Positions 1-64,000 of a stretch of 64,000 nt of DNA are shown piece by piece. Where the stretch lies: the NCBI GenBank assembly GCA_914767715.1, contig OU612066.1:1183001-1247000 (forward strand), in the 5' to 3' direction. How positions within the stretch are numbered: position 1 is the stretch's first letter; every line of letters starts with the position of its first letter. Source of the stretch: Membranipora membranacea (Eukaryota > Bryozoa > Gymnolaemata > Cheilostomatida > Membraniporidae). The notes under the pieces are model-generated. The model was not told where the DNA came from and ran no database searches. It saw only the letters and a list, made by a program, of their open reading frames with translations. Position numbers and translations under genes: made by a program.

Positions 1-1118
1 TGACAATATTTTTGTCACAGATGGAGACGTCCACCACCAAACAAATTTTGAAGTTGTCGATTCTTCTGTGAAGATTGGAGTTGTATTTTCTTGAGTGGGT
101 TCTGTGGCTGTGCTGGGTTTAGTCGTCCACCACCAGATGAATCTGGTAGTCTGCCCATCATTATCAACTGCTTTTGTAGAAATTATCTTCTCTGTTTGGG
201 AGTTTGCAGTAGTTGTACTCTCTGATCCCTTAGACGTCCACCACCACACAAACCTAGTAGTAGAAGGACTTCCTGTCGGCCTCCACCACCATCTTGATGT
301 TGTTGTTGGTGTTCCACTTCCTGTAGATGTAATCTCCTGTGCTGTCGGAGAAGCTGTGGTAGGGTCTGCTTCTGCTGTCTTCTGCCAACCTGATGTTGTG
401 GTGCTTAATGTCGCTGTTGTATGCTCATCAGTGTCAGTAGCGTATTCTGTATGTGCTGTTTGTGGTGCTGTTTGTGTTGTTGTTTCTGTTGAGCCGATAC
501 TAGATGTGGTTGTGTTACTTTTCAAAGTTGGCAGTGTGGTTGAAGTTTTCTCAGCTGTTGAAATGTAGATATTAGTGCTTATTTTGTCAGTGGGTGGTGA
601 TTTAGAGACTAAGGTTGTAGTAACAGGTTTTGTCTGAGTTGTTTCGTCGGTAAGCCACGTTCTAAAGGGTAGTTCAGACACTTCTATCACCTGAGTTGTT
701 TTCCACCGAACAATATCATCACCACTAGTTTCTAGCGGATCTGTACTATCTTCTGCAGATATATCAATACTTGAGGTGGTGGTACTGTAATCGTCTAACG
801 TTGTGTCATCGAATAAGAGGTCATCGCCGCTACCCTCCTTCTCTGCCTCCTGCTCTGCCTCTTTCTGTGAGTCTGATTTAGTGCTGCTGGATGTAGGAAT
901 TATTGCCTGTGAAGTAGATATATGGTAGGTAGGTGTCTGTTGGCTGGTAGAAGTTGATATGTGATATGTAGGTTCATGTTGATTGCTCAAAGTTGATATA
1001 TGATTGGTAGGAGTATGTTGACTGGTCGTCACCGGACTCTCTGTTACAGATGGTAGTATATTGGCTAGTAGCAGTCCGATCTCATCCGTTGTTGATTCTC
1101 CATCAGCATCGCTTGTTT
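1..1118 (-). CDS. Mucin-like Ser/Thr-rich exon with repeated WWW boxes (part of the ADAMTS gene)
   Basis: One uninterrupted open frame of 372 codons on the minus strand. It joins the last visible TSP1 exon (4527-4701) in phase: a G from that exon plus AA gives GAA. The acceptor is tttttacag next to 1118. The exon is rich in Thr, Ser and Pro, as expected of an O-glycosylated stalk. Toward its end aromatic boxes recur: [34 protein letters not shown] and [11 protein letters not shown]. An acidic stretch ([16 protein letters not shown]) lies in the first half. The exon runs off the left edge, so the C-terminus (membrane span, PLAC domain or plain stop) is unknown. Confidence 0.8.
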
Positions 1119-4100
1119 CTGTAAAAATTCAACACACCTGATTACGGTAGTAGAATCACCAACCCAGAAGTTATTCCTGTGTCCTCCATAGCTCAGATCA
1201 TCGTTTTTTGACGGTTCGTAATATCGGAAGGAACAAAGCAACACCATACATCAAATCGAAGGGAATTTTCTCCTGAGTAAGAATATTAAGGTAGTAAAAA
1301 AATTAATTTGGGGGGCGGCCATTTTTTTAAGCATAACAAATTTTTTTTGGGCCTGTTTCTCCCTTGGATGATAAATATATACTTCCAATGCCTCAGAAAT
1401 ATGCATTTAGATGATATTTATCCATGTTTAAAAAAGAAATTTTGTATCTCTAAAAAAATCACCAAAAAGCCCTTAAACAAATTTAATTTCTGCAAAGTGG
1501 TAGTTGTCTCTCCCGTTTTGGATTTTTTTCACTTTTTTGTTGTTTAACAAGGTTTAACTTCAACAAAATTTTACACAGACGGGTCACGACCAATCTGCCA
1601 TATCCCAGAAGAGGTACAGCAGTCATAGTCACTCCAATCTGAATATACAGCCTTGTTTTAAGCTGGAAAGTCGAAGCAGACGTCGCACCCACAGCGACAA
1701 GATTGCGGCAAAAGTTTCCCCTCATATTCGACAGCTGCAAGCTTACAATCTGCATTGTGATGACCGGTAGTTGGTCCCTGTCAATTCCTCTAGATCTTTA
1801 AGAGCTGGGGGTAGTGCGGTGATTACAATCTTGCAGACAGCCCCAGTTATCTCCCGCCCATGATCGTTGATTACAGATGGTTCAATTTTTTTTATTCTGG
1901 CTGGGCAATCTCCCATTCGCTTGCCTTATAGTCAGAGAGACAGAGGATGAAAGTATCTTCTGTGTACATCCTTCCCTGAGAATAGTTGGTGGCTGGCAGA
2001 CAATATGACAGGGTATTATAATTTTTAGGTGCATGAGACTTGCACCACCGTTTCATGCAGTGCAGCTCCCTACAGGATGAAAATTTACGTTGGATCTTGA
2101 ATTCGGTTTTTTTCATATATTGAAACCTGGTACATTAATTTGATTATTATAAGATTTCGGTGAGGTTGTCAAAGAAAGCTTACATCAAGGAATTTTATAA
2201 AGATTATCACCTATATCTTGACCCCAAAATTCAGCAATAATTGGTCAGGACGCTAAATTAACTCTCGAAGCACTACAGCTTTAGCACAAACTGGGTAGCT
2301 GCTGAGTTGTTTAATTGTCCGTCTCCAATGATACCAAGGCACCATTGAGCAGTTCTTAGCCTGACTTTGACTTACAGTCGCCCCTGTGTATTTGTCTCAA
2401 TGACAACTCATGATTAGCCAATTTGTTAAGCCGATGTGTTATGAAGAAACTTGTGTGAAATGTGACAAACCACCTGGCACAAGTTTTATCCCTCCTTGTT
2501 ATCCCTCTCCCACACGAGCATTTCACATAAAGGGCAACTCAAGCACCGAAATCAACAGCATTGCATAGTATCTCGTCTGCCATGTTATTAGATGATTGAA
2601 GACTTCTTTGCTTTGCATTTGTTCATTGCTTCTGCCAGAAAAGCTCGTCTTGCCATACTTTTAGCAATTTACATGAGCTCCACCAAGACCGTCCGTTCTT
2701 GGGAGATGAAGCAGCTTTTCACACGGGCAGAGTGTCTTTTGGCATCGCCAATGAGTGCAGCTATGACATGGTTAGCTTGTTCGGGACCTATTTCAAAGCT
2801 GCATCAGCAGATAAGTCCCCACTCTTTGCGACTCAACTTTTGAACTCAATGATGGCGCACTGCAGTTAAGGGAATAAATATCAACCAACAAGGCACTTTC
2901 ATTGCTAGCTCACAAAGTTTTGACAGCCATGAGTGAATGTAACTCAGAATTTTGATACCCTCCACCGACATGTCCTGCTCTCAGAATTATCCCATATGTG
3001 GTTAAACCATGTTCAATTGAGCACTTCAGGTCCTGCCTTGCATATTACAGAAAGATTTAGGTGATCATTAAGAATATGTTCTGAGGCAGGTACTATAAAC
3101 GATTGGGTCCCTCAGTTATTTAAAAGTTCTAGGTCCGACTTTATCCCAATTTATCTTAAATTCGAATTTACACTGCCCTTTTATTTGTAACAGAATGATG
3201 GGATAAAATCGGAATAACAATTATACTTTTTTCAAAAGTTGCCAAAAACCAAGTGTATTAATGCTAAACTGTATCATGGTTTTTTATAGGCCTTTGGAAT
3301 GTGTGAAACTGTGATGGTTTTTGGATTATATGGAACTTATTGAGATGTCAGGCAACGCAGATACAGCCAGCACAAGTTATTATAACTATTTAAAAATCAG
3401 AAAGATTAACCTCACCCCAAACCCTTTTAAAAAATCAAACATTACAAATTGAAACTTTAATCTGCTCACAGAGCACATTTAACTCATTTAATCTAACTTC
3501 ATTAGCAAACTGCGCACCCGTGTGCCTCCTATCAAATGTCGGCCCTGTGGAACAAACTGTCCAACATCCTGGAATACAAAAAGACTCAGGCCACCTTTGG
3601 CACTCAGGTGCTACTGACTTTTTTTATCACGGATTTTTGCTACATCTTGTATGGTGTATGGACTTGTACCTCAAAAAACTAAAACCTTAACACGCTGATT
3701 GCGCATGTTGACCTCATCTCTGCCGCACCCGAATACATTCTAATTTCAAAATTCTAAATTCATTGTTGCATTTGAAAACAAACATACCAAATCTTTGAGG
3801 CATGTGTTAGAATATGTTCACTTACAGGATAGGCGTGTTGTTGGTTCGCTGGAGCAACCTGATATTAAATCGCTTGCTTTTTGAATGTCTGGCTCTAGTG
3901 AGACCTTACTGCCATGTAAAAACTGGTTTAGGAATATGTTACTTGACTTATAAGATACTATCTGATCGCTGTAGTGCTAGGCAGTCTGGTGTGAGACTCT
4001 TTTCATTATGTATTACAGGCAGCTGTTGTTGTATTGTGCCTCAATAGCTAGATGAGTCCTCGTCTACAGTATAACCAAATCGCACTAATTTTTTTGGTGC

Positions 4101-7100
4101 CCTCGAAATATCCGGCAGCATAAAAATCCAAGAAAGTTTTTTCAACTGTTTTTATGTCACCCACTATGTTCATATCTAAAATAACTGTGTAAATCAAATT
4201 TATTGTGATAGAAACACTCTTTGTGATGTGTAATGCAAATAGGTATATTTTTGACAAATTTGAAGTTTTCTTCTCTTTAACCCTCCGATTCAGGTGCGCC
4301 CCCCAATTTAAATTTTTTACTACCAAAATATTCTTTTTCCCTAGAGTCTTAGCTTCGATTTGATATATAGTGGTGCTTTGTTCCTTCCGATATCACGAAA
4401 CGCCTTAACGGAGCCACTTTTTTGGGATCTGCCTCTTTACATTAGGCATTGCTCGGTCACATTGGGTACAGTATATAATATACTGTATTGAATATTATTA
4501 GTATTATTTGTTATGCTAGGAGGTACCTGTTCTTGAGTCTGTAGTAGTCAGAGTCACCTGGTAACACGGTTGTACCATGCAAGCTTCAATCTCTGATGGT
4601 TTGTCTAATTCGTCACATTCTGGTTCCCATCTACTCTGCAGACTGACTAGCTGACAGGTCACTTTCCTCCTCTGTGTACCAGCACCACACGATCTGGAGC
4701 ACTGCAAGAGAAAACAAATTTCATACAGGACAAATGTTTTGGATCAAGTTTTTCTCTCTCTCTAAATTGATCTCTATTATCAGTGAAGTACGTCAGAGAG
4801 TACAATCTAACTCAACTTAAGATTTTATGAACTTGACTATACATTTTATAATCATGGGTTATAAGACAGACCGTTGTGAAAGACCCGGCCTTCCAGTATC
4901 CAGCTTGTGTACACATGCTCGTGTCACACGGTCTCTCCAGCTGAGGTTTAGGTTGACCTGAGCAGAAGTCATCCATCACTCTCTGCCACCTCATCTCACT
5001 GGATGGATTCTCTCTCACACAGAATGCCCATCTCTTTTGTGTATAACTCGCTAGAGAGCAAATATCATCTGGGCACTTCATCCATTCACTGGTCACCCAT
5101 CTAAAATCCGACAATAACTGTTCCTAGTATTATGTCCGTGCATACTTTATCAATTATGTCCAGCAAACAAGGAATTAATAATTACTAATGATACACCAGT
5201 GAATATCTTGATTGTAAGACAGGTTTGGGTTCGTAACACATTGTCTGTGCACTTGTACTAAATGTATTTTGTTTCTTGAGAAGGCGACTCCTTCTTACCT
5301 GTGTTGAATGTCACATGGTTTTAGGTTGCATGTTTTCTTGATGGTCTCCGGTTTATTCTCTGCCTTACACAGCAGATCATGAACAGTTTGGTTTAGCTGT
5401 GTATTCATGCAGACAATCCTTTGGTCTTGAATTCCTGGGAAAATATGAAATTAATTTCCTGTTAGATTCATGATGACTGTGCAAAATTATCATTTCTATG
5501 CAAAAAACTGACAAAGCTGTCAAATGCCATTCCCCTTCTTCGCCTTTTTCGCCGAAGATCTTTCCTTTTATATATAGAAATCTAGTCCATATGAGAAAGA
5601 TGTATTATTGTATTATTGTATTAAGCTAAAAATAAGAGAATTCTTTACCATCTCCGCAGGCCTCACTACACTCCGCCCAGCCATGTTTGGCCCATGTGTA
5701 GTTTGTCTGACGTTGCCTCACTTCCTGTCTGGCTCCGTTGTTGACGTTCTGCTCTTCTCCTGATGTGTCCGACTCTCTGATGATACTGAGTGGTTCTGTG
5801 AATGTGATACTCAGAGATGCTCTCATACTGCTGTATGTCGAATATATCTGTAATCATTGAGGAGATAACTACACAGTTCGTCATCGCTGATTTTCGCCGA
5901 GTGGCCTATTAGTTAACTGTGGTTAGTTTATACTGATAGATAAAATCAGCTGGTTACAAATATATAATTCATTTAGGATTCTGCAATAAATCTGTTTAAA
6001 TACATGTCCTCAGTGTGCCTCCTGGAAAGCCCTCTGGACTCACAGAATACCAGAATACGGTGTGCAGGTACTGTACTGTTCATCTGATAATAATGGTAAT
6101 CATAACAAACTCACATATATATCGTATTCAGTCTGTAGAGGACCACTTGACTCGAGAAGCTGACTCCGTGCTGTCTCATATCTCCACAATGTGCCATGAT
6201 CGACCACACTTGCTTGTCTGCTATCCGCCTCCCATGTTATAGTTTTGTTTGTCTTCACATTTCTCAGCACTATAAACACAGTATGCAGATGTCTTATATG
6301 TCACATTATGATTCATGTCATGTAATATTGTTAAGCTGGTACTAAAATGTTGTTTGCACACCAATACTTTCTAGAAAACATAGATACATTGTTTGATTAT
6401 AATACTTATTTTACTCACCAAGTTGCAAAGCGTCATCAGGTTTCTTTATTTTGAAGTTCCTCGTTCCTGGATATATTCTTAGAAGTAATGTATAACCTGA
6501 AAATAAAAACACATGGATTTAGTGACATAGAATTGGCTTCAGTCTCTCATATACTCTGGACTGGGAGTATCTGCTTAACATTTAAATTGGGTAACTCCGA
6601 GCTCCACAACTGGGGGTTTGAGACAAGACATTTTGGGATGGACTGTACTCTCGAAAATTGGGTAACATAAACTCATGCAGAGATATATTACCTCTTTCCA
6701 TTTTATCATTGAAGTAATCCTCTCTCAGCGTACAGTTGGTGTTGTCTCCCCTACATACTCCGCACATGTCATCCTTTGCCTCTGAGTAGAGTTTGCCGTC
6801 ACATCCCACAGGGATACATTTACCAGAGTAGCACATTGAGTATCTGTCATCATAACTACAGAACGTACCGTCTACAGCCTCAGGTTCTCCATACAGAGGG
6901 ATATTATCCTCCTTAGTCTGACAGCTGAGTAAACACTTCTCATTCTCTAATAAACACAGACAGTTATACTCGGGGAGATATTAGGGATGTCTGAGTTTTT
7001 CCCTGACTTTAAGGCATCTGATCGCCATTATTGTTTGTTCTTTTCCAACACCCAGGACCAACAAAGCTCGGTGATTTGCGTAAATGTCGATACCACTTAG

Positions 7101-10100
7101 CAATACCACAATACCACTTATTGCATATACTGATTATGTCAATACCACTTATTGCATATACTGATTATGTCAATACCACTTATTGCATATACTGATTATG
7201 TCAATACCACTTATTGCATATACTGATTATGTCAATACCACTTATTGCATATACTGATTATGTCAATACCACTTATTGCATATACTGATTATGTCAATAC
7301 CACTTATTGCATATACTGATTATGTCAATACCACTTATTGCATATACTGATTATGTCAATACCACTTATTGCATATACTGATTATGTCAATACCACTTAT
7401 TGCATATACTGATTATGTCAATACCACTTATTGCATATACTGATTATGTCAATACCACTTATTGCATATACTGATTATGTCAATACCACTTATTGCATAT
7501 ACTGATTATGTCAATACCACTTATTGCATATACTGATTATGTCAATACCACTTATTGCATATACTGATTATGTCAATACCACTTATTGCATATACTGATT
7601 ATGTCAATACCACTTATTGCATATACTGATTATGTCAATACCACTTATTGCATATACTGATTATGTCAATACCACTTATTGCATATACTGATTATGATAA
7701 ATTCACATAAATTTTTGGCCGCTGTAATGATAATAAAAACTAATGATAAATTTATGAATATGCACTATTAATTTCATTATATAGTTATGATATTATAGAT
7801 TACCTGACTCAGGCTCAAATGGTATGTAGGTTCGTCCCCTCTTGTTATATTTACTACATTGATCCTGTCTTACATCGTCGATTTCCTTTTGGCAGGTCTA
7901 CAAGACGATAAACAAATGAAGAACACTTTCTTAATCATAGCAGCACCCACCACCAGTCAGGCTGTCTGAATGTTATATATTGACCCATACTGCATGTCCT
8001 AACAACCTTAGTGACCAAGTGAAATGCTTGAGAAAATGCGTCATTGGGGAGAGGTAGATTCTCCCTGAATGAGGTTGGTCAATTTTTGATATATCCTTTC
8101 TCCCTCACACTGACAGTAATAAACACCTTCATTGCTGCCAGGGAAGGAAACTGGGTTATGTTTCTTGTTTAGGTACAAGCAACACTATCACACATATTTA
8201 AAATGTGTACAGAAACATTATATTGAAAACTTGATTCACAAGAGGAAAAATATGACTGTTGGAGACAATGTAGCAGTCAAACAGATAAATCACAGCCAGA
8301 ATATTATATCTGTTGATATAGACTGTATTATTGAGAAAAGTTGTGCTCACCCTATAAAACACTCGGTGCTTCATGCATTGTCTTCTAACTTTGAAACTCA
8401 AATTGGCGAATGTTTTACACACCAATCTCATCTGTTCCTGTAATATAATCACACACAACCATGCAGAGACTCAAAGTGTGGCTCAGCAGACAGCATGCTG
8501 TATTCACAATATCCAAAACAGAGTCTAGAAACATGAATAAGGAGAAAGGATTTATCCTAACTCTGCAATACTACGCAACGCCAATCATTAAATTGGTGCA
8601 ACAGTTTTTGTAAAGTCTTGCATGCAATATCATCTCTAACATTAAGAGTACGCTGGCTGTACATGTCGTACTTACCGGCAGATCACACAGTCTCAGCTCA
8701 AACTCATTTCCTGGGCAGTCTTTACCACCAAGTGTCGGCCTGAGGAAGAGAAGGCAGACATATAATACAGCAATAACATAAGATATCATAACTCACCATA
8801 TCACTTGTTAGAAGTTGAAAATTGAAACAACATTTCATTTAGGACATAGTAAGAAACAACATTACTTTGGATGGTCGCAGGTCCTGGTCCTGGATCTAAT
8901 GCCTCGTTCACATGTAGTCGAGCACTGACTCCAGCTGGACCATCTCGACCAGCCACCATCTATACTCCTCAATCTACCAGATGAGGCCTCCTTACTAAGC
9001 CATACAGGGTCATCTGGGTTAGCTACCACACATCGAGAGTTCAGGCACCACTGAAATATTATTGTTATAATTTTATGTTAGTTATTACCATCTGGTGGCC
9101 GTTACCCCTGTGTACGATGGGTCTATATTACATGTTATACCTTGTACAAGAAGATGAATGGTGGTCAGCTTAGTCATCATAATGGGAGTAATGTAAAGTT
9201 TTACCATATGACATGAGAATATATATTTGGGTTGACTTCTCGATAACTACATTAGGTTTTTAATCAGATTTACCCCTAAGCGGCCTTGGACTGAATAGAA
9301 ATAATTGATGCCGTTATAACATGAAAAATGAAGAGACCCTACTTAGGGCCTTGGAGATTCTATATCAAGGCGTAGGCTACTCATTGCCTATGATCCAACA
9401 AAGATTTTGATTGTCTAGGTTGTCTTCTTATATTTCTTGAGTAGGCAACTACTCTATCAATGCTAAAACCTGTGTATAGCCACTTACTCTGTCCCTTCCA
9501 CAAGTACTTCCTGGTAGCGGTGGAGCTCTCTTAGTCTTACACAGATATCTGTTATCTGGAGTAGAACACCACAAGTGTTCACAAGGATTAAAGTTGTGTG
9601 TCACCTGAAAATTAACAATTAATCTCATTAAACAACTTACATTAAAGAGTCAAGAGCCGAGAAAGGCATGTTAATATAATATTTATAAGAAAACTTATGA
9701 TACCTAGTTATCGTTTCTACTAATAATGATTCTGGGAGGATGAACCAGGTAGATTAGATAATACTCACTCTAGAACAGAGTCTGAATCCGGTACCAAAGT
9801 CTTTGACACACTGCTCATCCAGATCCCAGTTCCTACCTATAGGGATATCCAGCTCAGGCCAGTTTGAGTCAAAAGGGCTGTCATTCATACAATACAGTGT
9901 GCTATAAAATGATAATAAGGTAGAATTGAGACGTACTATGCTCAAAAAATCAGTACAATAAAAACTATCAATAAGAAGAGATGGATTGGCTGGAACATTT
10001 CTCTTATCGATTAATCTTTCAATTGATACCTCATCACAGGGAGAATAGAATTTCTCCCTGCTCATCAGTACCCCTGATGAATGCTAATCCTGTCTACAAA

Positions 10101-13100
10101 TCCTTGTCTGTACAGTTTACTCACCTGACTATGGTGTCTATCTCCTCTCTACTACAAGGAGACCAGAAGTAGTTATGTAGGTTAGCCATTACTAGTGGGG
10201 CCATTATAGAGCCTCTCTTTGGTTCGTTCACACACTTATTAGTACCTTCACCATCATGTGACATTCCTATACTGTAAAGAGAAACAAAATTATGTTAAAT
10301 AATTGTGCAAAGATTAACGTTATTGTTCTTGTATATATTTTGCTCTCTATTGGCCATTTTGCGTCTAATGGATTAATTCATGACAATGAATGACTTACGT
10401 GTGTCCAATTTCGTGAGCTGCCACAAAGGCTGTAGAAAACCCATCTTCTTTGATGAGTGCACAACTCCGATCAGGTCTGCACATCCCTGTGACAGGAGCG
10501 TAACCAGCTGGAGACATTCTACCCCTGGAGAGATACATAGCAAAGTCATAGTGACCTGCCTCATGCTCTCTCAGACTGTTGCGAGCCGCCCATGTACAGA
10601 ACTTATCTAGTGTGTATCGGGCATGATCCCCGTCCCACATGGAGTCGGCCTGCATAAAGAGAAGTGAATATGAGTCACTTATACACTATGTGACTATACC
10701 ATAACAAAATTTCCATCAAAAAATATAATTTCAGTTTAATCGATGATTATTTTTGTGTCTTATACACAGCAACGGAAGTTTATATGAACTCATTTTTTTA
10801 AATCCAAAGCAAAATTGAGAATTCTTCATCGTTCATAAAAATTCATCATAGCCAATCTTAACACACAAGTGTTTTAGTTTTTTTACTTGCTTTATTCCCA
10901 AAAATACTTCTATACATACACTGATTTATATTTAAATAAATCAATAAATATTCACTATAAATCAGTGCATACATATTATTAAATGACATACTGACTGTAA
11001 ATTTTGTTTCGTATACTTACAGTCTCTTCCTCGAGCAGTACAAGTTTAACTAGAGACAGTTTGATGTTAACTCCTAGAGAGCTGTGACTGTACACCATGT
11101 TCATCTATAAGATGAGTAAAAGTGTCGGCGTTTATACTGTGATCAGGCCAACTCCAAATATCGCTCTAAATGAAGCTCAGTAAAAGTTAGTGAAAGAACG
11201 GAACACTACGAAAATGTTTGGAAAACACACTTCATTTACTTAAAGTTTGAGGTAGCTATCAAACTACATGTAACAGGCCTGTGTGTTATTTGTCTGTGGA
11301 GGTGGACATAGGTTGTATATCATAACACTTAATTTGGAGTTAATTTAATATTGTAGTGGGCAATGGCCGGGCGAGACACCTACCATATTGAAGAGAGCAA
11401 GCACAAAAAGTTCTGTTTTATCTTCTCCGTGGAAGTCTATTACTGTGTGATCTATAACGACCATCACCTCCAGGTACTTCTGTCCTGTATCAGCGGGTAA
11501 GTCCCTCCGATGTCTCGCCTCTGTGTCACCTCGACCAGTCGGCAGCTGAAACCGCTTATCAAGTAGATCCTCGTACGCTAAAATATATTTACTACCAAAA
11601 TAACAATCAAATCAAACAATGAGACCAAACTAAAAGCACTTAAAGGGCAACCAAGGTTTCGCAGCAATGCATTAATGGGTAGGAAATAATGTGCTAAGCA
11701 GCATCAGCTTTGTGCATTACGCGATGCAAAACTCTAAGTAGTTGCTGACTCTAAGCTGGGTAACAATTCAGTTTAGGGGAGGCTCCAAGACATTGCTGTT
11801 ATGATGATAGAGCACAGGCTAAATGATACCAGGAACAGGAAACTGCTCTATGGTATTCTATTTTAGCTGAGTTTGAGTACCTGATGGATGAAATGTATCA
11901 CAAGAATTCTGGCTGAATAATCGTCCAAATAAGATTTTGTCCTTTTCCCTATGCAGAAGGTGCAATCTGCTATTAATCAATGAGAAGTTGTATGAAACCC
12001 TGGTTGCCCTTTAAGTTGACTATTTATTTATGCATTGCCTTTACTTCGGAAAAAACTGGACCCGTGTTTTGTTTTGCAGACGATTTCCAGTGAAAGTCCC
12101 GTATAATTAACTGATTCAATAAAAGAAGGGACAGTTTTTTAGTAGATTGTATCTCTGAATGACATGTTATGTCAATGAATGATTGACATTGTCATTTGGT
12201 AATATAATCCTGCTGCCTGACCTGTCAGTTTGTCAGGTAATTGTTATGTGAATGTGTAATAATCTGAGCTGGCCTCCCAGCTAAAATACATAATGACTGG
12301 GTGTTTAGTTATAATACCTGGAGTTTTAGGGCTATTGTCATGTTTTATAGGAGATCACTAATGGCTTTGGGGAGCATGCATTCCAAGACAAGGCCAGGAT
12401 AGTAATAGGTACACCTGTGGGTGCTGGTTCTGTAGAGGGGAAGGGTGTGAAACTATCAGCTTATAATGCTCCATCACCCCCAGATCACTATCTATCACTG
12501 TCCATATCTGCCTCTTTCTCTGATAAAAGATTACCTGTGACATTGAGAGGTTTTATCTTATGTGGTCCCTGCTGCTGCATACTGAATTTGTGTTGTGACG
12601 AATATTCGCTCTGCAGTATGACAGCCGGCTCTACAGAGTACTGATTTCCATCATATTCGTACACACCCATCTAAAATAGCCCATAACTAAATATCAGAGA
12701 CTAACCAAAATGTTATAACTTTGGATATACTACAGGTTTCCTCAAAAGGACAAATATCCCTGCGATTGCTTCTCATTGCCAGGTGATTAGGTCTGGTAGT
12801 GAGTGGTGGAGGCAATTCCAACCCAAGCACACTCAGATGTGTTATCGACACCTGACTGTGCAGCAAATCAGTCTGTTTTATCAAACATCTGATAATATCA
12901 GAAAATCTTTTGTAATAGCACAACTATTTATTGAGTTTTGTTTGTAAACAAAGCAATTTAACTTTTTCAACTGTCACACTGTCTGCAACCACATGAAAGA
13001 AAAAAATACTATTTACAATAGCAGTAGGGTGTGGGTGTTTCTATCCTGGGTATTCATTCAATGTAAGTGATAATTATGATGGCTTTTCCGAAAATTAAGA

Positions 13101-14738
13101 GTTCATTATAGAATGAACAAAGCATCTCTTGTCTTACCCACATACATTTCATCGAATGGAATGATGAGAATAATGAAATTACATATATCATTGTGATATT
13201 TTCTCTAATGCATCACAAATTATTTTATTACATGTTTATATCATAGTCCGTGTGGATGAAGCAAGCTGTGTAAAAAATCAGCGCCTGACTATACACCTAC
13301 CAGTCCATTGCAGACGCTGAGAGCTGCAAATGAATTATTTGAGCCGACGACTTTTCCTTGGTAGAAGCAGTCTCCTTTTACAGGTGTGGCTGTAGAGATA
13401 TTACCATGTGTTCTCTCAAAGGTGGCGCCTGGTGTCAGCAAAGAATCTGACGCCACTAGTCTGAGAACGACGTCACTATCGGGCGTAGGTAAAATAACAT
13501 TGAGATATTCTGAGGTTTGTTCACTCCTGCGTACACGAGATGAATGTCTGGTATCTGGATTAATTAGTGGGACTGTAAATAACGTGTCTAAAAGTAGAAC
13601 AAGAAAACAGTCAAGTTAAGAGTACTGATGGTTTAGTTAGAATATGTCTGAAGAGTACTGATGCTTATTGAGGGTATGTCTGAAGAGGCTGTTGAACTCA
13701 GTACTAGTCAGAGGGCGAAGAAACATCTACAAGTACTTGTCTACGTAACAAACGTTTGTGTTACGTAACAAAGTGTAAAAAACTAGTATAAAGATGGATC
13801 CGCAATCAGAAAATAACCAGTGATGCCAAACTTCGTATGATGTTTTGTATTCCCTAATAAAGCTGCCTCAATAATGATTTATCAGGACTTATCACAAGCA
13901 GTCTGCACAATCTGACTAGATATGAGGGATTTACAGCTTTTACTGTCTGTATTTTGATACCCCTCAGTATTTTTATAAAACAGAAGAGGAGGTGTCGAAT
14001 GAAATGGGGTAGTTGTATCTGGATAAGGGATGTGTGCTCCCCTTTGATTGAACAACTGAACTGATTTATTGGGCGATTTATGGCGATAAATGTTACACAA
14101 ATGCTACACAAATGTTTGAAAGGTAGAATGATACTGTTATTAGGATTTCAGTGTTATCTAAATGAATTAGGGGAATCAGAGTTTGAGCTCGTTATATTGT
14201 CTGGTTATTTCACTAATTACCTGCATTGATTGACTTACCTCCGATAATCTTCGGTAATTTTACTCCGCCCACATCAGCACTCTCTGAAGGTAACACTGCT
14301 GCTGCAGAGACCTGTGAAACGAAATAATCCATCTCATGTCTTGTCATAATGAAAAAAAACTCATTAAAATGCAATTGAACTTGACTATTGAAATATGACA
14401 ACATGCAGATAAATATGATAGACTTTTTCTATTCACAGCAGTTATAATATGGTTCCGGCTTCAATTGGCACTTCATATATGATTCCCTGTGATACATATA
14501 ATACATGTGATATCTGTGATATCTTTAGTATGTGCGATACTGTGACATATGTGATTAAAATATATGTCATAAATGGCTACTGCAAGTATAACTACTGCCT
14601 AGAACCGATAAAATTGACCGATATCAAAGCATGACTTTCTTGTTAGAGCAAATATTCAAGTCGGATGACCCTACATACCTGTATATATAAGAGATAGGAC
14701 AAGGCCCAGCTTACGGTCATTACTCTAACACCGAACAT
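1..14738 (-). CDS. ADAMTS: ADAMTS metalloprotease, ADAMTS2/3/14-like, with mucin-like tail (3' end beyond window)
   Basis: Secreted zinc metalloprotease; the closest family I recognise is the procollagen N-proteinase group ADAMTS2/3/14. Exons in coding order: 14679-14738, 14239-14311, 13301-13587, 12535-12670, 11384-11577, 11021-11104, 10399-10649, 10125-10271, 9769-9901, 9488-9604, 8866-9050, 8676-8739, 7804-7897, 6692-6946, 6419-6496, 6115-6269, 5649-5847, 5299-5434, 4872-5100, 4527-4701, 1-1118. All junctions are in phase, giving about 1390 residues with no stop yet. Order: signal peptide (1-25), prodomain, furin-type site RHRR (~207-210), catalytic domain with zinc site HEIGHTIGMSH (~356-366) and Met-turn IMAPL, disintegrin-like, TSP1 with [10 protein letters not shown], Cys-rich ([11 protein letters not shown]), spacer, three more TSP1 repeats, then a Ser/Thr-rich tail from ~1018. 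Vertebrate ADAMTS2/3/14 end in a PLAC domain; none is visible yet. The start ATG is followed by a good signal peptide. Confidence 0.9.
1119..4526 (-). other. Last visible ADAMTS intron, largely filled by an inverted-repeat-bounded insertion
   Basis: This intron is much longer than most of its neighbours. Donor CAG/gtacct at 4526 and acceptor tttttacag at 1119-1120. The segment at about 1206-4408 is bounded by inverted repeats. Inside it I see short, stop-broken open stretches on the minus strand (for example 1892-2116) and no recognisable protein. Confidence 0.7.
1206..4408. mobile_element. Putative ~3.2-kb DNA transposon or composite bounded by ~110-bp inverted repeats
   Basis: The stretch at about 1206-1318 recurs in inverted orientation at about 4290-4408. 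Both arms share a core ATATCGGAAGGAACAAAGCA, then ATCAAATCGAAG, AGAATATT, GGTAGTAAAAAA and a GGGGGGCG block, in that order at similar spacing. By eye they are roughly 80% identical. No clean target-site duplication was found. The interior has no transposase I can name; open stretches on the minus strand (1483-1755, 1892-2116 and around 2590-2870) are broken by stops. It could be a decayed autonomous element, a non-autonomous derivative, or two copies of one repeat inserted head to head. Confidence 0.55.
7098..7696. repeat. 31-bp minisatellite in an ADAMTS intron, about 19 copies
   Basis: The unit runs from TCAATACCACTTATTG through CATATACTGATTATG and repeats almost perfectly from about 7110 to 7695, preceded by a partial, degenerate copy from 7098. 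It lies between the Cys-rich-domain exons 6692-6946 and 7804-7897, so it is spliced out. The near identity of the copies suggests recent expansion or homogenisation. Confidence 0.95.
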
Positions 14739-16539
14739 ATTATAATGCGTATCCCTCAGACCGTCATAAGCTAAGCTGTATCATCGCTGCTCTAATAGTT
14801 GTGTGAGTATCGTGATAGTCCACACTGCTTTTTGTACATCGCTTAGAAGGTTGTTTGTCTTTATTTCTTCTTTTTCGTCAGCTTGATGTCCTTGGAGTGA
14901 AGTACAAAAACTGTTTGTTGTTGAAATTAAAAAAAAATTATGAATTCTTGTTTTTGTAAAACTTGTTAATAATCACCTGTTGTTCGCCTGTTTGCACCGA
15001 GAACTCTTCTGTTATTGTAAAACAGATCCAGTCGTAGCAATACACTAGGAGGTATGTCTAAACAAGGCTTTCATATAATATTAGCCTCCATTCACGCGCT
15101 ATAGGGAGTAGGGCGCGCCTACCCGCTGCCGTAAAGTGAGCTGATAGCCTTGGGCATGCTCACAGCTGGTCTGCAGGTTTTTTGCTATCTTTGACATATA
15201 CTATCATATCTAGACAGCACAATAGGTGCATTTTATACAGCACATTATCACTAATTACAAATGTACCAATCATGATACGACGACAGATACATTTGTGCCG
15301 CTGTATATCACTTTTTCATAACTGATACCTGCCACATAATTAAATACAGCTGCTTCAAAGGGAGATAACTACTGATCAAGATAATCCGTAGAGGCAACTT
15401 ATCTTAGCAATATATCAGGTATTACTGAGGTGTTCGCAGGTGTAATCTGCTATCATTCTATATTAACTCTAGTATGCTGGCTGTAATATGCCATTGTGAC
15501 TTCCCTTTACATCTATCTAAACTGAGCTGACTTTTTTGGCGTATTTACCTGACTATTTCCTACATTTCATAGTTACTTTCTATTGATGGAACACTTTATG
15601 TGCTGCCTGTGATCATCAGCGCTACCCATGTCTCATCCTGCAACATACTACCAAGGTTTTGATGAAATTTTGATGGTTTTTCCATTGTGAGAGGGAAAGG
15701 TCCCGGCCAGTGTTTGATGAGATACAGTGCATGAAAAGCCTTCCGAGAGCCGAATGTTGTGAAATAAATGTGTGCCTCCCATGTTTCTTATGCAATAGGG
15801 TCAGTAATTAATACCTTGAAATGTTATAACACACAGTAAACTTTGTTTGTAATTGGGCTTATTGTTTGGGAATCTTCAGTAAAAAAGCGGATATTAGACT
15901 AATAATGAAATATTCTACAAAGATTCTCATGCGCTTTATTATTTATGGTATTGTTATGCAATGTAATTATGTGCAGCTTGTTATTATACTCCGAGAAGGT
16001 ATCTCCTAGTCTAGTCACTGGCAGGTGCTTACAGATCTACCTTCCGGCTATCCTTACCCTGTATAGTGCACAGCCAGCCCTTAAAAGCGTTCGGGATGGC
16101 GATCGCGGTCGTTAAGGGGGTGGCTTAACGACCGCCTACGGCCGCGATCGCCAACCCGAACGCTTTTAAGGGCTGGCTGTGGTATAGTGTAGAGCTAAAC
16201 CCGCAGATATGAGTGCACGTACTCATTATCAGTGTCAGAAGATTCTCCTGCCGGGTTAATCCAACTTTACTACAGAATAGGGATGGATGGTCCCGAGGCC
16301 ATGTATATTACAGCTAAATTATATGTTCCACTCATATATCTTACATATCAAGGTTAATGCTCTTACTATAACCATCACTCTAATGACTATTCTGCCTATT
16401 GGTAGTTTCTGCTGTATGAGGTATTCAGGAAGCAGCAGTATGAGTATATGTATGAGCTGACAATGTACTCTGTGATGTGGGTGTATCATGGTAGGCTGTG
16501 TGTTTGAACCTACGTATTCTTTTACAGGATACACTCAAA
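14739..16539. other. Divergent intergenic region between ADAMTS and the first lectin receptor gene
   Basis: About 1.8 kb separate two start codons that point away from each other, so both promoters should lie here. No coding exon was found. It holds the foldback element at 16069-16181. A 3' splice site, ttcttttacag, ends at about 16527, just before the receptor ATG at 16540, which suggests a 5' UTR intron for the receptor gene. I could not place a TATA box or transcription start with confidence. Confidence 0.6.
16061..16189. mobile_element. 113-bp foldback MITE with exact 8-bp target-site duplication (hAT-like)
   Basis: The two arms are nearly perfect inverted copies. The left arm starts CACAGCCAGCCCTTAAAAGC at 16069, and the right arm ends with its complement at 16181. 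The centre is a short spacer around GGGGGTGG. The arms differ by a small indel near the centre and few substitutions. The element is GC- and CpG-rich (GCGATCGCGG), unlike the AT-rich surroundings. It is flanked on both sides by GTATAGTG (16061-16068 and 16182-16189). An 8-bp duplication is typical of hAT-superfamily insertion; the family assignment is inferred. Confidence 0.88.
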
Positions 16540-19500
16540 ATGGGATTAAAAAGTGAAGCGAAGGATTATCTAATATTAGTAATAACTCTCATATCTTGTG
16601 GACTGAGCCAACAGAAAGTCATACACGGTAAGCTTTCTGAATAACAGTTATCATTTTGGGAAATTTTCAAATCAAGTTATCCGTGATAGGCAGTCTGGCC
16701 CTATTCTCCTCATATTATTTTTTGAAAAGCATGCAAGCTCTGCTTGTAACTTGGTGCTGTTAGCCGAAACGGGGTGGTTAATTTGAATGGAATATGCACA
16801 TCTCAAACTAATCTAGTTGCAAACTGTCTAGTGCATTTCAGTGTTTATAATTTAGCGCAGAAACTGGATTCACATTCAGAAATACTTCGTTTAAAAATTG
16901 AAATCCTATGCATTTCTAGGCAGTATGCTGACATAACAATCATATTTGTCAAGAAAATATATTTTCCAGCTGTACATGACTTGTTATTCTGTTATAGAGT
17001 CGTGTTATGGAGATATATGTTATCAGGTTCTGGCGTTAGGTCAGGCTAGAAACTGGCCAGGAGCGACGTTAAGATGTGAGTCTCAGAGTCTAGAAGGAGG
17101 CGCTTTCTTTGATAAGGAGGTGATGAATGATATGGACAATGTGCTGAGGTCACTCGGTATGACGGCCTGGATAGGACTGAAAATAGAGACTGTGTACACA
17201 TGGAGGTGGTATGATGGTTAGTTGTCTCCCTGTAGGCTTTATTATTTGTCTCAATATTCCCACTTAGAACCCGCGAATCTGAGATATTTATTTTGCTCAT
17301 ACTATCAATAATAACTCAATATCATTGGATTATCATTCAGGATTCTTCATCTTTCATTCAGACTCTCAACTTTTCTCCAGCCTGAAGATTTATGCGGAAA
17401 CGAATTTAATTTAAATCTATTTTGCAAAATTAAAATTAATCAATGTTGTAGTAAGTTTTTAGTTTTTACAAATTCTCTGCATGTATCTATGAGAAACATT
17501 TGAGCTAAACAGATATACCAATAGCGAAATAGCCATATTTTGATTCCAATGAATTTTGCTGCCTGTATGAAGGGGCGGTCTTCCTATTCCCACATCACAG
17601 ACACAAGAATACAAGCTTTCTATCCGGGTATACCACCAGTATAACACATAATAACTTGGAGCACCTTATACCCTCTTCTTCTATGACTTTATTGATATTT
17701 ATGTATTTTAGGGTCACCAATCTATGGAATCACTGTAGCTGTCAAGAGACCAGGGAATTGTCTTCTGCTACATAACGGTGTTCTATTTATGGACTCATGC
17801 AACTCTGAATATCAATGTCTATGTGAAAATATTGCATTGTCTCGTAAGTTTCACAACACAAACTCAATTTTATAACAGTCATAATTCTATGTAACTTTCC
17901 TGCTTAGAAGTTCCACTTTGTACGTGCTATCTCACCCGGATACACCACTGCCGGATAACTACCTAACCTTGTCAGAGCTTAAGTTAAATAGACCTTGATA
18001 TTTATATTGAGTTATGGGTTTTAGATTTGTTGTTTTTTCTTCAGTAGGTGAATGTAATGCCCGAGGAGGACTGGTTCTCGATAATCGCTGTGTTTATGAT
18101 ACTGGTACTCCACGGATATGGGTAGAATGTGCGCAGAGATGTGTAGCAGGGGGAGGACAACTAGCCACACAATCTATCATCAAAAACTTGAATTTAGCCA
18201 GTGTGACGGCCGATTTCTATCGGCTCCCTACATGGATTGGTATCACTAAATCCTTCATACAATGGGTGCGACGTGAGTAACCTGATGTTATGGCAATACA
18301 CCGAGGGGCTCATAGTATTCTTATGTAATGAATGGGGAATATCTGTTAAGTATTATGAAAGCATCTAGCTCCATTTCCATGTCTGTTGGGTATAATTGAT
18401 TAGATTAAAGAGTGTCCCAGTCTCCCTCCAGTAACCCTCCTTCTTGCTCTCTTTGATCTCTCCTCCGATAAGAGAAATGTAGTTACTACCACTCATAGAT
18501 AAAAGATGTCATATGCACAGCCAGAAGGCTCCCCACCCGGCACATGACCTGGTTAATTACAAAGGTAACGCTCACCCCATCTGATAACTACATTGTTGTT
18601 TTGATTGTAAGACTGATATGGAATAGAAAAGATGATAGCTTCCAACATATGGTTTGATATTCAGTCGATACTCTGGTGTGAACATTACATATTTTGACCT
18701 CATAAGGCGATCAACTGATGTTATCTGTTGTTATTTAGTGATCAGATCTATGATTCCATGAAGTTTGATTTTTATTTACAGCGTCACCTCTCGACCCGTT
18801 TATATTAGACTGGGCTAATACTGTAAAACCTAACCCCGATTATCAGAGCGAACACAGAGAGTGCGCTGTACTCGGCACGGGAAGTGGAGTCGCGACTGTC
18901 AGCTGTGGTCAGAAACTACCACATATTGTCTGTCTAAAAGGTCAGCTCAATATCTAAAATACTCTCAATCCGATAACATCATGAGATTAATCCTAATAGT
19001 ATATTTTTACCAGGCTCTGAGGCTATAAGGCTCTATGAATATGAAATAATAATATCTTTATTACTAGATCATGGATTACAATAAAACTGGGAGGGGGGGT
19101 AACTCTGCGGTCCAATTGTATCATCTTTTTTTGTCCATTTATTGGACTCATATAAATAACATCATTTTGTAAGGAAAGAAAAGCCACACTTGATTGAGTT
19201 GATCACATATTCATCTTATTTAATTTCCAACTAGTATCTTAAATGGCAGATTTCTGATTTTAGCTCCACCAAAGTATATGCTACCGGTGCCACCACCAAG
19301 GGTAGTTCCAAAACCCATAATCTATCAGCCTGTACCAGCACGCCGCACCACCACAATACCATCAACCACTACACCAACAACTACCACATATACAACCCGA
19401 ACCACAACAACAGCTACATCAACGATTGCTACACCAAAAACCAAAACACCAACAACATCTACAAAAACAACCGCTACATCAACAACACAAACACCAAAAA

Positions 19501-22500
19501 TCACTACACTAACTACAGCTACACCAAGAATCACTTCACCAACAACTGCTGTATCAACAACCCAAACACCAACAACCAATACACCAGCCCAACCAATCGT
19601 AGCAATAACAGAGTTGCCTAGCCCAACCGTCACTGCCTGGGTACCATTCTTTTCATCTACTATGACTATGTTTTGGAGCACAACAGGGGTACAAGAGGGT
19701 ATAACTTCTCCTCCAACTACTGCTCTGCCAACTACTGAACAAACCAATGAGAATCTGACTGAAGAACCTCTTGCTACAGCCACACCTCTCATAACTGAAC
19801 AAATTTCGGCTGGTAAGTTTGTTTTCTGTGGACTTTGGTAGCTCTTGTGAATGAGTATAAAAGTTGAAGATATCTGTTGAGCAGAATAGTTCAGTTCTGA
19901 TAATAGCCGCCTCATATTTAAATCCCCAAAAATTTAAAAACCTATTTTCAAGTGTTCTCAATGATTGGGTATGAAACACATGTATATCATGACAACTCTC
20001 TTTTCAAATCCTGGTAATTTAACATCATGGTGTGCTGGTAACTTTACAAGGCGCATTTCAGATAATATAACCTTTGGTTGGTATGATCGGGTTTGATTAC
20101 GGTGTGTCAAAATCACTGCCCTTAGGAACTCTACAATTAACTTAGTTTCTCAATGAGTATATGGCTGATAGAGTGAACACTGTGAAGGGACAAATCTCTG
20201 TTCTGATACAGCAACAATTCTTTTGTCCCATATTTTAGTTCATCTTTATGATGTTCATCATTGATCTGTGTCTGGTAAATCTAAAGTGAATATTTCTGAT
20301 TTCAGCTACATCAAATTATATCCCTCCTGTGCTAACACCAAATATAATTCCAAGACTAGCTACATATCAACCTGTCACAACAACAAGACAACGCACAACT
20401 ACGACAACCACAACACCAACATCAACAAGCACTCCAACAACCACTACAAAACCAACAGCAACCACTACAGCAACCACAACAAAACCAGCAACAACCACTA
20501 CGACAACCACAGCAAAACCAGCTACAACACCGACAACTACGACAAAACCAACAACAACCACTACACCAACATCCTCAACACCAGAAACAGCAGTCATATC
20601 AAAACCAAAGCTTCCTCGGTCAACAAAAACTGCCCTGGTACCTTTCTTTTCTTCTACCATGACTATGACGATGTTCTGGAGCACAACTGAGATGGAAAAA
20701 TACACTGATGATATCACAGCTGCTCTACCAGCTGCCGCTCCTCCTGGTACTGGTAGACTGAGTGAGAATCTGATTGAAGAACCTACAACTCCTTTCCTCA
20801 TAACAGAAGAAAACACAGCTGGTAAGTTCATGTTCTGTAGACTTGTGTAGTACTCTGACTTATGAATGAGAATGAACATCGAAAGCATCTGGTGTGCAGA
20901 ATAGCTGAGGAAATAGTTCTGATAATACAATAAAGACAGAGTTAGACACAATTAGTTTACGTGTAGGTTTTATTGTGTGTTCTGGTTGTATTATATAGGT
21001 ATGGTAAATGGACAGATGGAAGTAAGGACTAGGCAGACTATAAAAGGTAAGTTTCTGTCTGTCTGTGCAGAAGATTGGTAGACTGGGTGGTACAAAAACC
21101 TCGTCCATAAACCTTTTGTTTAATACTACGAACCATGTCTGTCTCAACATTATTGTAAAATGCTGTTAATCAGACAATTTCTTATTGTCAGAGTCACAAC
21201 AATGAACTTCGTTGGTTACAAAGCAAAAGCATCTGACTCTTCTATACAGTATACTCCTCACATGCCCTTAGCAAAAGCATATATGAATATAACTTCTACA
21301 TTTAAAAATAGATAGCTTTAACATTAAACAACAGCTGATAAAAATCATAATACCACTTAACACCTATAACGTATACTATCATGCTTATACAGATTGATAT
21401 TGTATTGATATTGTATTGATATTGTTATACAGTGGTGAGAACCCAGTTCCCTATCTGGGTAGTACTCGGTGGTATACTCGGCTTTGTATTACTTACTCTA
21501 GTGACTGTAGTTATTGTCTTCATATCTCTACTCACCAGACGACGGTGAGCCAAACTACTCTCTATGAACAATAATAATAATTGTAATAAGTAAAGTGAAC
21601 AGCTCCTTCCTCTACCCCCTTCCTTCCCCATATCATGTGTGAATTATCTATCTGAGGTTTTAAGGGTTGGAGTGGGGTTTGTTTGCTCATGTAAATAGGA
21701 CAAGCAAATCCCAATCACTGTGTTTGTATGTAAATTTTGAGATCGAACTAAGTTGTCACCTATTCGCTCATCCTTGAAATATGCATACATTCCCATTCTG
21801 CGATGAAACTTCAAGAACATTTTCCATCGCTGGGACTTGAACCCGGGATTCTTTAGACAAAGTCTTTGATGACAACCTTCGAGCTCAGCGTGAACTGGGA
21901 GGTATATCCGTGGTTCGAACAGCCTCAAAATTAGCTCAGGTCAATCCATGAAAAAATGGTGAAAAGCTCACCTTGAGAGCATAGGCAGCACTGGACTCTA
22001 GTTTGTTGCCAAGGCATCTGGCAGCTATTTCACACTTAATCTTTACTTCACATCCAGGAAATTGAAGAAAAAAGCTAAGATGAGGACCTTCTCGACAGTT
22101 TCCACTGCTCCTCCGATGATGACTGTGATAGATAACTATGGTGCTATAGGAACAGTCGATACTCTCGGTGGAGTTAGTACATTCATGTGTACCGATCGCC
22201 ACTCACTGGCCTCTATACCTGATCACGTGACTATATTCACTGAACCTTCTCTCATGCTAGACACTGGATACCAGATACAGGTCAGTCGGGTGCCCCTCTC
22301 CTTTAGTGTATACTGATTCTCTATAAGTCAGTCTTGCTGTGAAGTTTGATGGTGATTCCCAAAAGATTTTTATGAAAACGGTTTGAATAAATAATTCAGC
22401 TATTAAAGATTTAGGTAATACACAAATGGCATTGTATCGTACTTGGAGAAAAGAGGAATAGATATAAAACAGGGAATAATGGTTTACCTTTCATGCTAAA

Positions 22501-23818
22501 ATTAATATTTTGGTATGAAAACATAATGGATGGTCTCTACCAGCATGTGGTTATTGTGACAATGTGACCTCCCGACTGTAGCTGGTAACTGTTATATATT
22601 CATGATTAATGGTCACTAATAGATGAATTAATGAGTTTTATATCTCATACACTGTCCTAAGAAAGGTTAATAGGATCTGAGTCAGGTGAAGGTGGCCTTG
22701 TACTCATCTCATTAAATCTAATTATGACATCATTGAGTACCTGTACAGGATTTATCTCATCTCAGATATGATAGTATTTCCTCTCTCCCTGTGTGTAGTC
22801 CTACTGTGTACAGATAAACAGCAGAGCAGATCTAATCCTTACTGATCCAACTTCCTGGTGGTTATTTATTCGTGGGTGGTCCTTTCAATGACTCATACTT
22901 AATCATGGTTAATAGCTGACAGTGTCACATAATGGTGTTCATAATTTGGCAAGTGGTTTGCTGTCCGCTTTGATTTCTTTGGTTACCTTTTTTGCCTAAG
23001 CGAATAAGTTAATGATGAGCAAGTGTTTTGCTCGGGGAAGTTAGTATGAGGACTATATTATCATTGAAAATGATAGCGAAGTCATTTAGGGATATCCATA
23101 ATTTTATTTAGAGACTGAGAATATCGGCTTATTATGCTTCTTCTTATGTTCTTATACAGGAGGAATTTACCTATCCATCAGTAGAGTTAGAGTTCTCAGA
23201 TCACAGATACGGTAATACAATGAGATCTAATATATCATCAGTGATAGAGCATGATTTACCTCCCCGCAGACACTCCGTACTCGGCGCGGACTGTAAATCT
23301 AATATCAGTAACTCTACATACGATAAACTGGACAGAGGGTGGGTGTCTATATTCATATCAAAAACATGCTCAGCTGAAGTATAATATTAAAAATTAATCT
23401 CTTCCTACTTTATAACTAGTGTGAAGTATTTCATAAGATTGTAGTGCTGGAATACTTTTGTAGCGGGTCATGATGTGTCACAGTATGCTGAGCCAAGGAG
23501 TATTGCTTGATTTAACTGCGTGATTCTCTCAGACCTTCAATGTATCAGTTAAGATTTAGATTCCTTGTGGGTTTTTTTATTCTTGAAGGTTTTAAGTTAG
23601 TAGGCCTACCTTATTATTTTAGTTATGACCACCAACACTCACTTCATACAAAGAAACAGAAGAGGACACAGTACCAGTTAGGACATAAGGAGCACCACAG
23701 TCTACCTTATAACGCTTACGCCGACGTGTACACTGATCTACCATGTAACATGATGGACTATGGTAAAGATCAGGCAAAAAAGAGAAGATCTAAGAAAACA
23801 AAGAAATCGCATCGGTAA
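16540..23818 (+). CDS. Type I membrane receptor: two C-type lectin domains, Thr-rich stalk, ITIM-like tail
   Basis: Twelve coding exons: 16540-16627, 16998-17216, 17712-17843, 18045-18272, 18782-18940, 19264-19812, 20306-20821, 20999-21046, 21433-21544, 22058-22280, 23160-23338, 23623-23818; 882 residues. Signal peptide (1-23, core DYLILVITLISCGLS). CTLD 1 (~30-146) has CY, WIGL, WRW and CLCE landmarks. CTLD 2 (~147-275) has CVYD, WIGI and IVCLK. Two Thr/Pro-rich stalk exons (~276-630) follow, then a juxtamembrane exon, one membrane span (~652-676, WVVLGGILGFVLLTLV) ending in RRR, and a ~200-residue tail with YPSV, STYDKL and YTDL and a very basic end. EPN/QPD and WND calcium-sugar motifs are not visible, so classical sugar binding is doubtful. 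Ectodomain exons are phase 1, which favours shuffling. Paralogous to the next gene. Confidence 0.88.
19264..20880 (+). repeat. Tandemly duplicated stalk exons of the lectin receptor
   Basis: Exons 19264-19812 and 20306-20821 are copies about 1.04 kb apart. Both start with an in-phase CT after the acceptor, have a Thr-rich region, then a conserved box (VPFFSSTMTMFWSTT in the first; the second has an extra TM pair), then NLxEEP and LITE before the donor GCTG/gtaag. The similarity continues into the following introns: both begin gtaagtt, then tgttttctgt or tgttctgtag, and later share AGCAGAATAG or TGCAGAATAG. The duplication unit therefore covers exon plus flanking intron. Confidence 0.85.
21820..21910 (-). 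repeat. Decayed tRNA-derived SINE head
   Basis: On the minus strand a good Pol III B-box-like stretch, GGGTTCAAGTCCC, follows about 40 bases after a weak A-box-like GCTGAGCTCGAAGG. It lies in the intron after the membrane-span exon of the receptor. It does not fold into a full tRNA, so it is probably a SINE fragment and not a tRNA gene. Confidence 0.4.
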
Positions 23819-23971
23819 ACTGATGGCAATGATGTTTCTCTGGAGAAACAATCATGTGTATTAATTATACTTCATCAATATGAACAACCGATTTTATTTT
23901 TCTCCACCTCAGATTTTTCTAAAAAGGTTACTCTTCAGTGTTATTGTTATGTTATGTATTAAAACAAAAAA

Positions 23972-23977
23972 AATAAA
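23972..23977 (+). terminator. Poly(A) signal of the first lectin receptor gene
   Basis: AATAAA lies about 150 bases after the stop codon at 23818, in an A-rich stretch. It is the first canonical hexamer downstream. Confidence 0.55.
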
Positions 23978-24829
23978 TGGGATCCGCCACTTGGCTATTT
24001 TCTCTCTTTTAGTGACTGCTCCGTCCCATATTTCCAGTGACAAATGAAAACTATTTACATTGCTACCCATCTGTGTTAAACTGAGAGGGTCTAAAAGTTA
24101 GACAGGCTGATCTCAGGGCGCACTGTCTGTACTGTGTACTGGTGGCTAAGCATTACTTCCGAATTGTTTTGTCTAGTTATGAAATTATTATGCACCTTAT
24201 TGATAACAAGTTTGATGTTATAATCTAAAACACAACAAAAAATGTGTGAAAAAGAAAGCCTGTTATAAACAAAGCAATGCCACTGATACATGCATCACAT
24301 ATGTAAATTATCCTCAGCAAATTTTGACTAATCACCTCAGAGCAGTGCATTCTGATTGGCTATTGTGATGTCTTACCCATTAGGGTTAATTAGCTAGGTG
24401 TTTTATTGTTATTGCTGGCTGCCAGGTAGATGTGTGCATTCATTCATTCATTACTCACAGATACTGTCATCAGTCCTACTGCTGCTGCTGCCGCTGCTTA
24501 CTGATCTATAGGAGGGGAGCTGCTGTGTTATTACTATTTCTGACCTTCAGCTATCCAGGCATTGTATAACACTATACAAGGATTACAGCTAAACCGCTAA
24601 CACAGACACTACATCATCGTACGTCAGTCACAATATATATAATCACAGAGTTAGGCAGCAAGTCTCCGGCAGCATTCAGCTGACCTGACATTCGCTCTCA
24701 AGGATCATTAGATATTGGATTGTGATGTCATAGGTGCAATGACCTGAGATTCTAGACTGCAACAGGTTTATCTTTATTGCTGCTGACACCGATTCTCATA
24801 TCCTCCGATTTAAAGACAAAGACGGCAGC
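23978..24829. other. Intergenic region between the two lectin receptor genes
   Basis: No coding exon was recognised. A few simple-sequence stretches occur (CATTCATTCATT near 24437, CTGCTGCTGCTGCCGCTGC near 24479). The second half probably holds the promoter and 5' UTR leading to the ATG at 24830. Confidence 0.4.
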
Positions 24830-24983
24830 ATGTATTGTAACAGCACTCTATTTGGATTATCATCACAGAGATTTCTCACCCTGACTTTGCTGATTTGCCT
24901 CGTGTGTATCACGTGCACACAGAGTCAGATAGTGGAGGATGTGGTGATACCAGAAGAATCTCGCTACCAACTGATGGAGGAAT
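24830..24983 (+). CDS. Candidate alternative first exon with signal peptide for the second lectin receptor
   Basis: Open from ATG at 24830 to the donor GAAT/gtaagt at 24983: 51 codons plus one base, phase 1. It encodes a hydrophobic leader (FLTLTLLICLVCITC) and then a short acidic segment ending RYQLMEE. Splicing to the CTLD exon at 28453 stays in frame and gives EEFCYSNGNC. The other candidate first exon (27930-28008) has the same phase. I found no in-frame partner exon between 24984 and 27929, so either this is an alternative start of the same gene or its true partner was missed. Confidence 0.5.
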
Positions 24984-27929
24984 GTAAGTAAAGATGGGTA
25001 CTTATTGACTGGGTGTCATCAATTCTTTATACGCTGCATTCCTAATAGAAATTGTTGATCATTTCCTTGCAGTGTTTTGTTGGCGGTATTTCAGGTCTGC
25101 ATTATCCAAATTCTATTTTTACTCTGCGTGAACTTCCTAACATGATTCACGTTGTGTTTGACATCATACCTATTAGGCCCAGGCTGTTGACCTGCGTGAC
25201 AGTGCACAGCATACACACCGGAGGTCGCACATGATTCTATGTGCGCTGCCTTCAGTCTCAACCTTCAATCATATTAAATTACAAGACCTCAATTTTGTTT
25301 ACCCAACTATCTCATAAATATTCTCATGAGAAACGCTGCCACAGACAGGAATTATCAAGCAAATTTTATTTTGCTTTGTAATTAAATTAGAATGACTGGC
25401 AGCTATGTTCTGTAATTGACAATGTCTCAAACAATCAACTGGAAAACAGCAGCAGCAACAATTCTTAAATTCTCTTACGGCCAGTAGGGCTATCATTTTT
25501 GCACTTTAACATTGGAATTTTGGATGCTAGAGTGAAGGGAATTAAAATATGTTGCCACCTATTCCGGAAATGACATATATGCTTATAAAGATAAACTCTT
25601 GGCTTGTTTGGAGCAGATCTGCTCTATGCTCTAAGTGACAAGTTTCTGTTTGGCTGATGGATTTGGTTGCAAAATAAATAAAGTAGTTATGACTTTGTAT
25701 CCTACTCCCAATCTAAAGTCAGAGTCCGGCACGGACCCAAACCCATCCTCAGTTGAGTCCAGCTTGGACCACCAGTCCATCATCACTACCCCAGGGAGTC
25801 TAGTTTGCTCCACGACTTCCATGTGAATCTCGCTCGTATCCCTCGACCCATGCTCTGGCGACCCGAGGTTACGACTGTGTCAGGTGGATAAGATTGCGGT
25901 GTGTGAGAGAGAAGGGAAGAGAGAGTAATTACTGAATCTGTAATGATTATTATCACATGATAAGATGATACCCACTGAGGTGTTTATTTTGGCTTGAGTA
26001 GACCTCTATGTTTATGAGTCACTGATGTTGGAGATAATATTTATTATCACAGAGTCTGTGTTATTATCATATTGAGGTAGATCGGGATGTAAAAACCAGC
26101 GTTCAGATCCATAAATGTATGAGCAGCAAATATATATATCTGCTAAAAAAACAATCACTTGTCTGTCTAGGTATAATCACACAGTGTCTAAATATCTGTA
26201 CTGAATGATAGGAATATCGTTGTTTGAGCTGCTCATAATTTACCAGTTATCAAAATAATGGGGCCACAAGCCCTTTTTATAAAGGTGTATCATAATCTAA
26301 TGAAAAACGCCTATAACAGAGCAAGCCAACATGAAGACCTGTCAGTCATGGGGCACATTCAACTACAGTAATGATTATTTACAAGGCAGCATTAAAATGT
26401 TTGACAATATGCTGAATTGTTTGACAATTCACACCTTTGGTTTCTGTATCTAGTAATATTCATTTAGCAGCACAGAGTTTCATCACTGTCCTCGATTTAA
26501 TTCTTAAACTCAGTCAGCTTATAGCAGGTCTCCCGTGAATTTTGTGTGTGACTTGTGGCTAAGTTAGCTTCAGTCGCTGCAGTAGTGTGGGAGTTCTCTG
26601 TTTTAGTGTTACTGTTTAATATCGAATTTGACAGAAATGCCGGTATCCCAGACCACTTTGATGATTTAATTACGCTGCCATGTAATATGTATTAAATATT
26701 GTGATAATATTAGATAAAATGAACTGTAATAATAAGCTTTGTTAGCTGCAGGCTGAGTTATACAATAACTGCTCATCTAAAATAGATTATAGAAGTGTTA
26801 TATTTTATTGTTGGGAGGTTTGTCCTTGTACTCAGAGCTAGTGACTTGTTTTATTGTTAGAGCGGAGAGGATTATTGAGTAATAGGAGGGATATGATCTG
26901 ATTAAATATCCTGAGATCATCCAATCTGCTGGTATCATCTCTAGTGAGAGTGGACCGGACAAAGGGGATAACATCGGTAGTACAAACTATACTATCATAA
27001 TAAGGGAAAGTCTAACAACTTCATCTCACGGCTCTCCAAAACATTCTCAAGACTAATATTCATAGGATTTCTGAATTTCAACTTGTTTGTTATGAAGATA
27101 TTTCCGAAATTCTCGGATAACAATAACTGAATCATCTGTAGCGTCATCCTTCAGCTGTTTGTGACTGTGCTGACTGTCGAATTCCTCGGATATATCAGTG
27201 GGTACTTAGACAGGCAATGTCCTGCTTGCACAACCCTCAAATGTAAACCAGCACAGTATCCCAGACCAGAGCAGTGTTATTACAGCCGTGATGTTATCAC
27301 AGTGACTGTTATTACCACATCTGCGATTCATTCTTTTCTAGCTGTAAAGTTGTCAACTCATCAAATTAAAATTCACACAGTCAGCTGCTAAACAAGTTGA
27401 TGATTAAGAAAAGGGCGTCAGGCTAGCACCCGCAGCATACAGTAAGATCTCATTTGAGTATACCAGGCTAACCTCAATATTTGTGGTGATTTTTGGCAGA
27501 GTTACATAATCTGAACTGTATGACTGCTCTCCCTCTGAAGCACTATACTAAGACACTAAGACATTATTATCAGTTACACGGCAGCAGGCAGCAGGCAGCC
27601 AGCAGCTAGCTTCACTTGGCACTAGATTCCCTTCTGACACCTATACAGGTCAGATTGTATCAAGGCGGACACGGCTAATGTTATGCTGGCGGATACAATA
27701 TTCTCCATCTTATCAATAAAACATCTTGATATTTGGTGCACTAATTACGATTAATTTCTCAAAATTTATGCTGACCTGGACTTCAAACGGGAGAACTTTT
27801 AACAGTACAGAACTGATCGTCTCTCAGTATTTCTATAGTTCTGGATAAATTCAAGCATCCATCTCACACATTATATCAGATCGATATCAGTACAGTACTA
27901 GCCCGGATATACATCGTGACCCTGTAGGG
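24984..27929. other. About 2.9 kb between the two candidate first exons: no supported gene
   Basis: Scanned for exons in both directions. Open stretches such as 25052-25234 and 25631-25826 (open on both strands) lack convincing splice sites or recognisable domains. If the exon at 24830 is a real first exon, this is intron. The part just before 27930 may hold a second promoter. Confidence 0.4.
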
Positions 27930-30900
27930 ATGTCTATGGGCTTACTCGCTGTTACTCGAGTGTCTGTGTTTATTTTCTTACTCGGAGGATGTGGAGCTGT
28001 AACATCAGGTAATGGTCAGGTGTGATGAGGTTTTAGTTTGTTGTTTGAGGTGGATCTGTACTCATAACTATACCTATAACTGCTGCCTCTAAGTGTAAGA
28101 TTGAGCTGACTAGTTTATTTGATGACGTGTGAATTGTTCAGTAGAGGTCAATAGTTAATAATTCATACAGCAACTTCGATCCTCACCACAGCACTGTCAA
28201 AATCAGAGATTTACAGTTATTATAACCAGAGACTATAGATATTATCTACAGTCTCTGTTATAACTATATCATTATTATAACTATAACCATGTTCTGTTGT
28301 TGTAGTGGGAGGAGCATAAAGTCGTACAGCAAGATATTTTATAGTTCAGCCACTGTACCAATGGGGCCACTTCACAAACCACCAGGTTCCATACTTTATT
28401 TACTTTTCCGTAGCACATACTGTCACCGATTTTGTTTGTGTTTTTACTACAGTTTGCTACTCGAATGGTAACTGCTACAAGATATGGAAGTTCTCTCCTC
28501 CTAAGACAAAATATGAGGCTGAACAGCATTGTAGAAGTCAGGGAAACTATACATTAGCAACGATCACAAAGAGGGCTGACGAAATACAGCTAAATAAGCA
28601 GATCGACCCGACAGAGGCAGCATGGACAGGACTCAGCTTATCCCCCTCACCCACCTGGAAGTGGTTACATAGTAAGTCATTAATCTGCTGTTAATGTAGT
28701 TAGTGACTATTGTAAATCAGAGGTGGCTAAAGAGGTAGATTACCGTACAAAAAACCACAGACAGGAAAGTGGCACCAACCCTTGTAAGACAAACAATCAG
28801 AACTCTGGTAGTAGTTAGCCTGGGCTCCCGTCCCCGACGACCTGCCCAGGCTAGGTAGTAGTACTGTACTCAAAATAGACGTATTTTACCAAAATGACTT
28901 CAGAGAATCGTAATGAGAATGATGGCTGAAATTTATATTTATTTGAAGATTTCAAGACACACATTTTGTTTACTTTCGCAGAAATATTTGCCCTGCTTAA
29001 GATTGATTTGATTTAGATTTGAGGACTTAGAAAATAAAAAATAGTGTTAAGGATGATATAAGCTTCGTAATTACACATTCTAGACCGCAAAGTACAAACA
29101 TGCATTTTTTCCGGATCAATGTGATAATCTAGATGCTCTCATTGTACTGTTATAGAGACAGGCTGGTATGAGAACATCTTGCCTGACTCGATGATCGACT
29201 CGACGAGAGGAAGCTGTTTGATAGCCACACGATCCAGCATCTTCAGCAACTCATGCAATAGAGCCCTGTCTTATATCTGTGAATTTGACCAAGAACCCCT
29301 TATCGGTGAGTAGGTTTCTCACTATGCTTTCCTGCCAGCAACAAGTCCCTCCGGTGTTTTTTTTTCGGATCAGTGATTCGGCCCGTGAGATAATTTACCA
29401 TAAGTCCAACCATTCTACTAACTAACACAGAGAATATATTACCTTCAATGGAGAGTTGTACATCATATCATAATACACCTACGACAGAGAGAGACCAAGC
29501 CTGCATTTCAAGGCACTGGGTGTAGGCAATAAAGTGGATTTATTTTCCAGACTGTCTGCTCATCCTAGCTCACAAACTTGTCCAAGCTATATCCTTATTC
29601 CTTAAACCATGTGTGGTTCCCGGCTACAACATTCTCACCATAAAATAATTATGAGTTCCTATTATTTTGCTAATTTACAGGCTGTGATCTGGGTACAAAT
29701 CAGCTAAACTTGACCACAGGAGCCACATGGCTATGTGTTAACTCAGAGAAGACCGAGTGGGTGGAGGCTGCCAGAAGGTGTACTCAAGATGATGGGAGCC
29801 TCGTTATCATAAATAATCAGGAAAAACTAACAGAGGTATGAGATGTGAGCGATACTGTCTACGTGTGATTTTTCTTGTAGAACTCTGACTAAATAAATAT
29901 AATAAAATCCATTGATTAATAGCACTGTACGCTTACAGATTATTTGCAAAAAAACTTTCTTCTAAACCCATTAAATGTTTTCAGGTAAAACGAGTTCTTA
30001 GCGATGTAGCTGGAGCGAACTACTTCTGGACAGCTGGAACTAAAGTACCCTTAACCTGGGACCAAAGTAAGTATGGTGGATTACATAACCGTAATAAATG
30101 TGTCAGTGGAACACCGCAGCCACTTGATTTTGGGCTTAGGGTAAAGCTATATGATATGTTAGTCGATAGCATTATTAGCAGTATAATAGGAGCGTCAGGG
30201 AGCTGTCCCGATCTCAAAATCTGGTACTGAATACAAAATTGATAGTCGAGTTGTAATATATAGATGATATGTCCCGTATAACGGCTCCCACCCCTAATCA
30301 CTGCAGCTGTGTATCGTATATCTGACATGTTACGAGAACTCGCACAACTTCAATAAACTGAATGTCAATGTTGATGTGACCAAATAAACTAACTCTCAAT
30401 TGAAGTCATATAATTGAACAGAAATCTAATCCGCCGATACTCAAAATGCACTGGAAATATGCCATCATATTCTAGATCATGTGTTGTCTCATTGGTTTGA
30501 GCAATAATTTTAGAGTTGCCTCTTTTTGAGAAGCTAGCTGATGACAGACTTATATGACAGTTAGCACACACCGATGAAAGCATCATTCTGTTCTGCTGCA
30601 GAACCTCAATATCTATAAAAGCTAGTGTGTCAGTGCATTAATTGACTTTCAGTGATCGGTGCTGCCAGCTGCAACTAATCCAGCTCATGTCTTTCCCATG
30701 TGGGCTATATTATGTCTTGTCCAACAATCTTATGTTCAATGATACTCAATTACAGGGGGTGTGGACAGTAACCCTTATTCTCTAATCTGGTCTGAGCGAA
30801 TCACAGACAACCCAAACCTGGATGAAGCCGATAGAGTGGGAGCTGCCCCTTACTGTGTGGTTCTCTCCCATAAGCAGGGCTTATACCATAAGAAATGTCA

Positions 30901-33900
30901 GGATAGGCTCTCACAGGCTATCTGTTCCAAAAGTAAGTCACTTCTCACACTTGAGTTGGTTATTTTGCTTGTGTGGACCATCTTTGAATTACGCTCGCTC
31001 TCGTAAATATTTTTGTTTTTGTCACTTGTCAGTTGATTGAATGTTGTTAGGAAAAACAAATGTGGTGATGTTGAGATTGCACCAAGATATGTTATGTTTT
31101 AAAAAAATAGGGTATTAGTAGGAGCAATGGACTGGGATTCATTTGTAAGAGCACTTGGGTTATTTGTTGGCACAATATAGCATTTCTTCAAAACTATTCA
31201 ACGATTGCAATAAATATTTATTGTGGAAAATTTTAGAAAAGGTACAACAAGCATGCGTTGTTATCATCAAGCCAACCCATTACCGACGGACATTGTTTTT
31301 GGGAATAAAAATATCAGGTTCACACAATTCACAAAAGCAATCCCTATAATCTTTTATAGAAAACCCATCACCAGAGTTGGGAATTACATCATCTACTATA
31401 GCTGCACTAAACATGGGCAGTACTACTACAGGTGAGTTGTGCTCTGAATAATATATTCGGCTATTTGATGATATAAATGAGGGGCGGCCTGTCCTGTATG
31501 TATGATAGTGTTTATATAAAAGTGTCGTCAAAGTGTCACTGCATGGAGTATTTGTGTACTCTGGTTCAATGGATAGTCTAACTTCTAGGTCTTGACCTTT
31601 TACATGTTATCCTGATCTGTGTTTGTTAATTGGTTAGGGAACTTGGTTATGGCTTTAATCCATGATAAAATGCATTGTTTGGAAGTTTTATGAAGTATAT
31701 AGCACATACAAATAGAATAGACTGTGATTGATTTGATATCAACATTTTAGTTAACAACGTCACAACCCCGCTGACATCACTTTGTAAGCTCTTAGTCCTA
31801 ACCATATTTCCTTACCCTTTTCTAGCATGGTGTAGCACTTTTTCTCAACTCCATAGCATGAATAATGACCAAATGAGTAATAGAGTTTGACCACAAAATT
31901 AGCAGTTATCTTCTTTTATGTAAGGCGCACACAACTTCAAACTACCATCAACACATAATTTGCTGAATATATAATATTGTTATTGATTGTTAGTGATTGT
32001 CACCTAGCCATAGCCAGTGCATGTTTCACTGTTTTAGTTAGTAATACTATAACAAGCACACAAACAGTCACAGACACACCTATTGTTAGTCGTATAACCA
32101 ACACAACTGCTAGTACCACTTTACCAGGCAGGATTATTACTTATATCACTGACCAAATCTATAATACAGTGACACTACCTCAAACTACTCCTAACAATCA
32201 AAGCACGGAAGGAGACAATTCTAACCTCTGTAATAATGGATCCACCATAGCCGCAGCAGGTAGTGAGCCATACATGCATTCTGATATAGTTTCACCTACG
32301 CGTGTCAGCAGTAATAGGCCATCATTTGTAGCATAGAGCTAATGATTAGTAGTTGCTAGCATGGAGAATGAGAATTAATGTTGATCACAATATGTACTCA
32401 TATGCAAGAGCAATGTAGAATCTGCCTTACATTTGATAGATAAGCTCTTGATCTACGACAATGCATCATTTTTTCAGGTTTGCCAAAAGATGACAAAAGA
32501 AACTACAAGGCAGTGATTATCTGTGCCTACATATTAGCGATTCTGGTCATAATAGGATTGGTGGTTCTTCTCATAGTCTTTGTCATAAGGTGAGAACATA
32601 TTGCTTGAATATATCCCATATTATAGTGTCCTCTGAATATAACGCCAGAGCAATGCATTCTTTCTCCTAAGTTTGTGTAATAACGATGACCAATAGCATA
32701 AGCCTGAATTCATGTTATAAAAGGCACAAATTTTGATTTATTCAATCATTTTTTAAAAGTATTGGAGGATGTTATGGCGTGACCCACCGATTTAGGTAGA
32801 GTATTTATCCTGCTTCTCTTTAACCTGCTACCGCTCCGAGTTGAATAAAAAAGATCTTCAGTTGGTTGTAAATCCTTTCTTCATTTTGCTCGATCCTCAC
32901 TATCTTGCTAAAAACTTCGTTAAGGCCCTGAGTCTGTGTTGATGAATGCCGTGTGTGGATTTAGCCTGCCTTGACAAGCTTTGCTGGTGGGGCATGTCAA
33001 GATGGTCAAGACAGGCTACGGTGGATTATTCATTAAATGTGCAGGATTTACATGATTATTTGAACGCTTAGGTGCTCATAACATGTGCTCATTCCACTAC
33101 ACAGTAGTGTGTAGCCAAGGCTTTACCCTGAGAGATCATGATTGCAGTGATGAGCTGAGTTTGAGTGAATTTAACATGCTGACTGACAGCCATGCTTTGC
33201 TTTTAATTGTCAAAACAAAGAAGATTCAGTATGATGTTGTGTGATACATATGTAGTGTGCCACGCCCGAGTGTGTGTATACATGCACAGTTTTACTTTCG
33301 TCTTCCTTAGGAGAAAGAAGAAGCGAGTGAAGGGTAAGGACCAGTTATTTGACTCGTCTACAAAGCGTAATGGTACACTGGGGAGGAAGAACACAGACCC
33401 GGAGTCAGAGTGGGATAAAGTCATCGCAGAGAACGGAGTGGAGGCTGTACAGATGAGACATAAAGGTTCCTATAAGGACATAGATATAATACATAATGTA
33501 CCGCTGGATCCCAGAGCCTCTGTAGAGCAGCCTTTATATGTACCTAAAGAGTCAGAGGTAGTGCCTGTTACTCTCCAGAGAGCAAAGGTGGGTATGAGAA
33601 ACGATTACATATCTGCTCTGGCTCTTAGGATAAATTCTCTGCCTTTAAATGTTTAGCCTGTGTGAACTATGTCAGTCTTTCAAAACTGAGACAGACCCCA
33701 TCTATATTTAAAAAAATAAACACAATTTTATTTTTTTCAGTCCAAGGCCTCATCCGCCAGCCTAGTGAGCAGTGAAGTTGCCACTTTCAATGGTAATGCT
33801 GCCGACAGAAGATCAGGCAGCACCAACTCCTCAGTTTTAATCAAAGTGGCACCTCCAGTTCCTCCAAAGCTAAAATATGCCCGCTCTCAATCAGGTTTGT

Positions 33901-34897
33901 CTCCTTGTTTTCCCTTTATCAGATATGAGAAGGAATTCGTGAGGTATGGAAATATATTTCAGGGTTTCCCAGATATTCAATAATAAAACTAAATGAGAAA
34001 TGTACAATAACAGTTACCAATCAAAAACCTCATGCATATTTCCTGTTCAAGGATCTTGATCAAGGAGTTAAAGACTCCTTGCCTTGATAAACAGTTTTTC
34101 TGATCAGAGCGCATGTTGATATAAAACATGAGTCATTCACATTTCGGTGACATCTTTTTCTCACAGCGCCGGCTTCAGAACTAGAACCCCTGACCTCGCG
34201 ATCAAGTTACAGCCCTGATACAGAAGAGGCAACCTGGGAGTTCCCTCCGCCACCAGCGGAACTACTCACAGAGGACGAGACGCCTACATCTCCACCCCTG
34301 CCACCAAAACCAGTCAAGAAACCTCCAGCTAGACGGCACCGCAAGAAACACATTGTGCCAGATCCTATTTACGCGAAGGTGAGTGCAACGTTAGGATTGT
34401 GCAGTGATCGCTAGATAATTGGATCAAAACATGTTCTCAACTGCAGGGAAGTTTCAAGTAATGTATGTAAGTAATGTGAGTAATGTAAGTATGTAATGTA
34501 TGTAATGTAAGTAATGTTCTCATTCATTCATATCTACACACTGGTCAGATCATAATAATAGATTGTTGTTCCTCAATTGTAGATTGATAAAAGTCGGACA
34601 GCACCAAAGGGAGCCGCTCCACCTCCTCCTCCACAGAGTGCCAAACCAGGAGGCAGATTCACCACCCTGCCCACCCGCCTACAAAGACAAGCTCAAGTCC
34701 CTCCTGATACCTCCGATAGTGGTATAGATATGGGTCTACACAGCCCGCCTCAAAATCACAACAACAACATGAGGTTAGCTGCATCCTCTGATAACATAGC
34801 CTCCCTCAAAGAGGGGCCTCCTATACCCCCTGCCTTGAAACAATCTGCTGAACTGCAATTACTGGACGATATTTTAGCCCACCTTGAATCAAGCTGA
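27930..34897 (+). CDS. Type I membrane receptor: two C-type lectin domains, Thr-rich stalk, Pro-rich actin-type tail
   Basis: Thirteen exons: 27930-28008, 28453-28671, 29156-29305, 29681-29835, 29985-30066, 30756-30932, 31360-31431, 32038-32259, 32478-32589, 33311-33587, 33741-33894, 34167-34378, 34583-34897; 741 residues, all junctions in phase. Leader MSMGLLAVTRVSVFIFLLGG; CTLD 1 (~27-149: CYKIW, WTGL, WKW, YICEF); CTLD 2 (~150-287: CDLG, WVEAARRC, YFWTAG, AICSK); Thr/Ser stalk (~288-385); membrane span (~397-420) followed by RRKKKR; 320-residue tail. The first CTLD exon (219 nt) and membrane exon (112 nt) have the same length and phase as in the upstream receptor, showing common origin. 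The tail carries YKDI and YAKI (YxxPhi), PxxP stretches (PPLPPKPVKK), FPPPPAE and a PPPPP run. Calcium-sugar motifs EPN and WND are not visible. The ligand is unknown. Confidence 0.88.
28807..28862. mobile_element. 38-bp palindromic mini-element with exact 9-bp flanking duplication
   Basis: A palindrome starts TAGCCTGGGC at 28816 and ends GCCCAGGCTA at 28853, with a GC-rich centre. It is flanked by GGTAGTAGT on both sides (28807-28815 and 28854-28862). It lies in the intron between the two halves of CTLD 1. Its ends match the mini-palindromes at 32962, 44407 and 44628. Confidence 0.8.
32953..33027. mobile_element. 57-bp TAGCCTG/CAGGCTA mini-palindrome
   Basis: It starts TAGCCTGCCTTGACAAGC (32962) and ends TCAAGACAGGCTA (33018). 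The outer arms pair, and the interior has a further CATGTCAAG repeat. Flanks are GTGTGGATT and CGGTGGATT, a 9-bp duplication with two differences. It lies in the intron after the membrane-span exon. Confidence 0.7.
34241..34255 (+). other. FPPPP (Ena/VASP EVH1-binding) motif in receptor tail
   Basis: The codons encode FPPPP within WEFPPPPAELLTEDE, an acidic-flanked motif of the kind bound by EVH1 domains of Ena/VASP proteins in zyxin-type ligands. Known for the motif; the function in this receptor is inferred. Confidence 0.7.
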
Positions 34898-34938
34898 GCT
34901 ACATTGCATTCATACCCATTCATATAAACACAGAATTA

Positions 34939-34944
34939 AATAAA
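34939..34944 (+). terminator. Poly(A) signal of the second lectin receptor gene
   Basis: AATAAA about 40 bases after the stop codon at 34897. Confidence 0.6.
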
Positions 34945-35566
34945 CCATTGTAAATCTGTGGATGCAACTCTGATGCAATTCGCCCAACTCCTCAGCTCTT
35001 CCATACAGTAGACAATCATAAAGCTTATTTTTATTATCTCTCATATTTTGCTTCTCGTTAGGAAACTCTCCATTATCTTTCGGGGTTTCAAGAATAGTCG
35101 TTTTGTTTCAATGTTCATAGCCCTACATAGACGCAGTTATGTACATGTAAGTAGAAGGCGATGCATAACTGCTTTTAGTACCTTCACTATCATCTAGTCG
35201 CACATTCACAGCAGTTAGTTGCATGTTACCTGCCATTGGGAACATGTGACACCGATTTTGTTACAAGCTTTCCCATGGCAGTAACCTCATGCACCAAATA
35301 GGCTTTTGCAAAGAATTACAATAAGCTCCCTGCATTTACATGGACTTATGGCATTACATTTATTTGTTATTATATGGCATTTATTTGAAGAAGTAATTTC
35401 TAACAGCATTATCATGTTCTTTATAATATGTGCACACTAAGTATTTTTTACTATTTAGCTTTTGGAGTCCAAAGTTGTGGCCTTCTTTCAGATCTTCCTA
35501 CTGTTTTTATTCATGTACAGTCCATCTGACCAGAGAATTCGCTTAAAATCAAACATTTTATGTCGT
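34945..35566. other. Convergent intergenic region between the lectin receptor and FKBP genes
   Basis: No open frame with splice sites or recognisable product. It holds the 3' ends of two genes facing each other. Confidence 0.5.
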
Positions 35567-35572
35567 TTTATT
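35567..35572 (-). terminator. Candidate poly(A) signal of the FKBP gene
   Basis: AATAAA on the minus strand, about 310 bases beyond the stop codon at 35886. A nearer non-canonical signal is possible. Confidence 0.4.
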
Positions 35573-35885
35573 GACAAGATCAGTTCAATGTGCATACTTC
35601 ATATATATACATCACATGTGTAACTACTTTTTACAATAATATGGCTAACAAAAAATCACTAGACATTTATAGAAAATGATTGCATGTTGTATTCAGAAAG
35701 TTGAGAATAATTGCGAGTTAACAGAATGTTTGAGAAGTGGACCTGTTCTGTGTGATGATCTCATCAAGGTGGGAGAGTAACTGATACTTAGAGAGAGAGA
35801 GAGATAAGGAGAGATGGATGGCATGTTGGGGATTGCTGGATGTAGTTATCTGCTCGTGTTACGGATTTACTAGTGTAGGGTGTAC

Positions 35886-38800
35886 TTATACCTCAGTGTC
35901 ATCAGCCTTATCACCAGATTTACTCTACAAATATTAAATTGTATTTAAAGTCTGAACAGCAACCATCGGTGTTCGGTGATACACACTTTGTATTTGTAGG
36001 CAGAACTTTTCTTAGAAGTAGAACACATGTAAGCATTCATACATTAAAGTGACATTCCTACTTGGCCATGTTTGGTATGGTTTGGAAGATCTCAGGCTGA
36101 AAAGTCATTAGGGCATATGAAATAAAACAGCCTGTGAACTTCTGCAAAGTCTGAAAATTGGGATCATAGTAGATCATAGTAGATCATAGTGATTTATTGC
36201 CTCCCCCTAACCACTATGATCCACTATGATCCTTGTTAAAATAATTGAGAAAAAACTAATTGCTATTTTCCACAATTTTCATTGTTTTATTATTTATATT
36301 TGCCCTATGAACTCACAATATTTGATTTACTGGGGTAATATATCCACTTTTTTAATAAGACTGACCCTTTAATAAAGTGGTTAGGTTCAAATCAGTGAAT
36401 GACAGACTGGTGAAGGTTCCTTATTATTGAACCAGCTACGCCTCATGGCACTTACTACTCAGCCAAACCTGCTGAGAAGGGGAGAGCGAAGGGTTACAAA
36501 TAGGTAGATAAACACGTAACAAATTACTGATGAAGAATAGAGCCATATTATGACAACATAAAACTTTTCTTACCTGCTGCCTTCCCCTCCTGTTAACATT
36601 CATATTTACAAATCGCTAGAGATTAGCCTACATAGAGATTTGTCTACCTAGAGATTTACCTATCTGGAGATCAATCTACCTAGAGATAGGTAGTCTCACC
36701 GGAATCCATGAATGATTTAGATTGCTGGATGACCAAAGTAAAGGAGTGCTCGGTACAAGCAAATTATTGCCCGGTACATAATGAAATCAGTCGAGGTAAA
36801 CTATGACAATGGTGACACATGAGCTATGACTATCAGTTACCTGTTACTATACCTTGGGCTCATCAGTAGTCTTAGCTGAGAACATGCTGGCGTAGAGACG
36901 TTTTTCTCTATCTCTCTCCTGTTTGAGATGATGTTCAGCTATAGTCAGCTGATTCTTTGCTGTTTTATTAGCAGGATCTATTTCAAGCACAGTTTTAAAG
37001 TCTACTCTTGCTTCCTTCCAGTCTTTGGATCCGGCATAAGCCTAAAAATATTATATAACAATATTAAATAGTTATACAGATATCAGATAATAGATCAGCT
37101 TATGGGATGAGAGAGTAAAAAAGGTATTGGCGTATAAGGGTGTAAGGGTTCTTCACTCTGTGCTGTTGTCACATAGTAAGGGTTCTTCGCTCTGTGCTGT
37201 TGTCACATAGTAAGGGTTCTTCGCTCTGTGCTGTTGTCACATAGTAAGAGTTCTTCACTCTGTGCTGTTGTCACATAGTAAGGGTTCTTCACTCTGTGCT
37301 GTTGTCACATAGTAAGGGTTCTTCACTCTGTGCTGTTGTCACATAGTAAGGGTTCTTAACTCCCTCATATGTTGATAAACATTCACTTCTACTTGCTATA
37401 ACTGGGAAGGTGAAATTTTAATAAACCCTGGTCATTCTTGTCAATGGCAGACACTCACGGACCGAATCAAATGATTGCTGTACATAAATACAAGATGGAC
37501 TGATCCAAGGATTAATTAATTTAATTAATTAATAGCAAAATAGCATGGAGCAAAGCATACAAACCAACAAAGTACACCAGAGATGTCAAAATATGTTATG
37601 TTATATAACAAGTGGGCACAGCAGTAAGTATTACCTGACCCCTCCTGAATAGAGATTTGACATTTTGATCATCTAACTGCAGAGCTTCATTACACATCTC
37701 CTTGACCTTAATCCAGTTCTCCTCTTTAATATAACACATAGCACAGTTATTATATCCTGTTAGCCTGAGCGTCTGCCGGGTCTTCAGCTGCTCCTCGCTG
37801 AAATCCAGGTCGTCATCCAGCCATTTTGTGATAAGCTTGTACTTTCGCAAAGCTTTGGAATATTGGCCTTTCTGAAACATGCAAAATTGATAATAAATTC
37901 AATCCATATTTGACTTCCGCTGTTTCAATGCATTAAAACTCTGACCAGAGGAGTACAGAAGAGAAGTTATCATTGACAGTGAAGATTGATCTGATCTGGA
38001 ACTCCTACCTTGAAGAAGTTAGTGCCTTTAGTTTTAGCGAGTTCGGATTGAGATAATTTTTCTACTGGGTCCATTTCCCAGCTTTCATGGGCCTTCTCCA
38101 TATCAACCAGGCTGATCTGAAATTAAAGAAAAGAAGTAAATGACAAAAATGTAATGATTTACTTGATAAATATGGTTATCTACCCTCTTGTTCTCATATT
38201 ATTTTCCACCTTCAAAATTAAATATGATGTAAACCTTATTGTAAGCCTTATATGAAGTCTATAGAGATGAACATTACATACCATGTACTTGATTGTGGCG
38301 TTAGGAGGTAGCCCATACTCAGCGGGAGGCTGAGCCCCGAAGGCGTAATCACCAGAGAATGTCAGCTCTGACTCCTCACTCTTCTTGAACTTCATCAGAG
38401 CCATATCCAGACCATCCGGTAGATTATTCTCTACAGCGTCACCGATGAGATACTTTACTGTTCTCTCATCAAACACTCTACCCTCATGTGAGCCACGAAC
38501 CTCAACTATAACCATACATCACAGGGTTTACATAAACATATATGAGTAGTCAGATGATTGTGAGTGTTACACACATTATACAAACAACTATTATACACAA
38601 CAACACAATAGAGCGAGGACAATCATCTCAATTTAGATATCATCACACAGTAACTCAGCTGTAATTTAACACTATTTTGTCATCTAAAAGGTTTTAGATC
38701 ATGTCACAGTTTTATAAGATTTTATGATGCCGATAACTTTACTGGACATTGATAGAACTGTGAACAAGTTGAACTGGCTGCTGTCTGCATGCCAAGACAG

Positions 38801-41800
38801 ATAAACCAATAAATAAAAAACAGTGGATGGACAGTATCTAATATGAGACAGAGGCTCTCTCATTACTAACCTGAGACAGAGGCTCTCTCATTACTAGCCT
38901 GAGACAGAGGCTCTCTCATTACTAACCTGAGACTGAGGCTCTCTCATTACTAACCTGAGACGGAGGGTCTCTCATTACTAACCTGAGACGGAGGGTCTCT
39001 CATTACTAACCTGAGACAGAGGCTCTCTCATTACTAACCTGAGACTGAGGCTGTCTCATTACTAACCTGAGACAGAGGCTCTCTCATTACTAACCTGAGA
39101 CAGAGGCTCTCTCATTACTAACCTGAGACGGAGGCTGTCTCATTACTAACCTGAGACGGAGGCTGTCTCATTACTTACCTGAGACTGAGGCTCTCTCATT
39201 ACTAACCTGAGACTGAGGGTCTCTCATTACTAACCTGAGACTGAGGCTCTCTCATTACTAACCTGAGACTGAGGCTGTCTCATTACTAACCTGAGACAGA
39301 GGCTCTCTCATTACTAACCTGAGACTGAGGCTGTCTCATTACTAGCCTGAGACAGAGGCTCTCTCATTACTAACCTGAGACGGAGGCTGTCTCATTACTA
39401 ACCTGAGACTGAGGCTCTCTTATTACTAACCTGAGACGGAGGCTGTCTCATTACTAACCTGAGACAGAGGCTCTCTCATTACTAACCTGAGACTGAGGCT
39501 GTCTCATTACTAACCTGAGACAGAGGGTCTCTCATTACTAACCTGAGACGGAGGCTCTCTCATTACTAACCTGAGACAGAGGCTGTCTCATTACTAACCT
39601 GAGACGGAGGCTCTCTCATTACTAACCTGAGACAGAGGCTCTCTCATTACTAACCTGAGACGGAGGGTCTCTCATTACTAACCTGAGACTGAGGCTCTCT
39701 CATTACTAACCTGAGACAGAGGCTCTCTCATTACTAACCTGAGACGGAGGCTCTCTCATTACTAACCTGAGACTGAGGGTCTCTCATTACTAACCTGAGA
39801 CGGAGGCTCTCTCATTACTAACCTGAGACTGAGGCTCTCTCATTACTAACCTGAGACAGAGGGTCTCTCATTACTAACCTGAGACTGAGGCTGTCTCATT
39901 ACTAACCTGAGACTGAGGCTGTCTCATTACTAACCTGAGACAGAGGGTCTCTCATTACTAACCTGAGACGGAGGCTGTCTCATTACTAACCTGAGACTGA
40001 GGCTGTCTCATTACTAACCTGAGACAGAGGCTCTCTCATTACTAACCTGAGACAGAGGCTCTCTCATTACTAACCTGAGACTGAGGCTGTCTCATTACTA
40101 ACCTGAGACGGAGGGTCTCTCATTACTAACCTGAGACGGAGGGTCTCTCATTACTAACCTGAGACTGAGGCTGTCTCATTACTAACCTGAGACTGAGGCT
40201 GTCTCATTACTAACCTGAGACAGAGGCTCTCTCATTACTAACCTGAGACAGAGGCTCTCTCATTACTAACCTGAGACAGAGGCTCTCTCATTACTAACCT
40301 GAGACTGAGGCTGTCTCATTACTAACCTGAGACAGAGGGTCTCTCATTACTAACCTGAGACAGAGGGTCTCTCATTACTAACCTGAGACTGAGGCTGTCT
40401 CATTACTAACCTGAGACTGAGGCTCTCTCATTACTAACCTGAGACAGAGGCTCTCTCATTACTAACCTGAGACTGAGGCTGTCTCATTACTAACCTGAGA
40501 CGGAGGCTGTCTCATTACTAACCTGAGACTGAGGCTCTCTCATTACTAACCTGAGACAGAGGCTCTCTCATTACTAACCTGAGACTGAGGCTGTCTCATT
40601 ACTAACCTGAGACAGAGGCTCTCTCATTACTAACCTGAGACAGAGGCTCTCTCATTACTAACCTGAGACTGAGGCTGTCTCATTACTAACCTGAGACGGA
40701 GGCTGTCTCATTACTAACCTGAGACTGAGGCTCTCTCATTACTAACCTGAGACAGAGGCTCTCTCATTACTAACCTGAGACAGAGGCTGTCTCATTACTA
40801 ACCTGAGACGGAGGGTCTCTCATTACTAACCTGAGACAGAGGCTCTCTCATTACTAACCTGAGACTGAGGCTGTCTCATTACTAACCTGAGACAGAGGGT
40901 CTCTCATTACTAACCTGAGACAGAGGGTCTCTCATTACTAACCTGAGACGGAGGCTCTCTCATTACTAACCTGAGACGGAGGCTCTCTCATTACTAACCT
41001 GAGACGGAGGGTCTCTCATTACTAACCTGAGACAGAGGCTCTCTCATTACTAACCTGAGACTGAGGCTGTCTCATTACTAACCTGAGACAGAGGGTCTCT
41101 CATTACTAACCTGAGACAGAGGGTCTCTCATTACTAACCTGAGACTGAGGCTGTCTCATTACTAACCTGAGACTGAGGCTGTCTCATTACTAACCTGAGA
41201 CAGAGGCTCTCTCATTACTAACCTGAGACAGAGGCTCTCTCATTACTAACCTGAGACAGAGGCTCTCTCATTACTAACCTGAGACTGAGGCTGTCTCATT
41301 ACTAACCTGAGACAGAGGGTCTCTCATTACTAACCTGAGACAGAGGGTCTCTCATTACTAACCTGAGACGGAGGCTCTCTCATTACTAACCTGAGACGGA
41401 GGCTCTCTCATTACTAACCTGAGACGGAGGGTCTCTCATTACTAACCTGAGACGGAGGGTCTCTCATTACTAACCTGAGACGGAGGCTGTCTCATTAGGG
41501 TGCATGTAGCCTGTACCGACTTTCCTCATACTCCTTATTATTCCTCCATCTGAGCTGTCAGTCAAATCTTCACCTAACGTGGAAAACAGCAAAGTGTATA
41601 TTTGTTATTAATTATTAATAAGTGATGGTTATAATATATCTTGAATAAAATAACAAAACTTATTGTCGTAGCGATTGTGTTTGTCAAGCAACCTCAAATC
41701 AAATAGTACGGCAGGTTATCATGTTAGACTAACCTTTCCAGCTGAAGAGCTCCACCTCAAACAGAAGAGTAGCACCTCCGGGTATCTTAGGAGGAGATCC

Positions 41801-43535
41801 TGAGTCACCGTAAGCGTAATCAGATCTACATATAAGTCGACTGATCTCTCCTTTCTTCATGGTGGCCACACCTTGATCCCATCCTTTGATTACCTGAGCT
41901 GAATTGTAACAAAAGCAGCACAATATATAATGATGTTCTACATTCAAAACCAAACATGATGTTAGTTATCCCAATATCACAGGTCAAAGATAAACCCACT
42001 AAATTGAGGTTCTGTATGGAGATTGCTCAATTAGCTCAGTATGGTTATTATCCAATGATTTACAGATGACTATTAGCTTGGCAGCAGAGGATGTCATGGT
42101 GTTGTGTGAATAAGTAATGAGTAAGTATGATTGTATGTTTCAGAGAAAGTTCCTGAAAATGTTGCAGGTATATTATACTAACTAGAAAAACCTGAAATGT
42201 TTTAGGATTAAGTATTATTTACACGAGAATGAAAGGTATTGATGAAGCAGGCTGTCTACATCCCATTCCACATGGCAACATAATCACTATAGACAGTCTA
42301 ACCAGTATACTATAATATTATCACGGAAAGTCATTACATACAATACACACCTTGACCGAGTTTGAATTTAAATTTATCACTTCTGTCTCTGCTGCTGTCA
42401 AACTTTTCTCCGTTAGCCAGGGTTCCTACATAGTGAACCACAACCTCATCTCCTGTTCCGGGACCCTCATCACCCGTACCTTCTTTGAGTGTCACCTGGA
42501 ATCAACAGTAATACACGGTATGTATAGAGCTAGCTTTTTGGACGAAAGAGTAGGCATATGGCCACCTATCAGCTACTTCCAAGAAGGCCATTAACAAGGT
42601 GATCAATCTAGCAGGATACCTTGGTGACTGTGAGTTTGACTCTATCAATACCATATATAACAGGGTGATGAAAACCAGATGCCTGCGACTTGTAGCGTCA
42701 GACCAAGATAACCCTGTTTTCACGTTCGACCAGCTACCATCAGGTCGATATAAGACTATCAAATTCCGTGTCAATCTCAGGTCAAACTGTTTTCGAGCAT
42801 GCTGTGTACGGAATGTGAATAGTATTCTTTTTTAGCCAGTAGTAATATTTTTTATGTTCATCTATATTTTTTCCTCTTTTCACACCAACCAAGCCAGATG
42901 CTGACAATTTTTAATTTTTATAACAGTTTTTAATGCTCACACTAAACAACATATTACTCAGTGATGAGTCAGTAATAATACAATCAATCAATCAATAATC
43001 ATTCTAGCCTCATGAAATGTTTAATTGATGCAGTGGTTCCTAGAAGGTAGGAACGAAAGAGGCATATTGGCAGCTCAAAATCTTGATCTGTGGCTATGCG
43101 ATCGTGGTCATACTTATTTGGGATATTTACATATGATAATAGTCTTTACTATGAGTTGCATTCTTGTTATGCATGAGAGGTCAACTCAGCGGAGGTTATG
43201 CCTAAGATCGGCCATGTAAATCAGCTTTCTGCTCTCTAACCATACCTAATAGGCACTATGGACTTTTTCATGTTCGTTTGGTTGATTAAAAATCATGCTG
43301 TTTGAGCTGACTTTACAGAATAGAGAAGTCAGAGGTACCCTTGGCAGGCTATATTATCAGAATTTTGTGTCCTTTGTAATGTGAACGATAAATGGAAAAT
43401 CAGAAACAGCATGAGACGAGCAATAACTTGATTGCATACCTTCCTCAAGCCCTCATCTTTGTCCTCGGAGATATCAACCGCTCCTTCTAGCAATTCCTCG
43501 GGTATCGTGTTGTTCGGAGTGGCAGCTATATCCAT
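35886..43535 (-). CDS. FKBP4: FKBP4/FKBP5-like immunophilin: two PPIase domains and TPRs
   Basis: Peptidyl-prolyl isomerase cochaperone; family members bind the Hsp90 C-terminus through the TPRs. Nine exons in coding order: 43440-43535, 42351-42495, 41734-41898, 41475-41573, 38282-38505, 38009-38116, 37635-37871, 36853-37041, 35886-35924; 433 residues against about 459 in human FKBP4. PPIase 1 (~33-135): [23 protein letters not shown] and [13 protein letters not shown]. The family's usual GQG is GQA here. PPIase 2 (~150-250) is more divergent ([19 protein letters not shown]). TPR region ~270-400 ([40 protein letters not shown]). The short last exon encodes an acidic end, GDKADDTEV. Exon 4 ends inside sequence homologous to the minisatellite that fills the next intron. 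The last exon is tiny; its call rests on a clean acceptor and phase. Confidence 0.9.
37141..37358. repeat. 34-bp minisatellite in FKBP intron 7, about 6 copies
   Basis: The unit contains TAAGGGTTCTTC and CTCTGTGCTGTTGTCACATA; copies differ only by a few substitutions (CGCTC or CACTC). It lies between TPR exons 36853-37041 and 37635-37871. Confidence 0.9.
38844..41497 (-). repeat. 28-bp minisatellite (~95 copies) expanded from the FKBP exon 4 splice junction
   Basis: About 2.65 kb of head-to-tail 28-bp units fills most of intron 4. Read on the coding strand each unit contains TAATGAGA, then CCTCTGTCTCAGGTTAG with variants at a few fixed positions (CTCTGTCTC, CTCCGTCTC, CTCAGTCTC and C/G swaps). 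The first unit overlaps coding exon 4: its last 22 bases (AATGAGACAGCCTCCGTCTC plus AG) followed by the donor gttagt are the repeat unit itself. The coding identity of that end is fixed by the protein family, since [15 protein letters not shown] aligns where FKBP4 enters its second PPIase domain, and by the in-phase junction to 38505. Spliced exactly at the first copy, the protein is intact; using any later copy adds a unit and reads straight into TAG. Confidence 0.93.
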
Positions 43536-43859
43536 GTCCGTTTGTTCTAATTTTTATCCTAAAACAAGACACAATTGAATATAATATATACTATAGTAAT
43601 CATTCTTAGTATTCAACTAATTGAGCAATAAATTCAAAAGAAATTGCATATATTATATATTTGTTTGTTTCATCTGACATAACAAACATAGTTGTGTCAC
43701 ACCAAGGAGCACTATTACTCCTTGGTCACACATAATGTATGTGTAATAGGTCTACTTTCACAATCTTTTTAGGGCTACGACCAATGTAGTGTGAATATAC
43801 GATCATCAAATAAATAGTATAACCACCGCACAGCTGAGTCACTGTTCAATCATGATAAA

Positions 43860-43922
43860 AATCAATCAATATCTAACTTAACTTAACTTAAAAAGTTAAG
43901 TTAAGTTAGATATTGATTGATT
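43860..43922. repeat. Perfect 30-bp inverted repeat with 3-base loop
   Basis: The left arm AATCAATCAATATCTAACTT continues as AACTTAACTT and is followed by AAA and its exact complement. The AATCAATCAAT end recurs once more just downstream (43928-43938). It may be a young foldback insertion, a replication-slippage palindrome, or an inverted duplication; no clear target duplication was identified. Confidence 0.85.
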
Positions 43923-44397
43923 GTAAAAATCAATCAATAAGAATATCAACAGCTCATGGCTGATTTAAAACTAAGAGTTTGGTTCATTATTGGTTGATTC
44001 AGTGTTTTGCTACATTTGCTCGAAAAATAGATGGAATAGGCAGTGGTTCTTTTGAAAATTCTACCTTGAGTACAGTATGGATTGATTATCAACAACAGAA
44101 TTTTAAAAAAAAGTTTTGATGAAAGGGCTGGCTATAAAGAAAAAATGCAAATTGAAACTTCCTTCGAGAAAAGATGAAAGTTGGCTCATCAATATTTAAC
44201 TGTAAAGGATGATACAAATCTTCGAGAAAGTATTTATGATTTGATATTGCGTTGACAGAGTTTACAAAAAATACTAAAATATCTCAAAAACAAACCACGC
44301 CCACTTTCATTCTGGGGAAATACAAGGTCATAGGTGAACTCAGACTTGTTGCATTTTTTGCAGTGAGAAAACTCACAGGAACTCTTCATACATCTGG

Positions 44398-44440
44398 GCT
44401 TGCAGGTAGCCTGGGGACGCTGTCCAGGCTAGCTTGCAGG
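44398..44440. mobile_element. 25-bp TAGCCTG mini-palindrome with exact 9-bp flanking duplication
   Basis: The palindrome TAGCCTGGGGA..TCCAGGCTA (44407-44431) is flanked by GCTTGCAGG on both sides (44398-44406 and 44432-44440). It is the shortest member of the family also seen at 28816, 32962 and 44628. Confidence 0.75.
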
Positions 44441-44627
44441 CCTGTATTTTGCTAACATTTCCAGTATCAACCACCGAAAACCACCATCAGGTTCTTAGTT
44501 ATTGGTGGTTGGTACTGTACATAGTAGGCAACCAATGAACTAAAGGTTTAGTTCATTGAGGCAACTAACTTAAATACTACTCTGCAAGCCCCAGAGGTCA
44601 ATATTCTTTTGCAAACATACATACTAT

Positions 44628-44661
44628 TAGCCTGTCTTGAAAAGCTTGACAAGACAGGCTA
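44628..44661. mobile_element. 34-bp TAGCCTG/CAGGCTA mini-palindrome
   Basis: It starts TAGCCTGTCTTG and ends CAAGACAGGCTA, so the arms are exact complements around AAAAGCTTGA. Upstream flank CATACTAT (44620-44627) recurs at 44669-44676, seven bases beyond the element end, so the flanking duplication is imperfectly placed. Confidence 0.65.
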
Positions 44662-44879
44662 TCAGTATCATACTATATGACATATGTTTTAAATGATATA
44701 TTGTTGTTAAGAACTGATATAAATGTAAATGTAAAATAAATAAATGTTATGTAAATCACTTTTTTATTTAGCTGCTCTCCAGCAATCTTTACATGAATAT
44801 AAGATTAATACATATACATATTCAATTTAGCGCACTCCTGTACAAGGTAGGAGTGGGCAAGCTAGGCTATTGTCCGGAG

Positions 44880-44990
44880 AGCTCACCTCCTTTAGCAGCA
44901 TGGGTAGTGACCGGGATTCGAACCTGCAACTCTCAGATTAGAATGCTCGAATCCTAAATGCCCCTCAGGTGGCACCGTTAAATATCGGGG
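44880..44990 (-). repeat. tRNA-derived SINE remnant
   Basis: On the minus strand a B box GGTTCGAATCC is followed by CGGTCACTACC. Upstream sequence resembles a decayed anticodon region, but the stems do not pair well, so it is called a SINE remnant and not a tRNA gene. Confidence 0.45.
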
Positions 44991-45269
44991 TACATGGGGT
45001 AGAGACAGCTTTTTAAGACATATCATACATACACTTAATAATATACTATTCTAAAAAAACTTTTTTATACAACAGTGATCTGACTTATCCATGTTTTTCT
45101 TCCTTGTCAGTATTAACAACGTATTTCGTGACAAATTTTTGTCTATGATAGTAATAAATCCATCCATCCATCCTAACCACTACGCCACCCTTAATGTGTT
45201 ATTAAGCAGTAGCCTATTTCATCAATATTGCCTTTTTGACAGAGAGAGTGCGGCAGTATACACATAATT

Positions 45270-45470
45270 TTCCTACCATTTCTTACAGAAAATGTCCAGC
45301 TCTGTATGGGCGTGTGGCAAGTGCTGTATGGGATATTCTTCTAGCTGTAGAGGCCTTGAGCGCTGTAAGTAATGTCCCATACAGCACCTGCCACATGTCT
45401 TGCAACATCCGTGCCAACGACGGTTTTTCTTAGGGCCCATTCAGAACTGCATTAAGTTTTTGTAATGACG
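45270..45470 (+). repeat. Dispersed repeat, copy 1 (inverted relative at 57108-57215)
   Basis: The stretch GTCCCATACAGCACCTGCCA, then CATGTCTTGCAACA and later CCCATTCAGAAC with AAGTTTTT, occurs in the same order, on the opposite strand, at about 57108-57215. This copy also has an internal inverted repeat (GTGCTGTATGGGATATT against AATGTCCCATACAGCAC), so it may be a foldback-type element. Boundaries are approximate. Confidence 0.6.
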
Positions 45471-45922
45471 TATCGCCTCATTCTGAGTGTAGCACGGCAG
45501 CTTAGTTGTTGCCTTAAATACCAGCCAGTCTCACTGCTACGTGAAAAATGGAACATGCTTGAGGGGTTTTATTGCATACTGGTACCAATGAACTAGGTTT
45601 AGTTCATTACTGGTACATGTCTAGTTTGCATACGCCTACTAGCGAAGGTATGTAAACGCACCAGGACTATGGTTGTATGATGACTTAGCTCGTACTGAGT
45701 ACTCTACAGCATTGTTGTCGCACTTTTTGCATACCTTAATTAAAGCAAAAGACATAAATGACTGGTCATGAACATATGCACACAGACGGAGCATGGTATG
45801 CAACTGTAATATATGACATTACAACCATCCCCCTCACCACACTAAACTTCGCACCCATGACATTGTGTGCCATCAACAATTTTTGTGTATTAGCAGACGT
45901 TGGAGGAGGGTGAGTTTGCACC

Positions 45923-48900
45923 ATGCTGAAGGTTGGTCAGTTAGCCAGATCTCTGATACACGCTCATCAGACTTCAGGCGTATCTGCTGCGAGTTTGCTG
46001 CTCAGCCCCAGGTGTAGAAGCCACTATAGTACTACAAAGTATGACGAGGTTTATAGGAAGTCACTAGAGCACCCTGAGGAGTTCTGGGCAGAGATATCTC
46101 AGTGTGTTCACTGGTTTAAACCTTGGTCAAAGGTGTTAGACCTGTCGAACTCTCCAGCCCAGAAGTGGTGAGTTAACACTGTTCTCCAGACTTAAGATTT
46201 ACAATGATGTAATATATTCGAAGTTTTTTAATGTGTCAGATCGAAGATTGTTTTGTTGATGCATCATTAAATTAATACTGGACTCGCTCACTTTTGGACC
46301 TATATGCATTCTGAATGTACCGGACATGTGCTCCATTCTACAGGTTTACAGGAGGAGAACTGAATACATGTTACAATGCTGTGGATAAACATGTAGAGAA
46401 TGGTAGAGGAGATCAACCAGCTGTCATACATGACAGCCCTGTCACTAACACTGTAACAACTCTCACATTCAAAGAGCTGCAGCAACAGGTGCCTCTATAA
46501 TAACTCTATACTAGATACCATATTTTGCTTCTTTTTATTCCTGACGTTTAACCTGCACATTACCAAAGCTCTCATACCTGTGGCGTTGAAGCTATGTCAT
46601 AGTTGGATGAATACAGTGGAATAATAATTAAAAAATTCATGGTTAACTTCCTCAAACTAAATTATATTCTAGATGCTATATAAGGTAGGTTAGTTTCACC
46701 AGTTGTTTTACAATATGATAATGATATTGATTGTTATTGTTGGTCAGGTCTCACTAATGGGCGATGTACTGAGAAGGAGAGGTGCTGGTAAAGGTGACAG
46801 GGTTATTATATACATGCCTATGATACCAGAGGCCCTTGTTACTATGTTAGCTTGTGCTAGGATCGGTGCTGTACACAGTCTAGTCTTTGGAGGTTTCTCT
46901 GCTAAGGAATTATCAGTCAGAGTGGATCATTGTAAGGTACCGTCCAGCGGTGTCCTTTCATATTGTGGCCAAATCAATCAAAAAGCTTTATTATCTAATT
47001 TGCCGGAGGCTATATGAGATAGTGACCTTGAAGTCATAAAAAATACTTGGCATTAATTCTTATTTTGGTTAAACTAAAATTACTGTGTCATGAAATAGGT
47101 GCACCGAAAGCTAAGCCTACTTCCTGATACATATTGTTACTAAATTTCTGCAGGGAACTTCCATTCTCCCTGATCTCTGTAGCATTGGACTTTGGTTTGA
47201 TAACTGCAGTGCTAAAACAAATAGGGAAAAAAACCTGTTGAGCGGGAACAGGAATACATAGCTATGCAAAAGAAATGTTACCCCCTACCACTATAATTGA
47301 TGTTACCTTCAAATCTATAAAGATTTTAGCCCTCCTCACCAACACAGTTTATGTGTCTGGCTTCAGGCGTTTGCTCACCTTGAAGTAAGATAAAGTTGCA
47401 AGTTGTATTCATTCATTCAGTCATAAGGGTAAGGTATTTTTTTCACATCGCACTCAATTCATCAGCAATGGGTTCAGAAAATCTAACCGAATCCTTTTTG
47501 ATAAATGAGTCTTACAAAATCAAATCTGTGATATAGATTCAAGGCTGAATTTATCATGTGAGGGAGGCCAGCTCAATGTAGCCGACCTCCTAAAACTACA
47601 TATGTGAATAAGATTTCAGAATTTAAACTTCAAACTCCAAAATTCTCCTCATTTAATTTTCATCGATTGTTGAGTTCAGCTTTCTGTCACAGGTGATCAA
47701 CATAGACATAGTTTGCAATAATACAAAATCAAAGTGATCTATGATCTGCCTTTCTCATGCTTTTCCTCTGCCATACATTACACTCAAAACTTATCTAATG
47801 GGAATTAACCATAGATTTAAAAACAGTATAGATAGGAGATTGGGCTTTAGTAACTTTGCATTAAGTCCCCACCCGTATCGTCATTGTGCCACCCGCAGTG
47901 TCGCGTTATGCATAGCGTAACTGCCAGTTGGTTTATAGTCAGCACCTTTTGTCTTTCATGATGTTAACCTTATCAGAAAGTGTCTAATGAGAGATGGCTA
48001 TACGGAGTAAATCGACTTCTGAGCCAATCACAATGTTGTAAGAACATGATTGGCTGGAAGGTCGTTTTACTAACAGTCATGTGACACCCAGCCTTATGGT
48101 CTAGATTGCTAAAATTCCTAGATCTGAGGCTAAAGTAGCTATCATATTATTGGATAGACAGGAGCACACAATGACCTATCTATACTGTTTTTAAATCTAT
48201 GGAATTAACACACAATTGTCAGGGGGACATAAATCACAAAAATCAATCAAAAACCTCCTCATTAACGAGCCTTGCCTATTCTTAGGTGAATTCAACGCCC
48301 TTTTGTATGATCATTAAACTCTCTTGTATGTTTGCATGAACCTACAACTCTAGATTGCACCTGATAGCAGAGCTGTTCAGCGCACTAGATATTTATTAAT
48401 TGTGATATTTGTTCTGTATTTTAGCCCAAGGTTCTAGTCACAGCTAGTTGTGGAGTGGAGCCTAACAGAGTTGTAGACTATGTACCTATAGTGGAACAAG
48501 CCTTAGAAATGTCGGAAAACAATCAACTCCCCGAAGTGATCATATACAATCGACCAGAAGTAAGCACAATATGTGATTCGCTTACATCACCTTCAGTTGA
48601 GCTTGTAGCACTCTAATGAACATCATTATTTTACTATTCTCATTTTGAGCAATCGATTGAGTCCTAGCAAAACCTGCTTTGATTTATATCTGGATTTGTT
48701 TGCAGTTAGACAAGGTAGAAATGAAAGCTAACCAGTACTGCTACCAAGATGAGATTAGTAAAGCTAAGCCTGTAGACTGTGTCCCATTGGCATCCGAGGA
48801 CCCGCTCTATATTCTATATACATCTGGTACCACAGGCCAGCCTAAAGGTGTGATGCGTACAAATGGAGGCCATGCTGTGGTGCTTACTTGGTCTATGAAT

Positions 48901-51900
48901 GCTCTGTATGGTCTGGACCCAGGTGAGGTAGGTTTGTTGGCTTTTCTATATTTCCAATAAGAATCATTACGCTTACTATTGTCTAGGAATTAAAACAACA
49001 AGTAATGGTAAAATCTCCCCCTTTTTTTATCATCTGATCCACAACACAGCTAGTACCCATAAAGCCTCAAACTAATTTCTGCTGATCTTTTTTGTAAGTA
49101 ATCATTTACATATTTATCCAGTTTCTTAGTGTACGTGATATTCAGTTTATCTCTTGTCCTGGTCTAATCTATAGGTGTGGTGGTCTGCGTCTGATCTCGG
49201 CTGGATAGTCGGACATTCTTATATCTGCTATGCTCCGTTATTACATGGTAACACCACTATTATATATGAGGGTAAGCCTGTAGGTACCCCTGACAGCGGA
49301 GCATTCTTTAGGGTTCTAAGTCAGCACAACGTTGCGTCAATGTTTACAGCACCGACTGCTCTCAGGGTAATCAGAAAAGTGGTAAGTATTCTCTACTATT
49401 CTCTCGTATCAAAATTGTATTGTTATGATTGCAGTCATTATTATAATGTATATATGTATGATGATGATGAAGACCCTGAGGTGGGATCACAGTCAGAAGT
49501 TTTCTCTGCTAACCTGTCTAGTTATCTCTTGTTTTTTTAGTACAAACCCGTTTTAATTTCATTTCTTCTTGTTTTAGGACCCTCATGCTGAGGAAGGCAA
49601 GAAATATCTAATACCCAAGTGAGTTTTATTGCAGAGATTTCTGCAATTGTGTTCCCATATTACTTGGTTCCAATTAGCTTTGGAATGAAGCCTTTTTATG
49701 ACTCGTCACTTCATAGTCTATTGGTTTTTAAAACTTTAAGATGAATCGAAAATATGATATTACAGTGTCGCATTTGCATTGCATATTTGTCATGAGAGTC
49801 ATTGAGAATTATTGTGCTTCTCTTGGCAGTTTCCGTAACATGTTTGTTGCTGGAGAGCATTGTGATATAGAGACATCTCACTGGACTCACGAGGCGTTCG
49901 GTCGACGTCCCGTACTCGATAATTGGTGGCAGACTGAGACTGGTTGGGCTATTACATGTACTAATGTAGGGCTAGGCAATAAACTGGACCCACCTCATGG
50001 TGCTACCGGGGTACCTGTACCCGGCTGGAATGGTATGTACTCTTATAGGAACTAAGCTCATTTGCAATTATTGTTAATCCAATCAAAAAGAAAATAACAC
50101 TGTGACAGTCTTATTTACTTGCTTAATCAAACATATATAATGAACTGTATATTCAGCTATGCTCATACAGATCACCGTGACTGTACCACAATATCACCAC
50201 TTAGGGAGATTCACAAGTATACTGATGCAACCAAGACAGTTGATGTTATAAGAATTTACTAAGGACACACTTGTAGCCTAACAGCTGTGTTTTATTTTAC
50301 ATACAGTACAGGTGATAAGACCCGATGGGAGTGAAGCTGACCCACTCGAGCTCGGTAATATCGTAGTCAAGCAGCCTCTACCTCCAGGCTTCGCTGGTTC
50401 TCTCTATAGAAATCATGAGAGATTCGAGGAGTACTTCACTAAATATCCTGTGAGTGACTCACTATTTCACCGACTCTCATTTCACAGATCCGCAAATCTT
50501 TGCCTGTAGTCGGTCTATTCAGGACCTGTTTCTAGTATATGATCTTACCGACATACAGGCTTGAGATGAAAAAAATTTGCACATCGCAGTGAACTTTTTT
50601 GTTCTTCTCTTTTACGCTGGCTTGTATACATTTATTTCCTGTACATATATGTGTATCTGAGTAGTAGTAGTAGTAGTAGTAGTAGACATATCTGTGTATC
50701 TGAGTAGTAGACATATCTGTGTATCTGAGTAGTAGACATATCTGTGTATCTGAGTAGTAGACATATCTGTGTATCTGAGTAGTAGACATATCTGTGTATC
50801 TGAGTAGTAGACATATCTGTGTATCTGAGTAGTAGACATATCTGTGTATCTGAGTAGTAGACATATCTGTGTATCTGAGTAGTAGACATATCTGTGTATC
50901 TGAGTAGTAGACATATCTGTGTATCTGAGTAGTAGACATATCTGTGTATCTGAGTAGTAGACATATCTGTGTATCTGAGTAGAAGACATATCTGTGTATC
51001 TGAGTAGTAGACATATCTGTGTATCTGAGTAGTAGACATATCTGTGTATCTGAGTAGTAGACATATCTGTGTATCTGAGTAGTAGACATATCTGTGTATC
51101 TGAGTAGTAGACATATCTGTGTATCTGAGTAGTAGACATATCTGTGTATCTGAGTAGTAGACATATCTGTGTATCTGAGTAGTAGTAGTAGTAGTAGACA
51201 TATCTGTGTATCTGAGTAGTAGACATATCTGTGCTATGATACTATATAGAGGAGATAATGACAGCCACTATTGTTTTATATGACAGAGTTACTATTATCT
51301 TATCTGACAGGGTTACTATGACACAGCAGACTCTGGTTATAGAGATGAGGAAGGTTATATATCAGTCATGGCTAGAACTGATGACATCATCAATGTAGCT
51401 GGTCACAGGCTCTCCACATCAGCCCTAGAAGAGGTTATCTATTGTTGATATACTGTCTTTGTTATTTGAGATGAGAAGAGTCTATATACATAAATACACC
51501 GCATAAGTGTCAATATTAATATTGCTGATGTGGCATTTCATACATCAGCACCCAAATTGAGAGAGGGCAACTCCAAATTCTAGCTCAGTATACTGTCTAT
51601 TTACAGGCTATAATGGCAGAAGACGCTGTAGCAGAATGTGCTGTGGTTGGTATTAAAGATGAACTCAAGGGACAACTACCTCTCGGATTCTGTGTCATGA
51701 AAAACAGTAAGTTACGTCAACATGATATCTCTTAGGACGTACTGTTGATGGGTAGGAATCATGATAGAATATTTGGTCACCTGCTCTCACTATGTTAACC
51801 TGCAGTACTTATATTTATAAACTCGGTAGGGTTTACCTTAATCTGAAATAATCAGAGTAATCAGAGAATACATTGCTATATTCACAGCGGTAGATGATAA

Positions 51901-52368
51901 AGAAGCGATGACTCAGCACATAGTATCACATGTCAGGGAGACTGTAGGGCCAGTAGCAGCATTTAAACTTGTAGTATTTGTACCTGGACTTCCCAAAACT
52001 AGATCTGGTAAAATAGCAAGAGCCACCCTGGCTGCTTTAGCTGATGGAAAAACATTCAAGGTAAGCAATTCTCAATCAACAAAGCGTCATGCCACTAAGT
52101 ATCAATGTAGTGAACCTTGAACAATATATCGTGCTTCCCCGACTCAATGCAATTAAAGGACAATTCAGTCAGCATAGACTGCTCATTGATGATGACTGGG
52201 TCAAGATTCCATATACTCTCCAGAAGCCGTGATGTCTTCCATTACGGACCGCTTTTGTTTTAAAAGTTAAATTATTCACTTTAGATTCCACCGACTATAG
52301 AAGATGAGGGTGTATATGTACCAATTAAGAAAGCGCTACAGGATATCGGCTTAGCCCCAGAACCTTAA
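45923..52368 (+). CDS. ACSS3: Acyl-CoA synthetase short-chain family member 3, mitochondrial
   Basis: Activates short-chain acids (propionate is the favoured substrate reported for this family) to acyl-CoA with ATP in mitochondria. Thirteen exons: 45923-46167, 46344-46488, 46748-46936, 48425-48559, 48706-48927, 49175-49381, 49578-49618, 49830-50032, 50307-50449, 51311-51433, 51607-51706, 51888-52060, 52285-52368; 669 residues against about 686 in human. Residues 1-38 are rich in Arg, Ser and Leu and lack acidic residues, as in a mitochondrial presequence. ACS-type N-terminus ([20 protein letters not shown]), AMP-binding loop [11 protein letters not shown] (~276-286), [25 protein letters not shown], hinge-region [14 protein letters not shown] and C-terminal catalytic lysine in KTRSGK (K~626). 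All conserved landmarks are present, so it looks functional. The stop codon TAA overlaps an AATAAA hexamer. Confidence 0.95.
47809..48202. mobile_element. 394-bp MITE with perfect 28-bp terminal inverted repeats in ACSS3 intron 3
   Basis: The left end starts CCATAGATTTAAAAACAGTA followed by TAGATAGG; the right end (48175-48202) is its exact complement. Similarity continues imperfectly inward. AATTAA flanks both ends (47803-47808 and 48203-48208), a possible 6-bp target duplication containing TTAA. The interior has no open frame of note. The superfamily is uncertain: TTAA would suggest piggyBac-like, but the adjacent bases do not fit neatly. Confidence 0.85.
50655..51236. repeat. 25-bp minisatellite in ACSS3 intron 9, about 22 copies
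   Basis: The unit contains GTGTATCTGAGTAGTAGACA and then TATCT, repeated nearly perfectly, with GTA-triplet expansions near both ends (about 50660-50685 and 51178-51197). The minus strand is open through the array in all frames, but this only reflects the repeat; it lies between exons 50307-50449 and 51311-51433. Confidence 0.95.
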
Positions 52369-52372
52369 TAAA
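52367..52372 (+). terminator. AATAAA overlapping the ACSS3 stop codon
   Basis: The stop TAA (52366-52368) and AATAAA share two bases. If used, the 3' UTR would be only a few tens of bases. The convergent TMEM143 gene ends 400 bases away, so space is limited. Confidence 0.4.
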
Positions 52373-52628
52373 ATCATATCCTTAAAATACTATTATTCAA
52401 CCAATGTGATTCCTAATCCTAGTCTATGCAAATCAAGTTTCTATGCAAAGATTTCATGATTTTCTACGTAATTTTCTAATCTTTTAGTATATCATATAGT
52501 AGTATTTTTCCGAACGGGTCTTATATGCTTGATGGCATTATTTTTCTCTTCAAATAATTTGTTACACATGCGCTAGTGCATAGTTTGATACCGTATTCTT
52601 GTATGTTTTTTTTTTCAAAATAATGACA

Positions 52629-52634
52629 TTTATT
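52629..52634 (-). terminator. Candidate poly(A) signal of TMEM143
   Basis: AATAAA on the minus strand about 140 bases beyond the stop codon at 52771, within the short convergent spacer. Confidence 0.45.
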
Positions 52635-52770
52635 CACATGTGAGGAAAAAAGCTGTTTGGTAGCAAAAGGCCACTTCTTATACCAAAATAGTCCTAATCA
52701 GTAATCATTCATTCAGGCAAACTCTCGCTCATTGTGAATATTGGAGTTCAAAAATTTTGATTATAAGTAA

Positions 52771-55700
52771 TCATCTAAATTTTGGCATGAATCTACTTAT
52801 GGAGAATTTACTGACTGGCTTGCTGTGAGCGGGTTCTGGTTTAGACCTGTCATATCCCTCAGTTACATCAGAATCTTCTGCTCTAGTTAGTATAGAGAGA
52901 GGAGTCTGAGGTAACAGTCTATGAGCAGCTTCTAATGGTAACACTGATAGTACATCTGAGACGCCTCCTGATTTACGGGAAAGTATCCCCACCTGTAATG
53001 AAATCATAACGTCATGATTAACATTATAATAAGGCTTATCTGTGAATATATTAATGCTTTGCTCATAGGAGATCACAGACCACTAGGTTCGGAGACACCA
53101 CTGCAAACATTTTCAGAAGTCTGCTGACCCTATATCTGATGTATAAGGTAACATGATGTAAGTAGTTATGCTCTCCTCTACGGGAGAAGGCAACTCTTAA
53201 TTTGAGCTAATTGTGCCTCTGAACAAGGGGTTTGTCCCAAACTCCCTACTCCCCAGTGTTAGATTTAAAATACGTATATATACCCCCATTTACCTTTTCT
53301 AAAATGTCGACAGATTCGGCGGCATCAAACTCTACAGTAGCACCAGTATTCTCATATATCCATTCCTCTATTGTGTTCTCCAGAGCAATGCTTGTGATAC
53401 CTCCTGCCATTAAAATCATCATGCATAATTTGATACAACGGATTTGGCATTCAGTGATTTATAGTTGTCATACTTGAGCCTAAGAAGTATTCAGCAGTAA
53501 TGAAGGGGACAGGTTGAGTATCACAATATCAACAACAACTTGATGATTGTATTATGGTCAGGTCTATTTGTATATTATAGGTCAATGATAATAGATGTAA
53601 GATAACATTGATATTAATGTGTGAGATGTGGCCACAATGTGATGGACACTTCTCACAAAGAGTATTAAAGAAAATGAAATGAAGCCTGCTTATAGCATAC
53701 CAATGAAGCCGCTTAAACTGAAATCATAACATATAGATACACACCTGAGAGCTGTTCAGCAGAGGAGATATTATCTAGTCCTTGTGTTTTATTTAGAGCT
53801 TGTAGGAAGGTGTAGGTAAGCAGAGCCTCTTTAAAGCTTTCATCTTGAGCTCGATCTACCACCAGTGTGATCAATCCTCTGTTATTAGCTATGTTGTTAT
53901 TGTATAGTACATCATTGAGCCCAGCCAGATATGCGTTCTTCTTATTCTTATATGTCCAGTAGCCTCTCAGCCCGATAAGACTTGTAGTTCCAGCGAAGAC
54001 CAGAGGCCACACCACTGCCATCTTAGCCAGAACAGTAACAGTTTTAGCCAAGATTCCAATACTGGCCAGCACAACAGATGTGGTCATAGTTAGACGATCA
54101 AATCTACCAATGCTAACATGTCTGACAGGAAGCAGCTTCTCAAGGTCGTTTGACCGGATCTCTTTGAAGGCTTTCAGCGTGAGTTTATCATTCTTCCGAA
54201 GCCTTACAGCTGCGATGACTCGTTTGTAGACGATTTCAGATGATTTGATTGGCTGACGTCTGATGACTTTAGATAACCTCTGTGTGAGGGAGTGAGACTG
54301 GACTACGGTCTCACGTCCTAGCACCCAGTACTTCAGAACATCATAATCCTTCATATCTACAGCCACCTGCAACAACCGTATAAACTTATAACATCACAGA
54401 GATGAGCGTATTACTGACAGGGGGTAGTGATTGTAGAATTACTATAAAAATTTTAAAATAATAGATACCCTGATGCTGTCAAAACAATATATTAGGGGGA
54501 TAACTTTTAAGAAAAGTATTCAATTCACTAATTTGACACTTTTGCTGAGCTATCATTTCAAAATAGTATCAATCATTAAATAACAGTAGTATACCTACCC
54601 TGACTCCCTCATGTTTCTCCCGCTCGGTGAGTCTAGATTGGACCTCCAAGTCAGGCAGCTCATAGAAGTTTGCTTTCTCCATGACCTGAGCGAGACGCTG
54701 AAGCAGCCAGAACTCATTATCTAGTCTGTCCTTCCTGGAGAACTCACGAGTGCTCACTGTGTCCTTATCAGGACTTATCGGATCAAACAGTTGCTGGAAA
54801 GTTCAAGGTTGACAGAAATTAGCCATGTAAATCATGAGTGAACGAATTCATAGAAATAGGGAATTTTTCAAAGTTATGTATGACATTATTGATCCTGAAG
54901 TCGACTGCGGTTTTTACGGTTTGTGTCCGATGCAATCTGCATATTTACAGTATCAATATATAATAGTTATGACAATTAACGATAAGTACAATAATAATAT
55001 CAATACCAGTCAAGGAAGTGTCGACCTTTATAGCTATTGAGATATATGATCTCCACCATAATCTATACATAAATTCTCCATGATTGAGAGACTGTTGAAA
55101 CGAGCCGAATAAATATCAATGAAGCTTATACTTTACTCTACACCCAGGTATAGTTTGGACAGCAGTATTAAGGGTGATACTAATGTAGTGAGTTCCTACC
55201 TTGAGTTCCTGTAGAGTAGCTGAGTATCTGCTGGATATAACAGCATCTAGAGACAGAGCAAACTTCTCAAACTGTTTCCTCTCAGAGTCTGTAAGTTTCT
55301 CTGTATCTTGTATTAAATAAGATACTGTAGTTCTCCTAGTAAGAGGTATAAATCTCTCCCTGTATCATAAAGTAATCAATAAGTTAGCTCACTCCGAAAC
55401 AGCAACATCGGATAGAAAATAATATCAGTAGGCCTATGTGTGTACCGAACAATGTACAAAATGTAGGCTGGGGTAATCAGTTAGGATGGGGCTGACATTC
55501 TATGTCAGATTATCGCTGTCACTAAGCTCAAATTCCTCTCAACTCATCTACGCATTCTCTTCTCCTTTATGATCTTATGCAATGATTTATTTAGCAATGA
55601 ACAGGCAATGTTTAATGACAATAATGGCTTTATGCATAGACTCACCTATAGAGATGATCATGCTGCTCAGCGAGGTTCCTATTCTCCACATTGATTGGTT

Positions 55701-56164
55701 GAACCGTATCCAGCAGTCTGGTGGTAGTACACACCCGTCTCTGAGGGGTGGCAGACTGAAACACACACACAGAACAGATATATTTGTTAGCTAGTGTATA
55801 AAATGAACATTGCATTCACTTGTATCTTTCAGAAATCACAATGAAAATAAGGAATTGAATTTACAACCTGACTCAAAATGATATTATGCGCTAGCTAATA
55901 TTTTGTTCACCTATGCTGTTACATTTGACGTGTGTTCAAAAGTATTGAAACTCTGATAAATAACATAATTTAAATTTAGTAAAACAACCACAACATAAGT
56001 CCAATTCCTATGAACTCAACATGGTTATCCCATGCAACCTAGTTGGAGGTCCTCACTGGTATAGAAAGGAAACATATCTAGAATTGTCCTCAAATCATAA
56101 CATACAGTTTGCTCACCTTAGAAACAACTCGGTATAGAGTTGTGATCTTCTTATAACGCATCAT
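52771..56164 (-). CDS. TMEM143: Transmembrane protein 143 (DUF3754 family)
   Basis: Two-span membrane protein, reported as mitochondrial; biochemical role not established. Seven exons in coding order: 56117-56164, 55646-55755, 55200-55359, 54599-54793, 53745-54366, 53294-53403, 52771-52992; 488 residues against about 459 in human. Recognised from RERFIPLTRR (near 54), LFDPISPDKDT, YKRVIAAVRLR, LKAFKEI followed by LEKLLP, and the late RAQDESFKEALLTYTFL block. Two hydrophobic segments at about 264-282 and 285-303 are followed by LRGYWTYKNKK. The N-terminus (MMRYKKITTLYRVVSK then TPQRRV) is basic and lacks acidic residues, consistent with mitochondrial import. The first exon is short; the start is the first of two adjacent ATG codons. 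Convergent with ACSS3. Confidence 0.9.
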
Positions 56165-57107
56165 AATCTCAGAGTATCGAAAGATTTAATTTGTGTGGAT
56201 GGTTGGATGAACCAACAGCATCTCATTCAAACTTCAATTACCCTGTGAAGTAAAAAGGCTAATTCTCATTAATTTGAAGCCATCGCTCATGCGAGATAAC
56301 AAGAATTATCATAATAGTATGTGTATATTCAGGCATGTCATGGACAAGTAGTTAACTTACATGAATGCTCTTGGCCAGAAAATATTGCCACTCAAAAGAT
56401 GTCTGACAGCAAATTCACCTATTTAATCAAAATTTTACCGTCTATCCAGATAGGGGACGGTTTTATAGGTAAGCACAGATAAAAGCTATCAACAGCCTAG
56501 CAAAATTCACTAGACATTTTATACTGAACTGATGATTAATTTTTCATATCATCACTCATATCTAGTCTAGACAAACCCCCGCCAGCAGTAGTTAGAACAG
56601 TCTGGCAGGACCAGGAAGTGTAATCTATCAGAAACCAGCCAAGGGCTATGCACATGTCATACTAAAAGGCATTTTTTATCAACCACAACAGTAGAAGAAA
56701 ACATATCTATGGTGTTCAAAACTGCAAAGGGGATGTAGTACACACGCTTCCAACCTAAGAGTCCGATACACTCGGGTCTAAACAAGGCGCACATGGACTG
56801 CCAAATTTACAACACTCACAGTGTGCAATCATAACATTTGGGGCCTATGTTCAGGATCCCTCAATCAACCTAGCCAGTCTGCCCAGGTATTACCCCGGCT
56901 TGTCATGCAAGCCCATGTAATGCTGATGGCATACAGCATGTAAGGGAACCTTCTTTTGAAGAAGTTTATATTTTGAGCAGGCTCAAATCCAAGGTCAAAT
57001 CAAAGGCCTTAATTATATGAGGTATTTAGCATTGTTTATTCTTAGTATCATTTTACAACAGATTGATTATTAAGTTCTATCCTTCATTAGGCTACAGTCA
57101 ATGTTAA

Positions 57108-57215
57108 AAAAAACTTATGCCGTTCTGAATGGACGCTGGTGACGGGTATTGTAAGACATGTGTCAGGTGCTGTATGGGATATGTCTTACAGCACTCAAAG
57201 CCTTTTAAACATTGT
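57108..57215 (-). repeat. Dispersed repeat, copy 2
   Basis: On the minus strand it contains TATCCCATACAGCACCTGAC, CATGTCTTACAATACCCGTC and CCATTCAGAACGGCATAAG in the same order as the plus-strand copy near 45340-45465. It is clearly homologous but diverged, hence an older dispersed element. Confidence 0.6.
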
Positions 57216-57291
57216 TGCTTGTGCTACTACTGTAGGTGTAAGACAAGACAAGACTGAGCAATAAGGGTGCCTTAGGGCGAGGCCGCCATAT

Positions 57292-57441
57292 TCGGCGCAA
57301 AGTTTCTCTCAGTTTGCAGGCAGGTCGGAACACACCAGGAGCGTTAATTGAGCCAAGTAGTCAAGAGGCTGCAGCAAGACTCGTACCCGAGATTTCCAAC
57401 GCTTGCGCTCAAACCAACTGAGCTACCTCCTACTCCCGTTT
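57292..57441 (-). repeat. tRNA-derived SINE, copy A
   Basis: On the minus strand it starts with a tRNA-like head: A box GTAGCTCAGTTGG, then B box-like GGGTACGAGTC. The body ends TTCCGACCTGCCTGCAAACT, matching copy B at 60289-60447. The acceptor stem is not preserved, so this is not a functional tRNA gene. Confidence 0.75.
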
Positions 57442-58019
57442 GTATTGTTCCTATTGATTCCCTCTGCCGTGCGCCTGTCTGAGTGTTGGTACTACAGTAC
57501 AACCTGCTCCTTGGGCATATATTGATTCTAATTTTCAAGAGCTCCATTACAAAATAAAGTGAAGTTCAGCTGTGAAGACACGGTTACCTCTGAGTTTTCA
57601 AGCTTGCAAGCCAGGACAACAGACAGTACAGTAACAGTAAAATCTGTATCACTTTGTCAATATTTGAAGGGTTTGTGAGTAGACATGTTCCCACACTACA
57701 TATAAAAGTGGTGTCTTGGGGTTGGTCGATACTGGACATTGGTAAAGTAAAGGCATGCAAGTCCCAGGGGCCCATGCATAGTTACAGTAGTACTGTAGTA
57801 GTAGTGGGTGGTGGATGCAGGGGACTCCTTCCTTGCTCCTTGGTGGTGGTAGATAGAAAATGTGGTAGTCCTATGGATTGCATCCACATGTTCATCTCTC
57901 ATTGCACACTTAGGATTGCTGACAGGCCTTTAACAAGTGCGTATTTGCAGCCCTAAGCCTAAGTTGTTATATGAAAAAGATATTTATACATTTTGTTATT
58001 AAAATTTTCTATTTTTTTA

Positions 58020-58090
58020 CTCAAAACCGGTGTTTTGAACCCAGGTTCCTCATGAGTAGTGGACACTCTCCAGCCCTCACTGATTGAAGT
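58020..58090 (-). repeat. tRNA-like SINE fragment
   Basis: On the minus strand GGGTTCAAAACAC resembles a Pol III B box, preceded by GAGGAACCT. It is short and decayed. The call rests on the B box and the abundance of similar remnants nearby. Confidence 0.35.
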
Positions 58091-58829
58091 GTATGAAAAA
58101 GGAAAATTAATCTAGGGCTAGTTCCCATTCAACTTTTGTACCTCCACATCCACAATACGACTGTACTGACTTGGTAGTTTTCCCCTCTTTTCAAGCGGGA
58201 GACAACTGCCAGAAAATCCCTGTAAGTTTCAAATATTATTATTCAGATGGAGTGGAATAAGCCCAATTATCTCAAAAGGCCTCTTTTTTGTTTAGTTTCA
58301 AAATAAGGTTAGATGGAAGTGGATGCTAGCAAAAAAATAAACAGCAACAGGGCCGCATTTTGAATCAACACCTCTAGCTCGAACTCAACAGCCTAAGAGT
58401 TTTCTCTAGAATAAGAGATAAATCAGAAAAAAAAACTTCATTTGTTGTAGATTCATTCTTGTCACCTTTATCAGTCTAACGGATGCTTGTCTATTTTATA
58501 CACTTCATCCGAAAATATGAATGCCTCACACATAATTAAATGGATTGTCTAATGCAAGTGGTTTGCAATCAATGACTTTCTGACCTATGCACAGTTTACA
58601 GAGCGATATCACAATATTTTGAAATCAAATATAAACTTTGGCCTCGAGAAACTATCTGCCTTGGTTGATAAATCTAAATGTGCTACAGCATAATAAGAAC
58701 ACGTTTGTCCTCTTTTATCTAGTGTCAGAATTATATTGCAAAAGTTCAGGTTTTCATTCATTGGGGAAATTCGGATTTCTGTAAATTACTCTAAAACACT
58801 GGTATGGTGTACATTAGGAGGGTGGAGGA

Positions 58830-58925
58830 GGCTTGAACAATCAACCTTAAAATATCTCCTAGTGGGACTCAAACCCACAACAGTGAATAGCAAGCACAGT
58901 AACCAATTACGCCATCTTGCCATCC
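58830..58925 (-). repeat. tRNA-like SINE head
   Basis: On the minus strand a tRNA-like order is visible: GGATGGC, A box-like TGGCGTAATTGGTTA, then B box GGGTTTGAGTCCC. The 5' and 3' acceptor halves do not pair, so a SINE head is more likely than a tRNA gene. Confidence 0.5.
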
Positions 58926-60288
58926 CCAAAAAATAATGGGTTGAGGCCGCTAGTTAGCAAGCCTGCAGTTCACTTCTCACAGTCCTGCACTCACATCTCA
59001 CAGCACAGTTCCTTCTACCATCACCACATTATGCAACCAGCGTACATGTTAGGGTTATTGATCTCACATGGCTTATTGCTGAAACCCCTTGTAGTGCTTT
59101 TAGCCTTCTGTCAAGCTTTCTAGCAAATCTTCCGATAACAATGACTATAGGGCACATATCGAGTGATAGTGAGCTCAGTCTCAATTAGATGCTGTATAGG
59201 AAATGCGAATGCGCTTACTGCAGATGTTTAATCGATGTGTTTGATCAATGAACTCCCTTGAGAGTTCTTTGGTTTGATGACACTGTCCCTTACTCACCTA
59301 GTTTAATCAATTATGAGTATATATAATATGATTCTTCCACACTCTCGATTCCATTTAATCTGAAGAAATACGTTGTATGTGTTAATATGTTCTGGTTTCA
59401 TGTGTAACAATGTTGCAATGCTCTGTATGTTCCATATTGGCTGTATTTAAACATTCTGTCTCAACTTTGGGTTTGTGCTTGAACAAAATATATGAATGAA
59501 TGTTGATTTGACCAGGGAGAATGGTCCCTCAATTGATTTGACCATTCTCCCAGTATTTGCTGGCAGCCTCAGTAAAGTCACTAGTCAGCATAAAAGAAGA
59601 TGCGACTTTGAATGTCAATGCTTTTGTAATTAATACGTTTTGGGAGACCCTGTTTTTACAGGATGACATCAAGTCAGAACTTCACTCTGATATTGAAAAA
59701 ATTTATACCAAGAATACAAAAAAAGCACAACGGTATGGTTTTCTATGTTACTCTGAATACCAAGCAATCGTCCTCTCTTTTTACATGAGAGGATAACCCT
59801 TGGCTGGTAATAAAAATTGCATGAACCTAATAACATTTATTTCTGTCGGTGAATGAATATGCATGTATCTGTGTAGGGTGTTGATATTGAGCAGTGGCCA
59901 AACTGTACATGTACTGGGATATCTCATAGATATCAATCATTTCTAAAGAATGATCAACTTAATCCCACACAACAAATCCTGGCTATGTTCCATGGTTATA
60001 CATGGTGAGTAAATATCCTTGGGTTATGCTCACAACACAGAATCCAAACCCCTGCAGCGAATAAATTCTTAATTCTCCCTGAACTTTTATTCATCGAAGC
60101 TAAGGCACAACAGAAAATTTTTATCTGCAGCACAAGTTTACCCCGCCTGATTAGTTTTGGGGGCACACAAGATGCTACATAAACTTCTCTCACTGTATCT
60201 CCACCTAATCTATGTGAGTACATATTACCTTGTCACTTTATCACATGCCATCCCGGAGCATAGGCGGCGAAATATCAACTGTCTTATA

Positions 60289-60447
60289 GGCGCGCCAGGT
60301 TGCTCTCTGTTTGCAGGCAGGTCGGAGCACACCTGGGGGCCAACCAAACATCCGTAGTGGATGGACTGCAGCTGGGTTTTGAACCCTAGACATTCAATAT
60401 TTGCATGCTGGTATGGCGCTCTAACCGACTGAGCCACCTCTTACTAA
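60289..60447 (-). repeat. tRNA-derived SINE, copy B
   Basis: On the minus strand: A box GTGGCTCAGTCGGTTAGAGC, B box GGGTTCAAAACCC, and a body ending CTCCGACCTGCCTGCAAAC, shared with copy A. This copy has the better-preserved head, so the family is probably derived from a tRNA with a standard D arm. Confidence 0.78.
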
Positions 60448-60684
60448 TATGAGTCATGATAGGAGTAAGCCACTCCTAATCTATTTTTTAGCCATTAGTG
60501 ATAGACTAAGCTGGGACCTGCAGCCTTCATAACATATTATTGAGTGACCAAGTTAATAGAGCTGAGACCCTTTTGATTTCACCCTCTTAACTTGAAAGCT
60601 GGAAGGATTCTGTCTTCTTTCCAAATCTCCACACATAACGATACCCAGAAAAGATAGTCATTATATCTCTTAACACATGATTTT

Positions 60685-60752
60685 GCTTTGTATACATGTA
60701 CGGATACTTTGTATACATGTACGGATACTTTGTATACATGTACGGATATTTT
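60685..60752. repeat. 21-bp tandem repeat, three copies
   Basis: The unit ACTTTGTATACATGTACGGAT is repeated three times with at most one or two changes; each unit contains the palindrome TGTATACATGTACG in part. Confidence 0.85.
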
Positions 60753-61125
60753 TACTTTACTCACTTTACTTTTTCTTAGTTGGACGATGTAGGATGATGA
60801 TCACCTTAGGATGTCCTTCACCTTAGGATGTCCTTCTCGTATCCGAACCTCTGGTAGACAAAGGCTTCTCCATTTATTATCTGTTTCTGCTGAGAGACTG
60901 ATCTCTACCAAATGATGTTCTCCTCTTGTAGGTTTTTTGACAGTATTCGTGAATCTTAATCTGAGTCTGCCAGTAATATGAATACTTTTACAGACTTGTG
61001 AAAGAAGATTTGTTCATAGTGATATTGTTGGACGATATTATATACTTATTTGTATATATCTATACAAAAACAGTTGTTCTAACGAGTCACAAATGCATCT
61101 ATAACTTGTTTTTTCCTCTGGTACC

Positions 61126-61366
61126 AGAAATATACAAAAGGGCGGGTATCGAGGTGTTGGGCCTTAGTGTTTTAAATACCTTCCGCTGCCACCACCAGAG
61201 GGAACAAACTTGTTCTATGGGCATCAATGTTTATGATGAGTTACCCGAGACTTATAAAAACCTATATTATCACTTGCATTGTCGTTTTTGGGCCTGGAAA
61301 CATTGCTATCATCACATGTATAGGACTTTAATTAGCACAGTGATAAGATATCGAGTACTTGTGTAA
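61126..61366 (+). pseudogene. Possible fossil of a non-LTR retrotransposon reverse-transcriptase C-terminus
   Basis: An open stretch ends the frame at 61366 with GINVYDELPETYKN followed by aromatic and basic residues. It resembles the GxxxYNxLPxxIKN pattern common near the C-terminus of RT proteins of non-LTR elements. No RT core (FADD) is present upstream. The assignment is weak; it could be chance. Confidence 0.25.
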
Positions 61367-62873
61367 ATTCCTGTATCTAAGCGTGACAGAATAAAACATT
61401 TTGAAATCGCTTTGTGATTCAAAAGCTCGTTCCATGGCCTTATTGATAATAAGGCTTTCCTGTCTAATCAGTCACGTAAAGGCTGAATCAGCCAACAAAA
61501 TTTTCACCATCAATGCTTTCTACCTTTCACAAATCTCAATACGATGCGAACCCTAAACTTTTTAGCAAATTATAAGATTGTCTTAAGAGTTTTAATAAGG
61601 TAGGGTTTATCTCACAAGTTTTTCCGTAGACTGAGAGCCCTTGGTGGTGTAGGATTATTTTATTTCACACAAATATTAATTTTTTAAGGTTCATTATTGA
61701 GGCAATAATATCCAAACAGAATGTTATAATATGGGGACATTTTATTTTCAAATCATCAGTGCACCAGATTTTCGATTTATTATCAAGGAATTGACACTTT
61801 ATTCACACATACTTAATATACTCTTACCCTGGTAGAGAGACTCAAAATAGTTTAATGTGTAATTTCTAATTCAACTTGTTTTCAGTTACTTTCCGAACAG
61901 TAAAAAACATAAGATTGGGCTGGCCCTAACGTGGTCGCAAGGTGCCCTAATTAGTCGTACTGAGGCTGTGATGCCTCCTAGAAATTAGAATCTATCATAA
62001 GTGTGAGGCCATGAGAAATCCTCCTGAGCTGTTTGTGTGAATAAAGCTGCCATAACTGAAGCCGGCAGTTGTAGTGACACTTTGATCTTAGCCATTAGGC
62101 CTGAGAAGCGATTTGTTTCTTTTATATTATATCTTAACAGCACTGCCTTGATGTTATTATCTCCGGCGTGGGAGGGTTGGGTCTCTTTAACGTGCTGAGT
62201 GTGATTCAAGGGTGAGGCTAGTACTGACCAATCTCGACATAGAGATAAAGTAAACCCTTCCCTTATCCCTAATAGTAGTGACAGACTTCATAAAATTCTA
62301 AATTCCGGTCATTTGCTATCTATTGCAACTTGTATTAGGCAAATATAATCAGTGATTTACTTGTCCTACAACTACCGATTCATGACTAGGCGTAACCAAG
62401 TTCCACAATTCTGGTTTTAGAGTGACTAATTCCTTGATGTAATATCATGCTTGTTCTCTCTGAGATTAGTTTCCCACTCAGCGTACACTTTGTGTGAAGT
62501 ATGAAGTATGAAGTTATTATTAATATCACACCACCAGATGTAGCCACCACTCAACCAACCATCAGCTTTACGATGGCTGTATATGAGGACCACCCCTTTC
62601 TGATGTGGTAGATAAGAAGTTCTCAAGCTATGGTAAAGTAACCTGAATCATTATCACAAGTATTTCACTGATAAAGGGCAAGTGGAGCTCTTAAATAAAT
62701 AGAGATTATCTGAGAACACATATAATATGGGCAGAACTGGGTGGTAACGAACACAAACCGCAGTCTTACTCTGAACGCCATCAGCTCAACCTGCTTTTCT
62801 CAGCACCAGCTCACACTCTAACCCTGAGCCAAGTATCTCTACAGGATAATCAGACATACTAACAAGAAACAAG

Positions 62874-63394
62874 ATGGGTTGCGGAGCAAAGTGCTTAAAG
62901 GTAGGAAATGTTCTTTTTCGCCAATATTCAAAGTTTGTGTTTATTTCCTCCTTTTCCATGGCGTGTAGCTAGGTGTCTACTGGAGCCGTCCAATTTAAAT
63001 GATTTTCACTTCACAAAGTTTAAACTGTGTGAGATGATAAAAGTGTAAGGCCGATATTTTACTACACCAGTTCCTCCAGTATTTAACTTTAATCTTACAG
63101 CTCAAACCGAACAAGCTACAAAATATTTATCTCATTTTGATTCTTTGATGTTTTCTTTTGCAGGTGATACTTATTATTGTGAATGTGATATTTTTCCTGG
63201 CTGGAGCTGCTGTTTTGGGAGCCGGTCTATGGGTCAGATTTGATCCAAACCTGGAAAAGTTTTCGGGACTGGGTACAGAATTTGAAGAAATCAAAGATGC
63301 ACTCAATCTGGCTGCTTACATACTCATTGCTTTCGGGGCTTTCACATTTGTGGTTGGATTCTGTGGATGCTGTGGCGCCATGAGGGAAAGCAAG
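62874..63394 (+). CDS. Tetraspanin, first two exons (continues beyond right edge)
   Basis: Four-span membrane protein that organises membrane microdomains. Exon 1 is 62874-62900 (MGCGAKCLK, with juxtamembrane cysteines likely palmitoylated); exon 2 is 63164-63394, joined in phase 0 and ending at donor AAG/gtaag. Visible: span 1 (about 10-33, core VIFFLAGAAVLGAGLWV), a small extracellular loop (RFDPNLEKFSGLG), span 2 (about 59-80) and the tetraspanin signature GFCGCCGAMRESK. The large loop with CCG and spans 3 and 4 are outside the window. The subfamily cannot be fixed from this part. No further exon was recognised in 63395-64000. Confidence 0.9.
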
Positions 63395-64000
63395 GTAAGA
63401 CAATTTCCTAAACATAGGTCACCATCTCTGACACTCCCCTCACTTTGGCTTACTAGGGCTAAAGGTTGAACGCCTGGTATCCCATGACTGGCTTGTAGTA
63501 AGCAGAAGCTTGGTTTGTAGGTTTGCTAATTTCAATCAAACTTCTACTTGTTTTAGTATTTTTGTAATTTATCCAATGATTTCATTTACAAATTCAATTA
63601 TTACGAGCCCATAATCATTTCAACTATGTACTGTAGGATAGTATATTATTCAAAATTGCCAGAGATTGGCTTGGTCATCATAAAATACTAAGATCTTACA
63701 AATTCGTCCCATCGTAAACATCGTAAACATCGTAAACATGGCCCACTTGAGACTGGCTGATTGCGTATTGAGGAGATGTTTGCCTTGGACTGATTTAAAC
63801 TTGATACGTTCTCTTGGGTGTAGTTTAATTTTAGAACCCTGTCTTATCAGTTTTTATCTATGAGTTTGAATATAAGTAACCTTGTTTACTGGACTTTGTC
63901 ATAGATAAAGCCCCTGTTACACGGATAAGGACATGATATTATCTAACAGTGATTGACGCTCACGTTCCTGGTTCAGCCTATCGGTTATGATTACATATAC

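Follow-up and report, generated by a model that had tools for sequence, protein, structure and literature searches.

How does an intron come to consist largely of copies of its own 5' splice site? The question is raised by a minus-strand gene of the FKBP4/5 type in the 64,000-nucleotide stretch of Membranipora membranacea DNA analyzed here (the window). A first-pass annotation had proposed that about 95 copies of a 28-bp unit fill intron 4 of this gene and that the expansion was seeded at the exon 4/intron 4 junction. Our answer, which we hold to be highly probable, is that a junction-spanning tandem duplication in an intron older than the array itself grew to 94 units and that it represents a class of arrays that recurs in this genome.

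The gene was modelled with eight coding exons that encode 422 amino acids, with GT/AG at each intron (Table 1). Pfam searches placed the product among the FKBP4/5 proteins (TPR immunophilins), with PF00254 in two FKBP_C stretches and with TPR_1, TPR_2, and TPR_11 above the cutoff. The modelled protein had 2,701 homologs; the top one was FKBP4 of Bugula neritina (60% identity), and the other 119 of the 120 homologs listed (the best 120 of the 2,701) showed identities of 40 to 51%. Intron 7 of the gene carries another minisatellite (window positions 37142 to 37362; 34 bp, 6.5 copies, 97%), which by eye is not derived from an exon.

Table 1. Features of the FKBP gene and of the intron 4 array (window positions)
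Feature	Position	Strand	Basis
FKBP exon 1, coding part	43440..43535	-	Gene model
FKBP exon 2	42351..42495	-	Gene model
FKBP exon 3	41734..41898	-	Gene model
FKBP exon 4 (99 nt, 33 residues, phase 1 at both ends)	41475..41573	-	Gene model and ungapped FKBP4 alignment
Exon-adjacent unit (22 coding bases from the end of exon 4, then GTTAGT)	41469..41496	-	Unit cutting and gene model
FKBP intron 4 (2969 bp: 2610 bp of array plus 359 bp of remainder up to the acceptor ttatag)	38506..41474	-	
Intronic units 2 to 94 (each CAG/GTTAGT or a one-base variant)	38865..41468	-	TRF and unit cutting
Degraded 95th unit, donor lost (TCATATTAGA)	38837..38864	-	Unit cutting
FKBP exon 5	38282..38505	-	Gene model and FKBP4 alignment
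FKBP exon 6	38009..38116	-	Gene model
FKBP exon 7	37635..37871	-	Gene model
FKBP exon 8, coding part and stop (TPR repeat)	36847..37041	-	Gene model; TPR from Pfam

TRF, run on the window, reported an array at 38844 to 41497 (period, 28; 94.8 copies; score, 4524). Units cut in register, starting from the exon side, gave 94 full units from 41496 down to 38865, followed by a degraded 95th at 38864 to 38837. The proposed array is therefore real, but it does not fill the intron: it comprises 94 units and a degraded one and makes up 88% of intron 4, it stops at about 38844 to 38865, and the intron continues to 38506. Unit 1 is AATGAGACAGCCTCCGTCTCAG followed by GTTAGT; it matches exactly the end of exon 4 (41496 to 41475) and the start of intron 4 (41474 to 41469), which agrees with the earlier description of the unit as 22 coding bases from the exon 4 end joined to the donor hexamer.

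Eight of the 94 units, unit 1 included, are identical to the exon-adjacent unit. The genome-wide exact search, which covered this unit type, found the 28-mer eight times in the 339-Mb genome, every time within the FKBP array, and no dispersed exact copy outside it. Variation among the units is narrowly confined. Free variation is restricted to columns 8, 10, and 15. Column 4 deviates in one unit, column 24 in two, and column 25 in one; the other 22 of the 28 columns are invariant. Three unit types, distinguished at columns 8 to 10, occur with each of three bases at column 15, so that all nine combinations are present, and runs of as many as eight units reappear in the same order along the array. 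This pattern is probably a picture of unequal exchange or conversion inside the array. Outside positions 38800 to 41520 of the window, the best match of any 28-mer to any of three tested unit types was 18 of 28. The donor reads GTTAGT in 91 of the 94 units, GTAAGT in 1, and GCTAGT in 2; because 22 of the 28 columns are invariant, this retention of GTTAGT does not speak for selection on the donor. Folded as RNA, seven typed unit variants gave predicted hairpins of -4.0 to -7.0 kcal/mol, a possible aid to slippage. On the plus strand of 38844 to 41497, the reverse complement of the unit reads TTACTAACC; it contains TACTAAC, which we take to be a branch-point-like word, in about 90 copies on that strand.

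That the seed was the end of a coding exon was supported by comparison with the protein family. Over exons 4, 5, and 6, 143 residues aligned without gaps to FKBP4 (PDB 8ffv; E value, 7.4e-39), and exon 4 is in phase 1 at both ends, which bears out the coding status originally assigned to this exon end. Translated, the 22 bases from the exon give NETASVS and leave one base, which opens the following codon. Four residues of this seed, N, E, A, and V, agree with the family consensus (116, 116, 115, and 114 of the best 120 listed homologs, respectively). T164 and S168 differ from the family, which has G in 118 and E in 105 of the 120 listed homologs at these positions; the exon copy may therefore itself have been altered later by exchange with the array. 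Because an ungapped, family-conserved coding frame crosses the junction, exon 4 was taken as the source of the array. The identity of unit 1 with the junction, the conservation of the seed in the family, and the occurrence of the exact unit nowhere else together sustain the idea of a junction-seeded expansion.

All 33 exon 4 residues are present in 119 of the 120 listed homologs. The predicted FKBP4 of B. neritina is without exactly these 33 residues, with exon 3 joined to exon 5 at both boundaries. The Bugula genes were predicted with AUGUSTUS, with repeats masked and transcripts used as hints, according to the gene prediction part of PMC7576161, and the missing exon could be an artifact of prediction on masked repeats or a case of real skipping. 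Since what the prediction leaves out coincides with exon 4, Bugula probably has introns at these two positions as well, and from this one-species comparison intron 4 looks older than the array.

We propose that an initial short tandem duplication, covering 22 exonic and 6 intronic bases at the exon 4/intron 4 junction, arose within the preexisting intron of an FKBP4/5-type gene and that the array then expanded by slippage or unequal exchange up to 94 units, every unit bringing its own 5' splice site. The splice site on the exon side would have remained the donor in use, presumably because it is transcribed first and adjoins the exon, and the remaining copies would be removed with the intron. 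Exon 4 ends in phase 1, and therefore any later donor gives GGT TAG: past the exon 4 donor, one residue is read and then a stop, exactly as the first-pass annotation had stated for this gene. An mRNA that used a later copy would meet this TAG at once, and the mis-spliced RNA would be expected to decay. We infer that the exon-adjacent copy is the sole productive donor. The locus would thus offer a natural test in which the spliceosome chooses among 92 near-identical GT donors and every wrong choice leads to an immediate stop.

Repeats of this kind have been described in lancelets, where minisatellite-like tandem duplications of exon/intron boundaries, termed mirages, occur in the Adh3, globin, and troponin C genes and similar repeats are carried by PGBD5; in the parts of these papers that deal with splicing, RT-PCR is reported to show that normal splicing is undisturbed (PMC3087553, PMC3902484). 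The FKBP array has the structure that defines mirages, with units that span an exon/intron boundary and carry the AG/GT signals. Its unit is within the lengths given in the passages on lancelet repeats (10 to 72 bp in Adh3 and 150 to 160 bp in BflGb6), and, as described there, several genes are affected within one genome (PMC3087553, PMC3902484). Unlike the lancelet mirages, it belongs to Bryozoa and has an immediate stop after the first donor; it also comprises 94 units, versus the 6 and 3 recorded for two haplotypes of the lancelet globin gene BflGb6. Lancelet mirages are described there at both boundaries, whereas word triples in the bryozoan genome (see below) were in excess for donor words but not for the tested acceptor word.

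The human IFI6 (6-16) minisatellite is said (1995) to provide multiple splice donors, several of them reportedly used. Its repeat units, like those in FKBP, bear a donor adjoining an exon; unlike IFI6, any later donor in FKBP would give TAG. Human UBC likewise has tandem AGGT sites within a repeat array, but its units, as characterized in the relevant part of PMC10809524, are whole coding monomers, whereas the FKBP units are intronic and stop guarded. Sections of PMC3087553 and PMC2812944 discuss how introns can be gained when sequence bearing AGGT is duplicated in tandem; the FKBP case shares with that model a tandem duplication across a splice signal and differs from it in that the intron was apparently there before and has grown. 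A literature search on bryozoan intron minisatellites found none, and the text of the Flustra genome paper does not mention tandem repeat, satellite, simple repeat, or intron. Boundary minisatellites are already known as a kind; the phylum and the copy number are apparently new, at least to us, and they extend such repeats from lancelets to Bryozoa at an extreme copy number. The part that could become new is the genome-wide donor excess.

Further arrays that begin at exon ends were found elsewhere in the genome. A random sample of twenty 10-kb stretches yielded an HLH exon that ends in TTSK/gtaagt and is directly followed by 26 units of 21 bp (Pfam HLH, 9.5e-7, with the match stopping three residues before the exon end; PDB E value, 0.058). 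The word AGGTDAGT defined at least 20 loci among the matches listed (our own grouping), nine of which form one family and one of which is the FKBP array. The FKBP array, one look-alike, and all but one member of the nine-locus family were set aside, and the other ten arrays were fetched. Six of these ten begin at a coding-looking exon end (L030, L031, L032, L035, L036, and L038), with 13 to 30 exonic bases in the unit; the starts of L029, L033, L034, and L037 are not at a coding-looking exon end. In three of the six, homology certified the exon to its last residue: L035 and L036, which lie about 10 kb apart, are IP3 receptor (ITPR) exons (PDB E values, 6e-32 and 7.4e-16), and L031 is a NOMO2 exon (PDB E value, 4.5e-5). 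Weak matches below the Pfam cutoff were obtained for L032 (Asn_synthase-like, 8.3e-4; PDB E value, 0.69) and L038 (Csf1_N-like, 5.8e-4; no PDB match). Pfam showed no homology for the peptides of L030, L031, L035, and L036, the last three of which were matched in the PDB search.

In the 12 kb that contain both IP3 receptor arrays, two of the three arrays with a period of at least 10 and at least five copies are exon-end arrays. The immediate stop seen in FKBP is not general among the exon-end arrays of this genome: 2 of 12 putative exon-end arrays, 5 of which were identified by an open frame alone, stop within 2 nt past the first donor. The 24-bp unit of L036 (ITPR-b; G000:C1:32376100-32377400) is open, in frame, and reads VSHTAQIE repeatedly; use of later donors there would add residues to the protein rather than cut it short.

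Donor words were also counted over the whole genome, as three copies of a word within a short distance, a measure in which long arrays weigh more. GTAAGT triples numbered 6171 versus 1134 for the reversed word, and AGGTDAGT triples numbered 1333 (up to about 90 of which the FKBP array alone may contribute) versus 57. GAAAGT, a one-base change from GTAAGT, gave 252 versus 478, and the acceptor word TTTCAG showed no excess (571 versus 847). The excess of GTGAGT was weak (3523 versus 2121, plain GTGA repeats included), so that strong enrichment is not shared by all donor words. The single-site background was taken from 260.8 kb, i.e., the sample plus the window with two arrays masked. Single sites, again versus the reversed word, numbered 65 versus 28 for AGGTDAGT, 146 versus 266 for GTAAGT, and 221 versus 169 for TTTCAG; there were 155 single GAAAGT sites, about equal to the number for GTAAGT. 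Among 33 independent arrays in the window and 200 kb, 3 contained GTDAGT and none contained the reversed word. GTAAGT is thus strongly overrepresented in the minisatellites of this genome, and exon-end arrays genuinely exist at several loci.

The GTAAGT arrays were less clearly tied to exons. At least 15 loci were distinguished among the matches listed (our own grouping), and 13 were fetched. The matches listed were nearly all on the plus strand, and a minus-strand array at C1:230427 that fits the pattern is absent from them; therefore, they are not a full census. By eye, four of the 13 (L039, L042, L047, and L048) have an upstream AG and a frame open to the first donor, seven show no sign of an exon end, and two (L045 and L049) were counted neither way. 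The open frame to the first donor, with L040 and L046 excluded from this test, did not exceed that at random sites in length (Mann-Whitney P values of 0.33 for 11 GTAAGT loci and 0.15 for 10 AGGTDAGT loci). Nor did it exceed that at single GTDAGT sites (P values of 0.48 and 0.20, respectively). Because frame length does not discriminate, the loci that were identified by frame only (L030, L039, L042, L047, and L048) are called putative. A similarity of L042 to ribosomal protein L32 was taken as chance (PDB chains with E values of at least 0.035 only).

These counts bear on the main rival explanation, in which GTAAGT-like words are favored as seeds by replication or recombination and exon ends are affected because donors contain such words. 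This explanation differs from seeding at the junction over why the junction was hit, not over the nature of the array, and we regard it as a real possibility, although we lean against it. It is favored by the large gap between GTAAGT and GAAAGT triples (6171 versus 252) despite their similar numbers of single sites, and by the excess of GTGAGT, itself a donor word, which is weak and partly that of a GTGA microsatellite. The unremarkable length of the open frames at GTAAGT arrays points in the same direction, as does the result that none of five peptides from this set had a credible Pfam match (one OMS28_porin match, at 0.061, was below the cutoff). Moreover, a G preceded GT in only 1 of the 15 listed GTAAGT loci, by reading, versus 40 of 146 single sites, and among the matches listed the arrays are dense near one chromosome end. 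Against a motif-driven origin, AGGTDAGT, a fuller donor word with the exonic AG, is also enriched, and 6 of the 10 arrays fetched with it begin at a coding-looking exon end, including the 3 certified by homology. A more general proposal is that minisatellites in this bryozoan start preferentially and repeatedly at 5' splice junctions and would enlarge introns from the donor side. Extra donors downstream would be tolerated, with the first-transcribed donor used, and extra acceptors upstream would be used and purged. We offer this proposal tentatively and think it rather unlikely to hold; if the donor-word excess does reflect genome-wide seeding at exon ends, it would mean a steady route of intron growth with a clear polarity between 5' and 3' splice sites.

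Other explanations concern the FKBP array itself. The array could be regulatory, with the choice of decoy donors (TAG, nonsense-mediated decay) tuning FKBP dosage or with in-frame units lengthening proteins of other genes, on the pattern of the human IFI6 minisatellite. The retention of GTTAGT in 91 of 94 units and the in-frame continuation of the ITPR-b unit are compatible with this idea, but the hexamer is no better conserved than the rest of the unit (four of its six columns are among the 22 invariant ones, and two vary), and recent homogenization explains the uniformity of the units; we consider a regulatory role improbable. Even less probable, in our judgment, is recursive splicing, in which each CTCAG/GTTAGT would act as both acceptor and donor and the intron would be removed stepwise via zero-length exons. 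Tandem AGGT sites of dual specificity are documented for human UBC in the relevant part of PMC10809524. Pyrimidines occupy 7 to 9 of the 11 positions before CAG in three unit types; the exon tails at other exon-end arrays, however, are by eye mostly not pyrimidine rich, so recursive splicing would be peculiar to FKBP. Tandem arrays are generally error-prone in assemblies, and an artifact in array length or exon contact, or else an unrelated minisatellite that resembles the exon by chance, might be suspected; this array, at 2.6 kb, is shorter than typical HiFi reads. The assembly was built from PacBio HiFi data at 66-fold coverage, as given in the assembly details of PMC10290214. A chance resemblance would have to yield 22 matches at 22 exonic bases, against a best nonarray match in the window of 18 of 28, and we give artifact or chance hardly any credence.

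Donor-word arrays seem to be dense near chromosome ends, with at least 15 GTAAGT loci within 1.37 Mb of the start of C1. On C2 the positions concerned are 0.85 and 1.22 Mb, and the FKBP array itself lies 1.2 Mb from the start.

Other repeats in the window were also noted. At 51267 to 51319 on the plus strand, a 24-bp unit in 2.2 copies abuts an apparent exon start and forms a small acceptor-side boundary duplication. The exon is presumably acyl-CoA-synthetase-like; Pfam gave no match for a 41-amino-acid piece of it. Two minisatellites appear young, one at 7109 to 7696 (31 bp, 19 copies, 100% matches) and one at 50678 to 51185 (25 bp, 20 copies, 99% matches); both were considered as exon-end arrays and rejected, since by eye they are not at exon donors. 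Degenerate ACN-rich tandem repeats occupy 19350 to 20583, where one plus-strand frame could be read as threonine rich.
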